Assembly: GCF_002222635.1 (NCBI RefSeq)
Contig: NZ_CP022415.1
Span: forward strand, 1,364,001 to 1,428,000
From: Pseudosulfitobacter pseudonitzschiae
GTDB lineage: Bacteria; Pseudomonadota; Alphaproteobacteria; Rhodobacterales; Rhodobacteraceae
Length of the DNA: 64,000 bases
Direction of reading: 5' to 3'
Made by a program: the position numbers and the translations under genes. A model generated the notes under the pieces. The model saw only the letters and a list, made by a program, of their open reading frames with translations. It was not told where the DNA came from and searched no databases. Below are positions 1-64,000 of the stretch, piece after piece. The first letter of the stretch is position 1. Every line of letters begins with the position of its first letter.

Positions 1-198
1 ATCATGGCGGTGGACGGTGCCAGTGTAAGTGCCGAGGAAGTGGCAAGGATGGAGCGGGTGTGCATCCTGTTCAACGGCCACGACCCGCAGGAACTGGACA
101 CCGCGCGCGGTCAGTGGAAAGCATTGAAAGACGCAGGTGCCACGGCGCAATATTGGTCAGACGAGTCTGGCCACTGGGAGAAAAAGGCTGAAACCTGA
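1..198 (+). CDS. holC: DNA polymerase III subunit chi, C-terminal part
   Basis: The window opens inside this gene; the reading frame is open from base 1, so the first ATG at base 4 is probably not the true start. The 65 visible residues match the end of HolC: the stretch VCILFNGHD, then a helix with QWKALKDAGA, then AQYW and the closing WEKKAE. HolC is the accessory chi subunit of the replicative polymerase clamp-loader complex and contacts single-stranded-DNA binding protein. The recognition rests on the C-terminal pattern alone. It converges with the next gene, with 5 bases between the stops. Confidence 0.75.
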   Translation: MMAVDGASVSAEEVARMERVCILFNGHDPQELDTARGQWKALKDAGATAQYWSDESGHWEKKAET

Positions 199-203
199 AC
201 CGC

Positions 204-785
204 TTAACGGATCAGGGTCAACGTATCGCGGGCAATCGAGATGTTGCCCCAATGTTGCAGATACCCCATTCCCAGCAGCGATCTAAACATCTCGCCGCCC
301 GTGACGACGGCCCGCACGTTGCGATCCTCGATCGGTCCCAGCGCGATGCGATCCAGCCGCACCGAGGCGGTGGCGACCTCGCCATTTGCGGTGTTCGCGC
401 GTCCGAGAAAGTTCAACGCGTCCACATTGATGCCTGCGCGTATCGCGTCTGCCTTGGTCAAAACGATGTCGGTGGCCCCTGTGTCCACGACAAAGCGCAC
501 GTCGGTATCGTTGATTTTTAGGGTCAGGTAGTAATGTCCGTCGCGGCTGCGCGGGACCGTGACGGTGTTCTCGCCCACCACGTTGGCCCGATAGGGCATC
601 GAGGCACGCGAGATGTCATCCCACAGGCCCACTGCGGCAACCGCACCCAGAATGATCAGCCCCCAGACGGCGGCATATTGCAATGTCTTGTTCATTGAAG
701 TGCGCCTTGCTGCAAAGGCCCAGCCGACGACCATCAGCAAAAGCAGTACCAGATAGATCAGGCGGCCCGTGTCAAACGTATCCAT
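204..785 (-). CDS. Retropepsin-like aspartic protease, membrane anchored (TIGR02281 type)
   Basis: A 193-residue protein with two hydrophobic N-terminal segments (about residues 8-25 and 38-55) followed by a single retropepsin domain. The catalytic motif D-T-G-A is at residues 101-104, preceded by the typical FVV, and the second structural turn LLGMGYL is at about 170-176. One aspartate motif per chain means it would work as a dimer, as in retroviral-type proteases. The membrane anchor points to an envelope role with the protease domain outside the cytoplasm. Its substrate is not known from sequence. It converges with holC. Confidence 0.8.
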   Translation of the reverse strand: MDTFDTGRLIYLVLLLLMVVGWAFAARRTSMNKTLQYAAVWGLIILGAVAAVGLWDDISRASMPYRANVVGENTVTVPRSRDGHYYLTLKINDTDVRFVVDTGATDIVLTKADAIRAGINVDALNFLGRANTANGEVATASVRLDRIALGPIEDRNVRAVVTGGEMFRSLLGMGYLQHWGNISIARDTLTLIR

Positions 786-811
786 AGAGCAAATATAGGC
801 AGGATCGCAGC

Positions 812-1438
812 CTAGCCAAGACCTTCGTAAAAACTGAACGCGCGCAGCCCGTCCAGAACGAACTGCACCGACAGGGCCGCCAGCAACATGCCCAAAAGGC
901 GTGTGACCACGGTGATGCCGGTTTTGCCAAGGGCGCGTTCCAGCAGGCCAGAGGCCAGAAACAGCATCAGGACCACCAGCAGCACGGCCAACGTGATGGC
1001 CGCCACAATGCCCAATCCGGCAATGCCCGGTTGCTGGCCAGTCAGCAGGATCACCGAAGCAATGGCACCGGGGCCTGCGATCAGCGGGATCGCCAGCGGA
1101 AAGATGGACGGATCATCGCCATGATCTTCCGACGTATCCTCACGCCGCTTGGTGCGACGTTCAAACAGCATGTCAAGGGCAGTGATGAACAGCAAAATAC
1201 CACCCGCCACACGGAAGGCAGGCATGGAAATACCAACGAAACCAAGCAGTTTCTCGCCAAAAGCGGCAAAGGCCAGCAGCACCAGAAATCCGGTTGTACA
1301 TGATCGCACCGCGATGGCGCGGCGGCGCTGTCTGGTCATGCCTTGGGTCAACGCCACGAACAGCGGCGCCATGCCAAGCGGGTCGATCACCACGAACATG
1401 GTGACAAAGGCGGTGATCAGAAAGGCGGTGTCGATCAT
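812..1438 (-). CDS. MarC family integral membrane protein
   Basis: About 208 residues when started at the ATG at 1438 (MIDTAFLITAF). An open frame extends upstream to 1537, but the extra 33 residues are polar and overlap the 3' end of the neighbouring ABC-F gene, so the internal start is preferred. Signs of the family are the early VIDPLGMAPLFVALT stretch, the PLAIPLIAGPGAI segment in the middle, and about six hydrophobic helices. MarC proteins are multipass inner-membrane proteins of unclear transport function; the old link to multiple antibiotic resistance is not well supported. Confidence 0.85.
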   Translation of the reverse strand: MIDTAFLITAFVTMFVVIDPLGMAPLFVALTQGMTRQRRRAIAVRSCTTGFLVLLAFAAFGEKLLGFVGISMPAFRVAGGILLFITALDMLFERRTKRREDTSEDHGDDPSIFPLAIPLIAGPGAIASVILLTGQQPGIAGLGIVAAITLAVLLVVLMLFLASGLLERALGKTGITVVTRLLGMLLAALSVQFVLDGLRAFSFYEGLG

Positions 1439-1520
1439 ATCGGGCTCCGGATGAGGGGGCTTGGGCGATGCCCCCGACGCTGCAGCGCCTTCCCCGTGAT
1501 GTTCTGAACCACGACATGGA

Positions 1521-3368
1521 TCAGACGGTTTCGGCACTCTCCAGCTTTTCCAGCGACGCCATCCACATGGCTTCGGCGCGGTCCAGCGCGTTCATCACTT
1601 CGGCGTATTTCTTCTGCCAGACTTCCGCCTCGCCTGATTTGGTGTCTTCATAAAGCGCAGGATCGGCCAGCTTCTTGGCCAATTTGTCGCGCATCTCGTT
1701 CAACTTGTCCACGCGGGCTTCGGATTTGCGGGCTTCGGCGCGCAGTTCCAATACCTTTTCGCGGCTGGCGCGCTTGGGCTTGGGCGCTTCGAGCTTGGCG
1801 GGTTTGACCGGTTTTTCAGCCGAAAGCAGCATCTTGCGATAGGCTTCAAGGTCTTCTTCATAGGGGCGCACGGTGCCATCCGACACCAGCCACAGACGAT
1901 CGGCAACGAGGCCGAGCAGGTGCATGTCGTGGCTGACAAGGATCACGGCACCGGTATAGGCAGTCAGCGCCTCGACCAGCGCCTCGCGGGATTCGATATC
2001 AAGGTGGTTGGTCGGCTCATCCAAAATCAGCAGGTGCGGCGCGTCGATGGTGGCCAGCAGCAGCGACAGTCGCGCCTTTTGCCCACCCGAAAGGCGGCCC
2101 ACGGCGGTGTCGGCCTGATCAGGACCAAGACCGAAACCCGCCAAAGTGGCGCGCAGTTTCGACTGCATCACACCGGGGCGCATGGTTTGCAGGTGTTGCA
2201 GGGGCGTTTCGTCAATGTGCAACTCGTCGACCTGATGCTGGGCAAAGTAACCGATGCGCAGCTTGGTCGAACGGGTCGCCTTGCCTGACATTAACGGCAG
2301 ACGGTCGGACAGCAGTTTCGACAGGGTCGATTTGCCCTGACCGTTCTTGCCCAGCAGCGCAATACGGTCGTCCTGATCAATGCGCAGGTTCAGTTTCGAC
2401 AACACGATGGTGTCGCCATAACCCGTGGTGCCGCCTTCGATGTTGATGATGGGCGGCGAAAGCTCTTCCGGCTCGGGGAAGGTGAACACACGTTTGGCCG
2501 CATCTTCGGGGGCCGATATCATGTCCATCTTTTCGATCATCTTCAGACGCGATTGCGCCTGTTTGGCCTTCGACGCCTTGGCCTTGAACCGGTCCACAAA
2601 GCTTTGCATGTGGTCGCGGCGAGCCTGTTGCTTTTTGGCCATCGCCGCCTGCACCGCACGGCGTTCGGCGCGCTGGCGGGCGAACTGGTCATAGGGGCCG
2701 GAATAATAGGTCAGCTGGCGTTCTTCCAGATGCAGGATCGCACCCACCGCACGGTTCAACAGGCCACGGTCGTGACTGATGATGATGACAGTGTGTGGGT
2801 ATTTGGCCAGATAGGCCTCTAGCCACAGCGCCCCTTCAAGGTCGAGATAGTTGGTCGGTTCGTCCAACAGCAAAAGATCGGGCTGAGAAAACAGCACAGC
2901 AGCCAGCGCCACGCGCATCCGCCAGCCGCCCGAGAAATCGGAACAGGGTTTCAACTGTTCGGCATCGTCAAATCCCAAGCCCTTGAGGATGGTTGCAGCA
3001 CGCGCCTCGGCGGACCATGCGTCGATGTCGGCCAGACGGGTCTGGATTTCGGCGATGCGGGCGGGGTCGGTGCTGTCGTCGGCCATCAGTTCGGCCCGCT
3101 CGGTGTCGGCGGCCAGAACCGTATCCAGCAGCGAGGTCGACGAGGCAGGCACCTCTTGGGCCACACCGCCGATGCGCGCCTTGGAGGGAAGCGATATGCT
3201 TCCGCCCTCAAGGACCAGCTCGCGGCGGATCAGCTTGAACAGCGTGGTCTTGCCCGTGCCGTTGGCACCGATCAGGCCCACTTTGTGACCGTCGGGGATG
3301 ACAGCGGAGGCACCTTCGAACAAAGGACGGCCCGCGATGGAATAGGATATATCTGATATGCGCAACAT
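1521..3368 (-). CDS. ABC-F family ATPase (ribosome-associated, Uup/YheS type)
   Basis: About 615 residues from the ATG at 3368 (MLRISDISYS); an alternative start six codons upstream is possible. Two ATPase modules are fused in one chain without membrane helices: the first Walker A reads GANGTGKTT and the second GKNGQGKST, with signatures FSGGWRMRV and LSGGQKARL and Walker B motifs ending in LLLDEPTN and LILDEPTN. Between the modules lies a charged linker rich in Lys, Arg and Gln, and the C-terminus is a Lys/Glu-rich coiled coil. ABC-F proteins act on the ribosome (translation factors or antibiotic protection), not in transport. The YheS-like architecture is the closest match, but the exact subfamily cannot be fixed by eye. 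Confidence 0.9.
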   Translation of the reverse strand: MLRISDISYSIAGRPLFEGASAVIPDGHKVGLIGANGTGKTTLFKLIRRELVLEGGSISLPSKARIGGVAQEVPASSTSLLDTVLAADTERAELMADDSTDPARIAEIQTRLADIDAWSAEARAATILKGLGFDDAEQLKPCSDFSGGWRMRVALAAVLFSQPDLLLLDEPTNYLDLEGALWLEAYLAKYPHTVIIISHDRGLLNRAVGAILHLEERQLTYYSGPYDQFARQRAERRAVQAAMAKKQQARRDHMQSFVDRFKAKASKAKQAQSRLKMIEKMDMISAPEDAAKRVFTFPEPEELSPPIINIEGGTTGYGDTIVLSKLNLRIDQDDRIALLGKNGQGKSTLSKLLSDRLPLMSGKATRSTKLRIGYFAQHQVDELHIDETPLQHLQTMRPGVMQSKLRATLAGFGLGPDQADTAVGRLSGGQKARLSLLLATIDAPHLLILDEPTNHLDIESREALVEALTAYTGAVILVSHDMHLLGLVADRLWLVSDGTVRPYEEDLEAYRKMLLSAEKPVKPAKLEAPKPKRASREKVLELRAEARKSEARVDKLNEMRDKLAKKLADPALYEDTKSGEAEVWQKKYAEVMNALDRAEAMWMASLEKLESAETV

Positions 3369-3499
3369 AGGCGCGGTGTGCCGCAACGCAGCGGCGGCGT
3401 CAATCGCCGCTTTTCAAGCGTCAAGCCCCATGCTATCGGAGCCGCGATTTCAATTCACGGGGGCCGCAGGTGTGGTGCCCGAACATCTGGAGCACTATC

Positions 3500-3922
3500 A
3501 TGGGCCTTGAACGCACATTCTCGATCATCAAACCCGACGCAACACGCCGCAACCTGACGGGCGCGATCAACGCCAAGTTCGAAGAAGCTGGCCTGCGCAT
3601 CGTTGCACAAAAACGCATTCACCTGACCAAGGCGCAAGCGGGCGAGTTCTACAAAGTCCACGCCGAGCGTCCTTTTTATGACGAGCTGTGCGAATTCATG
3701 GCGTCCGCGCCGATCGTCGCACAGGTTCTGGAAGGCGAAGGTGCCATCGCGAAAAACCGCGAAGTCATGGGCGCCACCAACCCCGCAGACGCAGCCGCCG
3801 GCACCATCCGCGCCGAATTCGCTGAAAGCGTTGGCGAAAACTCGGTTCACGGGTCGGACGCACCGGAAACAGCCGCCGTGGAAATCGCGTATTTCTTCTC
3901 GGGTCTGGAACTGGTGGGCTAA
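3500..3922 (+). CDS. ndk: Nucleoside diphosphate kinase
   Basis: A 140-residue protein, the usual length for Ndk. It transfers the gamma phosphate between nucleoside triphosphates and diphosphates through a phosphohistidine. The catalytic histidine is H117 in NSVHGSD, and the N-terminus [11 protein letters not shown] is diagnostic. The chosen ATG at 3500 gives the family start; an upstream ATG at 3470 in the same frame would add ten unlike residues. A clear terminator follows. It is divergent from the ABC-F gene. Confidence 0.97.
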
Positions 3923-3968
3923 GCCACTGCATCACAGGGCTTCGGCCTTGATGTTGTGAAACGATCGG

Positions 3969-4002
3969 GGGCGGGTGCGCGGGCATCCGTCCCTTTTCTT
4001 TT
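3969..4002 (+). terminator. Rho-independent terminator of ndk
   Basis: A GC-rich stem (GGGCGGGTGC against GCATCCGTCCC, with one bulge and one G-U pair) is followed directly by TTTTCTTTT, 47 bases after the ndk stop. Confidence 0.75.
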
Positions 4003-4113
4003 GAAAGTGATCTGTCTTGCGTGAACGCAAACTTGGGATCAACGCGCCAGCCCGTTCGGGATCATCGGCGCGGTCACGTCGCCAGTTGCGGGCTGATCCC
4101 TACGCACAGGCCG

Positions 4114-4269
4114 TCACCCAGTCCCGTGACGGGTGGTGTTTTCACAGTCCATCTTTTCAGTGATGATCAGATCGTTGCCAAGCACGCCCGCAAGCGACGA
4201 CAGGATTTTGTCGTCGGACGTTGCACCAAGCGAGATCGAACGTTGATAGGTGCGGCCGTATTTTTTCAT
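4114..4269 (-). pseudogene. Remnant of an RNA ligase (T4 Rnl-like nucleotidyltransferase)
   Basis: A 51-codon open frame starts MKKYGRTYQRSIS and contains GATSDDK and then TEKMDCENTT. This is the N-terminal pattern of the bacterial RNA ligase family, where the adenylated lysine lies in K-x-D-G-E-N. Here the glycine is a cysteine (one base change, GGT to TGT, would explain it), and the frame ends six codons later where the family continues for about 200 residues. It lies 63 bases downstream of the DUF4112 gene on the same strand. I read it as a decayed gene; a short functional peptide is much less likely. Confidence 0.6.
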
Positions 4270-4332
4270 AGCGATAATTGGTTTGCCCGAAACACGGATT
4301 CTGAAAGGAACTCTGGGACTGACATCTACACC

Positions 4333-4698
4333 TTACGGCCGCACAGCCATTTCTTGCGCCTCGACATGGGCACGCAGCAATTTCACGTTCCGGCTGTTGG
4401 CCTTCCAACCGATGTCAAACAGATCACCAACTAGCGGGATCGACCCGATTACAGCGTCGATGCCGATGTTCACACCCATACGCGCAACAAGGCTTGGCGG
4501 TGCGCCTATGCGGCGTGCCTGTACCACGATGTAGCCCGCAGGGCCCAGTGCCAGCAGGTCACCAACGCCGGGCACAAGGCCCAAAATACTGTCCAGCCCG
4601 ACGCGCACACCGATCAGCGGAATGCGCAGCGCGCGGTCCATATTATGGGCCACCCGATCAAGATGGTCCAGCCGTGCGGCAAGGCCGGGTTCAGGCAT
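4333..4698 (-). CDS. DUF4112 domain membrane protein
   Basis: About 121 residues from ATG 4698 (MPEPGLAARLDHL); a TTG start at 4716 is also possible. The family pattern is clear: an N-terminal amphipathic helix, then PLIGVRVGLDSILGLVPGVGDLLALG, a membrane hairpin, and a second, related repeat ending GSIPLVGDLFDIGWKANSRNV. The two G-x-D/G-D repeats look like an internal duplication. Function is unknown. The ATG overlaps the stop of the upstream PMP3-like gene by 8 bases, so the two are probably translated together. Confidence 0.85.
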   Translation of the reverse strand: MPEPGLAARLDHLDRVAHNMDRALRIPLIGVRVGLDSILGLVPGVGDLLALGPAGYIVVQARRIGAPPSLVARMGVNIGIDAVIGSIPLVGDLFDIGWKANSRNVKLLRAHVEAQEMAVRP

Positions 4699-4861
4699 GT
4701 GTGGGGTTACGGGCAATGATATAGACCGCGTGGACGATGCCAGGGATATAGCCCAAAAGGGTCAGCAAGATATTCAGCCAGAAATGTTTGCCAAGACCTT
4801 CTTGAAGGAAGACGCCCAAGGGCGGCAGAAGGATGGCGATCAAGATGCGTAGCAGGTCCAT
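4691..4861 (-). CDS. PMP3/YqaE family small membrane protein
   Basis: A 56-residue hydrophobic protein, MDLLRILIAILLPPLGVFLQ, then FWLNILLTLLGYIPGIVHAVY. The PPLGVFL motif and the LGYIPGIVHA motif are diagnostic of the stress-linked PMP3/YqaE family, which has two membrane helices and affects membrane potential in yeast. A GGAG lies just upstream of the ATG. It overlaps the DUF4112 start, giving a two-gene unit. Confidence 0.9.
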   Translation of the reverse strand: MDLLRILIAILLPPLGVFLQEGLGKHFWLNILLTLLGYIPGIVHAVYIIARNPTHA

Positions 4862-4935
4862 GTCAGGGCTCCGATGTTCGCTTGCGTTGTCTTGGTAACG
4901 ACAATCGCGGCGTCAAAGTTCCCTGAGGAGCGGCC

Positions 4936-5043
4936 TCAGAGGCTGGCGTAATCGGTGATCGGGGGGCGTGGACGGGTCGGTACCGGCTGACTGCCCTGCG
5001 CGGACACGGGCGGTTTTGGCTGGCTTTGTGCGTGCTGAAACAT
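4936..5043 (-). CDS. Hypothetical Pro/Gln-rich 35-residue peptide
   Basis: A short open frame, MFQHAQSQPKPP then a proline-rich body ending ITDYASL. An AAAGG lies about seven bases before the ATG, and the frame is on the same strand as the downstream PMP3-like gene, 74 bases away. No family recognised. It may be a real small gene or chance; the ribosome binding site is the main support. Confidence 0.3.
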   Translation of the reverse strand: MFQHAQSQPKPPVSAQGSQPVPTRPRPPITDYASL

Positions 5044-5156
5044 TGTCGTACCTTTTGCTTGGGGTGTCCGGCCTGACAAGGGCGACAGGCAATAAGACCG
5101 ATGCGGACCAATGTGCACGTCCGCACGGATACCTCAGAGGTCGGATTATGGCGAAA

Positions 5157-6110
5157 TCAAGGAATTTGCAGCAATTCCAGCGTGTAAAGCGTGGTCTGGC
5201 GGTAATTGTCACCGGATCGCAACGCAATTGACGGAAACCCGTCGTGGTGCGGAGCGTCGGGCCAGCCCTGTGGTTCAAGCGCGATTCCCGCGTATGGGCC
5301 AGTACGCGCGCCCGTGTTGGCGCTGTTCTGGGTGTCGCGCAGGCCCGCACCATCATAGACCTGCAAGCCCGGTTCGGTGGTGGCAATGCTTAGCTGCATG
5401 GAATTCGGGCCGGTCAAACGTGCGGCAGGGCGCAGGGCGTCGCTGCGGGCAGGGGCCAGACACAGGTTGTGATCAAGCGCTGCGGCGTCAATCAGGGGTG
5501 TGGACGTGCGTGCCACAAGGCCAAGGTCTGCCACACTGGCCTGCGCACCTGTCGGCAACTTGTCGGGCCCGACGGGCAGGTAACTGTCGGCATGAACCAG
5601 CAGATGATGGCCGCGCACGTCGCCTTGGCCTGCAAGGTTCCAATAGGGGTGGTGCGCGATATTCACCAGCGTCGTGCGGTCGGTGGTGGCACAAATGTCC
5701 AGCCGCAGCGCAGCGTGCTCCAGCGCATAGCGCGCGGTAATCACGCGCCGTCCGGGCAGGCCGCAATCGCCATGCAACAGGGTCAGGGCAAAGGTTACGC
5801 TGTCTTTGCTGTGTTCGGTCACCTTCCAGATGCGGGTATGGATGCCCTGATCGCCACTGTGCAGGCAATTGACGCCCTCGTTCGGCTGTATCTGCCAGCG
5901 GGTGCCGTCAATTGTCACCGCAGCCCCGCCAATCCGGTTGGCCACGGGCCCGACCAGCGCCCCCATATAGCCGCCTTTCGCACCATCCACCCAGCCCAGC
6001 ACAAGGCTGCGGGGAACGGCACTGTGCCACAATGCGTTCAAGGCAGCCCCCTGAGGCAAAAGTCGCGCGCGCAAGGTGCCGTTTGAAATCTCGAGGTAAT
6101 CTGCTGTCAT
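5157..6110 (-). CDS. Aldose 1-epimerase (galactose mutarotase family)
   Basis: About 317 residues. It would interconvert alpha and beta anomers of an aldose. Family signs are PVANRIGGAAVTIDG near residue 60, the catalytic histidine segment NIAHHPYWNLAG, and the C-terminal glutamate in ALEPQGWPDAPHH, which carries the catalytic base in this fold. Start chosen at the second ATG (MTADYLEIS). The sugar cannot be told. It stands alone, divergent from the aminotransferase gene. Confidence 0.9.
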   Translation of the reverse strand: MTADYLEISNGTLRARLLPQGAALNALWHSAVPRSLVLGWVDGAKGGYMGALVGPVANRIGGAAVTIDGTRWQIQPNEGVNCLHSGDQGIHTRIWKVTEHSKDSVTFALTLLHGDCGLPGRRVITARYALEHAALRLDICATTDRTTLVNIAHHPYWNLAGQGDVRGHHLLVHADSYLPVGPDKLPTGAQASVADLGLVARTSTPLIDAAALDHNLCLAPARSDALRPAARLTGPNSMQLSIATTEPGLQVYDGAGLRDTQNSANTGARTGPYAGIALEPQGWPDAPHHDGFPSIALRSGDNYRQTTLYTLELLQIP

Positions 6111-6194
6111 GCACATATTCTGCCGCAGCGATCAGCGCTTGACCATCACCCTTTGCATGGCTTTGTGTGGCCTTGGATATAAAGGATGCCCCGA

Positions 6195-7130
6195 ATGAAC
6201 GACGCTGACCACGTATCAACCCATGACGCCGCTGCGGATGTCCGCAATGACACCATCAAGATCTATGTTGACGGCAATATCGTCCACCGCGACGAGGCCA
6301 AAGTGTCGGTCTATGACAGCGGGTTCATGCTGGGTGACGGCATCTGGGAGGGGCTGCGGCTTTATGACGGAGTTCTGAGCTTTCTTGATGCGCATCTGGA
6401 CCGGCTGTACGAGGCGGCGCTTTATCTTGATCTTGATATCGGCATGGACGGCGATCAGCTGACTGCCGCGATTCACGACACGTTGCGGGCCAACGACATG
6501 CACACCGACGTACACCTGCGGGTGATGGTCACGCGCGGGCGCAAGCGCAAACCGTTCCAGCATCCGCATCTAAGCATGTGGGGCAGCACCATCGTGATCA
6601 TTGCTGAACATTCGAAACCAGACGAGACGATGGTGCAGCGCGGTATCCGCCTGCACACTGTGCCCCATCACCGCGGGTTGCCGTTGACGCAAGACGCCAA
6701 GCTGAATTCACATTCAAAACTGAACTGCATCATTGCCTTGAACCACGCGATCCGTGCAGGCGCGGACGAGGCGCTGATGCTGGACCCGTTCGGGTTTGTG
6801 AACACCACCAACGCCTGCAACTTTTTCATCGTGCGCAAGGGGGCGGTTTGGACATCGACCGGCGATTATTGCATGAACGGCATCACCCGCCAGAAGGTGA
6901 TCGACCTGTGCCGCGAGAATGCGATTCCGGTATACGAACGGAATTTCTCGCTGGTGGACACCTATGGCGCGGACGAGGCGTTTCTGACCGGCACATTTGG
7001 TGCGCAAACGCCGGTGTTCGAGATCGACGGGCGCGAGATCGGTGGCGGCAAGGCGGGGCCAGTGTTCCACCGCATTCGCGGGCTTTACAAGGATCTGATT
7101 GCAGAGCAGGTGGCGCTGGCCAAAGGTTGA
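6195..7130 (+). CDS. Class IV (branched-chain-type) aminotransferase
   Basis: About 311 residues; an ATG at 6186 is also in frame, but the AAAGGA at 6180-6185 is better spaced for 6195. Fold-type IV PLP enzyme: the N-terminal VYDSGFMLGDGIWEGLRLYDG, a probable PLP lysine in the LNSHSKLNCI segment, and FVNTTNACNFFIV plus the C-terminal FLTGTFGAQTPVFEIDGR. It would transfer an amino group between an amino acid and a 2-oxo acid. The sequence is closest to BCAT/D-amino-acid/aminodeoxychorismate-lyase relatives, so the substrate is open. It is convergent with the cco operon and shares a terminator with it. Confidence 0.85.
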   Translation: MNDADHVSTHDAAADVRNDTIKIYVDGNIVHRDEAKVSVYDSGFMLGDGIWEGLRLYDGVLSFLDAHLDRLYEAALYLDLDIGMDGDQLTAAIHDTLRANDMHTDVHLRVMVTRGRKRKPFQHPHLSMWGSTIVIIAEHSKPDETMVQRGIRLHTVPHHRGLPLTQDAKLNSHSKLNCIIALNHAIRAGADEALMLDPFGFVNTTNACNFFIVRKGAVWTSTGDYCMNGITRQKVIDLCRENAIPVYERNFSLVDTYGADEAFLTGTFGAQTPVFEIDGREIGGGKAGPVFHRIRGLYKDLIAEQVALAKG

Positions 7131-7148
7131 GGGAACGGGAAATGCAAT

Positions 7149-7179
7149 GACAGCGCCCATATTGTGCTCGGGCGCTGTC
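7149..7179. terminator. Bidirectional terminator between aminotransferase and ccoS
   Basis: A perfect 10-bp inverted repeat (GACAGCGCCC and GGGCGCTGTC, 11-base loop) lies between two convergent genes, with GTTTTCGTTT a few bases beyond on the plus side. Confidence 0.75.
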
Positions 7180-7212
7180 GGGCAGTTTTCGTTTCGCTCT
7201 TTGGGCTGACTG

Positions 7213-7374
7213 TCAGCGGCGATCAGGGCTGTTGTCGTCATCGTCCAGCAATATGCGCGCTGACGTTCCCGCCTCGTCGTCGTACTGCCCGCTGCGCACA
7301 GTCCACAGAAAGGCACACAGCCCCAAGGCACCAAGGATGATCGACACCGGTATCAGAATGAGCAGGATGTTCAT
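7213..7374 (-). CDS. ccoS: cbb3 oxidase assembly protein CcoS
   Basis: A 53-residue protein: one membrane helix (MNILLILIPVSIILGALG) and a short acidic tail containing SGQYDDEAG, the hallmark of CcoS. It is needed to insert cofactors (haem and copper) into cytochrome cbb3 oxidase. Its ATG overlaps the stop of ccoI (ATGA), and it is the last gene of ccoGHIS. Confidence 0.92.
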   Translation of the reverse strand: MNILLILIPVSIILGALGLCAFLWTVRSGQYDDEAGTSARILLDDDDNSPDRR

Positions 7375-9524
7375 CTAACCCTCCGGATGCGCATGGCGTT
7401 TGCCAGAACAGTCAGTGACGACACCGACATTGCGATTGCCGCCAACAGCGGTGTCGCCATCCCCGCCAATGCCACAGGCACCGCGATGAAGTTATAGACC
7501 GCGGCGATGGTAAAGTTCTGTTTCGACAAATGCGTAGCGGCCCTCGCCACCGAGATCAACAGCGGCAGATCGGCAAGGCTGTCGTTCAGGATCACAATAT
7601 CGGCAGCATTGCGCGCCGCATCCAGCGCCGAAGAGGGGGCGACCGAGGCATGGGCCGCCGCCAGCGCCGCCGCATCATTCAACCCGTCGCCCACCATCAT
7701 CACACGATCACCGCCATCGGCAAGCGCCTGAAGCTGGTCGTGTTTGTGGGTGGCGCTGATGCCTGCCTGCCGGTCCTCGATGTGCAGTGTATCGGCCAGC
7801 GGCGTCACAGCAGATAGACGATCGCCGCTGATGATACCCGGACGTAACCCCAAGGCGCGCAGCCCGTCTACGGCGGTTTGCGCACCCGAACGCAGCACCT
7901 CGGTCAGGGGCAGGGCAATTGCAGGGTCAGAGCCGATGCGCAGGCCCGGACCGTCAAAATCCGCACCCAGCCAGCTGCCGCTGCCCAGTTGCACCAGCCC
8001 GTCCACGCTCAGTCCCTGAACACCTTTGCCCGGCACTTCGACCACGCCGCTCAGCACGGCAGGCTCTCCTTCGGGCAGGGCGGCCAGAATCGCACGCGAC
8101 ACCGGATGGGTCGAGCTTTGGGCCAAGGCCCGTGCGACGGCCTGTTGCGCAGGGTTCAACAGATCGACCACAGCTCTGGACGCGGGAATGGTCAGCGTGC
8201 CGGTTTTGTCGAACATCACCACGTTGGTTTCCGCCAGTCGTTCCAGTGCAGTACCGGATTTGACCAAAAACCCTTTGCTGTAAAGCTGTGCGATGGCGGC
8301 TGTGGACACAGCAGGCACCGCAAGCCCCAGCGCACAGGGGCAGGTGATGATCAGCACGGCAACGGCCACATTCAGCGCTTGACGCACATCTCCCCCGATG
8401 ACGGCCCAACCGATAAAGGCAAAAAGCGCCAGCAAATGCACTGCCGGCGCATAGATCGCCGCCGCGCGGTCGGCAAGTGCGGTATAACTGTTGCGGCTGT
8501 TCTCGGCCATTTCGACCATCGCGGCGACGCGGCGCAGGGTGGTGTCGGCCCCCACGGCGGTGGCTTGTACCTTGAACGGCGCGCCAAGATTGATCTCGCC
8601 GGCCTGCACCGTATTGCCGGTGATCGAACGCACGGGCGCGCTCTCTCCGGTCAGAAAGGCGCGGTCGGTGGTGGCCTCAGGGCTGATCAACCTACCATCC
8701 ACGGGCACCCGCACGCCGGTGGGGATCAACACAGCATCACCCACAGCCAGTTCGCTGACCGGCACGGTTCGCGCGCCGTCGCCTGTCAGTTTTTGGGCGC
8801 TGTGTACCTCCAATGCGGCCAGATCCCGTGCCGCCGAACGCGCGGAACGGCGGCTGCGGTGATCCAGATAGCGGCCAATCAGCAGGAAGAACGTCAGCGA
8901 CAGGGCGGCATCGAAATAGGCGTGCAAGCCGTGGTTCAGCACCTCGTAAAACGACATCCCCGCCGCCAGCAGGATCGCCAGCGAAATCGGCACATCCATG
9001 TTCAGACGCCGTACCCGCAGCGCGCTCCATGCGCTGGCAAAGAACGGCTGGCCGCAGAACAGCACCGCAGGCAGTGAAATGGCTGCTGAAATCATGTGAA
9101 ACAGTTCGCGGGTAGAATCCGAAGCGCCCGACCAGATCGCCACAGAGAACAGCATCACGTTCATCATCGCAAAACCGGCCACCGCCAGTTTGACCAGCAA
9201 ACGCTGCCCCTCGGGGTCTTTGCCGTTGTCCAGAACCGCGCTGTCCATCGGATGCGCTTCAAAGCCCGCATCGCGCAGACGAGCCACCAAAGCGGCATCG
9301 CTCAGGGTTTTGGTCTGAACGCTGACCCGTTTCAGCGACAGGTTCACCCGAGCCGCCGACACCCCCGGCATGCTGCGCAGGCTGCGTTCCACCGAACCGA
9401 TACAGGCGGCACAGTGGATCGTGGGCAGAGACAGGATGATATCCGGTGCATCAATCTCTTGCTGCGCGATATGCCCGGCCAGCGGGGCGGCAACACAGGC
9501 AGGACAGGCAGACAGGGTGGTCAT
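7371..9524 (-). CDS. ccoI: Copper-exporting P-type ATPase CcoI/FixI
   Basis: 717 residues, normal for CcoI. The N-terminus has a C-x-x-C pair at 7-10 and the metal-binding HCAAC at 37-41 in a heavy-metal-associated domain. The transmembrane metal site CPC lies near residue 396 (ITCPCALG), the phosphorylation motif DKTGTLT near 440, and GDGLNDAAAL in the ATP-binding region. It loads copper across the membrane for the CuB centre of cytochrome cbb3. Start overlaps the end of ccoH by four bases. Confidence 0.95.
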   Translation of the reverse strand: MTTLSACPACVAAPLAGHIAQQEIDAPDIILSLPTIHCAACIGSVERSLRSMPGVSAARVNLSLKRVSVQTKTLSDAALVARLRDAGFEAHPMDSAVLDNGKDPEGQRLLVKLAVAGFAMMNVMLFSVAIWSGASDSTRELFHMISAAISLPAVLFCGQPFFASAWSALRVRRLNMDVPISLAILLAAGMSFYEVLNHGLHAYFDAALSLTFFLLIGRYLDHRSRRSARSAARDLAALEVHSAQKLTGDGARTVPVSELAVGDAVLIPTGVRVPVDGRLISPEATTDRAFLTGESAPVRSITGNTVQAGEINLGAPFKVQATAVGADTTLRRVAAMVEMAENSRNSYTALADRAAAIYAPAVHLLALFAFIGWAVIGGDVRQALNVAVAVLIITCPCALGLAVPAVSTAAIAQLYSKGFLVKSGTALERLAETNVVMFDKTGTLTIPASRAVVDLLNPAQQAVARALAQSSTHPVSRAILAALPEGEPAVLSGVVEVPGKGVQGLSVDGLVQLGSGSWLGADFDGPGLRIGSDPAIALPLTEVLRSGAQTAVDGLRALGLRPGIISGDRLSAVTPLADTLHIEDRQAGISATHKHDQLQALADGGDRVMMVGDGLNDAAALAAAHASVAPSSALDAARNAADIVILNDSLADLPLLISVARAATHLSKQNFTIAAVYNFIAVPVALAGMATPLLAAIAMSVSSLTVLANAMRIRRVR

Positions 9525-9976
9525 GACGGCACATGCGCGACGATCACGCGCTGTTGGAACAAGGTGCCATCGGGCGCACGCATCTTCAGCCGCAGGTTCC
9601 AGTTGCCCGGCCCTGCCACAACCGGCGCCACAAAGGCGGTGCCGTCAAAGACAAATTCGGGCGTCTGGTCGGCGGCCACGCTGGTGGCGCGGCCAAAAGT
9701 GGCCTGTTGCAGTTCGGGCGCGATGGGCTGGCCCGCGTGGCTGATGAAAAGGCGCAGGGTGTCGTCGGTGACTTCGGCGTTGACGGTCCACGCCAGCGCC
9801 TCTTGGGCTGCGCGGTCCGCATCGAAGGACTGCGAAGCGACATAGGAATTTTTCACCTCAAGTCCCGGAAAGGTCGCCACAGCCTGATAGGCCAGCGTCA
9901 GGTTCACCGCGATGATGACGCCAAAGGCGGCAACAAAGCCTGTAAAAACATGCCATCCTTTGATTTCGCGTGTCAT
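9521..9976 (-). CDS. ccoH: cbb3 oxidase assembly protein CcoH/FixH
   Basis: About 151 residues, started at ATG 9976 (MTREIKGWHVFTGFVAAFGVIIAVN). One N-terminal membrane helix with the family motif FGVIIAVNLTLAYQAV, then a beta-rich periplasmic domain. FixH/CcoH is a stable partner of the assembling cbb3 complex. The start overlaps the end of ccoG by four bases. Confidence 0.92.
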   Translation of the reverse strand: MTREIKGWHVFTGFVAAFGVIIAVNLTLAYQAVATFPGLEVKNSYVASQSFDADRAAQEALAWTVNAEVTDDTLRLFISHAGQPIAPELQQATFGRATSVAADQTPEFVFDGTAFVAPVVAGPGNWNLRLKMRAPDGTLFQQRVIVAHVPS

Positions 9977-11526
9977 TGGGCGCCCCTTCCGTTGAATGTT
10001 GTGGCCTTCGAGGCGCGAATTTGCGCTGTCACATCCTCGACCCACAGCCGCAAGGCGGTGGAGTCGGCCGATGCTGCCGGATCACCGGCCCGTGCGGTCA
10101 CATAGACCCGTTGTAGCACAGTGGTGTCGGCGGGCACTGCCACATTCAGGTTGTCGCTCCCCTCAAGCGCGATACGCATCAATGCGTCGCTGCTCAGGCT
10201 CAGGCGGAAGACCCGCTCTTCGCCCGCTTTGTTGCGCAGACGTACGTCATAAATGTTGCGCACATCGCCGTCGGACAGCACCACAAAGGTCGGGTTGCGC
10301 ACGGGGCTGACGGTCAGTTCGATGTCCGAGCGGATGAACAGCGCATAAAGCAGGCCGACACCCACCAGCAGCCACATCACGGTATACAGGATGGTGCGGG
10401 GGCGTAATATGTGCCGCCACAGCGGTTTGGGTGCGGCACCGGCGCGTTCGGCCGGTTCATCCGACAGCGCCAGATAGTCGATCAGGCCGCGCGGTTTACC
10501 AATGCGTGCCATCACGTCGTCGCAGGCGTCAATGCACAGCGCGCAGGTGATGCACTCCATCTGCTGGCCGTTGCGGATATCGATGCCCATCGGGCAGACA
10601 TTGACGCAGGCCATGCAGTCGATGCAATCGCCGTGCTCGTTCGCGATGTCCAATTTGGGTGGTGTTGCGGGTTGCGCTTCCTTGCCGGGATAGGGCGTGC
10701 CTGCATAGCGCGCCACGCCTGCACCCGCGGCCTGTGCCTCGGCCACGGCCTTTTGCGCCTCGGCGGCTTTGCGGTTCTTGACATTGCCTTTGCCGCGCGG
10801 CTCGCCGCGCCAGTCGCGGTAAGCGACGGTGATGGTGTCGGGGTCCATCATTGCCGCCTGAATACGCGGCCAAGGACACATGTAGATGCACACCTGTTCG
10901 CGCAGGAATCCGCCAAAGATAAAGGTCGTCGCGGTTAGGATGGCGATGGTAATGTAGGCGGCAGGATGCGAGTCAAAGGACAGTAGATCGCGCAGCAGAG
11001 TGGGCGCGTCGGTGAAATAGAACACCCAAGCGCCACCGGTGGCCACGGCAATCATCAGCCAGACTGCCCATTTGGTCAGCCGCAGCCGCCATTTGCGCAC
11101 GTCCCACGTGGCCTTGTGCAGGCGCAGACGGGCGTTGCGATCACCCTCGATCCAGCGTTCGACCAGCAAGAACAGATCGGTCCAGACGGTCTGGGGGCAA
11201 GTGTACCCGCACCAGACCCGACCCAGCGCCGATGTGAACAGGAACAATCCCAGCCCTGCCATGATCAACAGGCCTGCGACAAAATAAAACTCGTGCGGCC
11301 AGATCTCGATCCACAGAAAGTAAAAGCGGCGGTTGGCCAGATCAATCAGCACCGCTTGGTCGGGCAGGCTGACGCCACGGTCCCAGCGCAGCCAGGGTGT
11401 GAGATAGTAGATGCCAAGGGTGACGGCCATGATCCACCATTTGAAACGGCGGAAAAAGCCATTGACGCGACGCGGAAAAATCGGCGTGCGCGCGGCATAA
11501 AGCGGTTGGTTTGTTTGGGAAGTCAT
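9973..11526 (-). CDS. ccoG: cbb3 oxidase accessory iron-sulphur protein CcoG/RdxA
   Basis: About 517 residues from ATG 11526. Five or so membrane helices, a conserved GYTCPQTVWTDLF region, and a ferredoxin-type insert with two clusters of cysteines (CIDCMACVNVCPMG and CITCALCIDACD) expected to hold two 4Fe-4S clusters. CcoG reduces copper for cbb3 maturation. It is first in ccoGHIS and has its own FNR box 53 bases upstream, so the assembly operon can be driven separately from ccoNOQP. Confidence 0.95.
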   Translation of the reverse strand: MTSQTNQPLYAARTPIFPRRVNGFFRRFKWWIMAVTLGIYYLTPWLRWDRGVSLPDQAVLIDLANRRFYFLWIEIWPHEFYFVAGLLIMAGLGLFLFTSALGRVWCGYTCPQTVWTDLFLLVERWIEGDRNARLRLHKATWDVRKWRLRLTKWAVWLMIAVATGGAWVFYFTDAPTLLRDLLSFDSHPAAYITIAILTATTFIFGGFLREQVCIYMCPWPRIQAAMMDPDTITVAYRDWRGEPRGKGNVKNRKAAEAQKAVAEAQAAGAGVARYAGTPYPGKEAQPATPPKLDIANEHGDCIDCMACVNVCPMGIDIRNGQQMECITCALCIDACDDVMARIGKPRGLIDYLALSDEPAERAGAAPKPLWRHILRPRTILYTVMWLLVGVGLLYALFIRSDIELTVSPVRNPTFVVLSDGDVRNIYDVRLRNKAGEERVFRLSLSSDALMRIALEGSDNLNVAVPADTTVLQRVYVTARAGDPAASADSTALRLWVEDVTAQIRASKATTFNGRGAQ

Positions 11527-11579
11527 ATCACCTGATCCTGTTCGCATCGCCTGTTTAGGGCATGGCGCACCCATCAGCC

Positions 11580-11593
11580 TTGATCTGCATCAA
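11580..11593 (-). promoter_or_regulatory. FNR box upstream of ccoG
   Basis: TTGATCTGCATCAA is a near-perfect match to the FNR/FnrL consensus TTGAT-N4-ATCAA. Its centre is 60 bases before the ccoG start; activation from -41.5 would give a short untranslated leader of about 19 bases. Confidence 0.85.
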
Positions 11594-11630
11594 TAACTTC
11601 CCCGAAGCGGTACAAGTGCGAACAGGTCCG

Positions 11631-11653
11631 CTTCGGGGGCGACTGCCCCGAAG
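11631..11653 (-). terminator. Hairpin between ccoP and ccoG
   Basis: CTTCGGGG and CCCCGAAG with a seven-base loop, 16 bases beyond the ccoP stop. There is no long T run, so it may be a weak terminator or an mRNA stabiliser. Confidence 0.5.
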
Positions 11654-11668
11654 GGCGTCTTTTCCGCC

Positions 11669-12532
11669 TTATTCACCTCCTCCAAGACTGTGAACATAGG
11701 CGGAAACGGCACGAATATCGGCCTCTTTCAGGCGTGGACCCCAAGGGGGCATAACACCAAATCGTGCTTTTTCGACGGTGATGCGCAAAGTGTCACGGTC
11801 CCCGCCATAGAGCCAGATGGCGTCAGCAAGGTTGGGTGCACCCAAGTCGCGCATGCCCAGACCTGCGTCACCGTGACACGATGAACAGTTGTCGGCATAG
11901 ACCACGGCCCCTTGTTCGGCCAGCGCCGCGTCAAACTCGGTGCTGGACAGCGACACCACATGCTCGACCACCGCGTCGATTTCCGCAGGCTCCAGAATAT
12001 CCTCAAAGGCGGGCATTTCGGAATAAAGCGCGTCGTCGTCGATGGTGTTGCGGATGCCGTGGCGCACAGTTGTCATGATCTGCTCCACGTCGCCGCCCCA
12101 CAGCCAGTCGTCGTCCAGCAGGTTGGGATAGCCTTTGGCACCAGCCGCCCCCGAGCCGTGGCATTGCGAACAGTTGGCGCGGAACACCGCGCCACCGCGC
12201 GCGATGGCATAGCGGTTCAGGTCGGGATCTTCCGGCAGGGCAGGCATATCGGAGGCCACAAGCTGCGCCACCAGATCAGCGTTTGTGTTTTCGTGGGCAG
12301 CAATGTCGGCGGCCACATTGGCGCGGGTCGACCAGCCCATAACCCCAGAAGTGGCACCGGAAATCATCGGCCACGCAGGGTAGGCGATGGTATAGCCGAT
12401 GGCCCAGATGATGGTCAGGTACAGGGTCCACAGCCACCAGCGTGGCAACGGGTTGTTCAGCTCTTCGATGCCGTCCCAGTTGTGGCCGGTGGTTTCGACG
12501 CCGGTGACCTTGTCAGTCTTGCGCTTAGACAT
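11669..12532 (-). CDS. ccoP: Cytochrome c oxidase cbb3 subunit III (dihaem)
   Basis: 287 residues. An N-terminal region with the motif NPLPRWWLWTLYLT leads into one membrane helix, followed by two cytochrome c domains with haem motifs CSQCH at 121-125 and CSSCH at 216-220. It passes electrons from soluble cytochrome c to CcoO and CcoN. The ATG at 12532 overlaps the end of ccoQ; the longer upstream frame is discarded because it runs through ccoQ. Confidence 0.96.
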   Translation of the reverse strand: MSKRKTDKVTGVETTGHNWDGIEELNNPLPRWWLWTLYLTIIWAIGYTIAYPAWPMISGATSGVMGWSTRANVAADIAAHENTNADLVAQLVASDMPALPEDPDLNRYAIARGGAVFRANCSQCHGSGAAGAKGYPNLLDDDWLWGGDVEQIMTTVRHGIRNTIDDDALYSEMPAFEDILEPAEIDAVVEHVVSLSSTEFDAALAEQGAVVYADNCSSCHGDAGLGMRDLGAPNLADAIWLYGGDRDTLRITVEKARFGVMPPWGPRLKEADIRAVSAYVHSLGGGE

Positions 12533-12728
12533 CGGTCGGTCCTTTCTTGGTGGTGCTGCGGTTTGCAGTCGGGGGCGTGTCGTCGCGCAGCGGAATGTTT
12601 GCAATTGCGTCGTAGGTCTTGGACCCGCCGGGCCGGAAGGCCCACAGAATGACCGCGACAAAGAATACGAACATCGCCAAAAGCACCCAACTGTCGGCAA
12701 GTTCACGCATGAAGGAATAGGTGTCCAT
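12525..12728 (-). CDS. ccoQ: cbb3 oxidase subunit CcoQ
   Basis: 67 residues, one membrane helix (LADSWVLLAMFVFFVAVILWAF) followed by the family motif RPGGSKTYDAIANIPLRDD. CcoQ stabilises the cbb3 complex. Started at ATG 12728. It sits between ccoO and ccoP, overlapping ccoP by 8 bases. Confidence 0.93.
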   Translation of the reverse strand: MDTYSFMRELADSWVLLAMFVFFVAVILWAFRPGGSKTYDAIANIPLRDDTPPTANRSTTKKGPTDV

Positions 12729-12737
12729 CAAAGCCTC

Positions 12738-13562
12738 CTATCGGCTGTCGGCGGGGGTAAAGGTCGAGAAGTCGACCATTGTGCCAAGCACCTGCAAATA
12801 GGCGATCAACGCGTCCATTTCGGTCAGCTCGGGCTGGCCGTCAAAGTTCGAGACAGCCGCGCCGGGATAGCGTTCCAGCATAGCGTCATAGTCGGCGTCG
12901 GGATCAGCTTGCACGCGGAAATCCGATGCGGCAGCGGCGATCATATCGTCGTCATAGGGCACGCCCACGAAACGGTGCGTCTTGAGCAGCGCTTCGATGT
13001 GGGTGGGCTCGATGGGGGTATCCGACAGGAACGCGTACTTGGGCATGATCGATTCCGGCACCACCGATTGCGGGTCGGTCAGGTGATCGACGTGCCAAGC
13101 GTCGGAATACCGCCCGCCCACACGCGCCACATCGGGGCCGGTGCGTTTTGACCCCCATTGGAATGGGTGATCATACATCGATTCCGCCGCCAGCGAATAG
13201 TGGCCATAGCGTTCCACCTCGTCGCGCATCGGGCGGATCATCTGGCTGTGACACAGATAGCACCCTTCGCGCACATAAATGTCACGCCCGGTCAGTTCCA
13301 GTGGCGAGTAGGGGCGCACACCTTCGACCTCCTCGATGGTGTTTTCCAGCCAGAACAACGGCGCGATTTCCACGATCCCGCCGATGGAGACGACCAGCAA
13401 CGAAAAGATCAACAACAACGTCGGGCTTTTCTCGAGGATCGCGTGGCGGTTGATCAGGGCAGTTTGGTGCGGCAGCTCGTTGGGAATTTCATCGGGCAGA
13501 TCGGACAGGGTCGAGACGTTTGGGTCTTTGTCCGAGTCCATTACTTTTTCATTATCAGCCAT
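12738..13562 (-). CDS. ccoO: Cytochrome c oxidase cbb3 subunit II (monohaem)
   Basis: 274 residues. A membrane anchor at about 46-66, then one haem-c motif, CYLCH at 101-105, within the family stretch [20 protein letters not shown]. It carries electrons to the catalytic subunit. An N-terminal acidic extension of about 40 residues precedes the anchor. It is 13 bases downstream of ccoN. Confidence 0.96.
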
Positions 13563-13575
13563 CTACGTATCTTTC

Positions 13576-15171
13576 TTATTCTGCGGGGACGCCAACCGCA
13601 GCAACGCTCTTGGCGCCGCTACGGATGGTCATCCACATATTCCAGCACATCAGGATTCCGCCCAGCAGGTACAGAACGCCGCCCAATCCACGCACCACGT
13701 ACATCGGAAGCTTGGCCGCCACGGTGTCGGCGAAGGTGTTGACGAGGAAGCCTTGATCATCGACTTCGCGCCACATCAGGCCTTCCATGATGCCGGTCAC
13801 CCACATCGAGGATGCGTACAAAACGATGCCGATTGTGGCCAACCAGAAGTGCCAGTTGATTGCCGCCATCGAGTGCATCTTTTCGCGGCCCCAGAGACGT
13901 GGTGTCAGGAAATAAAGTGCAGCGAAGGTGATCATACCGTTCCAGCCAAGCGCGCCAGAATGAACGTGACCGATGGTCCAGTCCGTGTAGTGCGACAGCG
14001 AGTTCACCGCGCGGATCGACATCATCGGTCCCTCGAAGGTGGACATGCCATAGAAACCAAGGCTGAGCACGAACATCCGCATGATCGGATCGGTTCGCAG
14101 CTTGTCCCAAGCACCTTGCAACGTCATCAGACCGTTGATCATACCACCCCAGCTGGGCATCCACAGCACAATCGAAAACACCATCCCGAGGGTCGAAGCC
14201 CAGTCGGGCAGGGCGGTGTAATGCAGGTGGTGCGGACCCGCCCAGATATAAAGGAAGATCAGCGCCCAGAAGTGGATGATCGACAGTTTATAGCTGTAGA
14301 TCGGACGTCCGGCCTGCTTGGGCACAAAGTAGTACATCATGCCCAGAAAACCCGCGGTCAGGAAAAAGCCCACGGCGTTGTGGCCGTACCACCACTGGGT
14401 CATCGCATCCTGCACGCCTGCAAAGACCTGCACGGATTTGCTGCCCCAGAAGCTGACCGGGATCGACAGGTTGTTGACCACATGCAACATCGCAACAGTG
14501 ATGATGAAGCTGAGGTAAAACCAGTTGGCCACGTAGATATGCTTTTCGCGGCGCTTGAAGATAGTGCCAAGGAAGACCGCCAGATAGGCCAGCCAGACGA
14601 TTGTCAGCCAGATGTCGACATACCATTCGGGCTCGGCGTATTCTTTGGACTGTGTTGCGCCCAGCAAATAGCCGGTGGCGGCCAGCACGATGAACAGCTG
14701 ATAGCCCCAGAACACGAACCATGCCAGATTGCCGCCGAACAGGCGCGCCGCGCTGGTGCGTTGCACCACATAGAACGATGTGCAGATCAGGGCGTTGCCC
14801 CCGAACGCAAAAATAACCGCCGAGGTGTGCAGCGGACGCAAGCGACCAAAGTTGCCAAATGGTTGTGCCCACTCAAAGTTCAGCACCGGAAAGGCAAGCT
14901 GGAAGGCAATGAAGGTGCCCACCAGAAACCCGGTCAGCCCCCAGAAAGCGGTTGCGATCACGCCCGCGCGTATCACTCCGTCCGAATAGCCCGTGGTGTC
15001 GTGCACCACAGGCGGCTCGTCGATGCTACGCAGAACCCAGACAAACATGCCGGCTGCGATAACCATGATCAGGGCGGCATGCACCTGATATGCAATGTCA
15101 TGAGCGAAATTCGCACCCATTGCGGCGATCAGGGCCACCAGGCCCAGCGCGATCAACTTGATATATTCCAT
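13576..15171 (-). CDS. ccoN: Cytochrome c oxidase cbb3 subunit I (catalytic)
   Basis: About 531 residues, started at ATG 15171 ([10 protein letters not shown]). Multi-helix haem-copper oxidase subunit; conserved pieces include the [13 protein letters not shown] region, [18 protein letters not shown] with the histidine next to the copper site, and [14 protein letters not shown] near the C-terminal third. It reduces oxygen to water with high affinity and pumps protons. First gene of ccoNOQP, with an FNR box 90 bases upstream. Confidence 0.97.
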
Positions 15172-15260
15172 TTGGCACCTTCTTGTACGCATCGGCCCGC
15201 AAATGCGGGCGCGCGATTCTGTTCGCAGAGTCTCAGTAGTCGGAGCCGCACGGGCGAACC

Positions 15261-15274
15261 TTGATCTGAGTCAA
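15261..15274 (-). promoter_or_regulatory. FNR box upstream of ccoN
   Basis: TTGATCTGAGTCAA, matching TTGAT-N4-(A/G)TCAA, centred about 96 bases before the ccoN start. It also lies 23 bases beyond the 3' end of uspA. Confidence 0.8.
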
Positions 15275-15296
15275 CTTTTCTTGAAAATTTGCGCGC

Positions 15297-15704
15297 TTAG
15301 CGCACCACATGGATCGCACACGCAGCATGGCCCACGACATGATGTGCCACTGAACCAAGGAAAAAATCCGACATCGCGGGTTTATGCGAGGCCACGATGA
15401 TGCAATCGCAACCGTTTTCATCAGCCCAACGGCAAATACGCGGACCTGCCTTGCCTTCGGTGATCGCGGCGCGGGCGCCGGGCAGGGACGCTACCATTTC
15501 GTCCAGTGCAGTTTGCACTGTGTCGCGGGCGGTGGTGATAAAATCGGGCGGGAAGTATTCCGAGACATAGACTGGCACGGTTTCAATCACGTGCAACAAT
15601 GTGATCTGTGCGCCCGCGTCTGCCAGCGCCTGTGCGGCCTTGAACGAGGCTTGGGTGTCGCGGCTGTCGCCCAGCACGACGGGGATCAGAATATTTTTGT
15701 ACAT
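15297..15704 (-). CDS. Universal stress protein (UspA family)
   Basis: 135 residues, a single Usp domain. It begins MYKNILIPVVLGD and ends with FFLGSVAHHVVGHAACAIHVVR, the C-terminal nucleotide-binding region of the family. The exact role is unknown. Placement between fnrL and ccoN, behind an FNR-like site, suggests it is induced when oxygen falls. Confidence 0.9.
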   Translation of the reverse strand: MYKNILIPVVLGDSRDTQASFKAAQALADAGAQITLLHVIETVPVYVSEYFPPDFITTARDTVQTALDEMVASLPGARAAITEGKAGPRICRWADENGCDCIIVASHKPAMSDFFLGSVAHHVVGHAACAIHVVR

Positions 15705-15760
15705 GGCTCAAAGCTCCTTGTGAGTGACAAGAAGTAAACAGCACCCTCAGGTGCCGCGCT

Positions 15761-15774
15761 TTGATCCAGATCAC
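15761..15774 (-). promoter_or_regulatory. FNR-like box upstream of uspA
   Basis: TTGATCCAGATCAC has one half-site mismatch to TTGAT-N4-ATCAA. Its centre is 63 bases before the uspA start, close to the spacing seen for ccoG. Confidence 0.6.
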
Positions 15775-15790
15775 GTTTTAGTGTCAGAAG

Positions 15791-16525
15791 TTAAGAAAGT
15801 ACGCCGCCATCGGAATCGTCGCCCGAGGCGGTATGAAGCGCTTCTACATCAATAACTTCAAAGCGGCGGCGGTCGATGAATCGCAACACGCCTTCTTTTT
15901 TCAGCGCATTGAGCTGGCGGCTGACCGTTTCCAGCGTCAGCCCAAGATAATTGGAAATTTCGTCGCGGGTCAGGGGCAGAATCAAAGGTTCCTGATCCAG
16001 TCCCAGACCGGCGATATGTTGGCGGCGTACCATCATTTCGACAAAGGTGGCTATTTTTTCACGCGCGGTCTTGCGACCCAGCAGCACCATCCAGTCCCGC
16101 GCCGCGTCCAGTTCGTCCAGCGCGATCTCCATCAACCGTTGGGAGACATGCGGCACCGTGGACAGCAGTCGTTCAAACGGTTTGCGCTGAAAACAGCACA
16201 GCGTCACATCGCTGGTCGCCACCACGTCAAAGTCGATGCTGCGCCGGTCGGGGCGCCCGATAAAATCGGAGGGCAACAACAGGCCCACCATCTGGATGCG
16301 CCCGTCCTCCATAGTCTTGCTCAGCGTCGCCACCCCTTTGACCACCGAGGCCACATAGGTCAGATCGTCGCCGCGCCACAAAATCTGGTCGCCTGCTGAA
16401 AAGCTCTTGTAGGATTTGATCCCCTCAAGTTCTTGCATTTCTTCATCGTCACAACGCGAGCAGACAGCACGATGCCGGATCGGGCATTCGCTGCATTTCT
16501 CGCGCGTTAAAAGTACGATGCTCAT
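15791..16525 (-). CDS. fnrL: FnrL-type oxygen-sensing Crp/Fnr regulator
   Basis: 244 residues. The N-terminal cysteines C11, C14, C22 and C25 and central C110/C111 can supply ligands for an oxygen-labile 4Fe-4S cluster. A cyclic-nucleotide-like fold follows, then a helix-turn-helix with the recognition helix LTLETVSRQL; the E-x-x-S-R pattern is the one that reads TTGAT. The four FNR-type sites nearby are the expected targets. An FNR box three bases upstream of its ATG suggests autoregulation, probably repression. Confidence 0.93.
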   Translation of the reverse strand: MSIVLLTREKCSECPIRHRAVCSRCDDEEMQELEGIKSYKSFSAGDQILWRGDDLTYVASVVKGVATLSKTMEDGRIQMVGLLLPSDFIGRPDRRSIDFDVVATSDVTLCCFQRKPFERLLSTVPHVSQRLMEIALDELDAARDWMVLLGRKTAREKIATFVEMMVRRQHIAGLGLDQEPLILPLTRDEISNYLGLTLETVSRQLNALKKEGVLRFIDRRRFEVIDVEALHTASGDDSDGGVLS

Positions 16526-16528
16526 AGA

Positions 16529-16542
16529 TTGATCTGTATCAA
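16529..16542. promoter_or_regulatory. FNR box shared by fnrL and hemN
   Basis: TTGATCTGTATCAA, a perfect TTGAT-N4-ATCAA palindrome in the 52-base divergent gap. Its centre is 42.5 bases from the hemN ATG, and it abuts the fnrL start. Confidence 0.88.
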
Positions 16543-16577
16543 AGAAAGGGAGGACATTTGCTCGTAACCGTAACGCG

Positions 16578-17933
16578 ATGGAACAGATTGATCAACTCCG
16601 CGCCTACGGTCTATTTGACGCAAGGGTGCCACGCTATACAAGCTATCCGCCTGCGAACCATTTTGCGGCCGAGACAGATGCATCACACCAAAGCGAATGG
16701 CTGCATGCGGTGCCGTATGGGGCCGAAGTCTCGATTTATATTCATATTCCATTCTGTAAACGCCTGTGCTGGTTCTGCGCCTGCCGGACACAAGGCACCA
16801 AGACACTGTGGCCCGTCGATGTCTATGTGAACGTGCTGCTGCAAGAAATTGCGCTGGTGGCCCAGCGTCTGCCGGACGATGTGCGCATGGCGCGCTTGCA
16901 TCTGGGTGGTGGCACGCCGACTATTTTGTCACCGCAAACCATGACGCGACTGTTGTCGCGGGTGTTCGATACGTTCCAAAAGGCCGAAGGATTCGAATTT
17001 TCGGTCGAGATCGACCCGACCGAAGCCGCCACCGAACTGCTGGAAACCCTTGCCGCGCATGGCATGAACCGAGCCAGTATCGGGGTACAGGATTTTAACC
17101 CCAAGGTACAGGAAGCAATCGGGCGGGTGCAAACCTATGAACAGACCCACGACTGCATTGAAATCCTGCGCGGTGCCAAGGTTCACAGTCTGAACATGGA
17201 CCTGCTGTATGGTCTGCCGCATCAGACGCAGACCACTTTGGTCTCGACGCTCGAACAGGTTCTGGCGTTGCAACCGGACCGGCTGGCGCTTTACGGATAT
17301 GCCCATGTGCCGTGGATGTCGAAGCGTCAGGTGATGATCGACAGCGAGGCGCTGCCCTCGGCCGAGGCACGATATGCGCTGACAGAGACCGCACAGCGGA
17401 TGTTGGTGATGGACGGGTTCAGGCCCATCGGCATCGACCACTTTGCACGCCCCGGTGACAATCTGGCGCTGGCCAGCCACAGCGGCGGCTTGCGGCGTAA
17501 CTTTCAGGGCTACACCGATGACCGTGCTGCGGTTCTGATCGGGCTGGGCGCGTCGGCGATTTCGCAGTTTCCGCAAGGTTACGTGCAAAACCGGTCCGCG
17601 ACGGCCGCCTATACATCAGCAATCGGTCAGGGGTGTCTGGCAGGCGCACGCGGACACGTTCTGAGCGCAGAAGACCGTCTGACAGCACGGATGATCGAGC
17701 ATTTAATGTGCCGTTTTGGCATTGATGTCGACGCATTGGACGCAGAATTCCCACAGCAGCGCACAATCATTTTGCAAGCGGTAGCCGAGTTGGTCGCAGC
17801 CTATCCCGCCGCCTGCCGTACCGATGGCACCAACATGCAAATCTTACGTGCGTTCGCCCCGCTTGTTCGGGTCATTGCCGGTCACCTCGATCGCTACCGC
17901 GCAGGGCAGATGGCGCACAGTTCTGCTATCTGA
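16578..17933 (+). CDS. hemN: Oxygen-independent coproporphyrinogen III oxidase
   Basis: 451 residues. A radical-SAM enzyme: the cluster motif C-x3-C-x2-C is in PFCKRLCWFC near residue 60, followed by GGGTPT. It makes protoporphyrinogen IX for haem (and any chlorophyll) without oxygen. The N-terminus LFDARVPRYTSYP is the family pattern, which supports ATG 16578. No ribosome binding site lies at a useful distance before this ATG (the GGGAGG is 25 bases away), so a leaderless mRNA is possible. Confidence 0.95.
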   Translation: MEQIDQLRAYGLFDARVPRYTSYPPANHFAAETDASHQSEWLHAVPYGAEVSIYIHIPFCKRLCWFCACRTQGTKTLWPVDVYVNVLLQEIALVAQRLPDDVRMARLHLGGGTPTILSPQTMTRLLSRVFDTFQKAEGFEFSVEIDPTEAATELLETLAAHGMNRASIGVQDFNPKVQEAIGRVQTYEQTHDCIEILRGAKVHSLNMDLLYGLPHQTQTTLVSTLEQVLALQPDRLALYGYAHVPWMSKRQVMIDSEALPSAEARYALTETAQRMLVMDGFRPIGIDHFARPGDNLALASHSGGLRRNFQGYTDDRAAVLIGLGASAISQFPQGYVQNRSATAAYTSAIGQGCLAGARGHVLSAEDRLTARMIEHLMCRFGIDVDALDAEFPQQRTIILQAVAELVAAYPAACRTDGTNMQILRAFAPLVRVIAGHLDRYRAGQMAHSSAI

Positions 17934-18471
17934 CGGGGGTGCAGGGCAGCGCAGTGCCATCGACACCTGCGCAAGTCATCGGGGTTTGATATTAGTAGAT
18001 GTGAAACGTCTGACCCAAAACGGACCATGTTCAGGCTCGGAAACTAAAAGCCCTCTAAAATGCTAACCTTACAGAGCTTATTGTGGCTCCGGCGGCAGGG
18101 GCCGGAGCTAGCTTTAGATGCTCCATGTAAGTAATTAATTCCACATTATTTTTACGAATTGGAGATGGCGATCTTGGCGATTTGTGACACGGAGGTGATA
18201 CTGTTTCGGTACTGTTCCATCGACCACCAAAAGGATGATTTCCGAATAGGTCGAGGTGAAAGATTATCTTTGATAATCAGCTATCGACACACACTGAGCG
18301 ATCCAGAGCAGTTTGGCTTGGGTGTCGCAGCTAAGAGATCTGGTAGGGCCTCCGTCCATGGGGGCAGGACAATCCTAACTGCAGAACTGTTTTGGACCTC
18401 CGACTTGCGCCGGAGGCCAGTGTAACGATGGACCGAGGGCCTGCTCAAATGAATTGCGTCGGGGTCACTAC
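17934..18471. other. Intergenic stretch after hemN
   Basis: 538 bases with lower GC than its surroundings. It holds one hairpin (18086-18108) and short frames of low quality in several phases. I see no recognisable gene or gene remnant. Confidence 0.5.
18086..18108 (+). terminator. Possible hairpin terminator
   Basis: GCTCCGGC and GCCGGAGC, 8-bp stem with a 7-base loop, about 150 bases past hemN. No T tract follows, so the role is unsure. Confidence 0.35.
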
Positions 18472-19899
18472 CTAGTGAGCAATCATGACATGCCGTACGG
18501 CCGTGTAGTCTTCCAGCGCATACATCGACATGTCCTTGCCATAGCCGGACTGTTTTAGCCCGCCATGAGGCATTTCGTTGACCAGCATGAAATGCGTGTT
18601 CACCCATGTGCAGCCATACCGCATGCGGCTTGATACCTCCATCGCGCGGCCCACATCCTGCGTCCAGATCGAGGATGCCAGTCCGTAGTCGCTGTCATTC
18701 GCCCATGTGATCGCTTCTTCGGCGTTGGAAAATCGCGTCACCGAGACAACGGGGCCGAAAACTTCACGTTGTACGATTTCGTCGGTCTGCAACGCACCCG
18801 CAACAACGGTTGGTTGATAGTAAAAACCGCTTCCCTCGTGAAGCTTGCCGCCTGTGGTTACTTCCATGTGCTTGTGCTCGCGGGTGCGCTCGACAAAGCT
18901 CGCGACGCGGTCGCGCTGGCGCACGGATATCAATGGCGGGATTTCGTTCAGCGTGTCGTCGGCGTTGTCATAAACGATGCTGGACACGGCTGAAGACAAT
19001 TCGGCAACCAGCTTTTCGTAAATCTTGGGGCCTGCATAAATACGGCAGGCGGCGGTGCAGTCCTGTCCGGCATTGTAATACCCGAATGCCTTCAGACCAT
19101 CGACAACCCGCTCCAGATCAGCGTCGTCAAAGACGATGACCGGGGCCTTGCCACCAAGTTCGAGATGCGTGCGCTTGACAGTCTTTGACGCGGCTTGCAG
19201 GACTTTTTTGCCGGTGGCCACGTCGCCTGTGATCGACACCATATCAACATCCGGATGACTGATAAGCGCGTTGCCAACGCTGGCTCCTTGGCCCACCACC
19301 ACGTTCACGACCCCCTCGGGCAGAATGTCCGCCATCAGCTTGGCAAGTTTCATCGCTGTCAGCGGCGTCTGTTCAGAAGGCTTGAGCACGACCGTGTTGC
19401 CACCGGCCAAGGCAGGGGCGAGTTTCCATGCCATCATCATCATCGGATAGTTCCATGGCGCAATAGATGCCACGACCCCGATCGGATCGCGGCGCACCAT
19501 TGAGGTGTGACCCGCCATGTATTCGCCGGCAGCCGAGGTGTGCATGTTGCGTACGGCACCGGCAAAGTAGCGGAAACAGTCTGCAACTGCCGGAACTTCC
19601 TCGTTGCGCACTTCGTTGATCGGCTTGCCGCAATTCAAAGCTTCGAGTTGCGCAAGCTCTTCAAGGTTCGCGTCAATCGCGTCTGCAATCGCAAGCAATT
19701 TGGCCGACCGCTCTGAAGGTGTCGTGCGAGACCATGTGCCAAAGGCCGATCGCGCAGCAGCGACTGCGCGGTCGATCTGACGCGCGTTCGCCTCGGGCAG
19801 GTTAAGAATAAGCTCTCCGGTGCGCGGGTTCAGAACTTTTTCTTCGGCTTCGGTGCCTGCTTCAAACGCACCACCTATCAACATGTTGGTTTCCATCAA
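18472..19899 (-). CDS. Aminobutyraldehyde dehydrogenase-like aldehyde dehydrogenase
   Basis: About 475 residues. NAD-dependent ALDH: PWNYP oxyanion region, catalytic glutamate in LELGGKAP and catalytic cysteine in [10 protein letters not shown] (near residue 280). The [12 protein letters not shown] pattern and the whole-length similarity fit the gamma-aminobutyraldehyde dehydrogenase group (PatD/YdcW), which oxidises 4-aminobutanal from putrescine to GABA. Context agrees: it closes an operon with a putrescine/spermidine-type ABC transporter. Related betaine-aldehyde or succinate-semialdehyde activities cannot be ruled out. Confidence 0.85.
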
Positions 19900-19914
19900 T
19901 TCTCTCCCATTTGT

Positions 19915-20721
19915 TCACTTGCCCTGACCGGCAACCGTGTCGGTGCCGCGTGTCAGGTAATACGCGCCGAGGATCGGCAGGAATGTCACCAGCACGACCA
20001 CCATAGCCACGACGTTCGTGACCGGCCGTTCGCGCGGGCGCACCAGTTCCTCAAGCATCCAGATTGGCAGGGTCTGCTGTTGCCCGGCCGTGAATGTCGT
20101 CACAATCACCTCGTCAAAGGACAGAGCGAACGCCAGCATTCCGCCCGCCAGCAACGCTGTCGAGATATTCGGCAGGATGACATATCTGAAGGTCTGGAAA
20201 CTGTTGGCCCCAAGATCCATCGAAGCCTCGACAAGGCTGCCGGACACCCGCCGGAACCGCGCCACCGCGTTGTTATAGACAACAACAACACAAAAGGTCG
20301 CGTGGCCCAGAACGATGGTCCAGAAACTGAACGGTATATCCGCCAGATTGAACGCCGAGCGCAGCGAGATACCGGTGATGATACCCGGAAGGGCAATCGG
20401 CAGGATCACAAGCAGCGAGATCACCTCGCGCCCGAAGAAACGGGTCCGGCTGACCGCCGCCGCACAAAGCGTGCCCAGCACCAAAGCGATGATCGTCGAG
20501 ATCGATGCAACCTTTAGCGACAGTTGCATCGCTTCCCATACGTCGGTCCGTTCCCAGGTGACTGCAAACCACTTCAGCGTAAAGCCGGGGGGTGGCCACT
20601 GGTACGATTTGTCCTCGGTCGTGAAGGCATAGACGAAGATCAGCAAGATCGGCAGATGCATGAACGCCAAGCCGAAGGCCGCTGCGATCTTGAGCCCGAG
20701 AGGTGCGCGGTCAGAGTGCAT
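19915..20721 (-). CDS. Polyamine-type ABC transporter permease (PotC/YdcV type)
   Basis: 268 residues from ATG 20721. Six hydrophobic helices and the EAA-type loop [18 protein letters not shown], which docks on the ATPase. The start overlaps the end of the upstream permease gene by 11 bases. Together with the next three genes it forms a complete importer; the PotC-like motifs point to putrescine or spermidine. Confidence 0.9.
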
Positions 20722-21649
20722 CAAAGGCCCCCTGACGCTTTGCCATCCACAGATAGACGGCCATGAGCAGGATGGGCACCACGGCAAAGGCCGCGGCCAG
20801 CGGTATGTTTCCCGCAGTGCCCTGATAGGCATAAACAGCCTGCCCGATGAACCGGCGTGATGTCCCGACAATCTGGGGAATGATGTAGTCGCCCAAGGTC
20901 AGCGAAAAGGTAAAGATCGAACCCGCAATCACTCCGGGCAGCGCCAGCGGGAAAAGCACATGGCGAAAGGTTTGCGCGGGATGTGCGCCAAGATCGCCGG
21001 AGGCTTCGAGCATCGAATGCGGCACCCGTTCAAGGGATGCCTGAATGGGCAAAATCATGAAGGGCAGCCATACATAAAGAAAGACAAGGAATGTTCCGGT
21101 GGTGCTGACAGACAGGGAATTGCCCCCGATCACCGGAATCGAAAGGTAGGCATTCAGCAACCAGCCCAGATGCAATGTCTCGAACAGCCAGTTCAGGATA
21201 CCTTCTTTGGCAAGGATCAATTTCCACGAGTAAACCTTGACCAGATAGCTGGACCAAAGCGGCATCATCACCCCCAGATAGAAAATCGCCTTCCATTTGC
21301 CCCGCGCATAACGCGCCGCATAGTAAGCGACTGGAAAGCCGATAACCGCCGCGCCGACAGTGACTGCAGCGGACATCACCACCGTGCGGATGATGATGTC
21401 GAAGTTGGAGGGTCGGAGCAGTTCGCCATAGGTTTTAAGCGTAAATTCGTACTGAATAATGCCCGTAAACTCGTCAATCGAGAAAAAGCTCTGCGCAAGC
21501 AGCGCAAAAAGGGATCCCAGATAGATAATCCCCAGCCAGAGCGCAGGCGGCAGGATCAGCAGGAACACCAGCAATTTTGGCCTGCGCCAAAGCGTATCGG
21601 ACAAACCGGTCAGAAACCCGCCGGTGCGTGTGTCAACAGTGTCGCTCAT
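20711..21649 (-). CDS. Polyamine-type ABC transporter permease (PotB/YdcU type)
   Basis: About 312 residues from ATG 21649 ([11 protein letters not shown]). Six membrane helices, and the EAA-type loop [24 protein letters not shown]. The ATG overlaps the ATPase stop by four bases, which indicates coupled translation. Confidence 0.9.
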
Positions 21650-22629
21650 GCCGGTCCCATCACATGCAGATCGTCGGCCGACCAATCGACCGTCACCGTT
21701 TCACCCGCCTTTGGCACTGCCGCTCCTTTGGGCAGCAACATCGTCATCGGGACAGTGCCGATATCCATGTTCACGCGGGTAGCGGCACCAAGAAAGCTGG
21801 CGCTGCGCACCAATGCACTCTGTCCTTGCTTGGCCAGCCGCACCGCCTCTGGCCGGACAGCGCCATAGGCATTTTTTCCGACGAGTTGGTTGACAAACTC
21901 AGGGGGTAACACATTGGAGGAGCCTACAAAGTCGGCCACAAATGGGGTCTGGGGCCGGTAATAAATCTCCTCCGGCGCGCCAATCTGCACGACCTGTCCC
22001 TCATTGAAAACTGCCACCCGATCGGCCATTGAAAGGGCCTCGCCCTGATCGTGGGTCACGAAGATGAAGGTGATCCCGAGGTTGCGCTGGAGCGTCTTCA
22101 ACTCTTCTTGCATCTGTTCGCGCAGCTTCAGGTCCAGCGCGCCCAATGGCTCATCCAGCAAAAGCGCCTTTGGTTTGTTCACCAGTGCGCGGGCAAGGGC
22201 CACACGTTGCCTCTGTCCGCCCGAAAGCTCTGACGGCTTGCGATCACCGTAGCCATCCAGAGCCACCATTTCCAAGGCCGCATCGGCGGATTTCTGGCGC
22301 TGCCGTTTCGGCGTGCCCGCAATCATCAAGCCATAGGCGACATTGTCGCGCACGTTGAGATGCGGAAACAACGCATAGTCCTGAAATACCGTGTTGACGG
22401 CACGCTTGTAGGGCGGAATGCCCTGCGCGACCTGTCCGAAAATCCGTATTTCACCCGCCGTCGGCCGCTCGAATCCTGCGATAAGCCGCAGGCTGGTGGT
22501 CTTGCCAGATCCGGACGGCCCAAGCATGGCGAAGAATTCGCCTTCGGCGATATCAAGATTGAGATTATCAACAGCCTTCACGTCACCATAGTGACGCGAC
22601 ACGCCGGAAAAACCGATTGCAGATGTCAT
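21646..22629 (-). CDS. Polyamine-type ABC transporter ATPase (PotA/YdcT type)
   Basis: 327 residues from ATG 22629. Walker A GPSGSGKT at 37-44, signature LSGGQRQRVALARAL, Walker B LLLDEPLGALD, and a C-terminal TOBE-type domain (MTMLLPKGAAVPKAGETVTVDW). It energises the importer. It lies downstream of an intercistronic hairpin, which would lower its expression relative to the binding protein. Confidence 0.93.
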   Translation of the reverse strand: MTSAIGFSGVSRHYGDVKAVDNLNLDIAEGEFFAMLGPSGSGKTTSLRLIAGFERPTAGEIRIFGQVAQGIPPYKRAVNTVFQDYALFPHLNVRDNVAYGLMIAGTPKRQRQKSADAALEMVALDGYGDRKPSELSGGQRQRVALARALVNKPKALLLDEPLGALDLKLREQMQEELKTLQRNLGITFIFVTHDQGEALSMADRVAVFNEGQVVQIGAPEEIYYRPQTPFVADFVGSSNVLPPEFVNQLVGKNAYGAVRPEAVRLAKQGQSALVRSASFLGAATRVNMDIGTVPMTMLLPKGAAVPKAGETVTVDWSADDLHVMGPA

Positions 22630-22646
22630 GAAATTACCAGTTCCTG

Positions 22647-22669
22647 TCCCGCCACCAGTGGTGGCGGGA
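22647..22669 (-). repeat. Intercistronic hairpin between binding protein and ATPase
   Basis: A near-perfect 11-bp stem (TCCCGCCACCA and TGGTGGCGGGA around one base). Such hairpins after a binding-protein gene commonly protect the upstream mRNA and reduce downstream expression. Confidence 0.6.
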
Positions 22670-22685
22670 TGTATAAGTATAGGGT

Positions 22686-23846
22686 TCAACGGCCGCCGAT
22701 GACGCCGATATAATCCGAGACCCAGCGATAGTAGGGCACACAAGTGTCCTGGCTTTCGCAGGAAGACACCGGAGTGGTCCAGAACTTGATCCGTTCGAAA
22801 TCATCCATGCCGTTGATTGTGCAACCCTCGGCAGTTTGCATGCCCCGCCCGTCAGTGCAGGCCGTCGGCACAGCGGGGTTTGCCCCGAACCAGACGGAAA
22901 GGTCGGACTGCAAATTAGACGCCAGCGAATGCTCCATCCACATATAGCTGCAGTTCGGGTTTTCAGCATCTGCGTGCATCATCGTGGAATCGGCCCAGCC
23001 GGTCGCGCCTTCCTGAGGGATTGTCGATGCCACCGGTGCGTTATCGCCCTTCAGCAGATTGACCTGAAACGGCCATGTGCCCGACGCCGCCATACCTTCA
23101 TTCTTGAAGTCGTCAATCTGGATAAAGGCGTCATGCCAATAACGGCCCACCAGCTTGCGCTGCACGCGCAACAGATCAAGTGCAGCGGCATATTGGTCCT
23201 CGTTCAACTCGTAAGGTGAGGTAATGCCAAGTTCCGGCTGGTTGTGCATCAGATAGTTCGCTGCATCGGCGATATGGATCGGGCCGTCATAGGCCTGCAC
23301 GCGGCCCTCATTCGGCTTGCCGTCCGGCAGGTCCATCGGCTTGAACACCACATCCCAACTGGTTGGCGCTTCGTCAAAAACCTCGGTCGAATACATCAGT
23401 ACGTTCGGCCCCCACATATAGGGCACGCCGTAATGGGTGCCGTCCACGAAGTGCCATGGCGCTTCTTTCAGGCGGTCGTCTACGGTGGACCAGCTTGGGA
23501 TCAGGTCAATATTGATCGGCTGAACCCGTTTGCCCGCCACCATACGAAGCGATGCGTCACCCGAGGCGGTGACAAGATCAAAACCACCTTCATTCATCAG
23601 CGCGACCATTTCATCGCTGGTATTGGCGTTCTTGATGTTGACCTTGCAGCCGGTCTTTTCTTCAAAACCGGTGATCCAGTCAAATGACGGGTTGGTTTCG
23701 CCGCGCTCAAGATAGCCGGGCCACGCCACGATATTGACCTGACCTTCGGCTTCGCCCAGTTCCGTTAACATTGTCTGCGCCGACGCTTGACCCGCGAGCG
23801 TCAGAGCCAGCACCATTGCTGTGCCTGAATTTAAGACCGTTTTCAT
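22686..23846 (-). CDS. Polyamine-type ABC transporter substrate-binding protein (PotD/YdcS type)
   Basis: 386 residues. A signal peptide of about 23 residues ends in ASAQ. The mature start GQVNIVAWPGYLERG and the later VTASGDASLRMV follow the PotD/PotF/YdcS pattern, where tryptophan and acidic residues grip the polyamine amines. The protein is longer than E. coli PotD (about 348) and closer to YdcS. It acts in the periplasm. Confidence 0.9.
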   Translation of the reverse strand: MKTVLNSGTAMVLALTLAGQASAQTMLTELGEAEGQVNIVAWPGYLERGETNPSFDWITGFEEKTGCKVNIKNANTSDEMVALMNEGGFDLVTASGDASLRMVAGKRVQPINIDLIPSWSTVDDRLKEAPWHFVDGTHYGVPYMWGPNVLMYSTEVFDEAPTSWDVVFKPMDLPDGKPNEGRVQAYDGPIHIADAANYLMHNQPELGITSPYELNEDQYAAALDLLRVQRKLVGRYWHDAFIQIDDFKNEGMAASGTWPFQVNLLKGDNAPVASTIPQEGATGWADSTMMHADAENPNCSYMWMEHSLASNLQSDLSVWFGANPAVPTACTDGRGMQTAEGCTINGMDDFERIKFWTTPVSSCESQDTCVPYYRWVSDYIGVIGGR

Positions 23847-23910
23847 TGATGATCTCCCCTATGAACGTATCCGGCATTTTTTGCCTAACTTTCACAAAGA
23901 GTGCGGCAGG

Positions 23911-23975
23911 CCCGCGCCCATCACAAATTCTAAATTTAGAAATCCCCTATCGGATTTTCCGATAACGGGCGCGGG
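23911..23975. promoter_or_regulatory. Nested palindrome (possible three-way junction) before the transporter operon
   Basis: The outer arms CCCGCGCCC (23911-23919) and GGGCGCGGG (23967-23975) are exact complements. Inside are two perfect palindromes: TTCTAAATTTAGAA (23928-23941) and TATCGGATTTTCCGATA (23948-23964). The region is between the lysR stop and the binding-protein start on the same strand. It may be a structured leader, a terminator for lysR, or a LysR operator region. Confidence 0.6.
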
Positions 23976-23981
23976 TGGCCC

Positions 23982-24881
23982 CTAATCAAGTTTATAGGCT
24001 TGGGCGACCGCCACAAACTCTCGCGCTGCAGCGGATAACTTTGAACCTTTACGCCAGACAAGACCCACTTGCACAACGGGCAAAGAGCCTGAAACATCAC
24101 GCGCCTCGATCCGGTCGCCTTCCAGCGACCAAGGCCGGTAAACAAGATCGGGCAACAAGGCAACGCCCGCACCGGTCGCCACCAAAGAGCGCACGGCTTC
24201 GACCGAACGGGTTCTGAATGCCACCTTCGGTTGGGTTCCAAGAACCGACAGCAGGCTGACGGTTTCCTGCTCCATCTCGTCGATATTGAGGATAATTAGC
24301 GGCTCGTCCTTTAAATCGGACAGCCTGATACTGTCTTGATTGGACAACGGATGCCCCATCGGCATCCAAAGCCGGTAGGGCGAGACGTCCAGTGTCTCGG
24401 CGTGCAATGCATGGCGGTCGGTCACCCGCGTGGTCATCATGACCGCGACATCCATCTCACCGCCAATCAACAAATGTTCAAGATATTCGCTGGATTCCTC
24501 GATCGCGCTGATTTCCACCTTTGGATTGGCCCGCCGGTACTTTGCCAGAAGATCAGAAATGACATAGCCGGCAACAAGCGAGGTCAGCCCCAGATGCAAC
24601 TGGCCTTTTGCAGTCTGCCCTTCGTCCTCAAACGCGCGCCGCGCGCCCGAAACCTCTGCGAGGATCGTCGTCGCGTGCCGCAAGAACTGATGCCCCCTGT
24701 GGGTAATGCGAAGTCCGCGCGAATGGCGGTCGAACAGCGCGACACCCAAGTCAGCTTCAAGAAACTTGATCGCCTCGGTTACAGCACTTTGAGAGATATT
24801 GAGCGAATGCGCAGCCGCGCTGACGGATCCGTATTCAGCCACAGCAACAAAGTAGTTCAATTGACGGATGGTGAAGGACAC
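23982..24881 (-). CDS. LysR family transcriptional regulator
   Basis: 299 residues, typical length. The N-terminal winged helix-turn-helix (about residues 1-60) includes GSVSAAAHSLNISQSAVTEAIKFLE, and the remainder is the inducer-binding domain (two Rossmann-like lobes, from about residue 90). It is the closest regulator to the polyamine transport operon, in the same direction and 135 bases upstream, so control of that operon is the simplest guess. The ligand is unknown. Confidence 0.92.
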   Translation of the reverse strand: MSFTIRQLNYFVAVAEYGSVSAAAHSLNISQSAVTEAIKFLEADLGVALFDRHSRGLRITHRGHQFLRHATTILAEVSGARRAFEDEGQTAKGQLHLGLTSLVAGYVISDLLAKYRRANPKVEISAIEESSEYLEHLLIGGEMDVAVMMTTRVTDRHALHAETLDVSPYRLWMPMGHPLSNQDSIRLSDLKDEPLIILNIDEMEQETVSLLSVLGTQPKVAFRTRSVEAVRSLVATGAGVALLPDLVYRPWSLEGDRIEARDVSGSLPVVQVGLVWRKGSKLSAAAREFVAVAQAYKLD

Positions 24882-24920
24882 GGGAGCAGCCCATTGTTAG
24901 GTGTTGACTTGCAGCCTATC

Positions 24921-24956
24921 GAGCAAACTCGAGCAACTCAACTTGCTCAAGAGCAA
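24921..24956. repeat. Cluster of GAGCAA hexamers upstream of lysR
   Basis: Three direct copies of GAGCAA (24921, 24931, 24951) and one inverted copy TTGCTC (24943-24948) in 36 bases, starting 39 bases before the lysR start. It could be an operator or a DNA element left from a rearrangement. Confidence 0.4.
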
Positions 24957-25406
24957 CCAGATTTTAGCGTCACTGTCTTGGGTCTTGGTCTGATACCGTT
25001 GCCTGTTGTTTATAACAGGAGGTTTATGCAGGGCATGAAAATGCGGGAGCCTGCAGCTTCACCCTTCGTTGCGCACTTAATGCCTTGGCCGAAGAGTTCG
25101 GGAAGTTAGATTTGCCTTCTTCGACCGGGTCTTTCGCCTGATGCTGTCTATCGTCTTTGATGACGGACTGTGGATCATTCTGGCAAACTCGCAAAAGCAT
25201 TGGGCAGCCGATCTCGATAAAACCATAGATCATGACACATCTCCTTTGATCCGGCGGGCTGGTTGCCCGCCGTGTATTTTATACATTTGATCGGCGTTGA
25301 TGATGTGACCGCCCCCCCGACGGCAACAATGCCCGATTGGTGGCGGGCTTTGTATTGATCGATGGCGACCTCGAAGAATTGCCGGACTCTGCAAGCCAGG
25401 CCCGAG
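24957..25406. other. Debris stretch without a clear gene
   Basis: About 450 bases. A 69-codon minus-strand frame from 25233 has a good ribosome binding site (AAAGGAG) but no recognisable protein, and a GGCGGGCAACCAGCCCGCC hairpin lies just upstream of it. On the plus strand a short hydrophobic stretch (FFDRVFRLMLSIVFDDGLWIIL) is open for about 60 codons but lacks a start. I cannot assign either. Confidence 0.4.
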
Positions 25407-25664
25407 AACCGCGTATTCGTTGTTGAGGCAGATGGCGGGCAAAGTGGCCGTCGCGTCAAGATTCCTGCCGGTATTCTGGCAATGTATGGTCGACCGCGCT
25501 TTGATTACGGTTATGTTGGCGCGCTCCAACCGGAGATGAACGGCCGGTGCATTCCAGTTAATCACGGCAAGATGTTGGGCGGGTCTTCGTCGATGAACTT
25601 GATGCTCAATATTTGTGGTGCCCCGCAGGATTATGATGATTGGCGGGATCTTGGTTGCGAGTTT
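25407..25664 (+). pseudogene. Fragment of a GMC-family oxidoreductase
   Basis: An 86-codon piece reads NRVFVVEADGG, then IPAGILAMYGRPRFDYGY, QPEMNGRCIPVNHGKMLGGSSSMN and PQDYDDWRDLGCEF. This is the region after the FAD-binding motif in choline-dehydrogenase-like GMC enzymes, with the GKMLGGSSSMN signature. The N-terminal GxGxxG segment and about 400 C-terminal residues are missing, so it cannot be functional. Confidence 0.75.
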
Positions 25665-26091
25665 CTTTCGTTACCGGGAATAGCTGTAGCGAGCATTGCC
25701 ACTGTACCGCTGGCACCCAGAAGTGCGAAAACGTCAAGGGACGGCACCTGCAGATCGAGAACTGCGATTGCCAGCGCACTACCGGCGATCCCCGCACTCG
25801 CTGCGACAAGGGCCGCCAGTCCGACACGCGGCCAACGCGCCCGTGGAACCGGCAGGAACGTCCAGATGACCGCCGCGATCAGAGCAGGGAAGAGCCCGAG
25901 AAATAGGTGGCAATGACCGGATCGGTCTCGAAACCGACTTGCCGCAGCGTAGCGCCGATTTTGCGATTTCTGCTGGCCCAAGCCGCGTACGATGAACCGG
26001 CAAATGGCGGCTTCCGGGTTCACTGAAGACGTGACATTGTTCAAGAACACTCAAAAACCCGATGTCGCGCAGCCAAGTTGAGGAACCCTAA
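25665..26091. other. Rearranged stretch with a membrane-protein-like minus-strand frame
   Basis: About 430 bases between the GMC fragment and the peptidase. A minus-strand frame (about 26050 to 25631) contains hydrophobic segments (FPALIAAVIWTFLPV and LAALVAASAGIAGSALAIAV) resembling the end of an integral membrane protein, but it has no family I can name and its N-terminal part looks frameshifted. Probably a gene remnant. Confidence 0.4.
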
Positions 26092-27381
26092 ATGCCCATT
26101 TCTGAGAACGTAAAGAATGCCATCATTGATGCAGTTGAAAAGGGATTTGCGGACCAAATTGAATTTACCAAGACGCTGGTGCGCTTTCCGTCGACCCGCG
26201 GGAACGAGCACGAGATCGTTAAATTCATTACCGAAGAGCTCGTGCAGCGCGGCTATGAAATAGATCAGTTCGACATTGATCGTACAGCGATCGAAGGACA
26301 TGAGGGCGGCGGCAAATTCAGCTCTGAACATTCAACCGCACCGATCGTGGTGGGCACGCACCAACCTCGGCACGAGGTGGGGCGCACTCTGATCCTGCAA
26401 TCCCACGTGGACGTGGTACCTTCCGGACCGGAAGATATGTGGAGCCATCCGCCCTTCGAACCGCATGTGAAGGACGGCTGGCTCTATGGGCGTGGCGGTG
26501 CGGACATGAAAGCGGGACAAGCCCAGATTTTCTTCGCGATGGACGCTCTTTCGCGGGCGGGGTTTGTCCCCGCTGCCCGGGTGCATCTGCAAACCGTCGT
26601 TGAAGAGGAATCGACCGGCAATGGCGCGCTTATGACTTATCTGAGGGGGTATGATGCCGATGCGGTACTAATCCCCGAGCCTGAGGAAGAAATGTTGGTG
26701 CGCGCCAATGTGGGCACGCTCTGGTTCCAGGTCGAGGTGCGGGGAATGCCGGTCCATGTACGTGAGATGGGCAGCGGAGCCAATGCAATTGATGCCGCCT
26801 ACCGAGTGATTGGCGCCTTGCGGGGCCTTGAAGACGCCTGGAATGCGGAAAAGGCGGATCACCGGTTTTTCGAGGATGTTGAGCACCCGATCAACCTCAA
26901 TATCGGCAAGATCGAAGGCGGGGACTGGGCGTCTTCGGTGCCGTCATGGTGCCGTGTCGATTGCCGTGTCGCCATCTATCCGGGCATGAAGGCCGTGGAT
27001 GCCGCGCGCCAGATCAAAGACACGATCAGCGCCTTTGCCGCAAAGGACGCGTATCTGTCGGAATCCTCGCCAATTGTTACTTTCAACGGGTTCTTCTCCG
27101 AAGGCTACATTCTTGAACCCGGTTCTGATGCCGAGACGATTTTGGGCCGCGCCCACCGCGCCGCAACGGGTGAGAACCTGCAAAGCTTCGTGACACCGGG
27201 GTATCTCGATTGCAGGGTCTACCAGCTCTACAATCAGATACCGTCGCTCTGTTATGGACCGGTCTCTGAAAACATTCACGGCGTCGATGAAAGAGTGAGT
27301 GTGGAATCCATACGGCGCACGACAATTGCGATGGCGCTCTTCATTGCCGAATGGTGTGGAGTGGAGGCGATCGGGCGTTAG
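26092..27381 (+). CDS. M20 family metallopeptidase / deacylase (ArgE/DapE type)
   Basis: 429 residues. Metal ligands of the family are visible: the first histidine in LQSHVDVVP, the bridging aspartate in GRGGADMKAG, the general base and ligand in VEEESTGNG, a further ligand in the VLIPEPEEE region and the last histidine in ENIHGVDE. A dimerisation domain (about residues 210-330) interrupts the catalytic domain. It would hydrolyse an N-acyl amino acid or a small peptide. Context (debris on one side, a membrane protein on the other) gives no substrate clue. Confidence 0.88.
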   Translation: MPISENVKNAIIDAVEKGFADQIEFTKTLVRFPSTRGNEHEIVKFITEELVQRGYEIDQFDIDRTAIEGHEGGGKFSSEHSTAPIVVGTHQPRHEVGRTLILQSHVDVVPSGPEDMWSHPPFEPHVKDGWLYGRGGADMKAGQAQIFFAMDALSRAGFVPAARVHLQTVVEEESTGNGALMTYLRGYDADAVLIPEPEEEMLVRANVGTLWFQVEVRGMPVHVREMGSGANAIDAAYRVIGALRGLEDAWNAEKADHRFFEDVEHPINLNIGKIEGGDWASSVPSWCRVDCRVAIYPGMKAVDAARQIKDTISAFAAKDAYLSESSPIVTFNGFFSEGYILEPGSDAETILGRAHRAATGENLQSFVTPGYLDCRVYQLYNQIPSLCYGPVSENIHGVDERVSVESIRRTTIAMALFIAEWCGVEAIGR

Positions 27382-27585
27382 ACTGCCCCCGTTGCTCCAA
27401 GCAATCAGGTTTCAACATTTTGAGTTGTGGTAAGAACCTGGTTTCACCACCTGCACAAAGCTCTGGAGGGCCGTTCAGCAAGCGGTCCAGAATGGCGCGG
27501 GTGCGGCAACGGTCCGGTTCGAGCCAATGTTGGCCGTTGCTCCGACGTCAGCTAGGTTCTGTTCGCAGTAAATTGAAATGCCAAA

Positions 27586-28020
27586 TTGAACGATGTAGCC
27601 ACAATCATTCTCGGAGTGTCTGCCTTGATCGGTGAAGGTGGTTTTGTCTATTTTACACTAGTACCACAAGTCAGTTATAGCTTTCCTCCGTTCTACGAAA
27701 AAGTGCCCATGGAGGACGGACTCAGGCTCGTATCATCCTTGGGATTCGTTATCATGGCTACTTTGGTTGTAGCCGTCTTTGTGAACTATCTATTTTTCCT
27801 TTTTGGCGTTGCCTCAACATGGCGGGCAGTACGAGTGAGACGCGTTGTCAAAGTGCCGACAAGGGGGCCGCTCCCTTGGCTACTGAATCCTCTGACTTCT
27901 GTTGAGCCGTATAAAATGTCCGCTGACGATACTTCATGCCTAACACTCCATCTTTCCAAAAAGACTAAAGTGTTGCAGCGACCCGTTGAAAACATACCCG
28001 CCAACCGGATTTTGGTATAG
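27586..28020 (+). CDS. Hypothetical membrane protein with two helices
   Basis: 144 residues, starting at TTG 27586. Hydrophobic segments at about 5-27 and 47-75, then a basic loop (RAVRVRRVVKVPTRG) and a polar C-terminus with SADDTSCLTLHL. The GC content is lower than the neighbours. The TTG start lacks a strong ribosome binding site, so the real start may be different. No family recognised. Confidence 0.45.
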   Translation: MNDVATIILGVSALIGEGGFVYFTLVPQVSYSFPPFYEKVPMEDGLRLVSSLGFVIMATLVVAVFVNYLFFLFGVASTWRAVRVRRVVKVPTRGPLPWLLNPLTSVEPYKMSADDTSCLTLHLSKKTKVLQRPVENIPANRILV

Positions 28021-28135
28021 ATCGCACCAAAAGTCCGTTTCCGGCCCGATGTGCACTGGGCAGGCCGGCTTTGTCCCGCCCGACCTTTCAGGCCGGACGG
28101 GGTTTGTCACCATCGGGCGGCGGGTTTGTCTGCGG

Positions 28136-29101
28136 CTACGCGGCTGGCTTATCGTCTTCCAGATAATAGCGGATGTTGTCCTCGAAGGACGCATCGGCCT
28201 CCAGCCCCAAGGCTTCGGCCTTGTCCGCGTGAATGTCCCAGCGCCAGCCTGACACGATAGCCTGCACTTCGGGTTGCGCCTCCCAGCGGATCAGTTTGGC
28301 GGGTTCGGGGCCGACGACGGCGGTCATGGCCGCGATCACCTGATCTATCGACCAGACCTTGCCCGGCATTTGCATCGCGCGGTTTTCACCGATGGCGATG
28401 GCGTCCAGTTCTGCGCCCTTTACCAGATTTTCGGCGCATTTGCGCGGGCTGAGGTAGTAGTGCAGGAAATCACCGTCGACGGGGCACACGGCCTCTTGGC
28501 CGTTCAGGGGTTCACGCAGGATCGACGACATGAACGACGACGCGGCGCGGTTCGGTTTGCCCGGACGCACCGAGATGGTCGGCAGACGGAAGGCGCGTCC
28601 GTCAACAAAGCCTTTGCGGGAGTAGTCGTTTATCAGGATTTCCCCGATGGCCTTTTGTCCGCCGTAGGAGGTTTGCGGATTGGGATAGGTGTGATCGCCC
28701 AGCGGGTTCTGCGCCTCGCCTCCGTAGACCGCGATGGAAGAGGTGAAGACCACGACCGGCTTGGTGCCCAAGCTGCGGCAGCGTTCCAGCACGTTGTAGG
28801 TGCCGAACAGGTTGATCTGCATCCCCGCGTCAAAGTCCTCTTCGGCGTGGGCCGATACGATGGCCGCCAGCAGATAGATCACGTCGGTGTCTTTGGTCAC
28901 GACCTGCGCCACCGATGCCGCATCCGCGATGTCGCAGCGGGTGGTTTGCACTGTGAAGGGTGCGTTGACGGGGGCCGGGTCGACCACATCGGCCAGCACC
29001 ATGCGGCTGATCGGCGCGCCGCGCAGGCTGCCTTTGGCGGCCAGTTGTGCCGCCAGTTTCTGGCCCACGACACCGCCGCCGCCTATGATAAGAATGTTCA
29101 T
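28136..29101 (-). CDS. denD: D-erythronate dehydrogenase
   Basis: 321 residues of the extended SDR/epimerase type. Rossmann motif GGGGVVGQKLA at 7-17, catalytic Tyr-x-x-x-Lys in TSYGGQKAIGE, and the upstream serine in FTSSIAVYGG. Whole-length pattern (DADVIYLLAAIVSAHAEEDFD type, and RPGKPNRAASSFMSSILREPLNG) is that of DenD, which oxidises D-erythronate to 2-dehydro-D-erythronate with NAD. OtnI, OtnK and OtnC, which complete the route, are 7-13 kb away in the same block. Third gene of a unit behind lysE and the GlcD-type gene. Confidence 0.88.
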   Translation of the reverse strand: MNILIIGGGGVVGQKLAAQLAAKGSLRGAPISRMVLADVVDPAPVNAPFTVQTTRCDIADAASVAQVVTKDTDVIYLLAAIVSAHAEEDFDAGMQINLFGTYNVLERCRSLGTKPVVVFTSSIAVYGGEAQNPLGDHTYPNPQTSYGGQKAIGEILINDYSRKGFVDGRAFRLPTISVRPGKPNRAASSFMSSILREPLNGQEAVCPVDGDFLHYYLSPRKCAENLVKGAELDAIAIGENRAMQMPGKVWSIDQVIAAMTAVVGPEPAKLIRWEAQPEVQAIVSGWRWDIHADKAEALGLEADASFEDNIRYYLEDDKPAA

Positions 29102-29125
29102 CTCTCTGCCTCTTTTCTGTTCGTC

Positions 29126-30511
29126 TCAGTGGTCCTGCGGCAGCATTTTGCCGGGATTCAGTATGTTCTTGGGGTCAAAGGCCATCTTGATCCGGCGCAT
29201 CCAGTCCAGCGCGGGCCCGTGTTCGGCGGCCATGTATTTCTGTTTGCCCAGCCCCACGCCATGTTCGCCGCTGACGGTGCCACCCAGTCGCAGGGCGGTT
29301 TCGGCCAGCGCGCGGGTAAATTTTTCCGCGCGCGCCATTTCGTCCGCGTCGTCAGGATCAACGCTGATGCCCGCGTGGAAATTTCCGTCGCCGACATGGC
29401 CGACGATGGTGCTGGTTAAGCCAAGGGCGACCGCATCGTTCTGCGCCTGTACCACAGCCTCGGCCAGTTGCGAGATCGGCACGCAGACGTCCGTGGGCCA
29501 GATGTGTTTGCCCTTGCCCAATGCCGCCGAGGCGTAATGCGCCTTGTGACGCATCGCCCAGAGGGCTGTGCGTTCTTCGGTGCTGGTCGCTTGTTGCCAG
29601 CCCTGAGCGCCGAATTCATCAGCGATGTCGCGAAAGCCTTGGGCCTGTTCGGCGGTGCCTGCGGCGGTGCCGTGGAATTCCAGAAACAGGTGCGGTTTTT
29701 CGGGTAGGCCTGCGGCGGCATATTGGTTGAAACCGCGCACCATCATATGGTCCAACAGTTCGATCCGCGCCATCGGCAGGCCCGACTGGATCGTCAGGAT
29801 CACGCAGTTGACCGCATCGGCCACACTGTCAAAGCGGCAGATCGCGGCCAGCGTGCTTTCGGGCAGGCCGTGCAGGCGCAGGGTCAATTCGGTGATGATG
29901 CCCAGCGTGCCTTCAGAGCCAACCAGAAGGTGCGTCAGGTCATAGCCCGTCGAGGATTTGCGCGCCTGCGTGCCGGTGCGGATGATCGTACCATCGGCCA
30001 TCACCGCCTCAAGCGCCAGCACGTTGTCGCGCATGGTACCATAGCGCACGGCGGTGGTGCCGCTGGCGCGGGTGGCGGTCATGCCGCCCAGCGACGCATC
30101 TGCGCCGGGGTCGATGGGAAAAAACAGGCCGGTGTCGCGCAGATGCGCGTTCAGGCCCATGCGGGTCAGGCCCGGCTGGACGGTCACGTTCAGGTCTTGG
30201 GGGCGCAGGTCAAGCACGCGGTTCATCCGGTTCATATCAAGGCTGATGCCGCCGTGGACCGGCAGGTGCTGTCCTTCGAGCGAGGTGGCGGCACCGACGG
30301 CCACCACGGGGCAATCATGCTGGGCGCAGATGCGGATGATCTGCGCCACATCTTCGGTGGTTTCGGGATAGGCCACCGCATCGGGGGGCGCGTCGGGATA
30401 GTAGGTTTCGTTCCGGCCATGCTGGGTGCGGTCGGCTTGAGAGGTGACCAGACGGTCACCCAGCAGCGCGCTTAGGGCAGCTAGGGCAGGGGCGGTCAGG
30501 GTTTCGGTCAT
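29126..30511 (-). CDS. FAD-binding oxidase, GlcD/D-lactate dehydrogenase type
   Basis: 461 residues from ATG 30511. An FAD-binding PCMH domain in the first half (VVAVGAATSLEGQHLP, then LGGMTATRASGTTAVRYGTM) and a C-terminal FAD-linked oxidase domain (TSTIVGHVGDGNFHAGI, SGEHGVGLGKQKYM). The metal/substrate histidines of the GlcD/Dld family are present. It would oxidise glycolate, D-lactate or another 2-hydroxyacid. In this context glycolate is attractive, because one RuBisCO-like pathway for apionate releases glycolate. The start overlaps the lysE stop by four bases. Confidence 0.85.
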   Translation of the reverse strand: MTETLTAPALAALSALLGDRLVTSQADRTQHGRNETYYPDAPPDAVAYPETTEDVAQIIRICAQHDCPVVAVGAATSLEGQHLPVHGGISLDMNRMNRVLDLRPQDLNVTVQPGLTRMGLNAHLRDTGLFFPIDPGADASLGGMTATRASGTTAVRYGTMRDNVLALEAVMADGTIIRTGTQARKSSTGYDLTHLLVGSEGTLGIITELTLRLHGLPESTLAAICRFDSVADAVNCVILTIQSGLPMARIELLDHMMVRGFNQYAAAGLPEKPHLFLEFHGTAAGTAEQAQGFRDIADEFGAQGWQQATSTEERTALWAMRHKAHYASAALGKGKHIWPTDVCVPISQLAEAVVQAQNDAVALGLTSTIVGHVGDGNFHAGISVDPDDADEMARAEKFTRALAETALRLGGTVSGEHGVGLGKQKYMAAEHGPALDWMRRIKMAFDPKNILNPGKMLPQDH

Positions 30512-31104
30512 CGGGATTCTCCGGCAAACAGGGCAAGGGCAACAACACCCAGCATGGCAGCCGCCATCGCATAGTTGATGCGACGTTGGGCGGTGTCGGA
30601 CAGGTTCAAACGGTGCAGGCTGGCCCCTGCCCAGAGCCATCCCAGATGGATCGGTATCCAGAATGCATTGACGATCAGCAGTTTGGTCAGTGTTTCAAAC
30701 AGCAGGCTGTCGGGCGCATAGGGGAAGCCCGCGAAAAGCGTGGTGTTCACGGCATAGGCCTTGGGGTTGATCGCCTGCAACAGGATACCCGCGCCGATGC
30801 CCGGTGCGGTGGCGGCGGCGATAAAGGCGACCTTGCTGCCCGCAAAGGCGATGCGGGCGGCCAGATACAGCAGATACAGGATCGACGCGCCCATCAGCAC
30901 CCAGCGGACCACAGGCACGGCCAAAATCACCGCCGCCAGCCCCGAGATCACGCCGAAGGCCACGATGTTGGTGCCGATGAACAGACCCGAAAGATAGCGG
31001 AGCCCCGCGCGAAAGCCGTGGCCCGCACCGATGCCTGCGGTGGACAGCACACCGGGGCCGGGGGTGATCAGCAAAAAGAACACGGCCAGTGCAAAGACGA
31101 TCAT
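30508..31104 (-). CDS. LysE/RhtB family exporter
   Basis: 198 residues with about six hydrophobic helices. N-terminal ITPGPGVLSTAGIGAGHGFRAGL is the family signature. Such proteins export amino acids or related small acids. It starts the denD-side operon, just after a 33-codon frame that overlaps its ATG. The cargo is unknown; export of a pathway overflow product is plausible. Confidence 0.88.
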   Translation of the reverse strand: MIVFALAVFFLLITPGPGVLSTAGIGAGHGFRAGLRYLSGLFIGTNIVAFGVISGLAAVILAVPVVRWVLMGASILYLLYLAARIAFAGSKVAFIAAATAPGIGAGILLQAINPKAYAVNTTLFAGFPYAPDSLLFETLTKLLIVNAFWIPIHLGWLWAGASLHRLNLSDTAQRRINYAMAAAMLGVVALALFAGESR

Positions 31105-31202
31105 GCGTCAGCCACCGGATGCACGTACACCGCCAACCGTTTGGCGTGCGTTCCGGCCAGCCGCAGATCACGGGCGGCCTGTGCAAAGATGGGTTGGGGC
31201 AT
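31101..31202 (-). CDS. 33-residue upstream ORF coupled to lysE
   Basis: ATG 31202 to TGA 31101 encodes MPQPIFAQAARDLRLAG then THAKRLAVYVHPVADA. Its stop overlaps the ATG of lysE (ATGA), the pattern used in this operon for coupled genes. No family known. It could be a leader peptide, or the tail of a gene lost upstream. Confidence 0.35.
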   Translation of the reverse strand: MPQPIFAQAARDLRLAGTHAKRLAVYVHPVADA

Positions 31203-31239
31203 GGCGGGCCTTTCGGTGGGTTCTTGTAACCGGACAGGA

Positions 31240-31251
31240 ATGGTATACCAT
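31240..31251. promoter_or_regulatory. GntR-type operator ATGGTATACCAT
   Basis: A perfect 12-bp palindrome with the core TGGTATACCA in the gap between lysE/denD (minus) and the SDR operon (plus). The same core occurs at 35344 and 59957. Confidence 0.75.
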
Positions 31252-31314
31252 TTCATCAAATGCGGATTCCGGCGGGGTGTCAATGGCACCAGACCGCCAT
31301 CAACGGGAGGAATT

Positions 31315-32073
31315 ATGGAACTGTTCGATCTAGGCGGGCGTACGGCGCTGGTCACAGGGGCCTCGATGGGCATCGGGGCGGCGCTGGCGCGCGGTCTGGC
31401 CGAAGCGGGCGCGCGCGTGGTGCTGAACGCACGCAACGCCGAACGGCTGGAGGAGGCGGCGCAAGGGCTGCGTGATGCGGGGCACGCGGTGGACACGCTG
31501 GCCTTTGACGTGACAGACGCGGATGCGGTGCGCGCGGCGATCGACGGCTATGTGCAGACGCGACCGATCGACATTCTGGTGAACAATGCGGGGATGCAGC
31601 ACCGTGGCCCGCTGGAGGACTTCGAGATCGAAGCCTTTGACCGGTTGATGCGCACCAATGTGAATTCGGCGTTTTATGTGGGGCAAGCCACGGCGCGGCA
31701 CATGATCGCCCAAGGCCACGGGCGGATCATCAACATCGCTTCGGTGCAGACCGCTTTGGCGCGGCCGGGCATCGCGCCCTATACCGCGTCCAAGGGCGCG
31801 ATTGCCAATCTGACCAAGGGCATGGCGACCGACTGGGCGCGTCACGGGCTGAACTGCAACGCCATCGCGCCGGGCTATTTCGAAACACCGCTGAACGCGG
31901 CGCTGGTGGCAGACCCTGCCTTTACCGAATGGCTGGAAAAACGCACCCCCGCAGGCCGCTGGGGGCGGGTTGAAGAACTGGTGGGGGCGGCGATATTCCT
32001 GTCGTCGAAAGCATCGAGCTTCGTCAACGGGCAGACCATTTTCGTAGATGGCGGCATTACCGCCAGTCTGTAA
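31315..32073 (+). CDS. SDR family dehydrogenase, gluconate 5-dehydrogenase-like
   Basis: 252 residues. Classical short-chain dehydrogenase: TGASMGIG cofactor motif near residue 15, NNAG at about 87, catalytic Ser in NIASVQTAL and Tyr-x-x-x-Lys in YTASKGA. GGAGG lies eight bases before the ATG. Closest by pattern to KduD/gluconate 5-dehydrogenase enzymes (LVTGASMGIGAALARGL, RWGRVEELVGAAIFLSS). It probably oxidises or reduces a hydroxy sugar acid. First gene behind the 31240 operator. Confidence 0.85.
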   Translation: MELFDLGGRTALVTGASMGIGAALARGLAEAGARVVLNARNAERLEEAAQGLRDAGHAVDTLAFDVTDADAVRAAIDGYVQTRPIDILVNNAGMQHRGPLEDFEIEAFDRLMRTNVNSAFYVGQATARHMIAQGHGRIINIASVQTALARPGIAPYTASKGAIANLTKGMATDWARHGLNCNAIAPGYFETPLNAALVADPAFTEWLEKRTPAGRWGRVEELVGAAIFLSSKASSFVNGQTIFVDGGITASL

Positions 32074-32093
32074 TTTCACAAAAGGACCAAAAC

Positions 32094-33011
32094 ATGAGCA
32101 AGAGCAATATCGGTTTCATCGGCGTCGGCTTTATGGGCCACGGCATGGCGAAGAACCTGCTGCAAAAGGGCTATCCGCTGTGGGTCAAGGGCAACCGCAA
32201 CCGCACGCCGGTGGAGGATCTGGTGGGCATGGGCGCGCACGAGGCCGCAAGCCCGCGCGAGATGGCGCAGACCTGTGACATGATTCATCTGTGCCTGTCG
32301 AATTCCGAACAGGTCGAGGCGGCGTTTCGCGGCCCCGACGGTATTCTGGCAGGTGCGCGCGCAGGGTTGATCGTGATCGACACCACCACGGCCGATCCGA
32401 CATCGACGGCGGTATTGGCCGAAGAACTGGCCCAGACCGGTGGCACGCTGGTCGATGCGCCGCTGGGCCGCACGCCCAAAGAGGCCGAAGCCGGCACGCT
32501 GGACGCGATGGTGGGCTGTGACGAGGCCACGTTTGACAAGATCAAGCCGGTGCTGGACTGCTGGGCGGGCAATATCACCCACGTCGGCGGCACGGGGGCA
32601 GGCCACAAGATGAAGCTGCTGATGAATTTCATCTCGATGGGCTATGCTTCGCTTTATGCCGAGGCCACGGTGCTGGGGGCCAGCGTTGGCATTCCACCCG
32701 CCAAGCTGCGCGACGTGATCGGGTCGTCACGTCTGGCGAACGGGTTTTTCGACACGTTCATGACCTATGCGGTGGACCGCGAGGAATTGCACAAATTCAC
32801 AATCTCGAACGCCGCCAAAGACCTGCGCTATGTCCATGCGATGGCGGACGGTGCGGGGATCATGACGGTGATGGCGGCGGCGGCGAAACAGTATTTCGCC
32901 CACGTCGAGGCCAGCGGGAACGGGCAGGATTATGTACCCAAGATCACCGACCATGTTGCGGCGCTGAACGGGATGGACATGGAGCAAGAGGCGCGGAAAG
33001 GGCGGGGCTGA
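32094..33011 (+). CDS. Beta-hydroxyacid dehydrogenase (GarR/tartronate-semialdehyde reductase-like)
   Basis: 305 residues. N-terminal dinucleotide motif GFIGVGFMGHGMAKNLL, substrate loop DAPLGRTPKEAEAGTLDAMVG, and the catalytic lysine in GHKMKLLMNFI. This family reduces 2-hydroxy-3-oxopropionate or oxidises 3-hydroxy acids. Twenty bases after the SDR, so the two form an operon. Its substrate loop (LGRTPKEAEAG) differs from the usual VSGG pattern, so the exact acid is open. Confidence 0.82.
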   Translation: MSKSNIGFIGVGFMGHGMAKNLLQKGYPLWVKGNRNRTPVEDLVGMGAHEAASPREMAQTCDMIHLCLSNSEQVEAAFRGPDGILAGARAGLIVIDTTTADPTSTAVLAEELAQTGGTLVDAPLGRTPKEAEAGTLDAMVGCDEATFDKIKPVLDCWAGNITHVGGTGAGHKMKLLMNFISMGYASLYAEATVLGASVGIPPAKLRDVIGSSRLANGFFDTFMTYAVDREELHKFTISNAAKDLRYVHAMADGAGIMTVMAAAAKQYFAHVEASGNGQDYVPKITDHVAALNGMDMEQEARKGRG

Positions 33012-33119
33012 GGGCACAGGCTGAACACTTGCAGGTGCTTTTGTCGGGCTGGTGGTGGATTTGTTTCCAGGGGCTTTGGGAACGCAAACCACCGCTTGGG
33101 TCGGATGGTGCCTGTTAAA

Positions 33120-33136
33120 CCTGACAAAAAGTGTCA
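33120..33136. repeat. Small hairpin between convergent genes
   Basis: CTGACA and TGTCAG around AAAAG, 18 bases past the 3' end of the alpha/beta hydrolase gene on the other strand. No T run; possible weak terminator. Confidence 0.35.
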
Positions 33137-33153
33137 GATGACGGCTTGGAGGT

Positions 33154-34062
33154 CTAATCTATCTCCTTCAGAAAGTGCAGCACCGCGTCGTTCAGGGCTG
33201 TGGGTGCGTCCTCATGAATAATGTGGGATGCTCCTTGGACGACCAGCCTGCGCGCGTTGGAAAGGCGTTGTGACAGATCATCAATCAATAGGGGAAAAAC
33301 TCTGGGGCTCTCGGAACCAGACACGAGGAGAACGGGCATGGAGACCTGTGCCAATTCGATCGCCCTGAGATCGGGAAAGCCATCGTAGATTGCTATTGCA
33401 CGATCTGGACCGCGGTTGTCCCAGACCTGTTTGTAACGCTCGGCGGAAAGGGAGACGAACCTGCGATTGCCCAAAACTCCCCGACCGAAGAGTTCAACTG
33501 CTTTTTTGTCATTCCCATTGCGAAAGGCTTTTTCTGCGGGTGCCAGCGCTCCTATGCCAAGCTTGGCTATCGCTACGGCCAGTTTTGGAGAGCGGAAAAG
33601 CAGGCCGATCATCTGACTGAACTTTGGTGGAACGTTGACATGCATCGAAACCGTCGGCGGCTCTATCAGCACAAGGCTACGCACCAGGGTCGGCCGGTCG
33701 ACCGCTAGAAGAAGTGCAATCAGTGCGCCCCAAGAATGCCCCACGATATGCGCCGGGTCGGCGTCGCGCGCCTTGATCAATGCTGCGAGGTCATCGACAT
33801 GGGTTTGGATCGGGTCCGGTGCATCAGATGGGATCGTGGCGTTGGGACAGTGGTATCGCCGACTGTAAGTGATTGCGCGAAAAGTTTCCGCAAACGGCCC
33901 CACCTGATTGGCCCATGTGCGCAGGTCCGAGACTCCACCATGTACAAACACAACAGGCGCCCCTTCGCCGGCCTCGTGGACAGCGAGACTGGTTTGATTG
34001 ACGTTCGTTGACTCTGCGGGTTCAAAGCTGGGCATGAAGTAAGCGTACATCAAAATCGCCAA
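33154..34062 (-). CDS. Alpha/beta-fold hydrolase
   Basis: About 302 residues. Oxyanion motif HGGVSDLRTW near residue 42, nucleophile serine in GHSWGALIA and catalytic histidine in GASHIIHEDAP. A cap region lies between the strands (residues about 150-220). Start by ATG 34062 is tentative, since ATG 34035 also gives a good N-terminus (MPSFEPAESTN). It breaks up the catabolic block and has lower GC than its neighbours, so later insertion is possible. Substrate not known. Confidence 0.82.
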   Translation of the reverse strand: MAILMYAYFMPSFEPAESTNVNQTSLAVHEAGEGAPVVFVHGGVSDLRTWANQVGPFAETFRAITYSRRYHCPNATIPSDAPDPIQTHVDDLAALIKARDADPAHIVGHSWGALIALLLAVDRPTLVRSLVLIEPPTVSMHVNVPPKFSQMIGLLFRSPKLAVAIAKLGIGALAPAEKAFRNGNDKKAVELFGRGVLGNRRFVSLSAERYKQVWDNRGPDRAIAIYDGFPDLRAIELAQVSMPVLLVSGSESPRVFPLLIDDLSQRLSNARRLVVQGASHIIHEDAPTALNDAVLHFLKEID

Positions 34063-34152
34063 TCTTTATACGGCCGCTACGCACCGCATCCCTGACATCC
34101 GCCCAAGCTGCGCGGAACGTGCATCGGCAAAAAGGACGGCACCCGTCAGGGG

Positions 34153-34845
34153 TCAGTCCACCATCACCGCTGTGCCGTCGGCCAGCATCTGTGCGATGGC
34201 GGGCATGTCTGCGCCGCCTGCCTTAACCTTGGCTTCAAGCGTTATTTCCGCCTCTTTCACGGCTTCGAGTGCGGCGATCACCGCGTCGATTTGCGCATGG
34301 GGCACGACCACCACGCCGTTGCTGTCGCCCACCAGAATGTCGCCACTGTTGACCATCTGGCCGCCCACGACCGCGCCAAAACCCACATAGCCCGGACCGT
34401 TCGAGAAGGGCGAATTCGGGTTCAGCCCTGCGCACCACGCGGGCAGGCCGACCTCTTCGATCCCTTCAAGGTCGCGCATCGCGCCGTCGGTGACGAAACC
34501 GGCGGCCCCCTTGTTGTTCAGCATCCCCATGAACTGGTCCCCCGCCGCCGAGCATTGGGTGCATCCGCGCACCGCCGAGACGATGAAATCGCCTGCCTGC
34601 ATGACATGCAGCGCACCCATCGTGGCCAGAATCTCTTCGGGACCGTTGTCGGCCACCAGTGCTGTGCCGACAGCATGAGCGGGTAAATTGGGGCTGAGCG
34701 GTGCGATTTCGGTGGCCAGCGCGCTGCGTCCTTGCATCGCGTCACAGATGAACCCCGTGGGCACGTCGCGAAAGGCGCGGATCTGCGCGGATGTGGGGCG
34801 GGCAAAGCCGGTGCGGATGGTCAGGCGGGGTGGTTCGTGGATCAT
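34153..34845 (-). CDS. RraA/HMG-aldolase family protein
   Basis: 230 residues. The RraA-like fold includes GAVRD-type GAMRDLEGI with the conserved Arg-Asp pair, and the second motif GDSNGVVVVPH, where the usual GDxDG has Asn instead of the second Asp. Members act as 4-hydroxy-4-methyl-2-oxoglutarate aldolase, oxaloacetate decarboxylase or related retro-aldolases. Its ATG overlaps the stop of the preceding gene (ATGA). Located beside the threonate operon, it may work on a dicarboxylic or 2-oxo acid intermediate. It is not expected to inhibit RNase E here. Confidence 0.78.
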   Translation of the reverse strand: MIHEPPRLTIRTGFARPTSAQIRAFRDVPTGFICDAMQGRSALATEIAPLSPNLPAHAVGTALVADNGPEEILATMGALHVMQAGDFIVSAVRGCTQCSAAGDQFMGMLNNKGAAGFVTDGAMRDLEGIEEVGLPAWCAGLNPNSPFSNGPGYVGFGAVVGGQMVNSGDILVGDSNGVVVVPHAQIDAVIAALEAVKEAEITLEAKVKAGGADMPAIAQMLADGTAVMVD

Positions 34846-35309
34846 TGGGAATCCTCAACGGCAGGGTGGGTGCGCGCAAACAGGCGCACATAGGTCAGGG
34901 CGTTGGCGCGCGCCAGACAGCGTTCTTTTTGCAGGGCAATTTGCGGGCCGCTCAGGTCCGATGCAGCCTTGGCCAGTGCTTCGATCCGGTCGCATTGCAC
35001 CATCGCACCGATAACATCGTATCTGGCTTCGATGCGCGCCACGGTGGTGTCCGTGGTGTCGGGCAGCATGTCCATCCGTTTGCCAATGGCCGCCCCCCAT
35101 TGCGCGCGGTTTTCGGCGAAACAGGAGGTGCTGACGACGGGCGTTTCCTGTGCATTGTCCATGCAGGCCGCATCCGGGGCATCCAGACACAGCGTGGGGT
35201 CGGTGCCATTTTGCATGGCTTTGGCAAGGCAGGCCTCGGCCCCTTGGACTTGTCCCCAAAGGGGGCTGCAGAGCGCGGCAAATGTTACCGCGCAGATCAG
35301 AGTTTTCAT
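34842..35309 (-). CDS. Secreted Cys-rich protein, LprI-like
   Basis: 155 residues from ATG 35309 (MKTLICAVTFAALCSPLWG). An N-terminal signal peptide of about 19 residues, then a cysteine-rich domain with C-x7-8-C spacings (EACLAKAMQNGTDPTLCLDAP, AACMDN, SCFAENRAQW), the shape of lysozyme-inhibitor LprI-type N-terminal domains. Such proteins act in the periplasm. The link to the overlapping RraA gene is unclear. Assignment is by pattern only. Confidence 0.5.
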   Translation of the reverse strand: MKTLICAVTFAALCSPLWGQVQGAEACLAKAMQNGTDPTLCLDAPDAACMDNAQETPVVSTSCFAENRAQWGAAIGKRMDMLPDTTDTTVARIEARYDVIGAMVQCDRIEALAKAASDLSGPQIALQKERCLARANALTYVRLFARTHPAVEDSQ

Positions 35310-35342
35310 TGGTATGGCCTTTGCTGTGCATTCCGCTTGCAA

Positions 35343-35354
35343 ATGGTATACCAA
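35343..35354. promoter_or_regulatory. GntR-type operator with TGGTATACCA core
   Basis: Palindrome TGGTATACCA (35344-35353) in the 91-base divergent gap between the LprI/RraA unit and the SDR-ltnD-otn operon. Confidence 0.75.
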
Positions 35355-35400
35355 GTTGACAACTTGCGGCAAGTAGTGCGCAGATCGGGAGAGAGAGAAC

Positions 35401-36132
35401 ATGCCATCCATTATCATCACAGGTGCCGGAAGCGGCGTAGGACGCGCCACGGCGAAGGTCTTTATCGGCGCGGGCTGGGACGTGGGGCTGGTGGGGCGGC
35501 GTGCACAGCCGCTGGAGGAAACTGCGGGCGACAGCGGTGCACTGGTGTTGCCTTGTGATGTGACGGACGAGGATGCGGTTGAAGCAGCCTTTGCCAAGGC
35601 GGCGCAGACGTGGGGGCGGATTGACGCGTTGTTCAATAATGCGGGCAAGTCGCTGGGCGGTGCGCCACTGGACGAGCTGGCGGTGTCGGACATTCGCGAC
35701 CTGCTGGATGTGAACATCATGGGCGCATTCATCGCGGCGCGCGCGGCCTTTGGCCAGATGCGCAAGCAGAACCCGCAGGGTGGGCGCATCATCAACAACG
35801 GTTCGGTCAGCGCCTATGTGCCGCGTTGGGGCTCTGCGCCTTATACAGCATCGAAACATGCGGTGACGGGGTTGACGCGCACCGTCTCGCTGGACGGGCG
35901 TCCGTTCAACATTGCTTGCGGGCAGATCGACATCGGCAACGCGTTGACGGATATGGCGGCGAAGATGACCAAAGGTGTGCCGCAGGCCGACGGATCGAAC
36001 GCGATCGAGCCGGTGATGGATGTGGCCAATGTGGCGTCTTCGGTGCTGCATATGGCCAGCCTGCCGCTGGATGCGAATGTGCAGTTCATGACCGTGATGG
36101 CGACGAACATGCCCTATATTGGACGCGGTTGA
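35401..36132 (+). CDS. SDR family oxidoreductase
   Basis: 243 residues. GAGSGVGRATA cofactor motif near residue 8, NNAG at about 79, and the active-site Ser in NNGSVSAY with Tyr-x-x-x-Lys in YTASKHA. First gene of the otn operon, 46 bases after the operator. The following SDR starts inside its stop codon. It may act on a sugar acid or a sugar lactone; the precise reaction is not evident. Confidence 0.85.
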   Translation: MPSIIITGAGSGVGRATAKVFIGAGWDVGLVGRRAQPLEETAGDSGALVLPCDVTDEDAVEAAFAKAAQTWGRIDALFNNAGKSLGGAPLDELAVSDIRDLLDVNIMGAFIAARAAFGQMRKQNPQGGRIINNGSVSAYVPRWGSAPYTASKHAVTGLTRTVSLDGRPFNIACGQIDIGNALTDMAAKMTKGVPQADGSNAIEPVMDVANVASSVLHMASLPLDANVQFMTVMATNMPYIGRG

Positions 36133-36866
36133 TGCAGATGCAGGGACAGATTGCCGTCATCACCGGCGGCGCGCAGGGCATTGGTTTTGCTGTGGCGCAG
36201 GGATTGGCCGAAAAGGGCGTGACCGTGGTCAGCTGGGACATCGACGCAGGCAACGCCGAGGCGATGGCGTCATTGCCTGTGCCCGGGGTGGCGGTGATGT
36301 GCAATGTGGCCGATATGGCCTCGGTCACGGCGGCCTATGAACAGACGTGTGCGGGCACCGGTGTGCCCACCATTTTGATCAACAGCGCGGGCATCACTGG
36401 CCCGAACGCCACGCTTGAGGATTATGACCCCGAGGCGTGGTGCCGCGTGATTGATTTGAACCTGAACGGCACCTTTTACACCAACAAGGTCTGCGTTCCG
36501 GGTATGAAAGAGCGCGGCTATGGCCGCATCCTGAACATCGCGTCGATTGCGGGCAAAGAGGGCAACCCGAACGCGTCCGCCTATTCCGCGTCCAAGGCCG
36601 GTGTGATCGGATTGACCAAATCATTGGGCAAGGAACTGGCGGGCATGGATATCGCGGTGAACTGCGTCACGCCCGCCGCTGCGCGCACGCGGATATTCGA
36701 CCAGATGAGTCAGGAGCACATCGACTACATGCTGTCGAAGATCCCGCGCGGGCGGTTTCTGGAACTGTCCGAGGCCGCCGCGATGATTGTCTGGGCGGTG
36801 TCGCCTGAGAACAGCTTTACTACGGGTGCAGTGTTCGATCTGTCGGGGGGACGCGCCACATATTGA
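36132..36866 (+). CDS. SDR family oxidoreductase
   Basis: 244 residues. GGAQGIGFAVA near residue 11, NSAG at about 82, Ser in NIASIAGKEG and Tyr-x-x-x-Lys in YSASKAG. The ATG overlaps the stop of the preceding SDR gene (TGATG). Two SDRs in tandem could oxidise two carbons of one substrate in sequence. Confidence 0.85.
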   Translation: MQMQGQIAVITGGAQGIGFAVAQGLAEKGVTVVSWDIDAGNAEAMASLPVPGVAVMCNVADMASVTAAYEQTCAGTGVPTILINSAGITGPNATLEDYDPEAWCRVIDLNLNGTFYTNKVCVPGMKERGYGRILNIASIAGKEGNPNASAYSASKAGVIGLTKSLGKELAGMDIAVNCVTPAAARTRIFDQMSQEHIDYMLSKIPRGRFLELSEAAAMIVWAVSPENSFTTGAVFDLSGGRATY

Positions 36867-36906
36867 TGGCGCCGGTTTGCAAAAAGATGACGTTGGGAGA
36901 GGTCGG

Positions 36907-37806
36907 ATGACACAAGGGACAGTGGCCATATTCGGCCTTGGTGCGATGGGCGGCGGCATGGCGGGGGCGCTGTTGCGCGCCGGTCTGGTGACGCACGGGT
37001 TCGACGTGAACGCCGACGCGGTGGCGCGGTTTCGTGCGGCAGGCGGGGCGGATGGCACGCTGGAAGAGGTCGCAAAGTCGCTGGATGCGGTTGTGGTTGT
37101 TGTGGTCAACGCGGCGCAGACCGAGGACGTGTTGTTCGGCTCGAACGGCATTGCGGACAAGCTGGCGGCAGGCACCGCTGTGGTGGCCTGTGCCACGGTA
37201 GCGCCCGAATTTGCCCGGGACATGGCGGCACGCTGTGCGGCGCTGGGGCTGGAATACCTTGATGCGCCAGTGTCGGGCGGCACGATCCGCGCGGCGCAGG
37301 GCACTTTGTCGATCCTTGCGTCGGGTTCCGAGGCGGCCTTTGCCCGTGCGCGGCCGGCGCTGGCCGCCATGTCTGAAAAGGTGTTCGAGCTGGGCGATCA
37401 GGTCGGTGCAGGGTCGTCCATGAAGGCCGTGAACCAGATGCTGGTGGGCATTCACATCGCAGCGATGGCCGAGGCGATGACCTTTGGCATGACCCAAGGT
37501 GTCGCGCCCGATCAGTTCATGGATGTAATTTCGCAGTGCGCGGGCACGTCATGGGCGTTGGAAAGCCGTGGGCCGCATGTGCGCGACGGGGATTATACGC
37601 CGCTGAGCGCTGTGGACATCTGGCCCAAGGATCTGGGCATCGTCATGGACATCGCCAGATCGGCCAAGTTCGGTGCGCCGATCACGGCTGCGGCGTTGCA
37701 ACAATGGATGGCGGCCTCAGGTTCGGGGCTGGGCCGCGAGGACGACGCGGCGGTGGCCAAGGTTTACGCCCGCAACGCAGGTCTGACATTGCCGGGGGAC
37801 GCATGA
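36907..37806 (+). CDS. ltnD: L-threonate dehydrogenase
   Basis: 299 residues of the beta-hydroxyacid dehydrogenase family. GLGAMGGGMAGALLRAG near residue 10, the substrate loop DAPVSGGTIRAAQGTLSILASG, and catalytic lysine in GSSMKAVNQMLVG. LtnD oxidises L-threonate to 2-oxo-tetronate with NAD. The next four genes belong to the tetronate pathway, which supports the assignment over other members. Start at ATG 36907 after GGAGAGG. Confidence 0.85.
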   Translation: MTQGTVAIFGLGAMGGGMAGALLRAGLVTHGFDVNADAVARFRAAGGADGTLEEVAKSLDAVVVVVVNAAQTEDVLFGSNGIADKLAAGTAVVACATVAPEFARDMAARCAALGLEYLDAPVSGGTIRAAQGTLSILASGSEAAFARARPALAAMSEKVFELGDQVGAGSSMKAVNQMLVGIHIAAMAEAMTFGMTQGVAPDQFMDVISQCAGTSWALESRGPHVRDGDYTPLSAVDIWPKDLGIVMDIARSAKFGAPITAAALQQWMAASGSGLGREDDAAVAKVYARNAGLTLPGDA

Positions 37807-39050
37807 GCACAGTCCTTGGCGCGATTGCAGACGATTTCACAGGTGCCACGGATCTGGCCGGATTGCTGGCGCGCAGCGGCGCGCGGGTATCGTTGCGCAT
37901 TGGCGTGCCGGAGGGGCCGGTCGAGGATGCCGCCCCGTTCGAGGTGATCGCGCTGAAAATCCGCACGGCACCGGTGGCCGAGGCCGTGGCGCAGGCGCGC
38001 GCGGCGCAGGCCTGGTTGGCGCAGGCGGGGGCAAGGCGGTTTTTCTGGAAGTATTGCTCGACATTTGATTCCACCGCAGAGGGCAATATCGGCCCGGTGG
38101 CCGAGGCTTTGATGCAGGCCACGGGCGCGCAGCAGACGATTTATTGCCCCGCGTTCCCCGAGAACGGGCGCACGGTTTTCATGGGCAATCTGTTCGTCGG
38201 GCAGGTGCCTCTGGCCGAAAGCCCGATGAAGGACCATCCGCTGACACCGATGCGCGACAGCAATCTGGTGCGGCTGCTGCTGCCACAGGTAACGCGGGAT
38301 GCGGGACTGGTGGATCGTTTGACCGTAGCCCGTGGAGTCGATGCAGTGCGCGCGGCGCTGGCGCAGGCTGCTCCGCATGTGGTGGTGGACGCGGTGGCCG
38401 ACAGTGACCTGAATGTGATCGCAGAGGCCTGCCGCGATGCGGTGCTGATGACGGGTGGCAGTGCGGTGGCGATGCCTCTGCCCGATCTCTACCGCGCGTC
38501 GGGGCTGTTGCAGGACGCAGGTGCGGCGGCGGTCTGGCGCGCGCCCGATGGCCCCGCGCTGGTCCTGTCGGGCTCGTGTTCCGCGATGACGCAGGCGCAG
38601 GTGGCACGCTATGCGGCCAGCAACCCGAGTTACCGGTTGGACCCGCTGGCGCTGGCGCGTGACGGGGTGCAGCCGGTGCTGGACTGGCTGGCAGGGCAAT
38701 CCGGTGCGCCGTTGATTTACGCGACTGCCGCGCCGGATGTGGTGCGCGCCGCGCAGGACGCATTGGGACGTGACAAGGCCGGAGCGGTTGTCGAGGATGC
38801 GCTTGGTCGGATCGCCTGTGCCGCGCGTGACAGCGGGACGCGGCGGATCGTGGTGGCGGGCGGCGAAAGCGCGGGTGCGGTGACACAGGCACTGGGCGTG
38901 ACGCGGCTGGACATCGGGCCCGAGATCGCCCCCGGCGTGCCGTGGTGTGCGGCAACCAGCGACGGTCAGACGGTGGCATTGGCGCTGAAGTCGGGGAACT
39001 TCGGCACGGAAGATTTCTTTGCCATAGCTTTGGAGATGTTGGACAAATGA
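37803..39050 (+). CDS. otnK: 3-oxo-tetronate kinase
   Basis: 415 residues of the DUF1537 kinase family. N-terminal ADDFTGATDLAGLL and the C-terminal VAGGESAGAVTQALGV nucleotide-binding region. OtnK phosphorylates 3-oxo-tetronate at O4. The ATG overlaps the ltnD stop by four bases and its stop overlaps the otnC start. A second DUF1537 kinase, very different in sequence, lies at 57334. Confidence 0.9.
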   Translation: MSTVLGAIADDFTGATDLAGLLARSGARVSLRIGVPEGPVEDAAPFEVIALKIRTAPVAEAVAQARAAQAWLAQAGARRFFWKYCSTFDSTAEGNIGPVAEALMQATGAQQTIYCPAFPENGRTVFMGNLFVGQVPLAESPMKDHPLTPMRDSNLVRLLLPQVTRDAGLVDRLTVARGVDAVRAALAQAAPHVVVDAVADSDLNVIAEACRDAVLMTGGSAVAMPLPDLYRASGLLQDAGAAAVWRAPDGPALVLSGSCSAMTQAQVARYAASNPSYRLDPLALARDGVQPVLDWLAGQSGAPLIYATAAPDVVRAAQDALGRDKAGAVVEDALGRIACAARDSGTRRIVVAGGESAGAVTQALGVTRLDIGPEIAPGVPWCAATSDGQTVALALKSGNFGTEDFFAIALEMLDK

Positions 39051-39694
39051 GTGCCGATACCCACCTGCGCGAGCTGATCTGCACACTGGCCAAATCGCTT
39101 TATGATCGCGGCCTGACGGGCGGATCGTCTGGCAATATTTCGGCACGGACCGAAGGCGGCGGACTGTTGGTGACGCCGACAGGGTCGAGCTTTGGCCGTC
39201 TGGACCCTGCGCGGCTGTCGCTGTTCGACGCGCGAGGCACCCATGTGGGGGGCGACCAGCCGACCAAGGAAATGCCGCTGCATTCCGCGTTCTATGAAAC
39301 CCGCAGCACTGCGGGTGCGGTGGTGCATCTGCATTCGTGTCACGCCGTTGCGCTGTCGATGCTGGAAGATGTGGACCCCGACAATTTCCTGCCGCCGCTG
39401 ACGCCTTATGCGATCATGAAACTGGGCAAGGTCAAGCTGCTGCCGGTGTTCCTGCCCGGTGATCCGGCGATGGGCGAGGCGGTGCGCGGGCTGGCGGGGA
39501 AACGCTCGGCGGTGATGCTGGCCAACCACGGGCCGGTGGTGGCGGGCCGCGATGTCGAGGCCGCCTGCCATGCGATCGAAGAACTGGAAGACACCGCGCG
39601 GCTGGCGTTGCTGACGCACGGAATGCCGCGCCGCCCGCTGAGTGCGGCGCAAATTCAGGATATCGTCACACGCTTTGACGTGGATTGGGAGTGA
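39047..39694 (+). CDS. otnC: 3-oxo-tetronate 4-phosphate decarboxylase
   Basis: 215 residues, class II aldolase/adducin fold. GGSSGNISAR near residue 25, the zinc histidines in VVHLHSCHAV, and a third ligand region around NHGPVVAG. OtnC removes CO2 from the phosphorylated 3-oxo-tetronate to give dihydroxyacetone phosphate. Start overlaps the otnK end. Confidence 0.9.
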   Translation: MSADTHLRELICTLAKSLYDRGLTGGSSGNISARTEGGGLLVTPTGSSFGRLDPARLSLFDARGTHVGGDQPTKEMPLHSAFYETRSTAGAVVHLHSCHAVALSMLEDVDPDNFLPPLTPYAIMKLGKVKLLPVFLPGDPAMGEAVRGLAGKRSAVMLANHGPVVAGRDVEAACHAIEELEDTARLALLTHGMPRRPLSAAQIQDIVTRFDVDWE

Positions 39695-39698
39695 GACC

Positions 39699-41189
39699 AT
39701 GAAGACCGTCCGATTGTCTGCCGACGACAATGTCGTCACCGCCACCCAGCCGCTGCAAGTGGGCGACGAAGGGGCGACGATGCTGATCCCGCGCGGTCAC
39801 AAGATGGCGGCGCAGCCCATCGCCAAGGGGGAGGCGGTGCGCAAATACGCCAACCTGATCGGCTATGCCGCCGAAGACATCGCGCAGGGTGCCCATGTGC
39901 ATACGCACAATCTGGAATTTCGCGCGGTCGACATGGAATACGAATTCGGCACCAACCTGCGGCCTGTAGCGGCGGCTGTGACGCAGGACACGTTCCAGGG
40001 ATACCATCGCGCCAGTGGCCGCGTGGGCACGCGCAACTACATCGCGGTGCTGACCTCGGTGAACTGTTCGGCCACCGCTGCGCGCCAGATCGCGGCGCAT
40101 TTCACGCCGGACAAGCTGGCGGATTATCCCAATGTCGATGGCGTCGTGGCCTTTGTCCATGGCACGGGCTGTGCGATGGGCGGCGATGGCACGGGGTTCG
40201 AGGTGTTGCAGCGCACGCTGTGGGGCTATGCGCGCAATCCCAATTTTGGCGGTGTGCTGCTGGCGGGTCTGGGGTGCGAGATGATGCAGATCGACTGGCT
40301 GATCGAGGCTTATGGCCTGACGCCAGGGCCTCTGTTCCAGACGATGAACATTCAGGACGTGGGGGGCCTGCGCCGCTGTGTCGAACTGGGCGTGCAAAAG
40401 ATCACCGCGATGCTGCCCGAGGTGAACAAGGCACGGCGTGAGACGGCACCTGCGTCCGAGTTGATGGTGGCGCTGCAATGCGGCGGTTCAGACGCGTGGT
40501 CGGGGGTGACGGCGAACCCTGCGGTGGGCCATGCCTGCGATCTGCTGGTGGCGCAGGGGGGCACCGGCGTGCTGGCCGAAACGCCCGAGGTCTACGGCGC
40601 AGAACACCTGCTGACCGCCCGCGCCCATGACCGCGCCACGGGCGACAAGCTGATTGATCTGATCCATTGGTGGGAGGATTACACCGCCCGCAACCGTGGC
40701 TCGATGGACAATAACCCCAGTCCGGGCAACAAGCAGGGCGGGCTGACCACCATTCTGGAAAAATCGCTGGGCGCTGTGGCCAAGGGCGGCACGACCCCTT
40801 TGATGGGGGTCTATAAATACGCAGAACCCGTGACCGCGCGCGGCTTTACCTTTATGGACAGCCCCGGATACGACCCTGCGTCGGTCACCGGCCAGATCGC
40901 CAGCGGCTGTACTCTGGTGTGCTTTACCACGGGGCGCGGATCGGCCTTCGGGGCAAAGCCGTCGCCGTCGATGAAGGTGGCGACCAATTCGGAAATGTAC
41001 GCCCGTCTGCACGAAGATATGGACGTGAACGCGGGCACCATCCTGTCCGAAGGCAGCAGCGTCGAACAGGTGGGGCGCGAGATTTACGAGATGTGGTTGC
41101 GCATGGCCTCGGGCGAGGCCAGCAAATCCGAGGCGCAGGGCCTGGGCGACTACGAATTCGTACCTTGGCAGATCGGTGCGGTGATGTGA
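39699..41189 (+). CDS. UxaA family sugar-acid dehydratase (altronate/galactarate type)
   Basis: About 496 residues, both halves of the enzyme in one chain. An N-terminal SAF-like domain (residues about 1-95) and the large C-terminal domain with RVGTRNYIAV, LQCGGSDAWSGVTANPAVG and DNNPSPGNKQGGLTTILEKS. It removes water from an aldonic acid to give a 2-keto-3-deoxy acid. Sits between otnC and otnI in the same operon, so a C4 or C5 acid substrate is possible. D-altronate or D-galactarate by sequence alone; not certain. Confidence 0.83.
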   Translation: MKTVRLSADDNVVTATQPLQVGDEGATMLIPRGHKMAAQPIAKGEAVRKYANLIGYAAEDIAQGAHVHTHNLEFRAVDMEYEFGTNLRPVAAAVTQDTFQGYHRASGRVGTRNYIAVLTSVNCSATAARQIAAHFTPDKLADYPNVDGVVAFVHGTGCAMGGDGTGFEVLQRTLWGYARNPNFGGVLLAGLGCEMMQIDWLIEAYGLTPGPLFQTMNIQDVGGLRRCVELGVQKITAMLPEVNKARRETAPASELMVALQCGGSDAWSGVTANPAVGHACDLLVAQGGTGVLAETPEVYGAEHLLTARAHDRATGDKLIDLIHWWEDYTARNRGSMDNNPSPGNKQGGLTTILEKSLGAVAKGGTTPLMGVYKYAEPVTARGFTFMDSPGYDPASVTGQIASGCTLVCFTTGRGSAFGAKPSPSMKVATNSEMYARLHEDMDVNAGTILSEGSSVEQVGREIYEMWLRMASGEASKSEAQGLGDYEFVPWQIGAVM

Positions 41190-41926
41190 TGCGGTTCTCT
41201 GCAAACCTGGGATTTTTGTGGAGCGAACTGGCGCTGCCCGATGCGATCCGAGCGGCGGCGGCTGCGGGGTTCGATGCGGTGGAATGTCACTGGCCTTACG
41301 GTGTGCCTGCGAAGGACGTGGCGGCGGCGTTGCATCAGACCGGCCTGCCGATGCTGGGGCTGAACACCGCGCGGGGCCGGACGGGCGAAAACGGTCTGTC
41401 GGCACTGCCCGGTCGCGGCGACGACGCGCGGGCGGCGGTCGATCAGGCGTTGGCCTATGCTCAGGCGACAGATACAGGCGCGGTGCATGTGATGGCCGGT
41501 TTCGCGAGTGGTGACGCCGCCCACGCGGCCTTTGTCGAGACGTTGCGCTATGCCTGTGCGGCGGCGCCGGATCGCACGATATTGATCGAGCCGCTGAACC
41601 ACTACGACGCACCGGGCTATTTCCTGAAGACCACGGCGCAGGCCGAAGCGATTATCGCCGAAGTGGGTGCGCCGAACCTGAAGCTGATGTTCGACTGCTA
41701 TCATGTGCAACTGATGGAAGGCGACATGACGCGCCGGCTGGAACGCCTGATGCCGGTGATTGGCCATGTGCAGGTGGCCTCGGTCCCTGACCGCGGGGCG
41801 CCGGATCATGGCGAGCTGAACTATCCGTATGTTTGGGAAGTGCTGGAGCGGCTGGGATGGGACGCGCCCGTGGGGGCGGAGTACAAGCCGAACGGGGATA
41901 CGGAGGCGACGTTGGGGTGGATGTAA
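41189..41926 (+). CDS. otnI: 2-oxo-tetronate isomerase (hydroxypyruvate isomerase family)
   Basis: 245 residues, AP-endonuclease-type TIM barrel. Motifs FDAVECHWPYG near residue 28, and IEPLNHYDAPGYFL plus LMFDCYHVQLMEGD carry the metal ligands. OtnI converts 2-oxo- to 3-oxo-tetronate. ATG overlaps the preceding stop (TGATG); it is the last gene of the operon. Hydroxypyruvate isomerase activity cannot be excluded by sequence. Confidence 0.87.
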   Translation: MRFSANLGFLWSELALPDAIRAAAAAGFDAVECHWPYGVPAKDVAAALHQTGLPMLGLNTARGRTGENGLSALPGRGDDARAAVDQALAYAQATDTGAVHVMAGFASGDAAHAAFVETLRYACAAAPDRTILIEPLNHYDAPGYFLKTTAQAEAIIAEVGAPNLKLMFDCYHVQLMEGDMTRRLERLMPVIGHVQVASVPDRGAPDHGELNYPYVWEVLERLGWDAPVGAEYKPNGDTEATLGWM

Positions 41927-42247
41927 GGGGTGGGGGCCGAAGCAGGGCATCGCTTCCAAGCGGAACCAGGGCGAATAGCGCAGAGCCGTTGTTCGAGTGA
42001 AACATAGCTAAGGACCGCAGGCAGCTCATACCCGCCGCCTATCAGACATCGTGACGCTGCATCGCAGCTTTCGCTTTCCTGCCGTGCGTGCATCTAGCAG
42101 CATTTTCGGCACTTGGATTTCGACAATGCGGAATTTTTGCGACATTCGGGTTGGGTATCTGTACGGACGTGTTCGCCTTTGCGGACGTCGCCAAGGCCGA
42201 GACGGCCAAGGAGTTGGCCCGTCACTCCAGCCGAATTTGAACCGGTC
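41927..42247. other. Intergenic stretch after otnI
   Basis: About 320 bases. A 66-codon plus-strand frame (42051-42251) has no family and weak coding features. I see no terminator or gene remnant. Confidence 0.5.
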
Positions 42248-42835
42248 CTAGCCGGCAGGTCCGTAGCGATTCACCACGACGCCGCATTCATAGGCCTTCG
42301 AGCCAAGCAAGCGAAACTTGCGGAAGTCAGCGTGGTCAAAGATTCGGCTTCCTCCGCCAAGGGCAGCCGGATTAATGTAGAACTGGAATTCGTCCACCAG
42401 TCCGGCGGCAATCAATGCCGAGGCAAAACCCGCACCACCGAAAACAGCGATATTGCCACCTTCCTCGACCTTTAACGCACCGACTTCACGCGAAAGGTCT
42501 CCGCTTCTGACCGCCGTGCGCTCCCACCGGGATTTTTCCAGCCTGTCGCTCGGCACCACCTTTTGCACATCGATGATACGCTGCGCGAAGGCAAAGAACG
42601 GGTCCTGCGGATATCTCTGCGCCGCATTGCCCCAATGGGACAGATAACCTTCCTCCACCATCTTGCGGCTCAACAATATGGTGTCGATGGACTGGAAATG
42701 AGCATTAAAATCCTGCTTGAGCGCCTTGTCCCAGCGGTTGTCGTCACCCCAGCCCCAAACCTGCCAGTCGTGGTCGCCGTCGGCACCGACAAAGCCGTCG
42801 ACCGACATCTGCATCTGAAGAACGAGTTTTCTCAT
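42248..42835 (-). CDS. RibD C-terminal / dihydrofolate reductase-fold protein
   Basis: 195 residues. Begins MRKLVLQMQMSVDGFVGADGD and includes TILLSRKMVEEGYLSHWG and IAVFGGAGFASALIAAGLVDEFQFYI, the pattern of the RibD-C/DHFR-like family. Such proteins use NADPH, but this subgroup has no agreed role. A GGAGG lies seven bases before the ATG, and the ATG overlaps the end of a small upstream frame. Probably controlled by the divergent HxlR gene. Confidence 0.85.
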   Translation of the reverse strand: MRKLVLQMQMSVDGFVGADGDHDWQVWGWGDDNRWDKALKQDFNAHFQSIDTILLSRKMVEEGYLSHWGNAAQRYPQDPFFAFAQRIIDVQKVVPSDRLEKSRWERTAVRSGDLSREVGALKVEEGGNIAVFGGAGFASALIAAGLVDEFQFYINPAALGGGSRIFDHADFRKFRLLGSKAYECGVVVNRYGPAG

Positions 42836-42957
42836 TCTGGGAATCCTCCAGTTCTATAAGTGGCTAGATTTATCAAGGCCGCAGCATCAAATTCAGGGGT
42901 AGCGCCGACCTTCACGAGAGCGTGTTTCTCCCCCCTCAAAGGATTCAACCGGTTCAT
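42832..42957 (-). pseudogene. 41-codon frame, possibly the start of a lost PPOX-type protein
   Basis: MNRLNPLRGEKHALVKVG then FDAAALINLATYRTGGFPE, preceded by a strong AAAGGAG. The LINLATYRTGG piece resembles the first strand of pyridoxamine-phosphate-oxidase-like proteins. The frame stops within the ATG of the RibD-like gene. It may be a truncated gene or a coupled leader; the family match is short. Confidence 0.35.
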
Positions 42958-43020
42958 AAAATTCTCCTTTCTCAAAACAATACCAGCCAGATTGGCTGAA
43001 AGTGCTTTACAATCGGAACC

Positions 43021-43048
43021 ATTGACGTTGGGTCGTAATGATGTCAAT
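43021..43048. promoter_or_regulatory. Inverted repeat upstream of hxlR gene
   Basis: ATTGAC and GTCAAT, 16 bases apart, 31 bases before the HxlR start in the divergent gap. Candidate HxlR operator. Confidence 0.45.
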
Positions 43049-43078
43049 AGTAAAGTGATTTAAAAATGGAACTAAAAA

Positions 43079-43501
43079 ATGTCAGGCAAGGAAAAATCGA
43101 ACTGCCCCATCAACCTGTCACTCGAAGTGATCGGTGACCGATGGACACTGTTGATCATTCGCGACATGATGTTCGCTGGAAAAAAACATTTCCGAGAGTT
43201 CTTGCAGTCGGATGAGGGCGTCTCGTCGCGCACTCTCGCTGACAGGTTGCAGACCCTTCAGGCAGAGGGGATCGTGACGCGCCACGGCGACCCCAATCAC
43301 AAACTCAAGGCGGTTTACCGCCTAACGAAAGCCGGGATCGATCTCCTGCCGATGCTGGTGGATTTGGGTGTCTGGGGGAACCGCTATCGTGCTGCCGATC
43401 CTGAACTGGGAGCCGTCGCGGAAAAGCTTGCAGCTGGCGGGCCTGAGGCAATCGAGCAGATGAAGCGGCGACTTGCATCAGAGCGATCCGAGGCTGAATG
43501 A
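43079..43501 (+). CDS. HxlR family transcriptional regulator
   Basis: 140 residues. Starts MSGKEKSNCPINLSLEVIGDRWTLLIIRDMMFAGKKHFREF; the early cysteine after Ser-Asn and the winged-helix WTLLI-RD segment are hallmarks, with SSRTLADRLQTLQAEGIV as the recognition region. It lies divergent from the RibD-like gene, so that is the likely target; HxlR proteins often sense electrophiles or quinones through the N-terminal cysteine. Confidence 0.9.
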   Translation: MSGKEKSNCPINLSLEVIGDRWTLLIIRDMMFAGKKHFREFLQSDEGVSSRTLADRLQTLQAEGIVTRHGDPNHKLKAVYRLTKAGIDLLPMLVDLGVWGNRYRAADPELGAVAEKLAAGGPEAIEQMKRRLASERSEAE

Positions 43502-43757
43502 GCTCTATGGCCATGCCGGAGAAGGGCTTTAGGCCGTCTTGCGGCAGCGCAGCACCAGGTCATTTGCCGCACCTGAACCCAGGACCGCTGCAACTGGCTG
43601 TAGCCAGCCCGAATGTATGTACCGGCTGCTATTCGCAATCGAGAAATTGGCACGATTTCGGAAGTCGCTCATATGTATCCGATGGGGTGGACGCCCCTCC
43701 GACGGCATCGATGTGCCAAACTGGTGGTGTGATCACCATGTTGAAGAGGAGACGTCC

Positions 43758-44780
43758 ATGGAAAAGATTAGCATAGTCGGCGTAGATTTGGCCAAAAACA
43801 TATTCCAGGTTCACGGAGCGACAGCCGATGGCAGACCGGTATTCAGCAAGAAGGTACGGCGGTCAAAGCTGCTGTCTCTACTGGCTGGCATTCCGACCTG
43901 CACCGTGGCCATGGAGGCGTGTGCCAGTTCTCATCATTGGGGGCGCGAGATCGGAAAGCTTGGGCATACCGTTAAGATGATCCCTCCGATCTACGTGAAG
44001 CCTTACGTCAAGCGACAGAAGAACGATGCCAATGATGCGGAAGCGATCGCTGAGGCGGCATCTCGTCCCACAATGCGTTTTGTCACCGTGAAGAGTGCGG
44101 AGAAACAGGCATCAGGCATGGCGTTGCGAACCCGTGACCTGCTCGTAAGGCAGAAGACCCAAACGATTAACGCGCTGCGTGGGCATCTGGCAGAATACGG
44201 GCTGGTAGCACCTTCTGGCACAGTTCATCTCAATCGGTTACAGGCCGCGATCAGTGATCCGGAAACAGAACTGCCAGCCGCAGTCATTGACCATGCTCAA
44301 CTGCTTTTGGATCATATCGAGATGCTTGCATGCAAGATCGACAAATTGGGTGCTGAGCTACGTGCTGGTGCCCGGCAGGATCCAGCGGCAAAGCGCTTGA
44401 TGACGATCCCAGGTATCGGGCCGATCACGGCCATGGCCCTTACCGCTCTCTCTCCAGACCCAAGCACTTTCCGCAAAGGGCGGGACTTCGCCGCCTGGAC
44501 CGGGCTCACGCCCAAGCAATTCTCATCGGGCGGCAAAGAACGTATCGGGCCCACGTCGAAAATGGGCCAGCGCGACCTGCGCCGCCTTCTTATCATCGGT
44601 GCGGCGTCTGTCGTGCGATGGGCCATTCGACGGGGTGCGGATCAGGGTGGTTGGCTCGGGCAGATGCTGGCACGTAAACCAAGGATGCTCGTGACCGTCG
44701 CACTGGCCAACAAGATGGCGCGCACTGCATGGGCTCTGATGACGAAGAATGAGAACTACAAGAACCCGGCTTTGGCCTAA
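43758..44780 (+). mobile_element. IS110-family transposase (element 1)
   Basis: 340 residues from ATG 43758. N-terminal DEDD RuvC-like domain: D in GVDLAKNIFQVHGA, E in AMEACASSHHW and D's in KNDANDAEAIAEA; C-terminal transposase domain with FSSGGKERIGPTSKMG carrying the serine of the IS110 family. About 310 bases of non-coding DNA follow, which would fit a long right end with a bridge-RNA gene. The ends of the element are not marked by obvious terminal repeats. It lies 256 bases after the HxlR gene, whose end may be intact. Confidence 0.9.
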
Positions 44781-45211
44781 CCCAGTAGGGTGGCTTTTGC
44801 CGGTCATGTGAGAAGGTCGGAGGTGAAGTAAGGACAAACGGTCAATGAGACGGGATCAGGAAAACCAGGCACTAGGCCGTGCGCCTTAGAGCGCGCGTAT
44901 CCGAGTTGGACCTGATCCGCGCATCTCCATACGGGCCCGTGGCGTGTCAAAGCCACATTCAGAGGCCGAACACACGACAGCACCTGACCACATGTTCATA
45001 CCTGCCAAAACTTCTTGCATTCACCGGGGCGTCCACACACGGCCTGTTGATCGGCTCGTGGGCCGTGGCCTTGATGGGGTTACGCACGCGCCGTGGTCTC
45101 ATTAGCGGATAGGTCGATTTTGACCATTCGGGCTGTCAGACTCTGGGTGCGTATTTTCTCCGTTCCATGCTGTCCTCTCTTTCGCGAACTCCTTGGTGAC
45201 CGTGGAAGACG
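44781..45211. other. Non-coding region between the two IS110 transposases
   Basis: About 430 bases, with only short frames. It should contain the 3' non-coding end of element 1 and the 3' end region of element 2, which converges on it. No conserved protein-coding sign. Confidence 0.6.
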
Positions 45212-46279
45212 TCAGATCGCTTCCATGGCCGCGTCTCTTGGTGCGTCGAACTGGGTGCCGTGGCGCAGAAGGCTCCAGGCGGTTCGTGCGAGTTTGTTGG
45301 CAAGCGCGATGGCCGCCTTGTTTCTGGGCATACGCGCCACCGCCTCGGTCAGCCACGGGCCAAAGCTGAAGTCGGACCAGCGGTGCGGGCGCATCATGAT
45401 CACTTTAGCCGCCTGCACGAACAGCATCCTCAGGTAGCGACTGCCGCGCTTGGTGATCCGTCCGAGGATCGTTCGCCCGCCGGTGCTGAATTGTCGGGGC
45501 ACCAGACCAACCCAGGCTGCAAAATCGCGCCCCCTGTCGAACGCCTCACCTTTGCCGACTGCCGCGACCATCGCCGTCGAGATCATTGGCCCGATGCCGG
45601 GTATCGTCATGATGTTGGCGCAGTTCTCTTCCGTGCGGCTGATCTCTTCGATCTCGCCGGAGACGTCCCCGATCCGTTTGTCCAGCCAGAGCCAGTCGCC
45701 GTAAAGCCCGATCAGGATGCCACGCATTCGAGGTGAGATCTCATCCCGACGCTGTTCGAGGATCGTTTCGAAGGAATTCTTCAGCGCCCGCAGCCCCGAC
45801 CTGACGGTGATCCCCTGCTCGATCAGGAAGGCCCGGATCTGGTTGATGGTGGCCGTGCGCCGCGAAACCAGCCGTGCCCGGACCCGGTGCAGGGCCTGAA
45901 GGTCGAGCTGATCTTGGTCCTTTTCTGAAACGGTCCGAAGGTTGGGTCGCAACGCAGCTTCTGCGATCGCCTCCGCGTCGTTGTAATCGTTCTTCTGGCC
46001 CTTGTTGAACGGCTTCACGTAAATTGCCGGTATGATCCGCGGCTCGAACCCCATGCTCCGCAGCGTTCGGCTGACAAAATGGGCGCTGAGGCAAGCCTCC
46101 ATTCCCACGATGCAGCGTGGGAGTTGCTCGAAAGTGGCATTCAGAGCCAAGCGCTTGATCTGCTTTCGGATGACCAGTTGGCCGGACCGGTCGAATCCGA
46201 CCAGGTGAAACGTATCCTTCCCGATGTCGATCCCGACGACGGCAAGGTCTTCCAAACTTCCTGTCTTCTTTGCACACAT
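45212..46279 (-). mobile_element. IS110-family transposase (element 2)
   Basis: 355 residues. DEDD domain: D in GIDIGKDTFHLVG, E in VGMEACLSAHF, D's in KNDYNDAEAIAEA; C-terminal FSTGGRTILGRITKRGSRYLR with the family serine. The protein is clearly related to, but not a copy of, element 1, so the two are separate insertions. They point towards each other. Confidence 0.92.
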
Positions 46280-46523
46280 GGCTACTTCTCCTTGTTGCGC
46301 GGTTGATCCCAGTTAAAGATAACCCAACGTTGGGGGAAGCAGCCGGCACATCCCATTAGCGGCCGCACAGTCCTTGGCTCGAACCTGCGATAGCTGACCT
46401 TCGCCGCGCAGGCAGCGAACTGGCAAACTGCGGACATTTCTGTCGTTTGCGTCGCTTAGTTTAATGTCGGCTATCTTCGTCAGAGTAATTGACCATTTTC
46501 GTGGAAGTGCGCATGTTGCTGGG

Positions 46524-47054
46524 ATGAGATGGACCAAACTCAAACAACGCATTGAAGATTGCTTCGCCGAGTCTGCAAAGGGTCGCGTAGAGGTCTGGAA
46601 TACGCGCTATCGTAATTCTCACGATCAAGAAGGTGAGGCTTGGATCACAATTGATAAAATACAGGTCCATAGCATGGGTTCTCTGACTTACTTGGTGAAA
46701 TACTATGAACAAAGCACCCAGATTCAGCAGGAACGAGCCTGCCAAGACTATGGTGATGACCAGCAGATAAAGGGGTATCTTGCCGCGCAAGAAGAAGTTC
46801 AGCAAAGGCTCCGGAACGATGGCACCATTCCGCTAGAAGAATTCAATAGTACGCTTTTCGAGTATCTGAATTTATCTATCGAAGAAATTTTGGGATCAGA
46901 TCAAATGGTCTTGAGAGCTTTGGGTATGTTCGACAAGCGACTTGGAAAAAGACGGCTGAAGTCCCTGAATCTCTCCAGTGATCATGAGTTGGTACAGAGC
47001 TTCTTTCGCATTCGCTGCGCATTTGAAGGAATTCGTCCGCAACTAGACACCTAG
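46524..47054 (+). CDS. SF0329 family protein (unknown function)
   Basis: 176 residues from ATG 46524 (MRWTKLKQRIEDCFAES). The early GRVEVWNTRYRNSH and WITIDK, then LNLSIEEILGSDQMVLRALGMFDKRLGKRRL match a family of proteins named after Shigella SF0329 and found scattered in many bacteria. Function is unknown. It lies behind an IS110 element in a region of lower GC, consistent with horizontal gain. Confidence 0.7.
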   Translation: MRWTKLKQRIEDCFAESAKGRVEVWNTRYRNSHDQEGEAWITIDKIQVHSMGSLTYLVKYYEQSTQIQQERACQDYGDDQQIKGYLAAQEEVQQRLRNDGTIPLEEFNSTLFEYLNLSIEEILGSDQMVLRALGMFDKRLGKRRLKSLNLSSDHELVQSFFRIRCAFEGIRPQLDT

Positions 47055-47433
47055 CACTCGCTCCAAAGCCTAAGCCGACATTGAGGCGTTTTGCGGCATT
47101 GATCAACTTGGACTCACAGCCGACCTTCGCCGCACTCAACACGAATGGCCGCTGTCGGGAAATGGCACAGACTTTGCAAAGTTCACTACTGCGCAAAGCA
47201 GGAATATGCGAGAGCGCAGCTTTTCGGGAATGTGATCATCAGCAGATAGACGCAGCAATTTTCCCTGATACCTGCACCCCCACCAAGCCCGGAATCAAAG
47301 CACGTAATGCCGCCAGCCTCTCGGTGTTCGCAAAGCGAACACCTGCCAACAACACGTCACGCCGGAGGTGTGCGTGAAAAACCGGTGAACCTGTGGTGCG
47401 ACGGGCGGGCGCTGCCCTTTGTGAAGGGCGCTC
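47055..47433. other. Intergenic stretch between SF0329 gene and phn operon
   Basis: About 380 bases. It holds a 9-bp perfect inverted repeat (47323-47343). No convincing gene. Confidence 0.5.
47323..47343. repeat. Perfect inverted repeat GGTGTTCGC-AAA-GCGAACACC
   Basis: Nine-bp arms with a three-base loop, 91 bases beyond the end of the phn operon. Candidate terminator hairpin for that operon, or an operator; no T tract follows. Confidence 0.5.
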
Positions 47434-48048
47434 TTATTCGTACTTCTCCAGAAACGCCTCTGCCGACAGCGCGCGGAAATCCTCCAGCGTTTCACGCAGG
47501 CGGTCGTGCGGCCAGTCCCACCATGCCAGCACCATCATCCGCTCGGCCACGGGGCGGGTATAGCGCGCCCGCAGCGGCAGCGCCGGAATGCCCGCCACGA
47601 TCATATAGGGCGGCACGTCGCGGGTGACGATGGCGCCGCCTGCGACGACGGCACCGTGGCCGATGCTGACCTGCGGACGGACCTGTGCGCCGTGGCCCAG
47701 CCATGTGTCATGGCCGATGATTGCACGGCGGGTGCGGCGGTGGTCGAACCAGGCGGTGTCGTGTTCCGCGTCGTCGAAATAATCGGCGGAGCGGTAGTGG
47801 AAGTGGTGCAGGCTGGCCTTGTCCATCGGATGATCGGTCGCCCCGATGCGCACGCAGCTGGCGATGTTGGAAAACTTGCCGACTTCGGCATTGGCGATGT
47901 CCGCCATGCGGTCGCAGTAGGAATAATCACCGATGGTGCTGTGCGCCACGCGGCTGGCCCGTCCGATCTCGACGTAGGCGCCGAACGTGGCGTCGGTGAT
48001 CTCGCAATCGGGATGCACGAAAGGCGCACCGGCGGTCAGGCGGGCCAT
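47434..48048 (-). CDS. Hexapeptide-repeat acetyltransferase-like protein of phosphonate loci
   Basis: About 204 residues from ATG 48048. Left-handed beta-helix: repeated hexapeptides such as GAYVEIGRASRVAHSTIGDYSYC and VSIGHGAVVAGGAIVTRDVPPYMIVAG. It belongs to the xenobiotic-acetyltransferase-like group often found with phosphonate uptake genes (TIGR03308 type). The acceptor is unknown; it may modify a phosphonate or an intermediate. It starts right after the phnE stop. Confidence 0.8.
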   Translation of the reverse strand: MARLTAGAPFVHPDCEITDATFGAYVEIGRASRVAHSTIGDYSYCDRMADIANAEVGKFSNIASCVRIGATDHPMDKASLHHFHYRSADYFDDAEHDTAWFDHRRTRRAIIGHDTWLGHGAQVRPQVSIGHGAVVAGGAIVTRDVPPYMIVAGIPALPLRARYTRPVAERMMVLAWWDWPHDRLRETLEDFRALSAEAFLEKYE

Positions 48049-48049
48049 A

Positions 48050-49405
48050 TCAGTGGCCACCCTCGCCGTTGCCTTGGATCAGACGGCGGCGCAACCAGCC
48101 CGAGAAAGTGTCCATGGCCATGACCATCAGCACGATCAGCACGATGTAGTAAGACACCTCTTCCCAGTCCTTCTGGGTGATGATCGCCTGTGTCAGCAGC
48201 AGGCCGATGCCGCCGCCAGTGATCGCGCCGATGACGGTGGCGCTGCGGGTGTTGGATTCCAGATAGTATAGCACCTGGCTCAGCAACACCGGTGTGACCT
48301 GTGGGATGACGCCGAAGCGGTAGCGTTGCATCGGTTTGGCCCCGGTCGAGGCGATGCCTTCGATCTGCTTGTCGTCGACGTTTTCCAGCGCCTCGGAGAA
48401 CATTTTGCCAAAGCTGCCGGTGTCGGTGATCAGGATCGCCAGCGCGCCGGTCAGCGGTCCGGGACCAAAGGCACGGCTGAGGATGATCGTCCAGATCAGC
48501 CCGTCGACGCCGCGCACAAAGTCGAAGAACCGGCGCACGCCAAAGCGGACGCTCATCAGGCGGGTAAAGTTGCGCGCCGCCAGAAAGGCCAACGGTAGCG
48601 CCACCAGCGCCGCACCCATCGTGCCCAGAAAGGCCATGAGCACGGTTTCAAAGATCGCCCAGATCACGTCCTTGTGGCGCCACATCTTGTTGTTCCAGAC
48701 GTCGGAGACCATCGCGGACAAGTTGCTTTGGCCCGCCACCACGCGGTCGGACGACAGGGCAAGCGACGCCAGTTCACCGATGGTTTTACCATAGAACGGG
48801 CTGTCGAGGGTGAACCAGAACAGCTCCCAGCCCAGGGCATAGTTGTACACTTCAGTGCGGGCGCGGGTGACGGTGGCACGGCCGCCTGCGCCGGTGATGT
48901 TGACCCGCGCGTTGCTGGCGCTGATCCAGTCGGGGACTTGTCCGTCGGGTGTGTCCAGCCGGATGGTACGGCCATCGACGGTGACAGTGATTGTGCCATA
49001 GTCGGGCCTTGTATAGCGCAGGGTCGGCCCGTCGATTTCGGCGGTTTCGCCTGCATCCAGCGTGACGCGGACGGCGTCGTCATTCAGGGGTGTGACGAAA
49101 TCGGGCAGCATCCCGTCGGGATAGGTGCCTTTGTTCTCGCCCTCGATGGCATAGGACATGCCGCCGTTGCGGTTGTCGTGGGTGACGTGGGTTTTATAGC
49201 TGTAGCTGTCGGCGACCAGAATGGCGGCATTGTCCATGCGGGCGCGGTCCATCAGGCCGGGAATGTCGAAGGCAAAGAACAGGTAGACGAAATAGGCAAG
49301 GATCACGGCGGGCGCGGCGAAGGCGAACAACCGTTTGCGGGCGATCAGCGCGGTTGCGGCCTGTTTGTGGCCTTGGGCGGGCAGTATGTCTGCGGTGGCG
49401 GTCAT
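48050..49405 (-). CDS. phnE: Phosphonate ABC transporter permease PhnE (longer copy)
   Basis: 451 residues. The second half has the PhnE-like permease pattern with several membrane helices (FLGTMGAALVALPLAFLAARNF, VRFFDFVRGVDGLIWTIIL, and EALENVDDKQIEGIASTGA as the ATPase-docking loop). The first half has one N-terminal helix and a large periplasmic insert (residues about 50-220). Two phnE genes in tandem form the heterodimeric permease. The start is four bases from the other phnE gene's stop. Confidence 0.87.
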   Translation of the reverse strand: MTATADILPAQGHKQAATALIARKRLFAFAAPAVILAYFVYLFFAFDIPGLMDRARMDNAAILVADSYSYKTHVTHDNRNGGMSYAIEGENKGTYPDGMLPDFVTPLNDDAVRVTLDAGETAEIDGPTLRYTRPDYGTITVTVDGRTIRLDTPDGQVPDWISASNARVNITGAGGRATVTRARTEVYNYALGWELFWFTLDSPFYGKTIGELASLALSSDRVVAGQSNLSAMVSDVWNNKMWRHKDVIWAIFETVLMAFLGTMGAALVALPLAFLAARNFTRLMSVRFGVRRFFDFVRGVDGLIWTIILSRAFGPGPLTGALAILITDTGSFGKMFSEALENVDDKQIEGIASTGAKPMQRYRFGVIPQVTPVLLSQVLYYLESNTRSATVIGAITGGGIGLLLTQAIITQKDWEEVSYYIVLIVLMVMAMDTFSGWLRRRLIQGNGEGGH

Positions 49406-49408
49406 GGC

Positions 49409-50284
49409 TCAAACCTTTCCGGCGAGTTTGTTGCGATAGTGGCTTGAGAGTTGGTCGAAGAAGACGATTGTCAGGAACAGCAGCAGGAAGATGGCTGCGA
49501 CCTCGTCATAGCGGCCCTGACCCCAGCTGAAAGCGTTCTTCAGGTCGTAGCCGATGCCGCCCGACCCGACAAAGCCGAGGATGGCGGAGGCGCGGATGTT
49601 GATTTCAAAGCGCAGCAGCGCGTAGCTGAGCCAGTTGGGCGCGACCTGCGGAATGATGCCCAGCATCATGCCTTGGGTCCAGCTTGCGCCGGTGGATTGC
49701 AGCCCTTCCAGCGGCTTGAGGCTGGCGTTTTCGTTCACTTCGGAGAACAGTTTGCCAAGGGCGCCTGCGGTGTGAAAGGCAATGGCGATCATCGCAGGCA
49801 CAGGGCCACCACCCAGCACAAAGATCAGCACCAGCGCGATGACGATTTCGGGAATGGCGCGCATGATGTCCATCATCCGGCGGAACAGTCCGATCAGCCT
49901 TGGAAAACGCGCCAGACCGCGGGTGGACAGCAGCGACAGCACGATGGCCATCAGCCCGCCCACAAGCGTCGATGCGGCGGCGATGTTGATCGTCTCGATC
50001 ATCGAGGGCAGGAATTGCAGCATCAGGGCGGGGATCAGTGCGGCCTTTTCGCCCGCTTCGGTCAGCACCTCGCGCGGGAAGGCAAAGATGTGCAGGATAC
50101 CGTCCCAGAAACCGCCCGCGTTGCGGCTGTCGGCCAGCATAAAGCCCGAAGCCATCAGGGCGATGAACACAACCAGCATGATGCCGCCGTACATACGCTT
50201 GGTGCGCGTCATGGCCATATAGGCGTCTTGTATTTCCGAGGTGCGTTGCACCCCGACACTCTGGCTGAGGGTGGTATCGGTCAT
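49409..50284 (-). CDS. phnE: Phosphonate ABC transporter permease PhnE (shorter copy)
   Basis: 291 residues from ATG 50284. Same family, with MRAIPEIVIALVLIFVLGGGPVPAMIAIAFHTAGALGKLFSEV and the docking loop NASLKPLEGLQSTGASWTQG. It lacks the large insert of its neighbour. Begins 77 bases after phnD, past an attenuator-like hairpin. Confidence 0.92.
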   Translation of the reverse strand: MTDTTLSQSVGVQRTSEIQDAYMAMTRTKRMYGGIMLVVFIALMASGFMLADSRNAGGFWDGILHIFAFPREVLTEAGEKAALIPALMLQFLPSMIETINIAAASTLVGGLMAIVLSLLSTRGLARFPRLIGLFRRMMDIMRAIPEIVIALVLIFVLGGGPVPAMIAIAFHTAGALGKLFSEVNENASLKPLEGLQSTGASWTQGMMLGIIPQVAPNWLSYALLRFEINIRASAILGFVGSGGIGYDLKNAFSWGQGRYDEVAAIFLLLFLTIVFFDQLSSHYRNKLAGKV

Positions 50285-50310
50285 CGCGGTGTATCCTGTA
50301 GGGCCATCGT

Positions 50311-50344
50311 AAAAAAATGGCCGGCCCCGCGCGGGGACCGGCCA
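50311..50344 (-). terminator. Strong hairpin plus T7 between phnD and phnE
   Basis: On the minus strand TGGCCGG...CCGGCCA with a GC-rich inner stem (CCCCGCGCGGGG) is followed by seven T. It is a textbook intrinsic terminator shape in the middle of an operon, so it probably acts as a partial terminator to favour the binding protein. Confidence 0.75.
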
Positions 50345-50360
50345 AAGGGGCAAAGCCCGT

Positions 50361-51269
50361 TTACATCTTGGATTTGCGTGCCTCGATGATCGACGTATAG
50401 CCTTCGTGGCTGATCGGCTGGAAACCCAGCGCGTCACCGGCCATAAAGTTATAGGCGCAATCGGGGTCCATATAGGGCAGCGACGCGGTCAGCGTGGTGA
50501 TGTCGATCTTGACGCGCTCGGGCAAATCCTTGCGCAGCACGACGGGGCCTTCGGGGATCGGCTTGGATTTCCAGATTTCGACCAGTTCGTTCATGTCGAC
50601 GAGGCCCGCATCCGACGCCTTGCGCAGCGCGCCGGAGTTGTAACCGTCGGTCCAGTCGCCCATGCCGTCGGCCCATGTGACACCCGCATCCACGTCGCCG
50701 TTGGCCACAGCAACGATCGTCTGTTCGTGGCCACCGACAAATTTGACTTCGCCAAAGTAGTCACCGGATTGCATGGTCACCGAAAGCTCGGCGGGGATTT
50801 CGATCGACGGGATAAGGTAGCCCGAGGTCGAGTTCGGATCGCCGAATGCGAACACTTTGCCTTCCATGTCCTTCAGCGATGTGATGCCGGAATCCTTGCG
50901 GGCAAAACCGATGGAGTGATAGCCGTAGGAGCCATCGACATTGGTTTTGACCATGATGGGTTCGATCGCTTCGGGGTCGGTCAGATAGGCCTTGGCATAG
51001 GCCGATGCGCCCAGCCATGCCATGTCGATGGAACCGCCCAGCAGGCCCTGGATCACGCCGTCATAATCTGCGGGCGTGAACAGTTTGGTGGGCACGCCCA
51101 GCAGTTCTTCGACCTTGGCACGGTAGCATTCGTTCGATGTCATGCGGTCCTGTGCGTTTTCACCGCCCAGGATGCCGATGCGGAATTCGGTGATGGCGTC
51201 GTCTTGTGCAAAGGCAGCGGTGCTGAGGGCGGTGGTTGCGGCAAGCGCAAGTGCGATGGTCGTTTTCAT
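50361..51269 (-). CDS. phnD: Phosphonate ABC transporter substrate-binding protein
   Basis: 302 residues with a signal peptide of about 21 residues ending TAAFAQ. Then TEFRIGILGGENAQDRM, KLFTPADYDGVIQGLLGG and SKSKM-type C-terminus. Periplasmic binding of phosphonates such as 2-aminoethylphosphonate. Head of the transport unit after phnC. Confidence 0.93.
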   Translation of the reverse strand: MKTTIALALAATTALSTAAFAQDDAITEFRIGILGGENAQDRMTSNECYRAKVEELLGVPTKLFTPADYDGVIQGLLGGSIDMAWLGASAYAKAYLTDPEAIEPIMVKTNVDGSYGYHSIGFARKDSGITSLKDMEGKVFAFGDPNSTSGYLIPSIEIPAELSVTMQSGDYFGEVKFVGGHEQTIVAVANGDVDAGVTWADGMGDWTDGYNSGALRKASDAGLVDMNELVEIWKSKPIPEGPVVLRKDLPERVKIDITTLTASLPYMDPDCAYNFMAGDALGFQPISHEGYTSIIEARKSKM

Positions 51270-51331
51270 ATGTATCTCCATTGGGTCTTGTTGGTTTGGC
51301 AGGTGCCCGCCGCAGCGGGATGGGAACTGGC

Positions 51332-52141
51332 TCAGGCCGGAACGGCGTGCGTGTCGGTGCTGTCCAGTGTTTCGATGGCGGTAGAGGTTGCGGCTTCGGA
51401 AAAGTCCGATCCGGCCCCGTAGATGTCGCGTGCGACGCCGGTGGTCAGTTGTTCGGGTGTGCCGTCAAAGACGACGCGGCCGTCGCGCATGCCGATCACG
51501 CGGTCGCAATAGCGGCGCGCGGTGTCCAGCGTGTGCAGGTTGGCGATGACCATCCGGCCATCCTCTTCGTGGATGCGGCGCAGGGCCTGCATCACGACCT
51601 GTGCGTTCATCGGGTCGAGCGAGGCGATAGGTTCGTCCGCGAGAATGATCTTGGGGTCTTGCATCAAGGCGCGGGCGATGGCCACGCGCTGTTGCTGACC
51701 ACCTGACAGCGCCTCGGCGCGTTTGGGGGCGTGTTCGACAATGCCCAACCGGTCAAGGATTTCGATGGCGCGGTGTACGTCCGATGTGGGGTACAGGTTG
51801 AACATAGTGGCCATCGTCGAGCGGCGGTTCAGCGTGCCGTGCAGCACGTTCGACACCACGTCCATGCGAGGGACCAGATTGAACTGTTGAAAGATCATCG
51901 CACATTGCGATTGCCAGCGGCGACGGGCGGCACCGCGCAGATGCGTCATGTCATGGCCTTCGACGGTGAAGCTGCCCGAAGAACTGTCGGTCAGGCGGTT
52001 CAGCATCCGCAGCAGGGTTGATTTACCGGCTCCCGACCGTCCGATGATTCCGATCATGGCAGAGCGCTGGAACGACAGCGTGGCATTGTCCACGGCGGTG
52101 TTCGCGCCAAAAGTTTTGGTCAGGTTGGTGATTTCCAGCAT
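51332..52141 (-). CDS. phnC: Phosphonate ABC transporter ATPase
   Basis: 269 residues from ATG 52141 ([12 protein letters not shown]). Walker A GRSGAGKS at 34-41, signature [15 protein letters not shown], Walker [14 protein letters not shown]. First gene of the operon. Its promoter region holds a PhoB half-site at 52217. Confidence 0.94.
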
Positions 52142-52216
52142 ATTTGTCCCCAAGGCATGTTGGGGCCGACCTACGGGCTGCAGGATTCAGTTTTGTTTCA
52201 GTTTTGCGAAACTTAT

Positions 52217-52223
52217 ATGACAG
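52217..52223 (-). promoter_or_regulatory. Pho-box half-site upstream of phnC
   Basis: CTGTCAT on the minus strand, 76 bases before the phnC start, is the half-site of the PhoB box. A second half-site at the expected spacing (11 bases further downstream) is degenerate, so support is partial. Confidence 0.45.
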
Positions 52224-52367
52224 GTGGGAAAGTTTCGGCGCTGCGGCGAAAATAGTTTAACCGGTGGTTGAAACGCTTTTGTAAACAGCCCGGAATCAAG
52301 GCACGCATTGGCGTATGCCCGCTTGTTACGCCTCAGATATGTCGCTGCCCGCAGTGGCGGTGTCAGC

Positions 52368-53180
52368 CTAGCTGCGCCACGCCAGCAAGCGTTTCTCGAT
52401 CAGCCCGATCACCGTGCTGAGTGTCACACCCAGCACCGACAGGATCAGAACGCCTGCAAACAACCGCTCCAGATCGTAAAGCGATCCGGCTTCGAGGATA
52501 TAGGCGCCGATGCCGTATTCTGCGCCCAGCATTTCGGCAGCGACCAGCAGGATGATCGCAATGGCCAGCGAAATCCGCAGCCCCGACAGGATGCCGGGCA
52601 TGGCGCCGGGCAATACGATCTTGCGAACGATCGACAGCCACGACAGCCCGAAACTTTGCCCCATCCGGATCAGCGACCGGTCGACGTTGTCCACAGCGCC
52701 ATAGGTCGCAACAACCGTGGGCGTGAAGGTTCCGAATGCGATCAGTGCGTATTTTGATGTCTCGTCGATGCCGAACCAGATCACGAACAGCGGCAGCAGC
52801 GCGATCTTGGGGATCGGGAACAGCGCCGCCACCAGCGGCACCAGCCCCGCGCGGACATAGGAAAACAACCCGATCAGGATACCGACGCCTATGCCCAGAC
52901 TGGCCCCCAGCGTCGCCCCCACCGCCAGACGGCTGAGCGAGGGCACAAGGTGTTTGAACAGCAGCCCGCTTTGCCACAGCTCGACAAAGGTTGCGGCCAC
53001 GTCCGACGGTTTGGGCAGGGTCAGGGCCGAAATCCAGCCGGTTCGCGTGCCCCACTCCATCAACAGGATCAGAACGACAAACACAGCCACGCCGACGCCA
53101 CGCCGCGCCGAGGGGGCAAAGCCGCCGCCGCGAAAGCGGACTTCGGTGGCCTGTTCGGGTGTCGTGGTGGTGTCAGACAT
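52368..53180 (-). CDS. ABC transporter permease, TauC/SsuC type
   Basis: 270 residues from ATG 53180. About six membrane helices, with the docking loop RMGQSFGLSWLSIVRKIVLPGAMPGI. It belongs to the nitrate/sulfonate/taurine permease group. Overlaps the ATPase gene by 8 bases. Substrate not determined from sequence; it sits next to the phosphonate and the apionate loci but need not serve either. Confidence 0.88.
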   Translation of the reverse strand: MSDTTTTPEQATEVRFRGGGFAPSARRGVGVAVFVVLILLMEWGTRTGWISALTLPKPSDVAATFVELWQSGLLFKHLVPSLSRLAVGATLGASLGIGVGILIGLFSYVRAGLVPLVAALFPIPKIALLPLFVIWFGIDETSKYALIAFGTFTPTVVATYGAVDNVDRSLIRMGQSFGLSWLSIVRKIVLPGAMPGILSGLRISLAIAIILLVAAEMLGAEYGIGAYILEAGSLYDLERLFAGVLILSVLGVTLSTVIGLIEKRLLAWRS

Positions 53181-53940
53181 GCAACAGCTCCGCATCGGCA
53201 GCGCGTGCTTCGTCGCGCATCAGGGTCCACAGGTGCTTTTGCACGGTTTCCAGCTCGGGATCGGCATAGCCGCGTTGGTCCAGCGGTTTGTCGATCTCGA
53301 CCACTTCGCAGATCTGTCCCGGACGGCGCGACAGCACGACGATCTTGTGGCCCAGCCGCACGGCTTCAGCCAGATTGTGCGTGACATAGACGGACGTGAA
53401 CGGCTGGCGCACCCACAGCGCCACCAGATCATCCATCAGCAATTCGCGGGTCTGGCTGTCCAGCGCCGACAGCGGTTCGTCCATCAACATCACGGCGGGG
53501 TTCACGGCCAGCGCGCGGGCGATGGCGACACGCTGTTTCATCCCGCCCGACAGTTGGCGCGGCAAGGCCTGCTCAAAATCGGTCAGCTTGGTGCGGGCCA
53601 GCACGTCGGTGATGATCACCTCTGCGGCCTTGCCGCGAATGCCGTGATCCTCAAGTACCAGCGAAATATTCCCGTGCACCGTGCGCCACGGCAGCAGGGC
53701 AAAGTCCTGAAACACAAATGTCAGCGGGTTCAGGCTGTCGGCGGGCGGCGTGCCCAGTTGCAGCACGCGGCCCGCATCGGCGCGTTCCAGCCCGCCGGTC
53801 AGGCGCAGCAGCGTGGACTTGCCACAGCCCGAGGGGCCGACCAGACACACGATGCGCCCTGCCGGAATGTCCAGACTGATGTCGCGCAACACTTCGGTGT
53901 CGCCATAGCTGTGGCTGATCGCATCAAGGCGGATGTCCAT
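53173..53940 (-). CDS. ABC transporter ATPase, TauB/SsuB type
   Basis: 255 residues from ATG 53940. Walker A GPSGCGKS at 35-42, signature [15 protein letters not shown], Walker B MLMDEPLSALDSQ. Middle gene of a three-gene importer. Confidence 0.93.
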   Translation of the reverse strand: MDIRLDAISHSYGDTEVLRDISLDIPAGRIVCLVGPSGCGKSTLLRLTGGLERADAGRVLQLGTPPADSLNPLTFVFQDFALLPWRTVHGNISLVLEDHGIRGKAAEVIITDVLARTKLTDFEQALPRQLSGGMKQRVAIARALAVNPAVMLMDEPLSALDSQTRELLMDDLVALWVRQPFTSVYVTHNLAEAVRLGHKIVVLSRRPGQICEVVEIDKPLDQRGYADPELETVQKHLWTLMRDEARAADAELLHV

Positions 53941-53967
53941 GCGGGCTGTCCTTTGGGGGTAATGGCA

Positions 53968-53993
53968 GGCGGCGGGCAATCGCGCCCGCCGCC
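53968..53993 (-). repeat. Intercistronic hairpin after binding-protein gene
   Basis: GGCGGCGGGC and GCCCGCCGCC with a six-base loop. Placed after the binding-protein gene and before the ATPase gene, as in the polyamine operon; likely to raise binding protein relative to the rest. Confidence 0.6.
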
Positions 53994-54002
53994 AAGGGGC
54001 GC

Positions 54003-55022
54003 TTAGGCCTCGTAGGTGTCGACGTAGGATGTGTCGACAAAGGTGTCGAGCGTGATCGCGGCATCGACCAGACCTTCGGACTGGAACCATTCCAACTGGT
54101 CCGTCAGCGAGGCCACGTTCATCTTGGCCCCTTCGTTCAGACGCATTGTGCCGTTGATGATCGACGGTGCCGCCTTTTCGCGGGGCTGGTCGGTGTAGAC
54201 GTATTTATGGATCAGATCGACCATCTGGTTCACCCCGTCCTCACCGCCGTCCTTGGCGATCATCGCGGCGTTGTAGTCGGCCACGCCCTTGGAAAATCCG
54301 GTCAGGAACGCTTGGGTCTGGTCGCGCTGGTTGTCGGCGTTGTCGGTCGAGGTGAAGACCGTGGTGACCTGATAATTCGGCAGATAGTCCGAGATATTGC
54401 CAATGATGTGAACCGCGCCCGAACCTGCCAGAGGCTTGGCGATATGGGGCACGATGGACCATGCGTCGATCTGGCCGGATTTCAGCGCGCCAATGATCGC
54501 GCCGACCTTTTGCAGCGGCGTGAACGACATCTCGATGCCCTCGGCGGCGGCAACTTTCGAGCCCATATAGTGGAACGACGAACCGGCGGTGGAAATGCCG
54601 AACTTCTTGCCCGCGAGACCCGCAGGTGAGGTCAGACCCGCCTGAAACGCCGCGTCCGAGGCCAGAATTTTCTGCCCGTCAATGCCCGGTTCTTCGGTCA
54701 GACCGCCGCCGATCACCTTGACCGCGCCCTTGTCGGCAAGCGAGATCAGACCGCCCGACACGGCTGTCACGGCATAATCGACATCGCCCGAGGCAATGGC
54801 CACGGCCATCGGCTGAGCGGCCTGAAAGAAGCGCAGTTCCACATCAAGGCCCGCCTCCTGGAAATAGCCACGCTCGACCGCGATAAAGCTGGCGGCATGC
54901 GAGGTGAAGCGCAGCGCGCCCACGACGATTTTTTTGTTCTGCGCAAGGGCAGGTGCGGCAAGGCCGGTGGCGGCGGCTGCCCCGATCAGACCTATTGTCT
55001 GGCGGCGGTTGAAGTTGATCAT
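54003..55022 (-). CDS. ABC transporter substrate-binding protein, TauA/SsuA/NMT1 type
   Basis: 339 residues from ATG 55022. A signal peptide (MINFNRRQTIGLIGAAAATGLAAPALAQ) carrying a twin-arginine-like RR, then KKIVVGALRFTSHAASFIAVERGYFQEAGLDVELR and a two-lobe binding fold. Members bind taurine, other sulfonates, nitrate or thiamine precursors. Ligand not evident. Confidence 0.88.
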   Translation of the reverse strand: MINFNRRQTIGLIGAAAATGLAAPALAQNKKIVVGALRFTSHAASFIAVERGYFQEAGLDVELRFFQAAQPMAVAIASGDVDYAVTAVSGGLISLADKGAVKVIGGGLTEEPGIDGQKILASDAAFQAGLTSPAGLAGKKFGISTAGSSFHYMGSKVAAAEGIEMSFTPLQKVGAIIGALKSGQIDAWSIVPHIAKPLAGSGAVHIIGNISDYLPNYQVTTVFTSTDNADNQRDQTQAFLTGFSKGVADYNAAMIAKDGGEDGVNQMVDLIHKYVYTDQPREKAAPSIINGTMRLNEGAKMNVASLTDQLEWFQSEGLVDAAITLDTFVDTSYVDTYEA

Positions 55023-55209
55023 CGTATCCTCCCTGAAGTGTATGATCGGTTTGCTTGGTGTTTCAGTGATCCAAGAAGCCGGAGTTTTCAAGGGTTCAGG
55101 GTGGAAAAGCCTCTGTGACGGGGTGTTAAAGGCCGCTGGCGCGTGGGGGCCGTGTCGGGGTAGCAGGGGCAAAGGCACCCGATGGCAGGCAGACAGCAAT
55201 GACCCGATC

Positions 55210-55638
55210 ATGACCGCGTATCTTGTTCTTTTCGCATCCGCACTGGTGGCTGCGACCATTCTGCCGATGCAATCCGAAGCGGTTTTGGTGGGGCTGTTGG
55301 TTGCGGGCAACCATCCCGTCGCGGCGCTGCTTCTGATGGCGACGGTCGGCAATGTGGCGGGCTCTGTCATTAACTGGGTTCTGGGCCGCTATCTGCTGCG
55401 GTTCAAAGACAGGCGGTGGTTTCCCACATCCGACAGACAGCTTGCGCGCGCCCAAGGCTGGTATCACCGCTATGGCCGCTGGTCGCTGCTGGGAAGTTGG
55501 CTGCCGGTGGTGGGCGATCCGCTGACGGTGGTTGCGGGGGTGATGCGCGAACCGTTCGGGTCGTTTCTGGCGCTGGTTACCCTTGCCAAGGGTGTCCGGT
55601 ATCTGGTGCTGGCGGCGCTAACGCTGGCGTGGCTTTGA
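55210..55638 (+). CDS. YqaA/DedA-type small membrane protein
   Basis: 142 residues from ATG 55210 (MTAYLVLFASALVAAT). Hydrophobic helices with the VGNVAGSVINWVLGRYL segment and WYHRYGRWSLLGSWLPVVGDPLTVVAG, the pattern of YqaA/SNARE-associated (DedA-like) proteins. Function is thought to be lipid or ion related. It stands alone; a longer frame upstream is not needed. Confidence 0.82.
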   Translation: MTAYLVLFASALVAATILPMQSEAVLVGLLVAGNHPVAALLLMATVGNVAGSVINWVLGRYLLRFKDRRWFPTSDRQLARAQGWYHRYGRWSLLGSWLPVVGDPLTVVAGVMREPFGSFLALVTLAKGVRYLVLAALTLAWL

Positions 55639-55693
55639 CGGCTACAGACATCCCGCAGGCAGGGCAGGCTTGACTCCAACTTGTTAATATATC

Positions 55694-55711
55694 ATCTCAT
55701 CATACCAGTTG
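55694..55711 (+). promoter_or_regulatory. 18-bp operator copy upstream of apnO
   Basis: ATCTCATCATACCAGTTG, the exact reverse complement of the site at 57311. It lies 27 bases before the apnO ATG. Confidence 0.75.
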
Positions 55712-55737
55712 GGATTTTGCACAAGAGGATCGAACAC

Positions 55738-56568
55738 ATGGCACAAAAAATCGCGTTGATGGGCGCAGGCGGCAAGATGGGCGTGCGCAGTGCGACGAAC
55801 CTTTTACAAACAGATTTTGACGTGGCCCACGTCGAGATTTCCGAAAGTGGTCGCGCGCGGCTGAAAGAGGCCATCGGCGTCGATTGTGTCCCTGTCGAAG
55901 AGGCGCTGAAGGGGGCCGATGTGGTGCTGCTGGCGGTGCCCGATACGGCGATCCGCGCGGTGGCCGCGTCGATCATCGACATGGTGCCCGCAGGTGCGAT
56001 CGTGATCTGTCTGGACGCGGCGGGGCCATTTGCGGGGCATCTGCCCAAGCGTGATGATGTCACTTACTTTGTCACGCACCCGTGCCATCCACCGATCTAC
56101 AATGACGAACAGACCGACGCCGGCCGCAAGGATTACTTTGGCGGCATTGCCGCGCAACAGGGCATTGTGAATGCGCTGATGCAGGGGCCGGAAGAGCACT
56201 ATGCGCTGGGTGAAAAAGTCGGGCGCGCGATCTATGCGCCGGTGGCCCGCAGTCACCGCGTCACCGTGGACCAGTTGGCGCTGCTTGAACCGGGATTGTC
56301 GGAAACCGTTTGCGCGTCGCTGCTGGACGTGATGCGCGAAGCGATGGACGAGGTCGTGCGGCGCGGCGTGCCAAAAGAGGCCGCGCGCGATTTTCTGTTG
56401 GGTCACATGAACATTCTGGGGGCCGTGATCTTTGACGAGGTCGACGGCGTGTTTTCGGATGCCTGCAACAAGGCGATCACATTCGGCAAGCCGATGCTGA
56501 TGCGTGACGACTGGAAGCGGGTGTTCGAACCGGACGAGATTGCCGCCAGCATCCAGCGCATCACCTGA
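55738..56568 (+). CDS. apnO: D-apionate oxidoisomerase-like protein
   Basis: 276 residues from ATG 55738. A Rossmann domain (ALMGAGGKMGVRSATNLL), then a phosphogluconate-dehydrogenase-like C-terminal domain (GHMNILGAVIFDEVDGVFSDACNKA). This architecture and the neighbours (a second DUF1537 kinase and a RuBisCO-like protein) match ApnO, which turns D-apionate into 3-oxo-isoapionate by oxidation with hydroxymethyl migration. A good ribosome binding site (AAGAGGA) precedes the ATG. Start of its own unit; the next gene is convergent. Confidence 0.85.
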   Translation: MAQKIALMGAGGKMGVRSATNLLQTDFDVAHVEISESGRARLKEAIGVDCVPVEEALKGADVVLLAVPDTAIRAVAASIIDMVPAGAIVICLDAAGPFAGHLPKRDDVTYFVTHPCHPPIYNDEQTDAGRKDYFGGIAAQQGIVNALMQGPEEHYALGEKVGRAIYAPVARSHRVTVDQLALLEPGLSETVCASLLDVMREAMDEVVRRGVPKEAARDFLLGHMNILGAVIFDEVDGVFSDACNKAITFGKPMLMRDDWKRVFEPDEIAASIQRIT

Positions 56569-56571
56569 ATG

Positions 56572-57285
56572 TCAGTCGCGCTGTTTCAATCCGGCAGAGC
56601 GGTCAAGGTGTGTGGCCATATGGGCCACCGCCGCCTGCGCGTCCTGCGCGTCGATGGCGGCGACAATCTGGCGGTGTTCGGACAGCGTGGTGTCCTCATG
56701 CCCCGACCAGTGCAACAAGGCACCGTGGTTGTGGAAAATCCATTTCAGCATCGCGTCGGCCAGCGCCGTGATGACCGGATTGCCCGCAATTGCGATGATG
56801 CGCGCGTGAAAGGCGATGTCGGCGGCGACAAAGTCGTCCGGTTGGTCACGGGCGGCGGCCTGCATGGCGATCAGATGGTGCAGGGCGGTCAGGTCTTCGC
56901 TGCTGCGTTGCAGGGCTGCGACGCGGACAAGCCCCAGTTCGAACATGCGCCGCGCGTCTTTGAGGTGGCCCAGGTTTTCCGGCGCGACCGACAGCAGCGT
57001 TTGCGCCATACCGTCCAGTTGCGCCAGCGCGCTTTGCGGGGTGATCGCGTTGACGCGGCTGCGTTCGCCGTGGCTGACCGTGATCAGCCCCATCGTGTTG
57101 AGCGTTTGCAAGGCCTCGCGCACAACTGGGCGGCCGACGCCGAAACGGTCCATCAGCGCACGTTCCGACGGCATCGGATCGCCCGGTGCCACGGCCCCTT
57201 CGACGATCATCGTGTGCAGACGGTCGAACACTTCATCCGAGAGTTTACGGCGCGGGATCGGGTCTGTGGGTGTAGGTGTGGACAT
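56572..57285 (-). CDS. GntR family regulator, FCD (NanR-like) subgroup
   Basis: 237 residues from ATG 57285. Winged-helix domain at about 15-80 (RRKLSDEVFDRLHTMIVEGAV, PSERALMDRFGVGRPVVREALQTL), and an FCD effector domain at about 95-225, with the metal histidines in RMFELGL, DIAFHARIIAIAGN and HRQIVAAI. NanR-type regulators bind GGTATA-like repeats. All five TGGTAT-containing sites in the window are candidate targets. It is the only GntR gene seen here. Confidence 0.9.
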   Translation of the reverse strand: MSTPTPTDPIPRRKLSDEVFDRLHTMIVEGAVAPGDPMPSERALMDRFGVGRPVVREALQTLNTMGLITVSHGERSRVNAITPQSALAQLDGMAQTLLSVAPENLGHLKDARRMFELGLVRVAALQRSSEDLTALHHLIAMQAAARDQPDDFVAADIAFHARIIAIAGNPVITALADAMLKWIFHNHGALLHWSGHEDTTLSEHRQIVAAIDAQDAQAAVAHMATHLDRSAGLKQRD

Positions 57286-57310
57286 GGCGGCCTTGGTGTT
57301 CTGGGTGCTG

Positions 57311-57328
57311 CAACTGGTATGATGAGAT
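57311..57328 (-). promoter_or_regulatory. 18-bp operator copy between gntR and oiaK
   Basis: CAACTGGTATGATGAGAT lies 26 bases from the gntR start and six bases before the oiaK start, so it could control both genes and would cover the oiaK ribosome binding region. Confidence 0.75.
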
Positions 57329-57333
57329 AAGCG

Positions 57334-58674
57334 ATGAATGGTCAAGTCCTGGATGGTCCGGTATTGGCGTGGCTGGGGGATGATTTCACCGGTGCCGCGG
57401 CAGTGATGGAGGTTCTGGCTTTTGCGGGGCTGCCGGTGACGCTGTTCCTGACGCCCCCTGATGCGGCGCGTCTGGCGCAGTTTCCGAACCTGAAGGGCAT
57501 CGGGATCGCCAGCATGGCGCGGACGCAATCGCCTGACTGGATGGAGGCGCATTTGCCCGCCTTGTATGACGCTCTGGATGCAACGGGGGCGGCGCTGGTA
57601 CAGTACAAGGTGTGTTCGACGCTGGATTCCGCCCCGCATGTGGGCAGCATCGGGCGGGCAATGAAGATCGGGCAGGCACAGTTTGGCGGAGCGGTTCCGG
57701 TGGTGGTCGCGGCACCGCAGATGCGGCGGTATCAGGCCTTTGGCCAGTTGTTTGCGGGGACAGAGGCGGGGGTATTCCGGCTGGACCGTCATCCGGTGAT
57801 GTCGCGCCATCCGGTCACCCCGATGCACGAGGCCGACGTGGCGCGGCATCTGGCGGCGCAGACGGATATGCCGCTGGGCTGTCTGGACCTTGAGGTGCTG
57901 TATGATGCGGCGCGGGCCGATGCGGCCTTGGTCGCGGGGCAAGGTGTGACGGTGGATATGATCGGCCCGGCGGATGAGATCGCCGTGGGGCGGTTGTTGT
58001 GGGAAAACCGCAGCGCGCACCGGTTTGTCGTGGGATCGCAGGGCACGGCCTATGCGCTGGTTGCGTATTTTCGGGCTCAGGGGTGGTTGCCTGCGGCCAC
58101 GCCGGTTGCGGGGCTGGGGCGGGTTGCGCGGATGGCTGTAGTTTCGGGTTCGGTGTCGCCCACGACGGCGGACCAGATTGCATGGGCTTGCGACAACGGC
58201 TTTGCGGGAATTGCGTTTGATGTGCTGGCGGCCTGTGGCGGCGGGTTGGACCGCGCCGAACAGGAAGCCGTGGATGCGGGTCTGGCCGCTTTGGATGCTG
58301 GACAAGTGCCGTTGATCTATACGGCCAAGGGGCCGGATGATCCGGCTGTTGCGGCCCTGCGCATGGCGGCGGGGCCGGATTTGCCTGCGGTCAACGACCG
58401 TATTGGCGCAGCACTGGGACGGGTTCTGCGCGCGCTGATCGAACGCGGTGGGCTGGGCCGAGCAGTGGTGTCGGGGGGTGACACCTCGGGGCATGTGTGC
58501 ACCGCTTTAGGCATCGACGCGCTGACGGCGGTGGCACCGACGATTGCGGGGGCCGCGATTTGTCGGGCCCATGCGACGGGTGCGATGGACGGGCTGCATC
58601 TGGCGCTGAAGGGCGGGCAGATGGGCAGCCGCGATTATTTTGGATGGGTTCGGGACGGAGGCGGCGCGCGATGA
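57334..58674 (+). CDS. oiaK: 3-oxo-isoapionate kinase-like (DUF1537)
   Basis: 446 residues. N-terminal LAWLGDDFTGAAAVMEVLAFAG with the DDFTGAA family motif, and a C-terminal ATP-binding region (VVSGGDTSGHVCTALGI). In the apionate pathway this kinase phosphorylates 3-oxo-isoapionate at O4. Only weakly similar to the otnK gene in the same window, so the two are specialised paralogues. It is divergent from gntR and overlaps the next gene by four bases. Confidence 0.83.
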   Translation: MNGQVLDGPVLAWLGDDFTGAAAVMEVLAFAGLPVTLFLTPPDAARLAQFPNLKGIGIASMARTQSPDWMEAHLPALYDALDATGAALVQYKVCSTLDSAPHVGSIGRAMKIGQAQFGGAVPVVVAAPQMRRYQAFGQLFAGTEAGVFRLDRHPVMSRHPVTPMHEADVARHLAAQTDMPLGCLDLEVLYDAARADAALVAGQGVTVDMIGPADEIAVGRLLWENRSAHRFVVGSQGTAYALVAYFRAQGWLPAATPVAGLGRVARMAVVSGSVSPTTADQIAWACDNGFAGIAFDVLAACGGGLDRAEQEAVDAGLAALDAGQVPLIYTAKGPDDPAVAALRMAAGPDLPAVNDRIGAALGRVLRALIERGGLGRAVVSGGDTSGHVCTALGIDALTAVAPTIAGAAICRAHATGAMDGLHLALKGGQMGSRDYFGWVRDGGGAR

Positions 58675-59930
58675 CACGGTTGCAAGCGACATATGAAATT
58701 GAAAGCCCCGTGGGCGTGGCCCGTGCTGCGGGCGTGATAGCGGGCGAACAGTCGACTGGAACCTTTATCCGGCTGGCGTCCGAAACCGATGATTTGCGCA
58801 CACGCTCTGCCGCGCGGGTCGAAGCGGTCGAGGTCACCGGCGCTGCCGACCATCCGGCGTTGCCCTGTCGGCTTGCGGCGGACCGCTATGAACAGGGGCG
58901 TATCACGCTCAGCTGGCCGGTCGAGACCTTCGGCCCGTCGCTGCCTAATATTCTGGCCACGGTGGCGGGAAACCTGTTCGAACTGGCCGAGGTTTCAGCG
59001 ATCCGGCTGCTGTCGCTGGACATTCCCGACAGCATTGCCGCCGCCTGTCCGGGCCCGCAGTTCGGCGTTGCGGGCACGCGGGCGCTGATGGGGGTGGCAT
59101 CGGGGCCGATGATCGGCACCATCGTCAAGCCGAGCGTGGGGTTGAGCGCGCAAGAAACCGCCACGCTGGCCGGTGATCTGGCGCGGGCGGGGATTGATTT
59201 CATCAAGGATGACGAATTGCAGGGCAATGGCCCCGCCTGTCCGCTGTCGGATCGCGCACGGCTGGTGATGCAGGTGCTGGACGATGCCGCACAGGTGACG
59301 GGGCGCAAGGCGATGTATGCGTTCAACATCACCGACGAGATCACCGATATGTGGCGGCATCTGGAGATGCTGGAGCGGTTGGGCGCGAGTTGTGCGATGG
59401 TGTCGCTGAATTCGATCGGGCTGGCCGGATTGCGGGCGGTGCGGGATCGTTCGCCGCTGCCGATCCACGCGCATCGCAACGGGTGGGGGTTGATGTCCCG
59501 CTCGCCGCATATTGGCATCGCGTTTCCTGCGATGCAAAAACTGTGGCGGCTGGCGGGGGCGGATCATTTGCATGTGAACGGATTGGCCAGCAAGTTTACC
59601 GAACCCGACGCCGTGGTGATCGAGGCAGCGCGCAGCGTTCAGGCTCCGGTATCGGTGGACCATGCGCATGGCGCCTTGCCGGTGTTTTCATCGGGGCAGA
59701 CGCCGTGGCAGGTGGCGCCAAGTGCGCAGGCTTTGGGCAATGATGATTTCCTGATGTGCGCGGGCGGCGGTATCATGAGCCATCCCGATGGCCCTGCGGC
59801 GGGAATTGCCGCGTTTCGACAGGCTGCGGCAGCACAGGCGCAGGGGGTCAATGTGCGGACCTATGCGGCGGATCATCCCGAACTGGCCGCGGCGCTGGAT
59901 ACCTTTGAGGGTGCCGTGACACGCGGTTGA
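58671..59930 (+). CDS. RuBisCO-like protein of the apionate pathway (OiaX or OiaT)
   Basis: 419 residues with a RuBisCO large-chain barrel. Visible RuBisCO landmarks: K153 in IVKPSVGLS (place of Rubisco K175), the metal-carbamate motif IKDDE at 178-182 with K179, D181 and E182, HAH at 266-268 (H294 region), HVNGLASKF at 301-309 with a lysine at the loop-6 place, and GGGI near 365. Two RLPs act in apionate catabolism: a decarboxylase (OiaX, gives L-erythrulose 1-phosphate) and a transcarboxylase/hydrolase (OiaT, gives 3-phosphoglycerate and glycolate). Sequence by eye does not decide between them. Confidence 0.85.
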   Translation: MTRLQATYEIESPVGVARAAGVIAGEQSTGTFIRLASETDDLRTRSAARVEAVEVTGAADHPALPCRLAADRYEQGRITLSWPVETFGPSLPNILATVAGNLFELAEVSAIRLLSLDIPDSIAAACPGPQFGVAGTRALMGVASGPMIGTIVKPSVGLSAQETATLAGDLARAGIDFIKDDELQGNGPACPLSDRARLVMQVLDDAAQVTGRKAMYAFNITDEITDMWRHLEMLERLGASCAMVSLNSIGLAGLRAVRDRSPLPIHAHRNGWGLMSRSPHIGIAFPAMQKLWRLAGADHLHVNGLASKFTEPDAVVIEAARSVQAPVSVDHAHGALPVFSSGQTPWQVAPSAQALGNDDFLMCAGGGIMSHPDGPAAGIAAFRQAAAAQAQGVNVRTYAADHPELAAALDTFEGAVTRG

Positions 59931-59955
59931 CATGGGCGGGAATTGTCGCGACACG

Positions 59956-59967
59956 TTGGTATACCAA
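59956..59967 (+). promoter_or_regulatory. GntR-type operator TTGGTATACCAA
   Basis: A perfect 12-bp palindrome with the TGGTATACCA core, 23 bases before the 2-hydroxyacid dehydrogenase ATG and 26 bases after the RLP stop. Confidence 0.75.
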
Positions 59968-59990
59968 ATTACACCTCAGGAGTTGCCACC

Positions 59991-60929
59991 ATGTCTGCCA
60001 TCCTTGCCGTCGGGCCCTATACCGAAGCCGAGCGCGAAGCGTTCAAAGCGGAACTGCAACCGACATTTATCGGCACCCGCGCCGAACTGGACGCGCTGGA
60101 CGATACCGCCTGTGCTGCGGTCAGGGCGATTGCCTATAAGGGGCACCGGCCCTTTGGTGCCGAGGAAATGGACCGGTTCGCGAACCTTGGCGTGGTTGCG
60201 AATTTTGGTGTGGGATACGACGCGATCGACGTCGGTGCCGCGTCCGAGCGCGGGATCAAGGTGACCAACACGCCCGACGTGCTGAACGACGATGTGGCCG
60301 ATCTGGCGATTGCCATGTGGCTGATGCAGGCCCGCGAAATGCGACAGGCCGAGGCATGGGTGCGCGACGGATCGTGGGCCGAAAAGGGATCGGCGCCCCT
60401 GAACCGCAAGGTCAGCGGCGGCACTGTGGGCATCATGGGCATGGGCCGTATCGGCCGCGACATCGCTGACCGTCTGGCGGCGTTCAAGACCGAAGTCCAC
60501 TATCACGCGCGGTCGGAAAAAGACACGCCGGGCTGGACCTATCATGCCGATCCGGTGGCACTGGCGCAGGCCGTGGATTATCTGTTCATTGCCTTGGTCG
60601 GCGGCCCCGAGACCGAGAAATATGTGTCGAAAGAGGTGATCGCGGCGCTGGGTGAACGCGGTGTTATCATCAACATTTCACGCGGCACCACCATCGACGA
60701 AGAGGCGATGCTGGACGCGCTGGAAAGCGGTGCAATCGCCGGTGCCGGTCTGGATGTGTTCGTGGGAGAGCCGAAGGTGAACCCGCGTTTTCTGAAGCTG
60801 GACAACGTGGTGCTGCAACCGCATCAGGGGTCGGCCACGCATGAAACCCGCGCGGCAATGGCCAAGCTGCAGCGCGACAATGTGGCGGCGCATCTGGCGG
60901 GGAATGACCTGCTGACGCCGGTGAATTGA
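59991..60929 (+). CDS. D-isomer 2-hydroxyacid dehydrogenase (glyoxylate/hydroxypyruvate reductase-like)
   Basis: 312 residues. NAD(P) motif GIMGMGRIGRDIA at about 160-172, the catalytic Arg in NISRGTTIDEEAM, Glu in VFVGEPKVNP and His in LQPHQGSATHE. It would reduce glyoxylate or hydroxypyruvate. Downstream of the RLP and with its own TGGTATACCA operator; it could recycle the C2 unit (glyoxylate/glycolate) if the RLP is OiaT. GGAG lies before the ATG. Confidence 0.87.
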   Translation: MSAILAVGPYTEAEREAFKAELQPTFIGTRAELDALDDTACAAVRAIAYKGHRPFGAEEMDRFANLGVVANFGVGYDAIDVGAASERGIKVTNTPDVLNDDVADLAIAMWLMQAREMRQAEAWVRDGSWAEKGSAPLNRKVSGGTVGIMGMGRIGRDIADRLAAFKTEVHYHARSEKDTPGWTYHADPVALAQAVDYLFIALVGGPETEKYVSKEVIAALGERGVIINISRGTTIDEEAMLDALESGAIAGAGLDVFVGEPKVNPRFLKLDNVVLQPHQGSATHETRAAMAKLQRDNVAAHLAGNDLLTPVN

Positions 60930-61748
60930 AGCCAGGATATATGAGGCGGGGGCGGGATGGACCTGCCCTCGGAGGGATACGGGGCGGGCGTTGGTTCGCC
61001 ACGCGGTGAATGGCAGAATTGAAGGCTAGGGTGACAGATGCTGCGCGGCGTACGAAAGTCTGTTCTTAATATCCGAGCGAGAGCGTCAGCCGGATAGTTA
61101 CGGAACAAGCTATGAAGAGCATCGTGGAAAAAGTTCTGGCCACTAAGGTCCGGTCTGGGGCTGAAATTGGCGTTGATGTGTTGAAAGACACAAAGAATAG
61201 CCATCTCATTTTTTGAAGTTCCAGTCGGAATATCGCCAAGAAAAGAGTTCAACGGACTAACAACAGCAAGCGATCCACCAAATGCACGCAAAGGCGGGGC
61301 GTCCGAATATGGTTGTTCGATAACAACGCCTGATGGTGTGGTCTATCACTCTCTACAAACGCATCTGGACGTTGCTGGCTGGAAAAAAGACATAGAGTTC
61401 GGTGCAAGTCAGAAGTACATTTCTCCCGGCAAAGTTAAACGGCGAAGTTTATCGTCGATGGGTTTCGGAGTTACCTACTTTCAGAATGTGATATTGAGTT
61501 TTTCTAACGCCGTATGATGACGCCAAGCGTGATCAGAGCCCGTGATTTCTGTCTGCTCTCTAAGTGCAGCCGCCTTGGTGTTTATATCGTGAATGCCAGT
61601 TCCGTCCCGCCCTGCCACTCTTCAAACAGAAATACCACACGATGCACAACCGCAATGTGAAAGCTGTCTTTCGCAGCGGCATGGGGATCAATAAAAATCT
61701 TGTTCCGCCATGTTGAAAGACGACGCAGAGATCTTGATTGTGCCAGCT
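60930..61748. other. Long sparse stretch with one startless frame
   Basis: About 820 bases between the 2-hydroxyacid dehydrogenase and tetR. GC is clearly lower from about 61090. One frame (61185-61517) is open for 110 codons but has no start and no family. No RNA gene seen. Confidence 0.5.
61185..61517 (+). pseudogene. Startless 110-codon frame of unknown origin
   Basis: Open from a TGA at 61182 to TGA at 61515. It includes ISFFEVPVGISPRKEFNGL, GCSITTPDGVVYHSLQ and YISPGKVKRRSLSSMGFG. There is no upstream ATG in frame. It may be the tail of a degraded gene, or an accident of low-GC DNA. Confidence 0.2.
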
Positions 61749-62396
61749 TCAGCTCTCAAATCCAGCAGCGCAAAAGCGAACAAGGTGGTCGAACTGAACA
61801 TCCTCTGTCGATCTTCTCGCGCCCAAGGCGCAGATACGATCTCTGGAAGTCAGCAGTGCAAGCATGGCTGAGACGGAAAAAACAAACCCTTCGGCCACCT
61901 GTTGTTTGGACATATGCGGCAGCCTTGCGTGGATTTCCCCGATGAAAACGGTTGCGGTCGGGTCAAAATATTGCGCTGAAATTTCCCGCCAGCGGTCATC
62001 CACCGACACGAACGCAATCAGGCGTGCATAATTGCGCCAACGTCCTTCTTCTGCAGACAGCGCGAAAAAGGGCCGCATGAAGGCATCCAGAACGCGTTCC
62101 AGGGTCGGGACACCTGTGCGCTTTGCCTGTTCGAGCGCCTCCAGACGCGCGCGCGACAAGGCTTCTGCGCGGCGTGCCACGGTCTGGTGAAATAGGGCCT
62201 CTTTTCCGCCACCGTGATGGTGGATCGTGCCGATCGGCTCGCCAGCCTCGGTCGCGATATCGCGGATCGTTGCCCCATCGAATCCGCGGTTGGCAAATAC
62301 CGACTCCGCCGCGTCAAGAACACGCTCGCGTGTCGCAAGAGACCGCTTGGAAGGCGCTCTTTTTCTTTTGGTGTCAGTACCTTGGTTTCCTTTCAT
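61749..62396 (-). CDS. TetR family transcriptional regulator
   Basis: 215 residues. N-terminal helix-turn-helix at about 20-65 (RERVLDAAESVFANRGFDGATIRDIATEAGEPIGTIHHHGGGKEALF), typical TetR, then a variable ligand domain. Divergent from the monooxygenase gene with 61 bases between, so it most likely represses the FMO-transporter pair through the palindrome at 62418. Confidence 0.92.
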   Translation of the reverse strand: MKGNQGTDTKRKRAPSKRSLATRERVLDAAESVFANRGFDGATIRDIATEAGEPIGTIHHHGGGKEALFHQTVARRAEALSRARLEALEQAKRTGVPTLERVLDAFMRPFFALSAEEGRWRNYARLIAFVSVDDRWREISAQYFDPTATVFIGEIHARLPHMSKQQVAEGFVFSVSAMLALLTSRDRICALGARRSTEDVQFDHLVRFCAAGFES

Positions 62397-62417
62397 TATT
62401 TGATGTTGCCTTATTTA

Positions 62418-62429
62418 GAACATTTGTTC
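62418..62429. promoter_or_regulatory. Palindrome in tetR-FMO gap
   Basis: GAACA-TT-TGTTC, 5-bp arms, in the short AT-rich divergent gap. Candidate TetR operator. Confidence 0.55.
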
Positions 62430-62457
62430 AATTTAAAAAGTAATATGGGAGGAATTT

Positions 62458-63774
62458 ATGACAGGCGCACATGAACGGTTCGCCCTGATCGGGGCGGGAC
62501 CAATGGGCTTGGCGGCTGCAAAGCTACTGTCTCAGAATGGCATAGAATTTCAGGGCTTCGAGCTGCATTCCGGGGTAGGCGGGCTGTGGGACATCGACGG
62601 TCCTCTGTCGACGATGTACGAGTCTGCTCATCTGATCTCATCCAAGAAAATGACCGAATTCGCGGACTTCCCGATGCGGGAAGAAGCCGCCGAATACCCT
62701 TCGCACCGGGAAATGAAGCGCTACTTTGAAGCGTTCGCCGAGAAATTTGACCTGAACCGACATTTCCGGTTTGAAGCCAAAGTTCTGTCCTGCGAGCCAC
62801 TTGGCGGACCGGGTGAGGGGTGGTGTGTGACATGGCGCGACGAACAAGGCGAGCACGCAGAGGAGTTTTCCGGCGTGCTGATTGCAAATGGCACGCTTAG
62901 CACACCAAACATGCCCGTATTCAAGGGTGCGTTCAGCGGGGAACTGATCCATTCATCTCAATACAGGTCCGCCAGCCAGTTCGATGGAAAGCGCGTGCTG
63001 GTGATTGGCGCAGGGAACTCTGGCTGTGACATTGCGGTGGACGCGATCCATCACGGAGTGTCATGCGATTTGTCGATGCGGCGGGGATATTATTTTGTGC
63101 CAAAATACGTCTTTGGCAAACCCGCCGACACGATGGGCGGGGTTATAAAACTGCCCATGACAATCAAGCGGAAGGTGGATGGAGCAATTCTGAAATGGTT
63201 CGTCGGAGATCCACAAAAGTACGGCTTTCCCAAGCCGGATTATAAGCTTTACGAAAGCCACCCGGTGGTGAATTCTCTGGTGCTGTACCATGCGGGGCAC
63301 GGAGATTTGACGGTCCGACCCGATATCGACCAATTTGACGGCAACACTGTGCATTTCAAGGATGGCAGCAGCGCGGACTACGATATCATACTTGCTGCAA
63401 CGGGGTATAAACTCGACTATCCTTTTATCGAAAATGCGCTTCTTAACTGGCAAGGCGACGCGCCACATCTCTACCTTAACTGCATGCATCCGGAGCGCGA
63501 TGATATCTTCGTGCTGGGGATGGTCGAGGCTTCGGGGCTTGGTTGGCAGGGGCGACACGAACAGGCCGAGATGGTTGTGCGCTATATCAAGGGGCTGCGG
63601 CAAGGGTCCAACGCTGCGAAAGCGCTGCAAAAAACCAAGGCGAGTGGCTTTGAGCGTGCAACCGGTGGCATGAACTATATCAAGCTGCCGCGCATGGCCT
63701 ATTACGTTGACAAAGCCACATACCGCAAAGCGGTGACCCAGTGGACCAGAAAGCTGACCGGTGGCCGGTCATGA
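62458..63774 (+). CDS. Flavin-containing monooxygenase
   Basis: 438 residues. FAD motif GAGPMGLAAAKLL at about 13-25, the NADPH motif GAGNSGCDIAVD near 182, and between them the FMO signature F-K-G-x3-S-G-x3-H-S-x2-Y (FKGAFSGELIHSSQY). Such enzymes oxygenate soft nucleophiles (S or N compounds) or ketones (Baeyer-Villiger). Substrate not known. The ATGA overlap with the transporter gene suggests that substrate or product is moved across the membrane. Good GGGAGG before the ATG. Confidence 0.88.
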   Translation: MTGAHERFALIGAGPMGLAAAKLLSQNGIEFQGFELHSGVGGLWDIDGPLSTMYESAHLISSKKMTEFADFPMREEAAEYPSHREMKRYFEAFAEKFDLNRHFRFEAKVLSCEPLGGPGEGWCVTWRDEQGEHAEEFSGVLIANGTLSTPNMPVFKGAFSGELIHSSQYRSASQFDGKRVLVIGAGNSGCDIAVDAIHHGVSCDLSMRRGYYFVPKYVFGKPADTMGGVIKLPMTIKRKVDGAILKWFVGDPQKYGFPKPDYKLYESHPVVNSLVLYHAGHGDLTVRPDIDQFDGNTVHFKDGSSADYDIILAATGYKLDYPFIENALLNWQGDAPHLYLNCMHPERDDIFVLGMVEASGLGWQGRHEQAEMVVRYIKGLRQGSNAAKALQKTKASGFERATGGMNYIKLPRMAYYVDKATYRKAVTQWTRKLTGGRS

Positions 63775-64000
63775 TTGACGAAGCCGTTGTCGAGTTCTCT
63801 GCCGGATCGTTGATGTTGCTTAACGGTATTCTGGCGGTGGTGATGTTCTCGATCGCCATTGATCTTAGACCGAGCGACTTTCGGGCTTTTGCCAAGGCGC
63901 CCAAGCCATTGGTGGTCGGGTTGCTTTCACAATTCCTGCTATTGCCTTTCCTGACGTATCTGTTGGTGATCGTGGTGCAACCGCAGGCATCCGTCGCGCT
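63771..64000 (+). CDS. BASS-family Na+-dependent transporter (N-terminal part)
   Basis: The window ends after 76 codons. MIDEAVVEFSAGSLMLLNGILAVVMFSIAIDLRPSDF then helix segments LVVGLLSQFLLLPFLTYLLVIVV match the start of the bile-acid:sodium symporter (SBF) superfamily. Its ATG overlaps the FMO stop, so the two are one unit. Ligand not known. Confidence 0.8.
   Translation, partial: MIDEAVVEFSAGSLMLLNGILAVVMFSIAIDLRPSDFRAFAKAPKPLVVGLLSQFLLLPFLTYLLVIVVQPQASVA

Follow-up and report, generated by a model that had tools for sequence, protein, structure and literature searches.

The effector domain of Escherichia coli FadR is acyl-CoA-responsive, and FadR operators there are built on a TGGT half-site with a 3-base spacer; NanR of the same species responds to N-acetylneuraminate. 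For the FadR subfamily as a whole the operator consensus is TKGT/ACMA, with the boxes usually 3 nt apart and GT and AC 2-3 nt apart. The GntR family also has additional outer boxes at 7-12 nt from the centre, and in GntR divergons the two divergent operons usually share one site (PMC4494728). E. coli NanR is described in PMC8012715 as an asymmetric DNA binder, with one domain placed on consensus DNA and the other on non-consensus DNA; it works with (GGTATA)3 direct repeats and, for co-operativity, a 32-residue N-terminal extension, and its residue Asn89 is proposed to contact bases.

The window analysed here, a stretch of 64,000 nucleotides from Pseudosulfitobacter pseudonitzschiae, carries a GntR gene within a cluster for an oxidoreductase, a kinase and a RuBisCO-like protein (RLP), and a literature search, with most subscription papers outside it, gave no description of this apnO-gntR-oiaK-RLP regulon. 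The apiose-pathway gene names, in part those of an initial annotation of this DNA, are presumed ones. An 18-bp sequence, ATCTCATCATACCAGTTG, lies on the plus strand at 55694-55711 and on the minus strand at 57311-57328, and a sequence check found the reverse-complement pair exact in sequence, coordinates and strands, as the annotation had it. From the sequence, the two 18-mers are very probably operators of the GntR encoded between them, a dimer of which would repress apnO, gntR and oiaK-RLP. The features of the locus are as follows.

55670..55675, plus strand: TTGACT, candidate apnO -35 box, placed by eye
55694..55711, minus strand: left copy, predicted 18-bp operator core, motif strand CAACTGGTATGATGAGAT on minus; PWM 35.9 bits (scored 23-base motif at 55689-55711)
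55738..56568, plus strand: apnO-like gene, PGDH_C domain oxidoreductase (Pfam PF16896, E 2e-72), proposed left-operator target
56572..57285, minus strand: gntR, GntR HTH + FCD, NanR-like regulator of 237 aa (NF003011, 274 bits, cut-off 260)
57311..57328, plus strand: right copy, predicted operator core, in the gntR-oiaK gap; PWM 29.6 bits
57315..57323, plus strand: TGGTATGAT, putative extended -10-like element inside the right operator, pointing at oiaK
57334..58674, plus strand: oiaK-like kinase gene (NF042436, 434 bits, below the cut-off of 700), proposed right-operator target
58671..59930, plus strand: RuBisCO-like protein (RLP) gene, oiaX-like (NF042437, 390 bits, below the cut-off of 700)
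59956..59967, no strand: palindrome TTGGTATACCAA before a downstream 2-hydroxyacid dehydrogenase gene, a related GntR-type site

The gntR product has the domains of the GntR superfamily and, being of the FCD type, of the FadR subfamily (PF00392, 1.4e-19; PF07729, 5.7e-21; both above the gathering scores), and by its NF003011 score it falls in the NCBIfam NanR subfamily. The other names given in the initial annotation fare less well: the kinase and RLP do match the OiaK and OiaX models, but at scores so far under the equivalog cut-offs that neither counts as a member, and no NCBIfam model reaches its cut-off with apnO. The cluster is thus apionate-like with the exact substrate not certain, and the inducers proposed for it are guesses. 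The RLP and kinase genes overlap by 4 bases and probably share one operon. A second RLP, 43% identical, is found in the same genome (G000) at G000:C3:205641-206897 (L095), beside another kinase of the same family.

With E. coli FadR the window site has in common the TGGT half-site, the 3-base spacer and the dyad centre, and it matches the fadD probe 2 at 15 of 18 bases (PMC4259882). Its left TGGT and the 3-nt spacing fit the subfamily boxes, whereas the right half, ATGA, is two bases off the ACMA of the consensus (PMC4494728), and the effector domain is of the FCD type in place of an acyl-CoA-responsive one, in a different pathway. By sequence the closest solved relative of the window GntR is E. 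coli NanR (6on4, E 7.6e-34), with which it shares a GRPxVRE recognition helix and a GER wing. The operators differ, however, in that NanR sites have two or three GGTATA direct repeats and the window sites one GGTAT each, and so do the N-termini, residue 8 of the window protein aligning with NanR residue 25, which makes its N-terminal extension some 17 residues shorter than the 32-residue one of NanR (both NanR features as given in PMC8012715).

The annotation had proposed that the 18-mer be sought in the genome, where many unrelated copies would have spoken against an operator; the 5,121,602 bases contain exactly two exact copies, one on each strand, the first ahead of apnO and the second between gntR and oiaK. 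Three further places match with 2-3 mismatches, all within open reading frames (by eye lysA-like, riboflavin-synthase-like and amidohydrolase-like), and a scan of the same genome with ACTGGTATRATRAS for more targets gave two extra exact matches, again both within open reading frames. Apart from this pair the 64 kb contain no non-overlapping 18-bp inverted repeat, and the third-best PWM site after the two copies has 16.3 bits. From the left site to the apnO ATG at 55738 there are 26 bases (27 had been counted before), while the right site ends 5 bases ahead of the oiaK start at 57334, directly before that gene as had been claimed, with 25 bases between it and the gntR start at 57285 on the minus strand.

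Within the genus the pair is constant. Five of six genomes have the RLP gene (E<=1e-60) and each of these holds exactly two exact 18-mers in opposite orientation, 1610-1617 bases apart, whereas the sixth has neither RLP nor 18-mer. Gene order and orientation, apnO> <gntR oiaK> RLP>, are identical in all five (the window; L010, Sulfitobacter sp. 20_GPM-1509m; L011, P. pseudonitzschiae; L012, P. koreensis; and L097), and the intergenic bases around the 18-mers vary while the 18-mers do not.

Beyond the genus the 18-mer proves to be the core of a motif, CAACTGGTATGATGA[GC][AT]TGATA, seen before apnO, oiaK, RLP or gntR. Among 80 RLP loci of alpha-, beta- and gammaproteobacteria, 62 score above 20 bits for it, a partly circular count since the same 80 loci supplied the training sites of the PWM (CTGGTAT[AG] close to gene starts); the RLP-kinase-oxidoreductase cluster itself ranges from Rhodobacterales to Halomonas and Azoarcus. 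In four of the 62 (L071, L083, L084, L086) every site is more than 170 bases away from the mapped apnO, gntR, oiaK and RLP starts, and the motif is absent from the gntR-oiaK gap of L018. Searched as CATCATACCAGTTGN{5,35}ATG in 248 family genomes the site was found only in the window's genome and at one place in G193, the pattern being too strict, and CAACTGGTATRATRASW in 385 class genomes matched only the two window copies, a result that shows specificity and not spread. Additional copies off the core promoters were seen by eye between a TRAP-type binding protein and another GntR gene (L035, L043) and before a sugar-binding protein (L083).

That the motif belongs to this kind of regulator is indicated by their joint occurrence. 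Where the locus has a gntR of at least 44% identity the motif is present in 45 of 45 loci, where the local gntR is below 44% it is present in 7 of 14 and absent in 7, and where there is no local gntR it is found in 10 of 21. Genome-wide checking of 18 of these 21 (L023, L057 and L065 being left out), in genomes of which several are metagenome bins and possibly incomplete, placed a regulator of 43-55% identity elsewhere in the genome for all nine motif-bearing loci. Seven of the nine motif-less loci have no regulator match at E<=1e-30 in their genomes, L027 with its weak site of 16.0 bits being counted here; L080 has matches at 35% identity only, and for L013 the genome's regulator, 50% identical, is, going by contig number and position, that of a second locus, L026, which carries the motif. 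Fisher's test gives p ~2e-9 for motif against regulator, a value that overstates independence because the sequences are related by descent, and which takes L080 (35% match) and L027 (site below 20 bits) as having neither.

An independent set came from the 248 family genomes by matching the GntR of L041 at E<=1e-55, which returned 14 with the window's own genome included; the other 13 were read over 6 kb to either side. A site above 14 bits was present in 11 of the 13 and one above 20 bits in 10, against none in 13 mononucleotide-shuffled stretches, and L154 and L164 had no site within the 6 kb. L160 and L165 overlap the training loci L030 and L029, leaving nine of 11 genomes outside the training set with a site. 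In L155, L156, L158 and L159 apnO, oiaK and gntR are present with an RLP that is distant (38-44%) or absent in the stretch read, which ties the site to the regulator and not to the RLP. The earlier assignment of the pair as operator of the local NanR-like GntR is thereby made the most likely one, on sequence grounds: the motif follows the regulator, and the NanR subfamily model is passed.

When a divergent site is counted for both of its genes, all 49 gene-site pairs at apnO have the motif in opposed orientation; it is aligned with oiaK in 19/19 and with RLP in 28/28 (47/47 together), and mixed towards gntR (11 aligned, 7 opposed). The annotation had each copy facing its own target gene; the asymmetric motif instead points away from apnO and towards oiaK, and it is only to the convergent apnO and gntR that the two window copies have the same relative orientation. 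At 48 of the 62 site-bearing loci the site stands between two divergent cluster genes (apnO/RLP 18, apnO/oiaK 14, gntR/apnO 10, gntR/oiaK 5, gntR/RLP 1), as in the GntR divergons of PMC4494728, whereas in the window a stretch of 1.6 kb that includes the regulator gene separates the sites. Of the 62 site-bearing loci in other genomes, 51 have a single copy. In the window's genus, in Actibacterium (L014) and in Marivita (L017), apnO and oiaK each have a copy of their own, oriented as in apnO/oiaK divergons, and so the inverted pair is best read as two descendants of one ancestral two-way operator, later split.

The architecture of the site is less evident from the pooled motif than from its variants. 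Column shuffles of the pooled motif gave no dyad beyond chance (0.518 of shuffles as good) and no direct repeat beyond chance (0.21), and the case for symmetry therefore rests on variant sites. Those of L041, L049 and L053 are near-perfect FadR-type dyads with the same centre as the motif and a complete TTGT-N3-ACAA: L041 reads AACTTGT-ATG-ACAAGTT, and L049 reads CTTATCAACTTGT-ATG-ACAAGATGATAAG, in which 12 of 13 pairs are complementary across 29 bases. The L039 site has CAACTG/CAGTTG arms about the same centre, and over 69 distinct sites mean complementarity about this centre is 0.475, compared with 0.266 in shuffled sites and 0.43 at the next centre. The structure fits a FadR-type operator with one weak half, and the TGATA flank may correspond to an outer box of the kind reported in the GntR family. 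An arrangement as NanR-type direct repeats (period 8) was considered and rejected, being no better than column shuffles and at odds with the dyads of the three variants. Wing residue His72 of the window GntR aligns with NanR Asn89; it is Gln in L041, L049 and L053, where TGGT has become TTGT, and Gln also in L163, where TGGT is kept, so that wing and operator change together in three of four, which is suggestive only.

How repression might work can be outlined from these arrangements. A dimer of the FadR-subfamily, NanR-like GntR would bind the 17-bp pseudo-palindrome AACTGGT-ATG-ATGAGAT, that is TGGT-N3-ATGA with one strong and one degenerate half-site. Its binding to the left copy would block apnO, the operator covering the -10/start region, and its binding to the right copy would block oiaK-RLP, TGGTATGAT being inside the operator, and also gntR itself; the operator positions at apnO and oiaK would suit steric repression. 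The right copy probably acts on both gntR and oiaK, and its place 25 bp before gntR suggests autoregulation. Release of GntR would follow when the FCD domain holds the inducer, probably a sugar acid of the pathway as the FCD domain and the neighbour genes suggest. TTGACT lies 18 bases before the left operator in all five genus loci read; a promoter scan of 55000-60100 gave no sigma-70 consensus pair, and all promoter positions are by eye. By eye, too, oiaK has no obvious Shine-Dalgarno in 57324-57333, between operator and ATG, and apnO has AGAGGA. The oiaK transcript may be near-leaderless.

The extended -10 element is TGnTATAAT, and the resemblance of TGGTAT[GA]AT to it, with the constant orientation towards oiaK and RLP, is what would favour the motif (TGGTATRAT) being a promoter element conserved as such and not an operator. 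This we regard as improbable, because the left copy faces away from apnO and towards a VTT-domain gene that is itself on the plus strand, so that a leftward promoter is not needed there and the copy is nonetheless invariant in five genomes, because variants such as CAACTTGTATGACAAGTT become more symmetric at the expense of the -10, and because conservation extends past nine bases. Operator and promoter roles could coexist at oiaK. We entertain as a possibility, though a doubtful one, that the right copy is operator and core promoter together, TGGTATGAT being the extended -10 of a near-leaderless oiaK transcript that starts 3-5 bases before the ATG, with the fixed orientation (49/49, 47/47) reflecting this double use and one ancestral two-way operator having been duplicated when apnO and gntR changed place; if true, the window would show a divergent regulon splitting yet keeping its repressor.

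FadR-family operators are alike, the E. coli FadR fadD probe with its 15 of 18 identical bases being a case in point, and the pair might then be the operator of another GntR/FadR-family regulator encoded elsewhere; the tracking of the motif with the local type of regulator, in locus or genome, and its place adjoining gntR in the window make this decidedly improbable. Exact inverted repeats bracketing a 1.6-kb convergent gene pair could also be the remnant of a recombination or mobile-element event flipping or moving the apnO-gntR segment, but the constancy of gene order in the five genus genomes, the prevalence elsewhere of single copies and of copies between divergent cluster genes, and the presence between the repeats of an oxidoreductase and a GntR gene, with no recombinase, leave very little room for it. 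Least of all is to be said for a chance repeat: some 18-bp inverted repeat did arise anywhere in the 64 kb in 20 of 200 dinucleotide-preserving shuffles, but in 0 of 200 was there one less than 1.7 kb apart, in keeping with the view of the annotation that chance was unlikely, and conservation of the pair in the genus and of the motif in RLP loci already refutes this explanation. The sequence comparisons thus give good support to a pair of operators for a NanR/FadR-like regulator, a system of an ordinary kind.

The RLP-kinase-oxidoreductase sugar-acid cluster so gains a candidate regulator with a precise predicted operator, by which the inducer, and via the inducer the true substrate, become searchable with a simple binding-release assay. 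The natural series of regulators and operators, with His or Gln in the wing and TGGT or TTGT in the half-site, would be useful for GntR specificity tests.

Related palindromes occur elsewhere. The perfect palindrome TGGTATACCA has five copies in the genome, in the window at 59957-59966, 31241-31250 and 35344-35353 and outside it at G000:C1:585186 and 604981, each shortly before an apparent gene start by eye, their neighbours being a 2-hydroxyacid dehydrogenase, two short-chain-dehydrogenase-like genes, a dehydratase-like gene and a TRAP-type binding protein beside a GntR-like gene; this looks like a second GntR-type regulon. The copy before the downstream 2-hydroxyacid dehydrogenase recurs at the same place in L010, L011, L012 and L014. 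At L057 (Oceanospirillaceae, no gntR in the stretch read) two TGGTATACCA 23 bases apart, at about 5455-5490, stand before the RLP in place of the motif. In Stappia loci TAACTGGTATGATGATCAC, a site related to but different from the motif, lies between a TRAP-type binding protein and another GntR gene (L036 at 1571, L038 at 1576, L044 at 1556), the flanks being read by eye for L036 and, for L044, in frame on the binding-protein side only.
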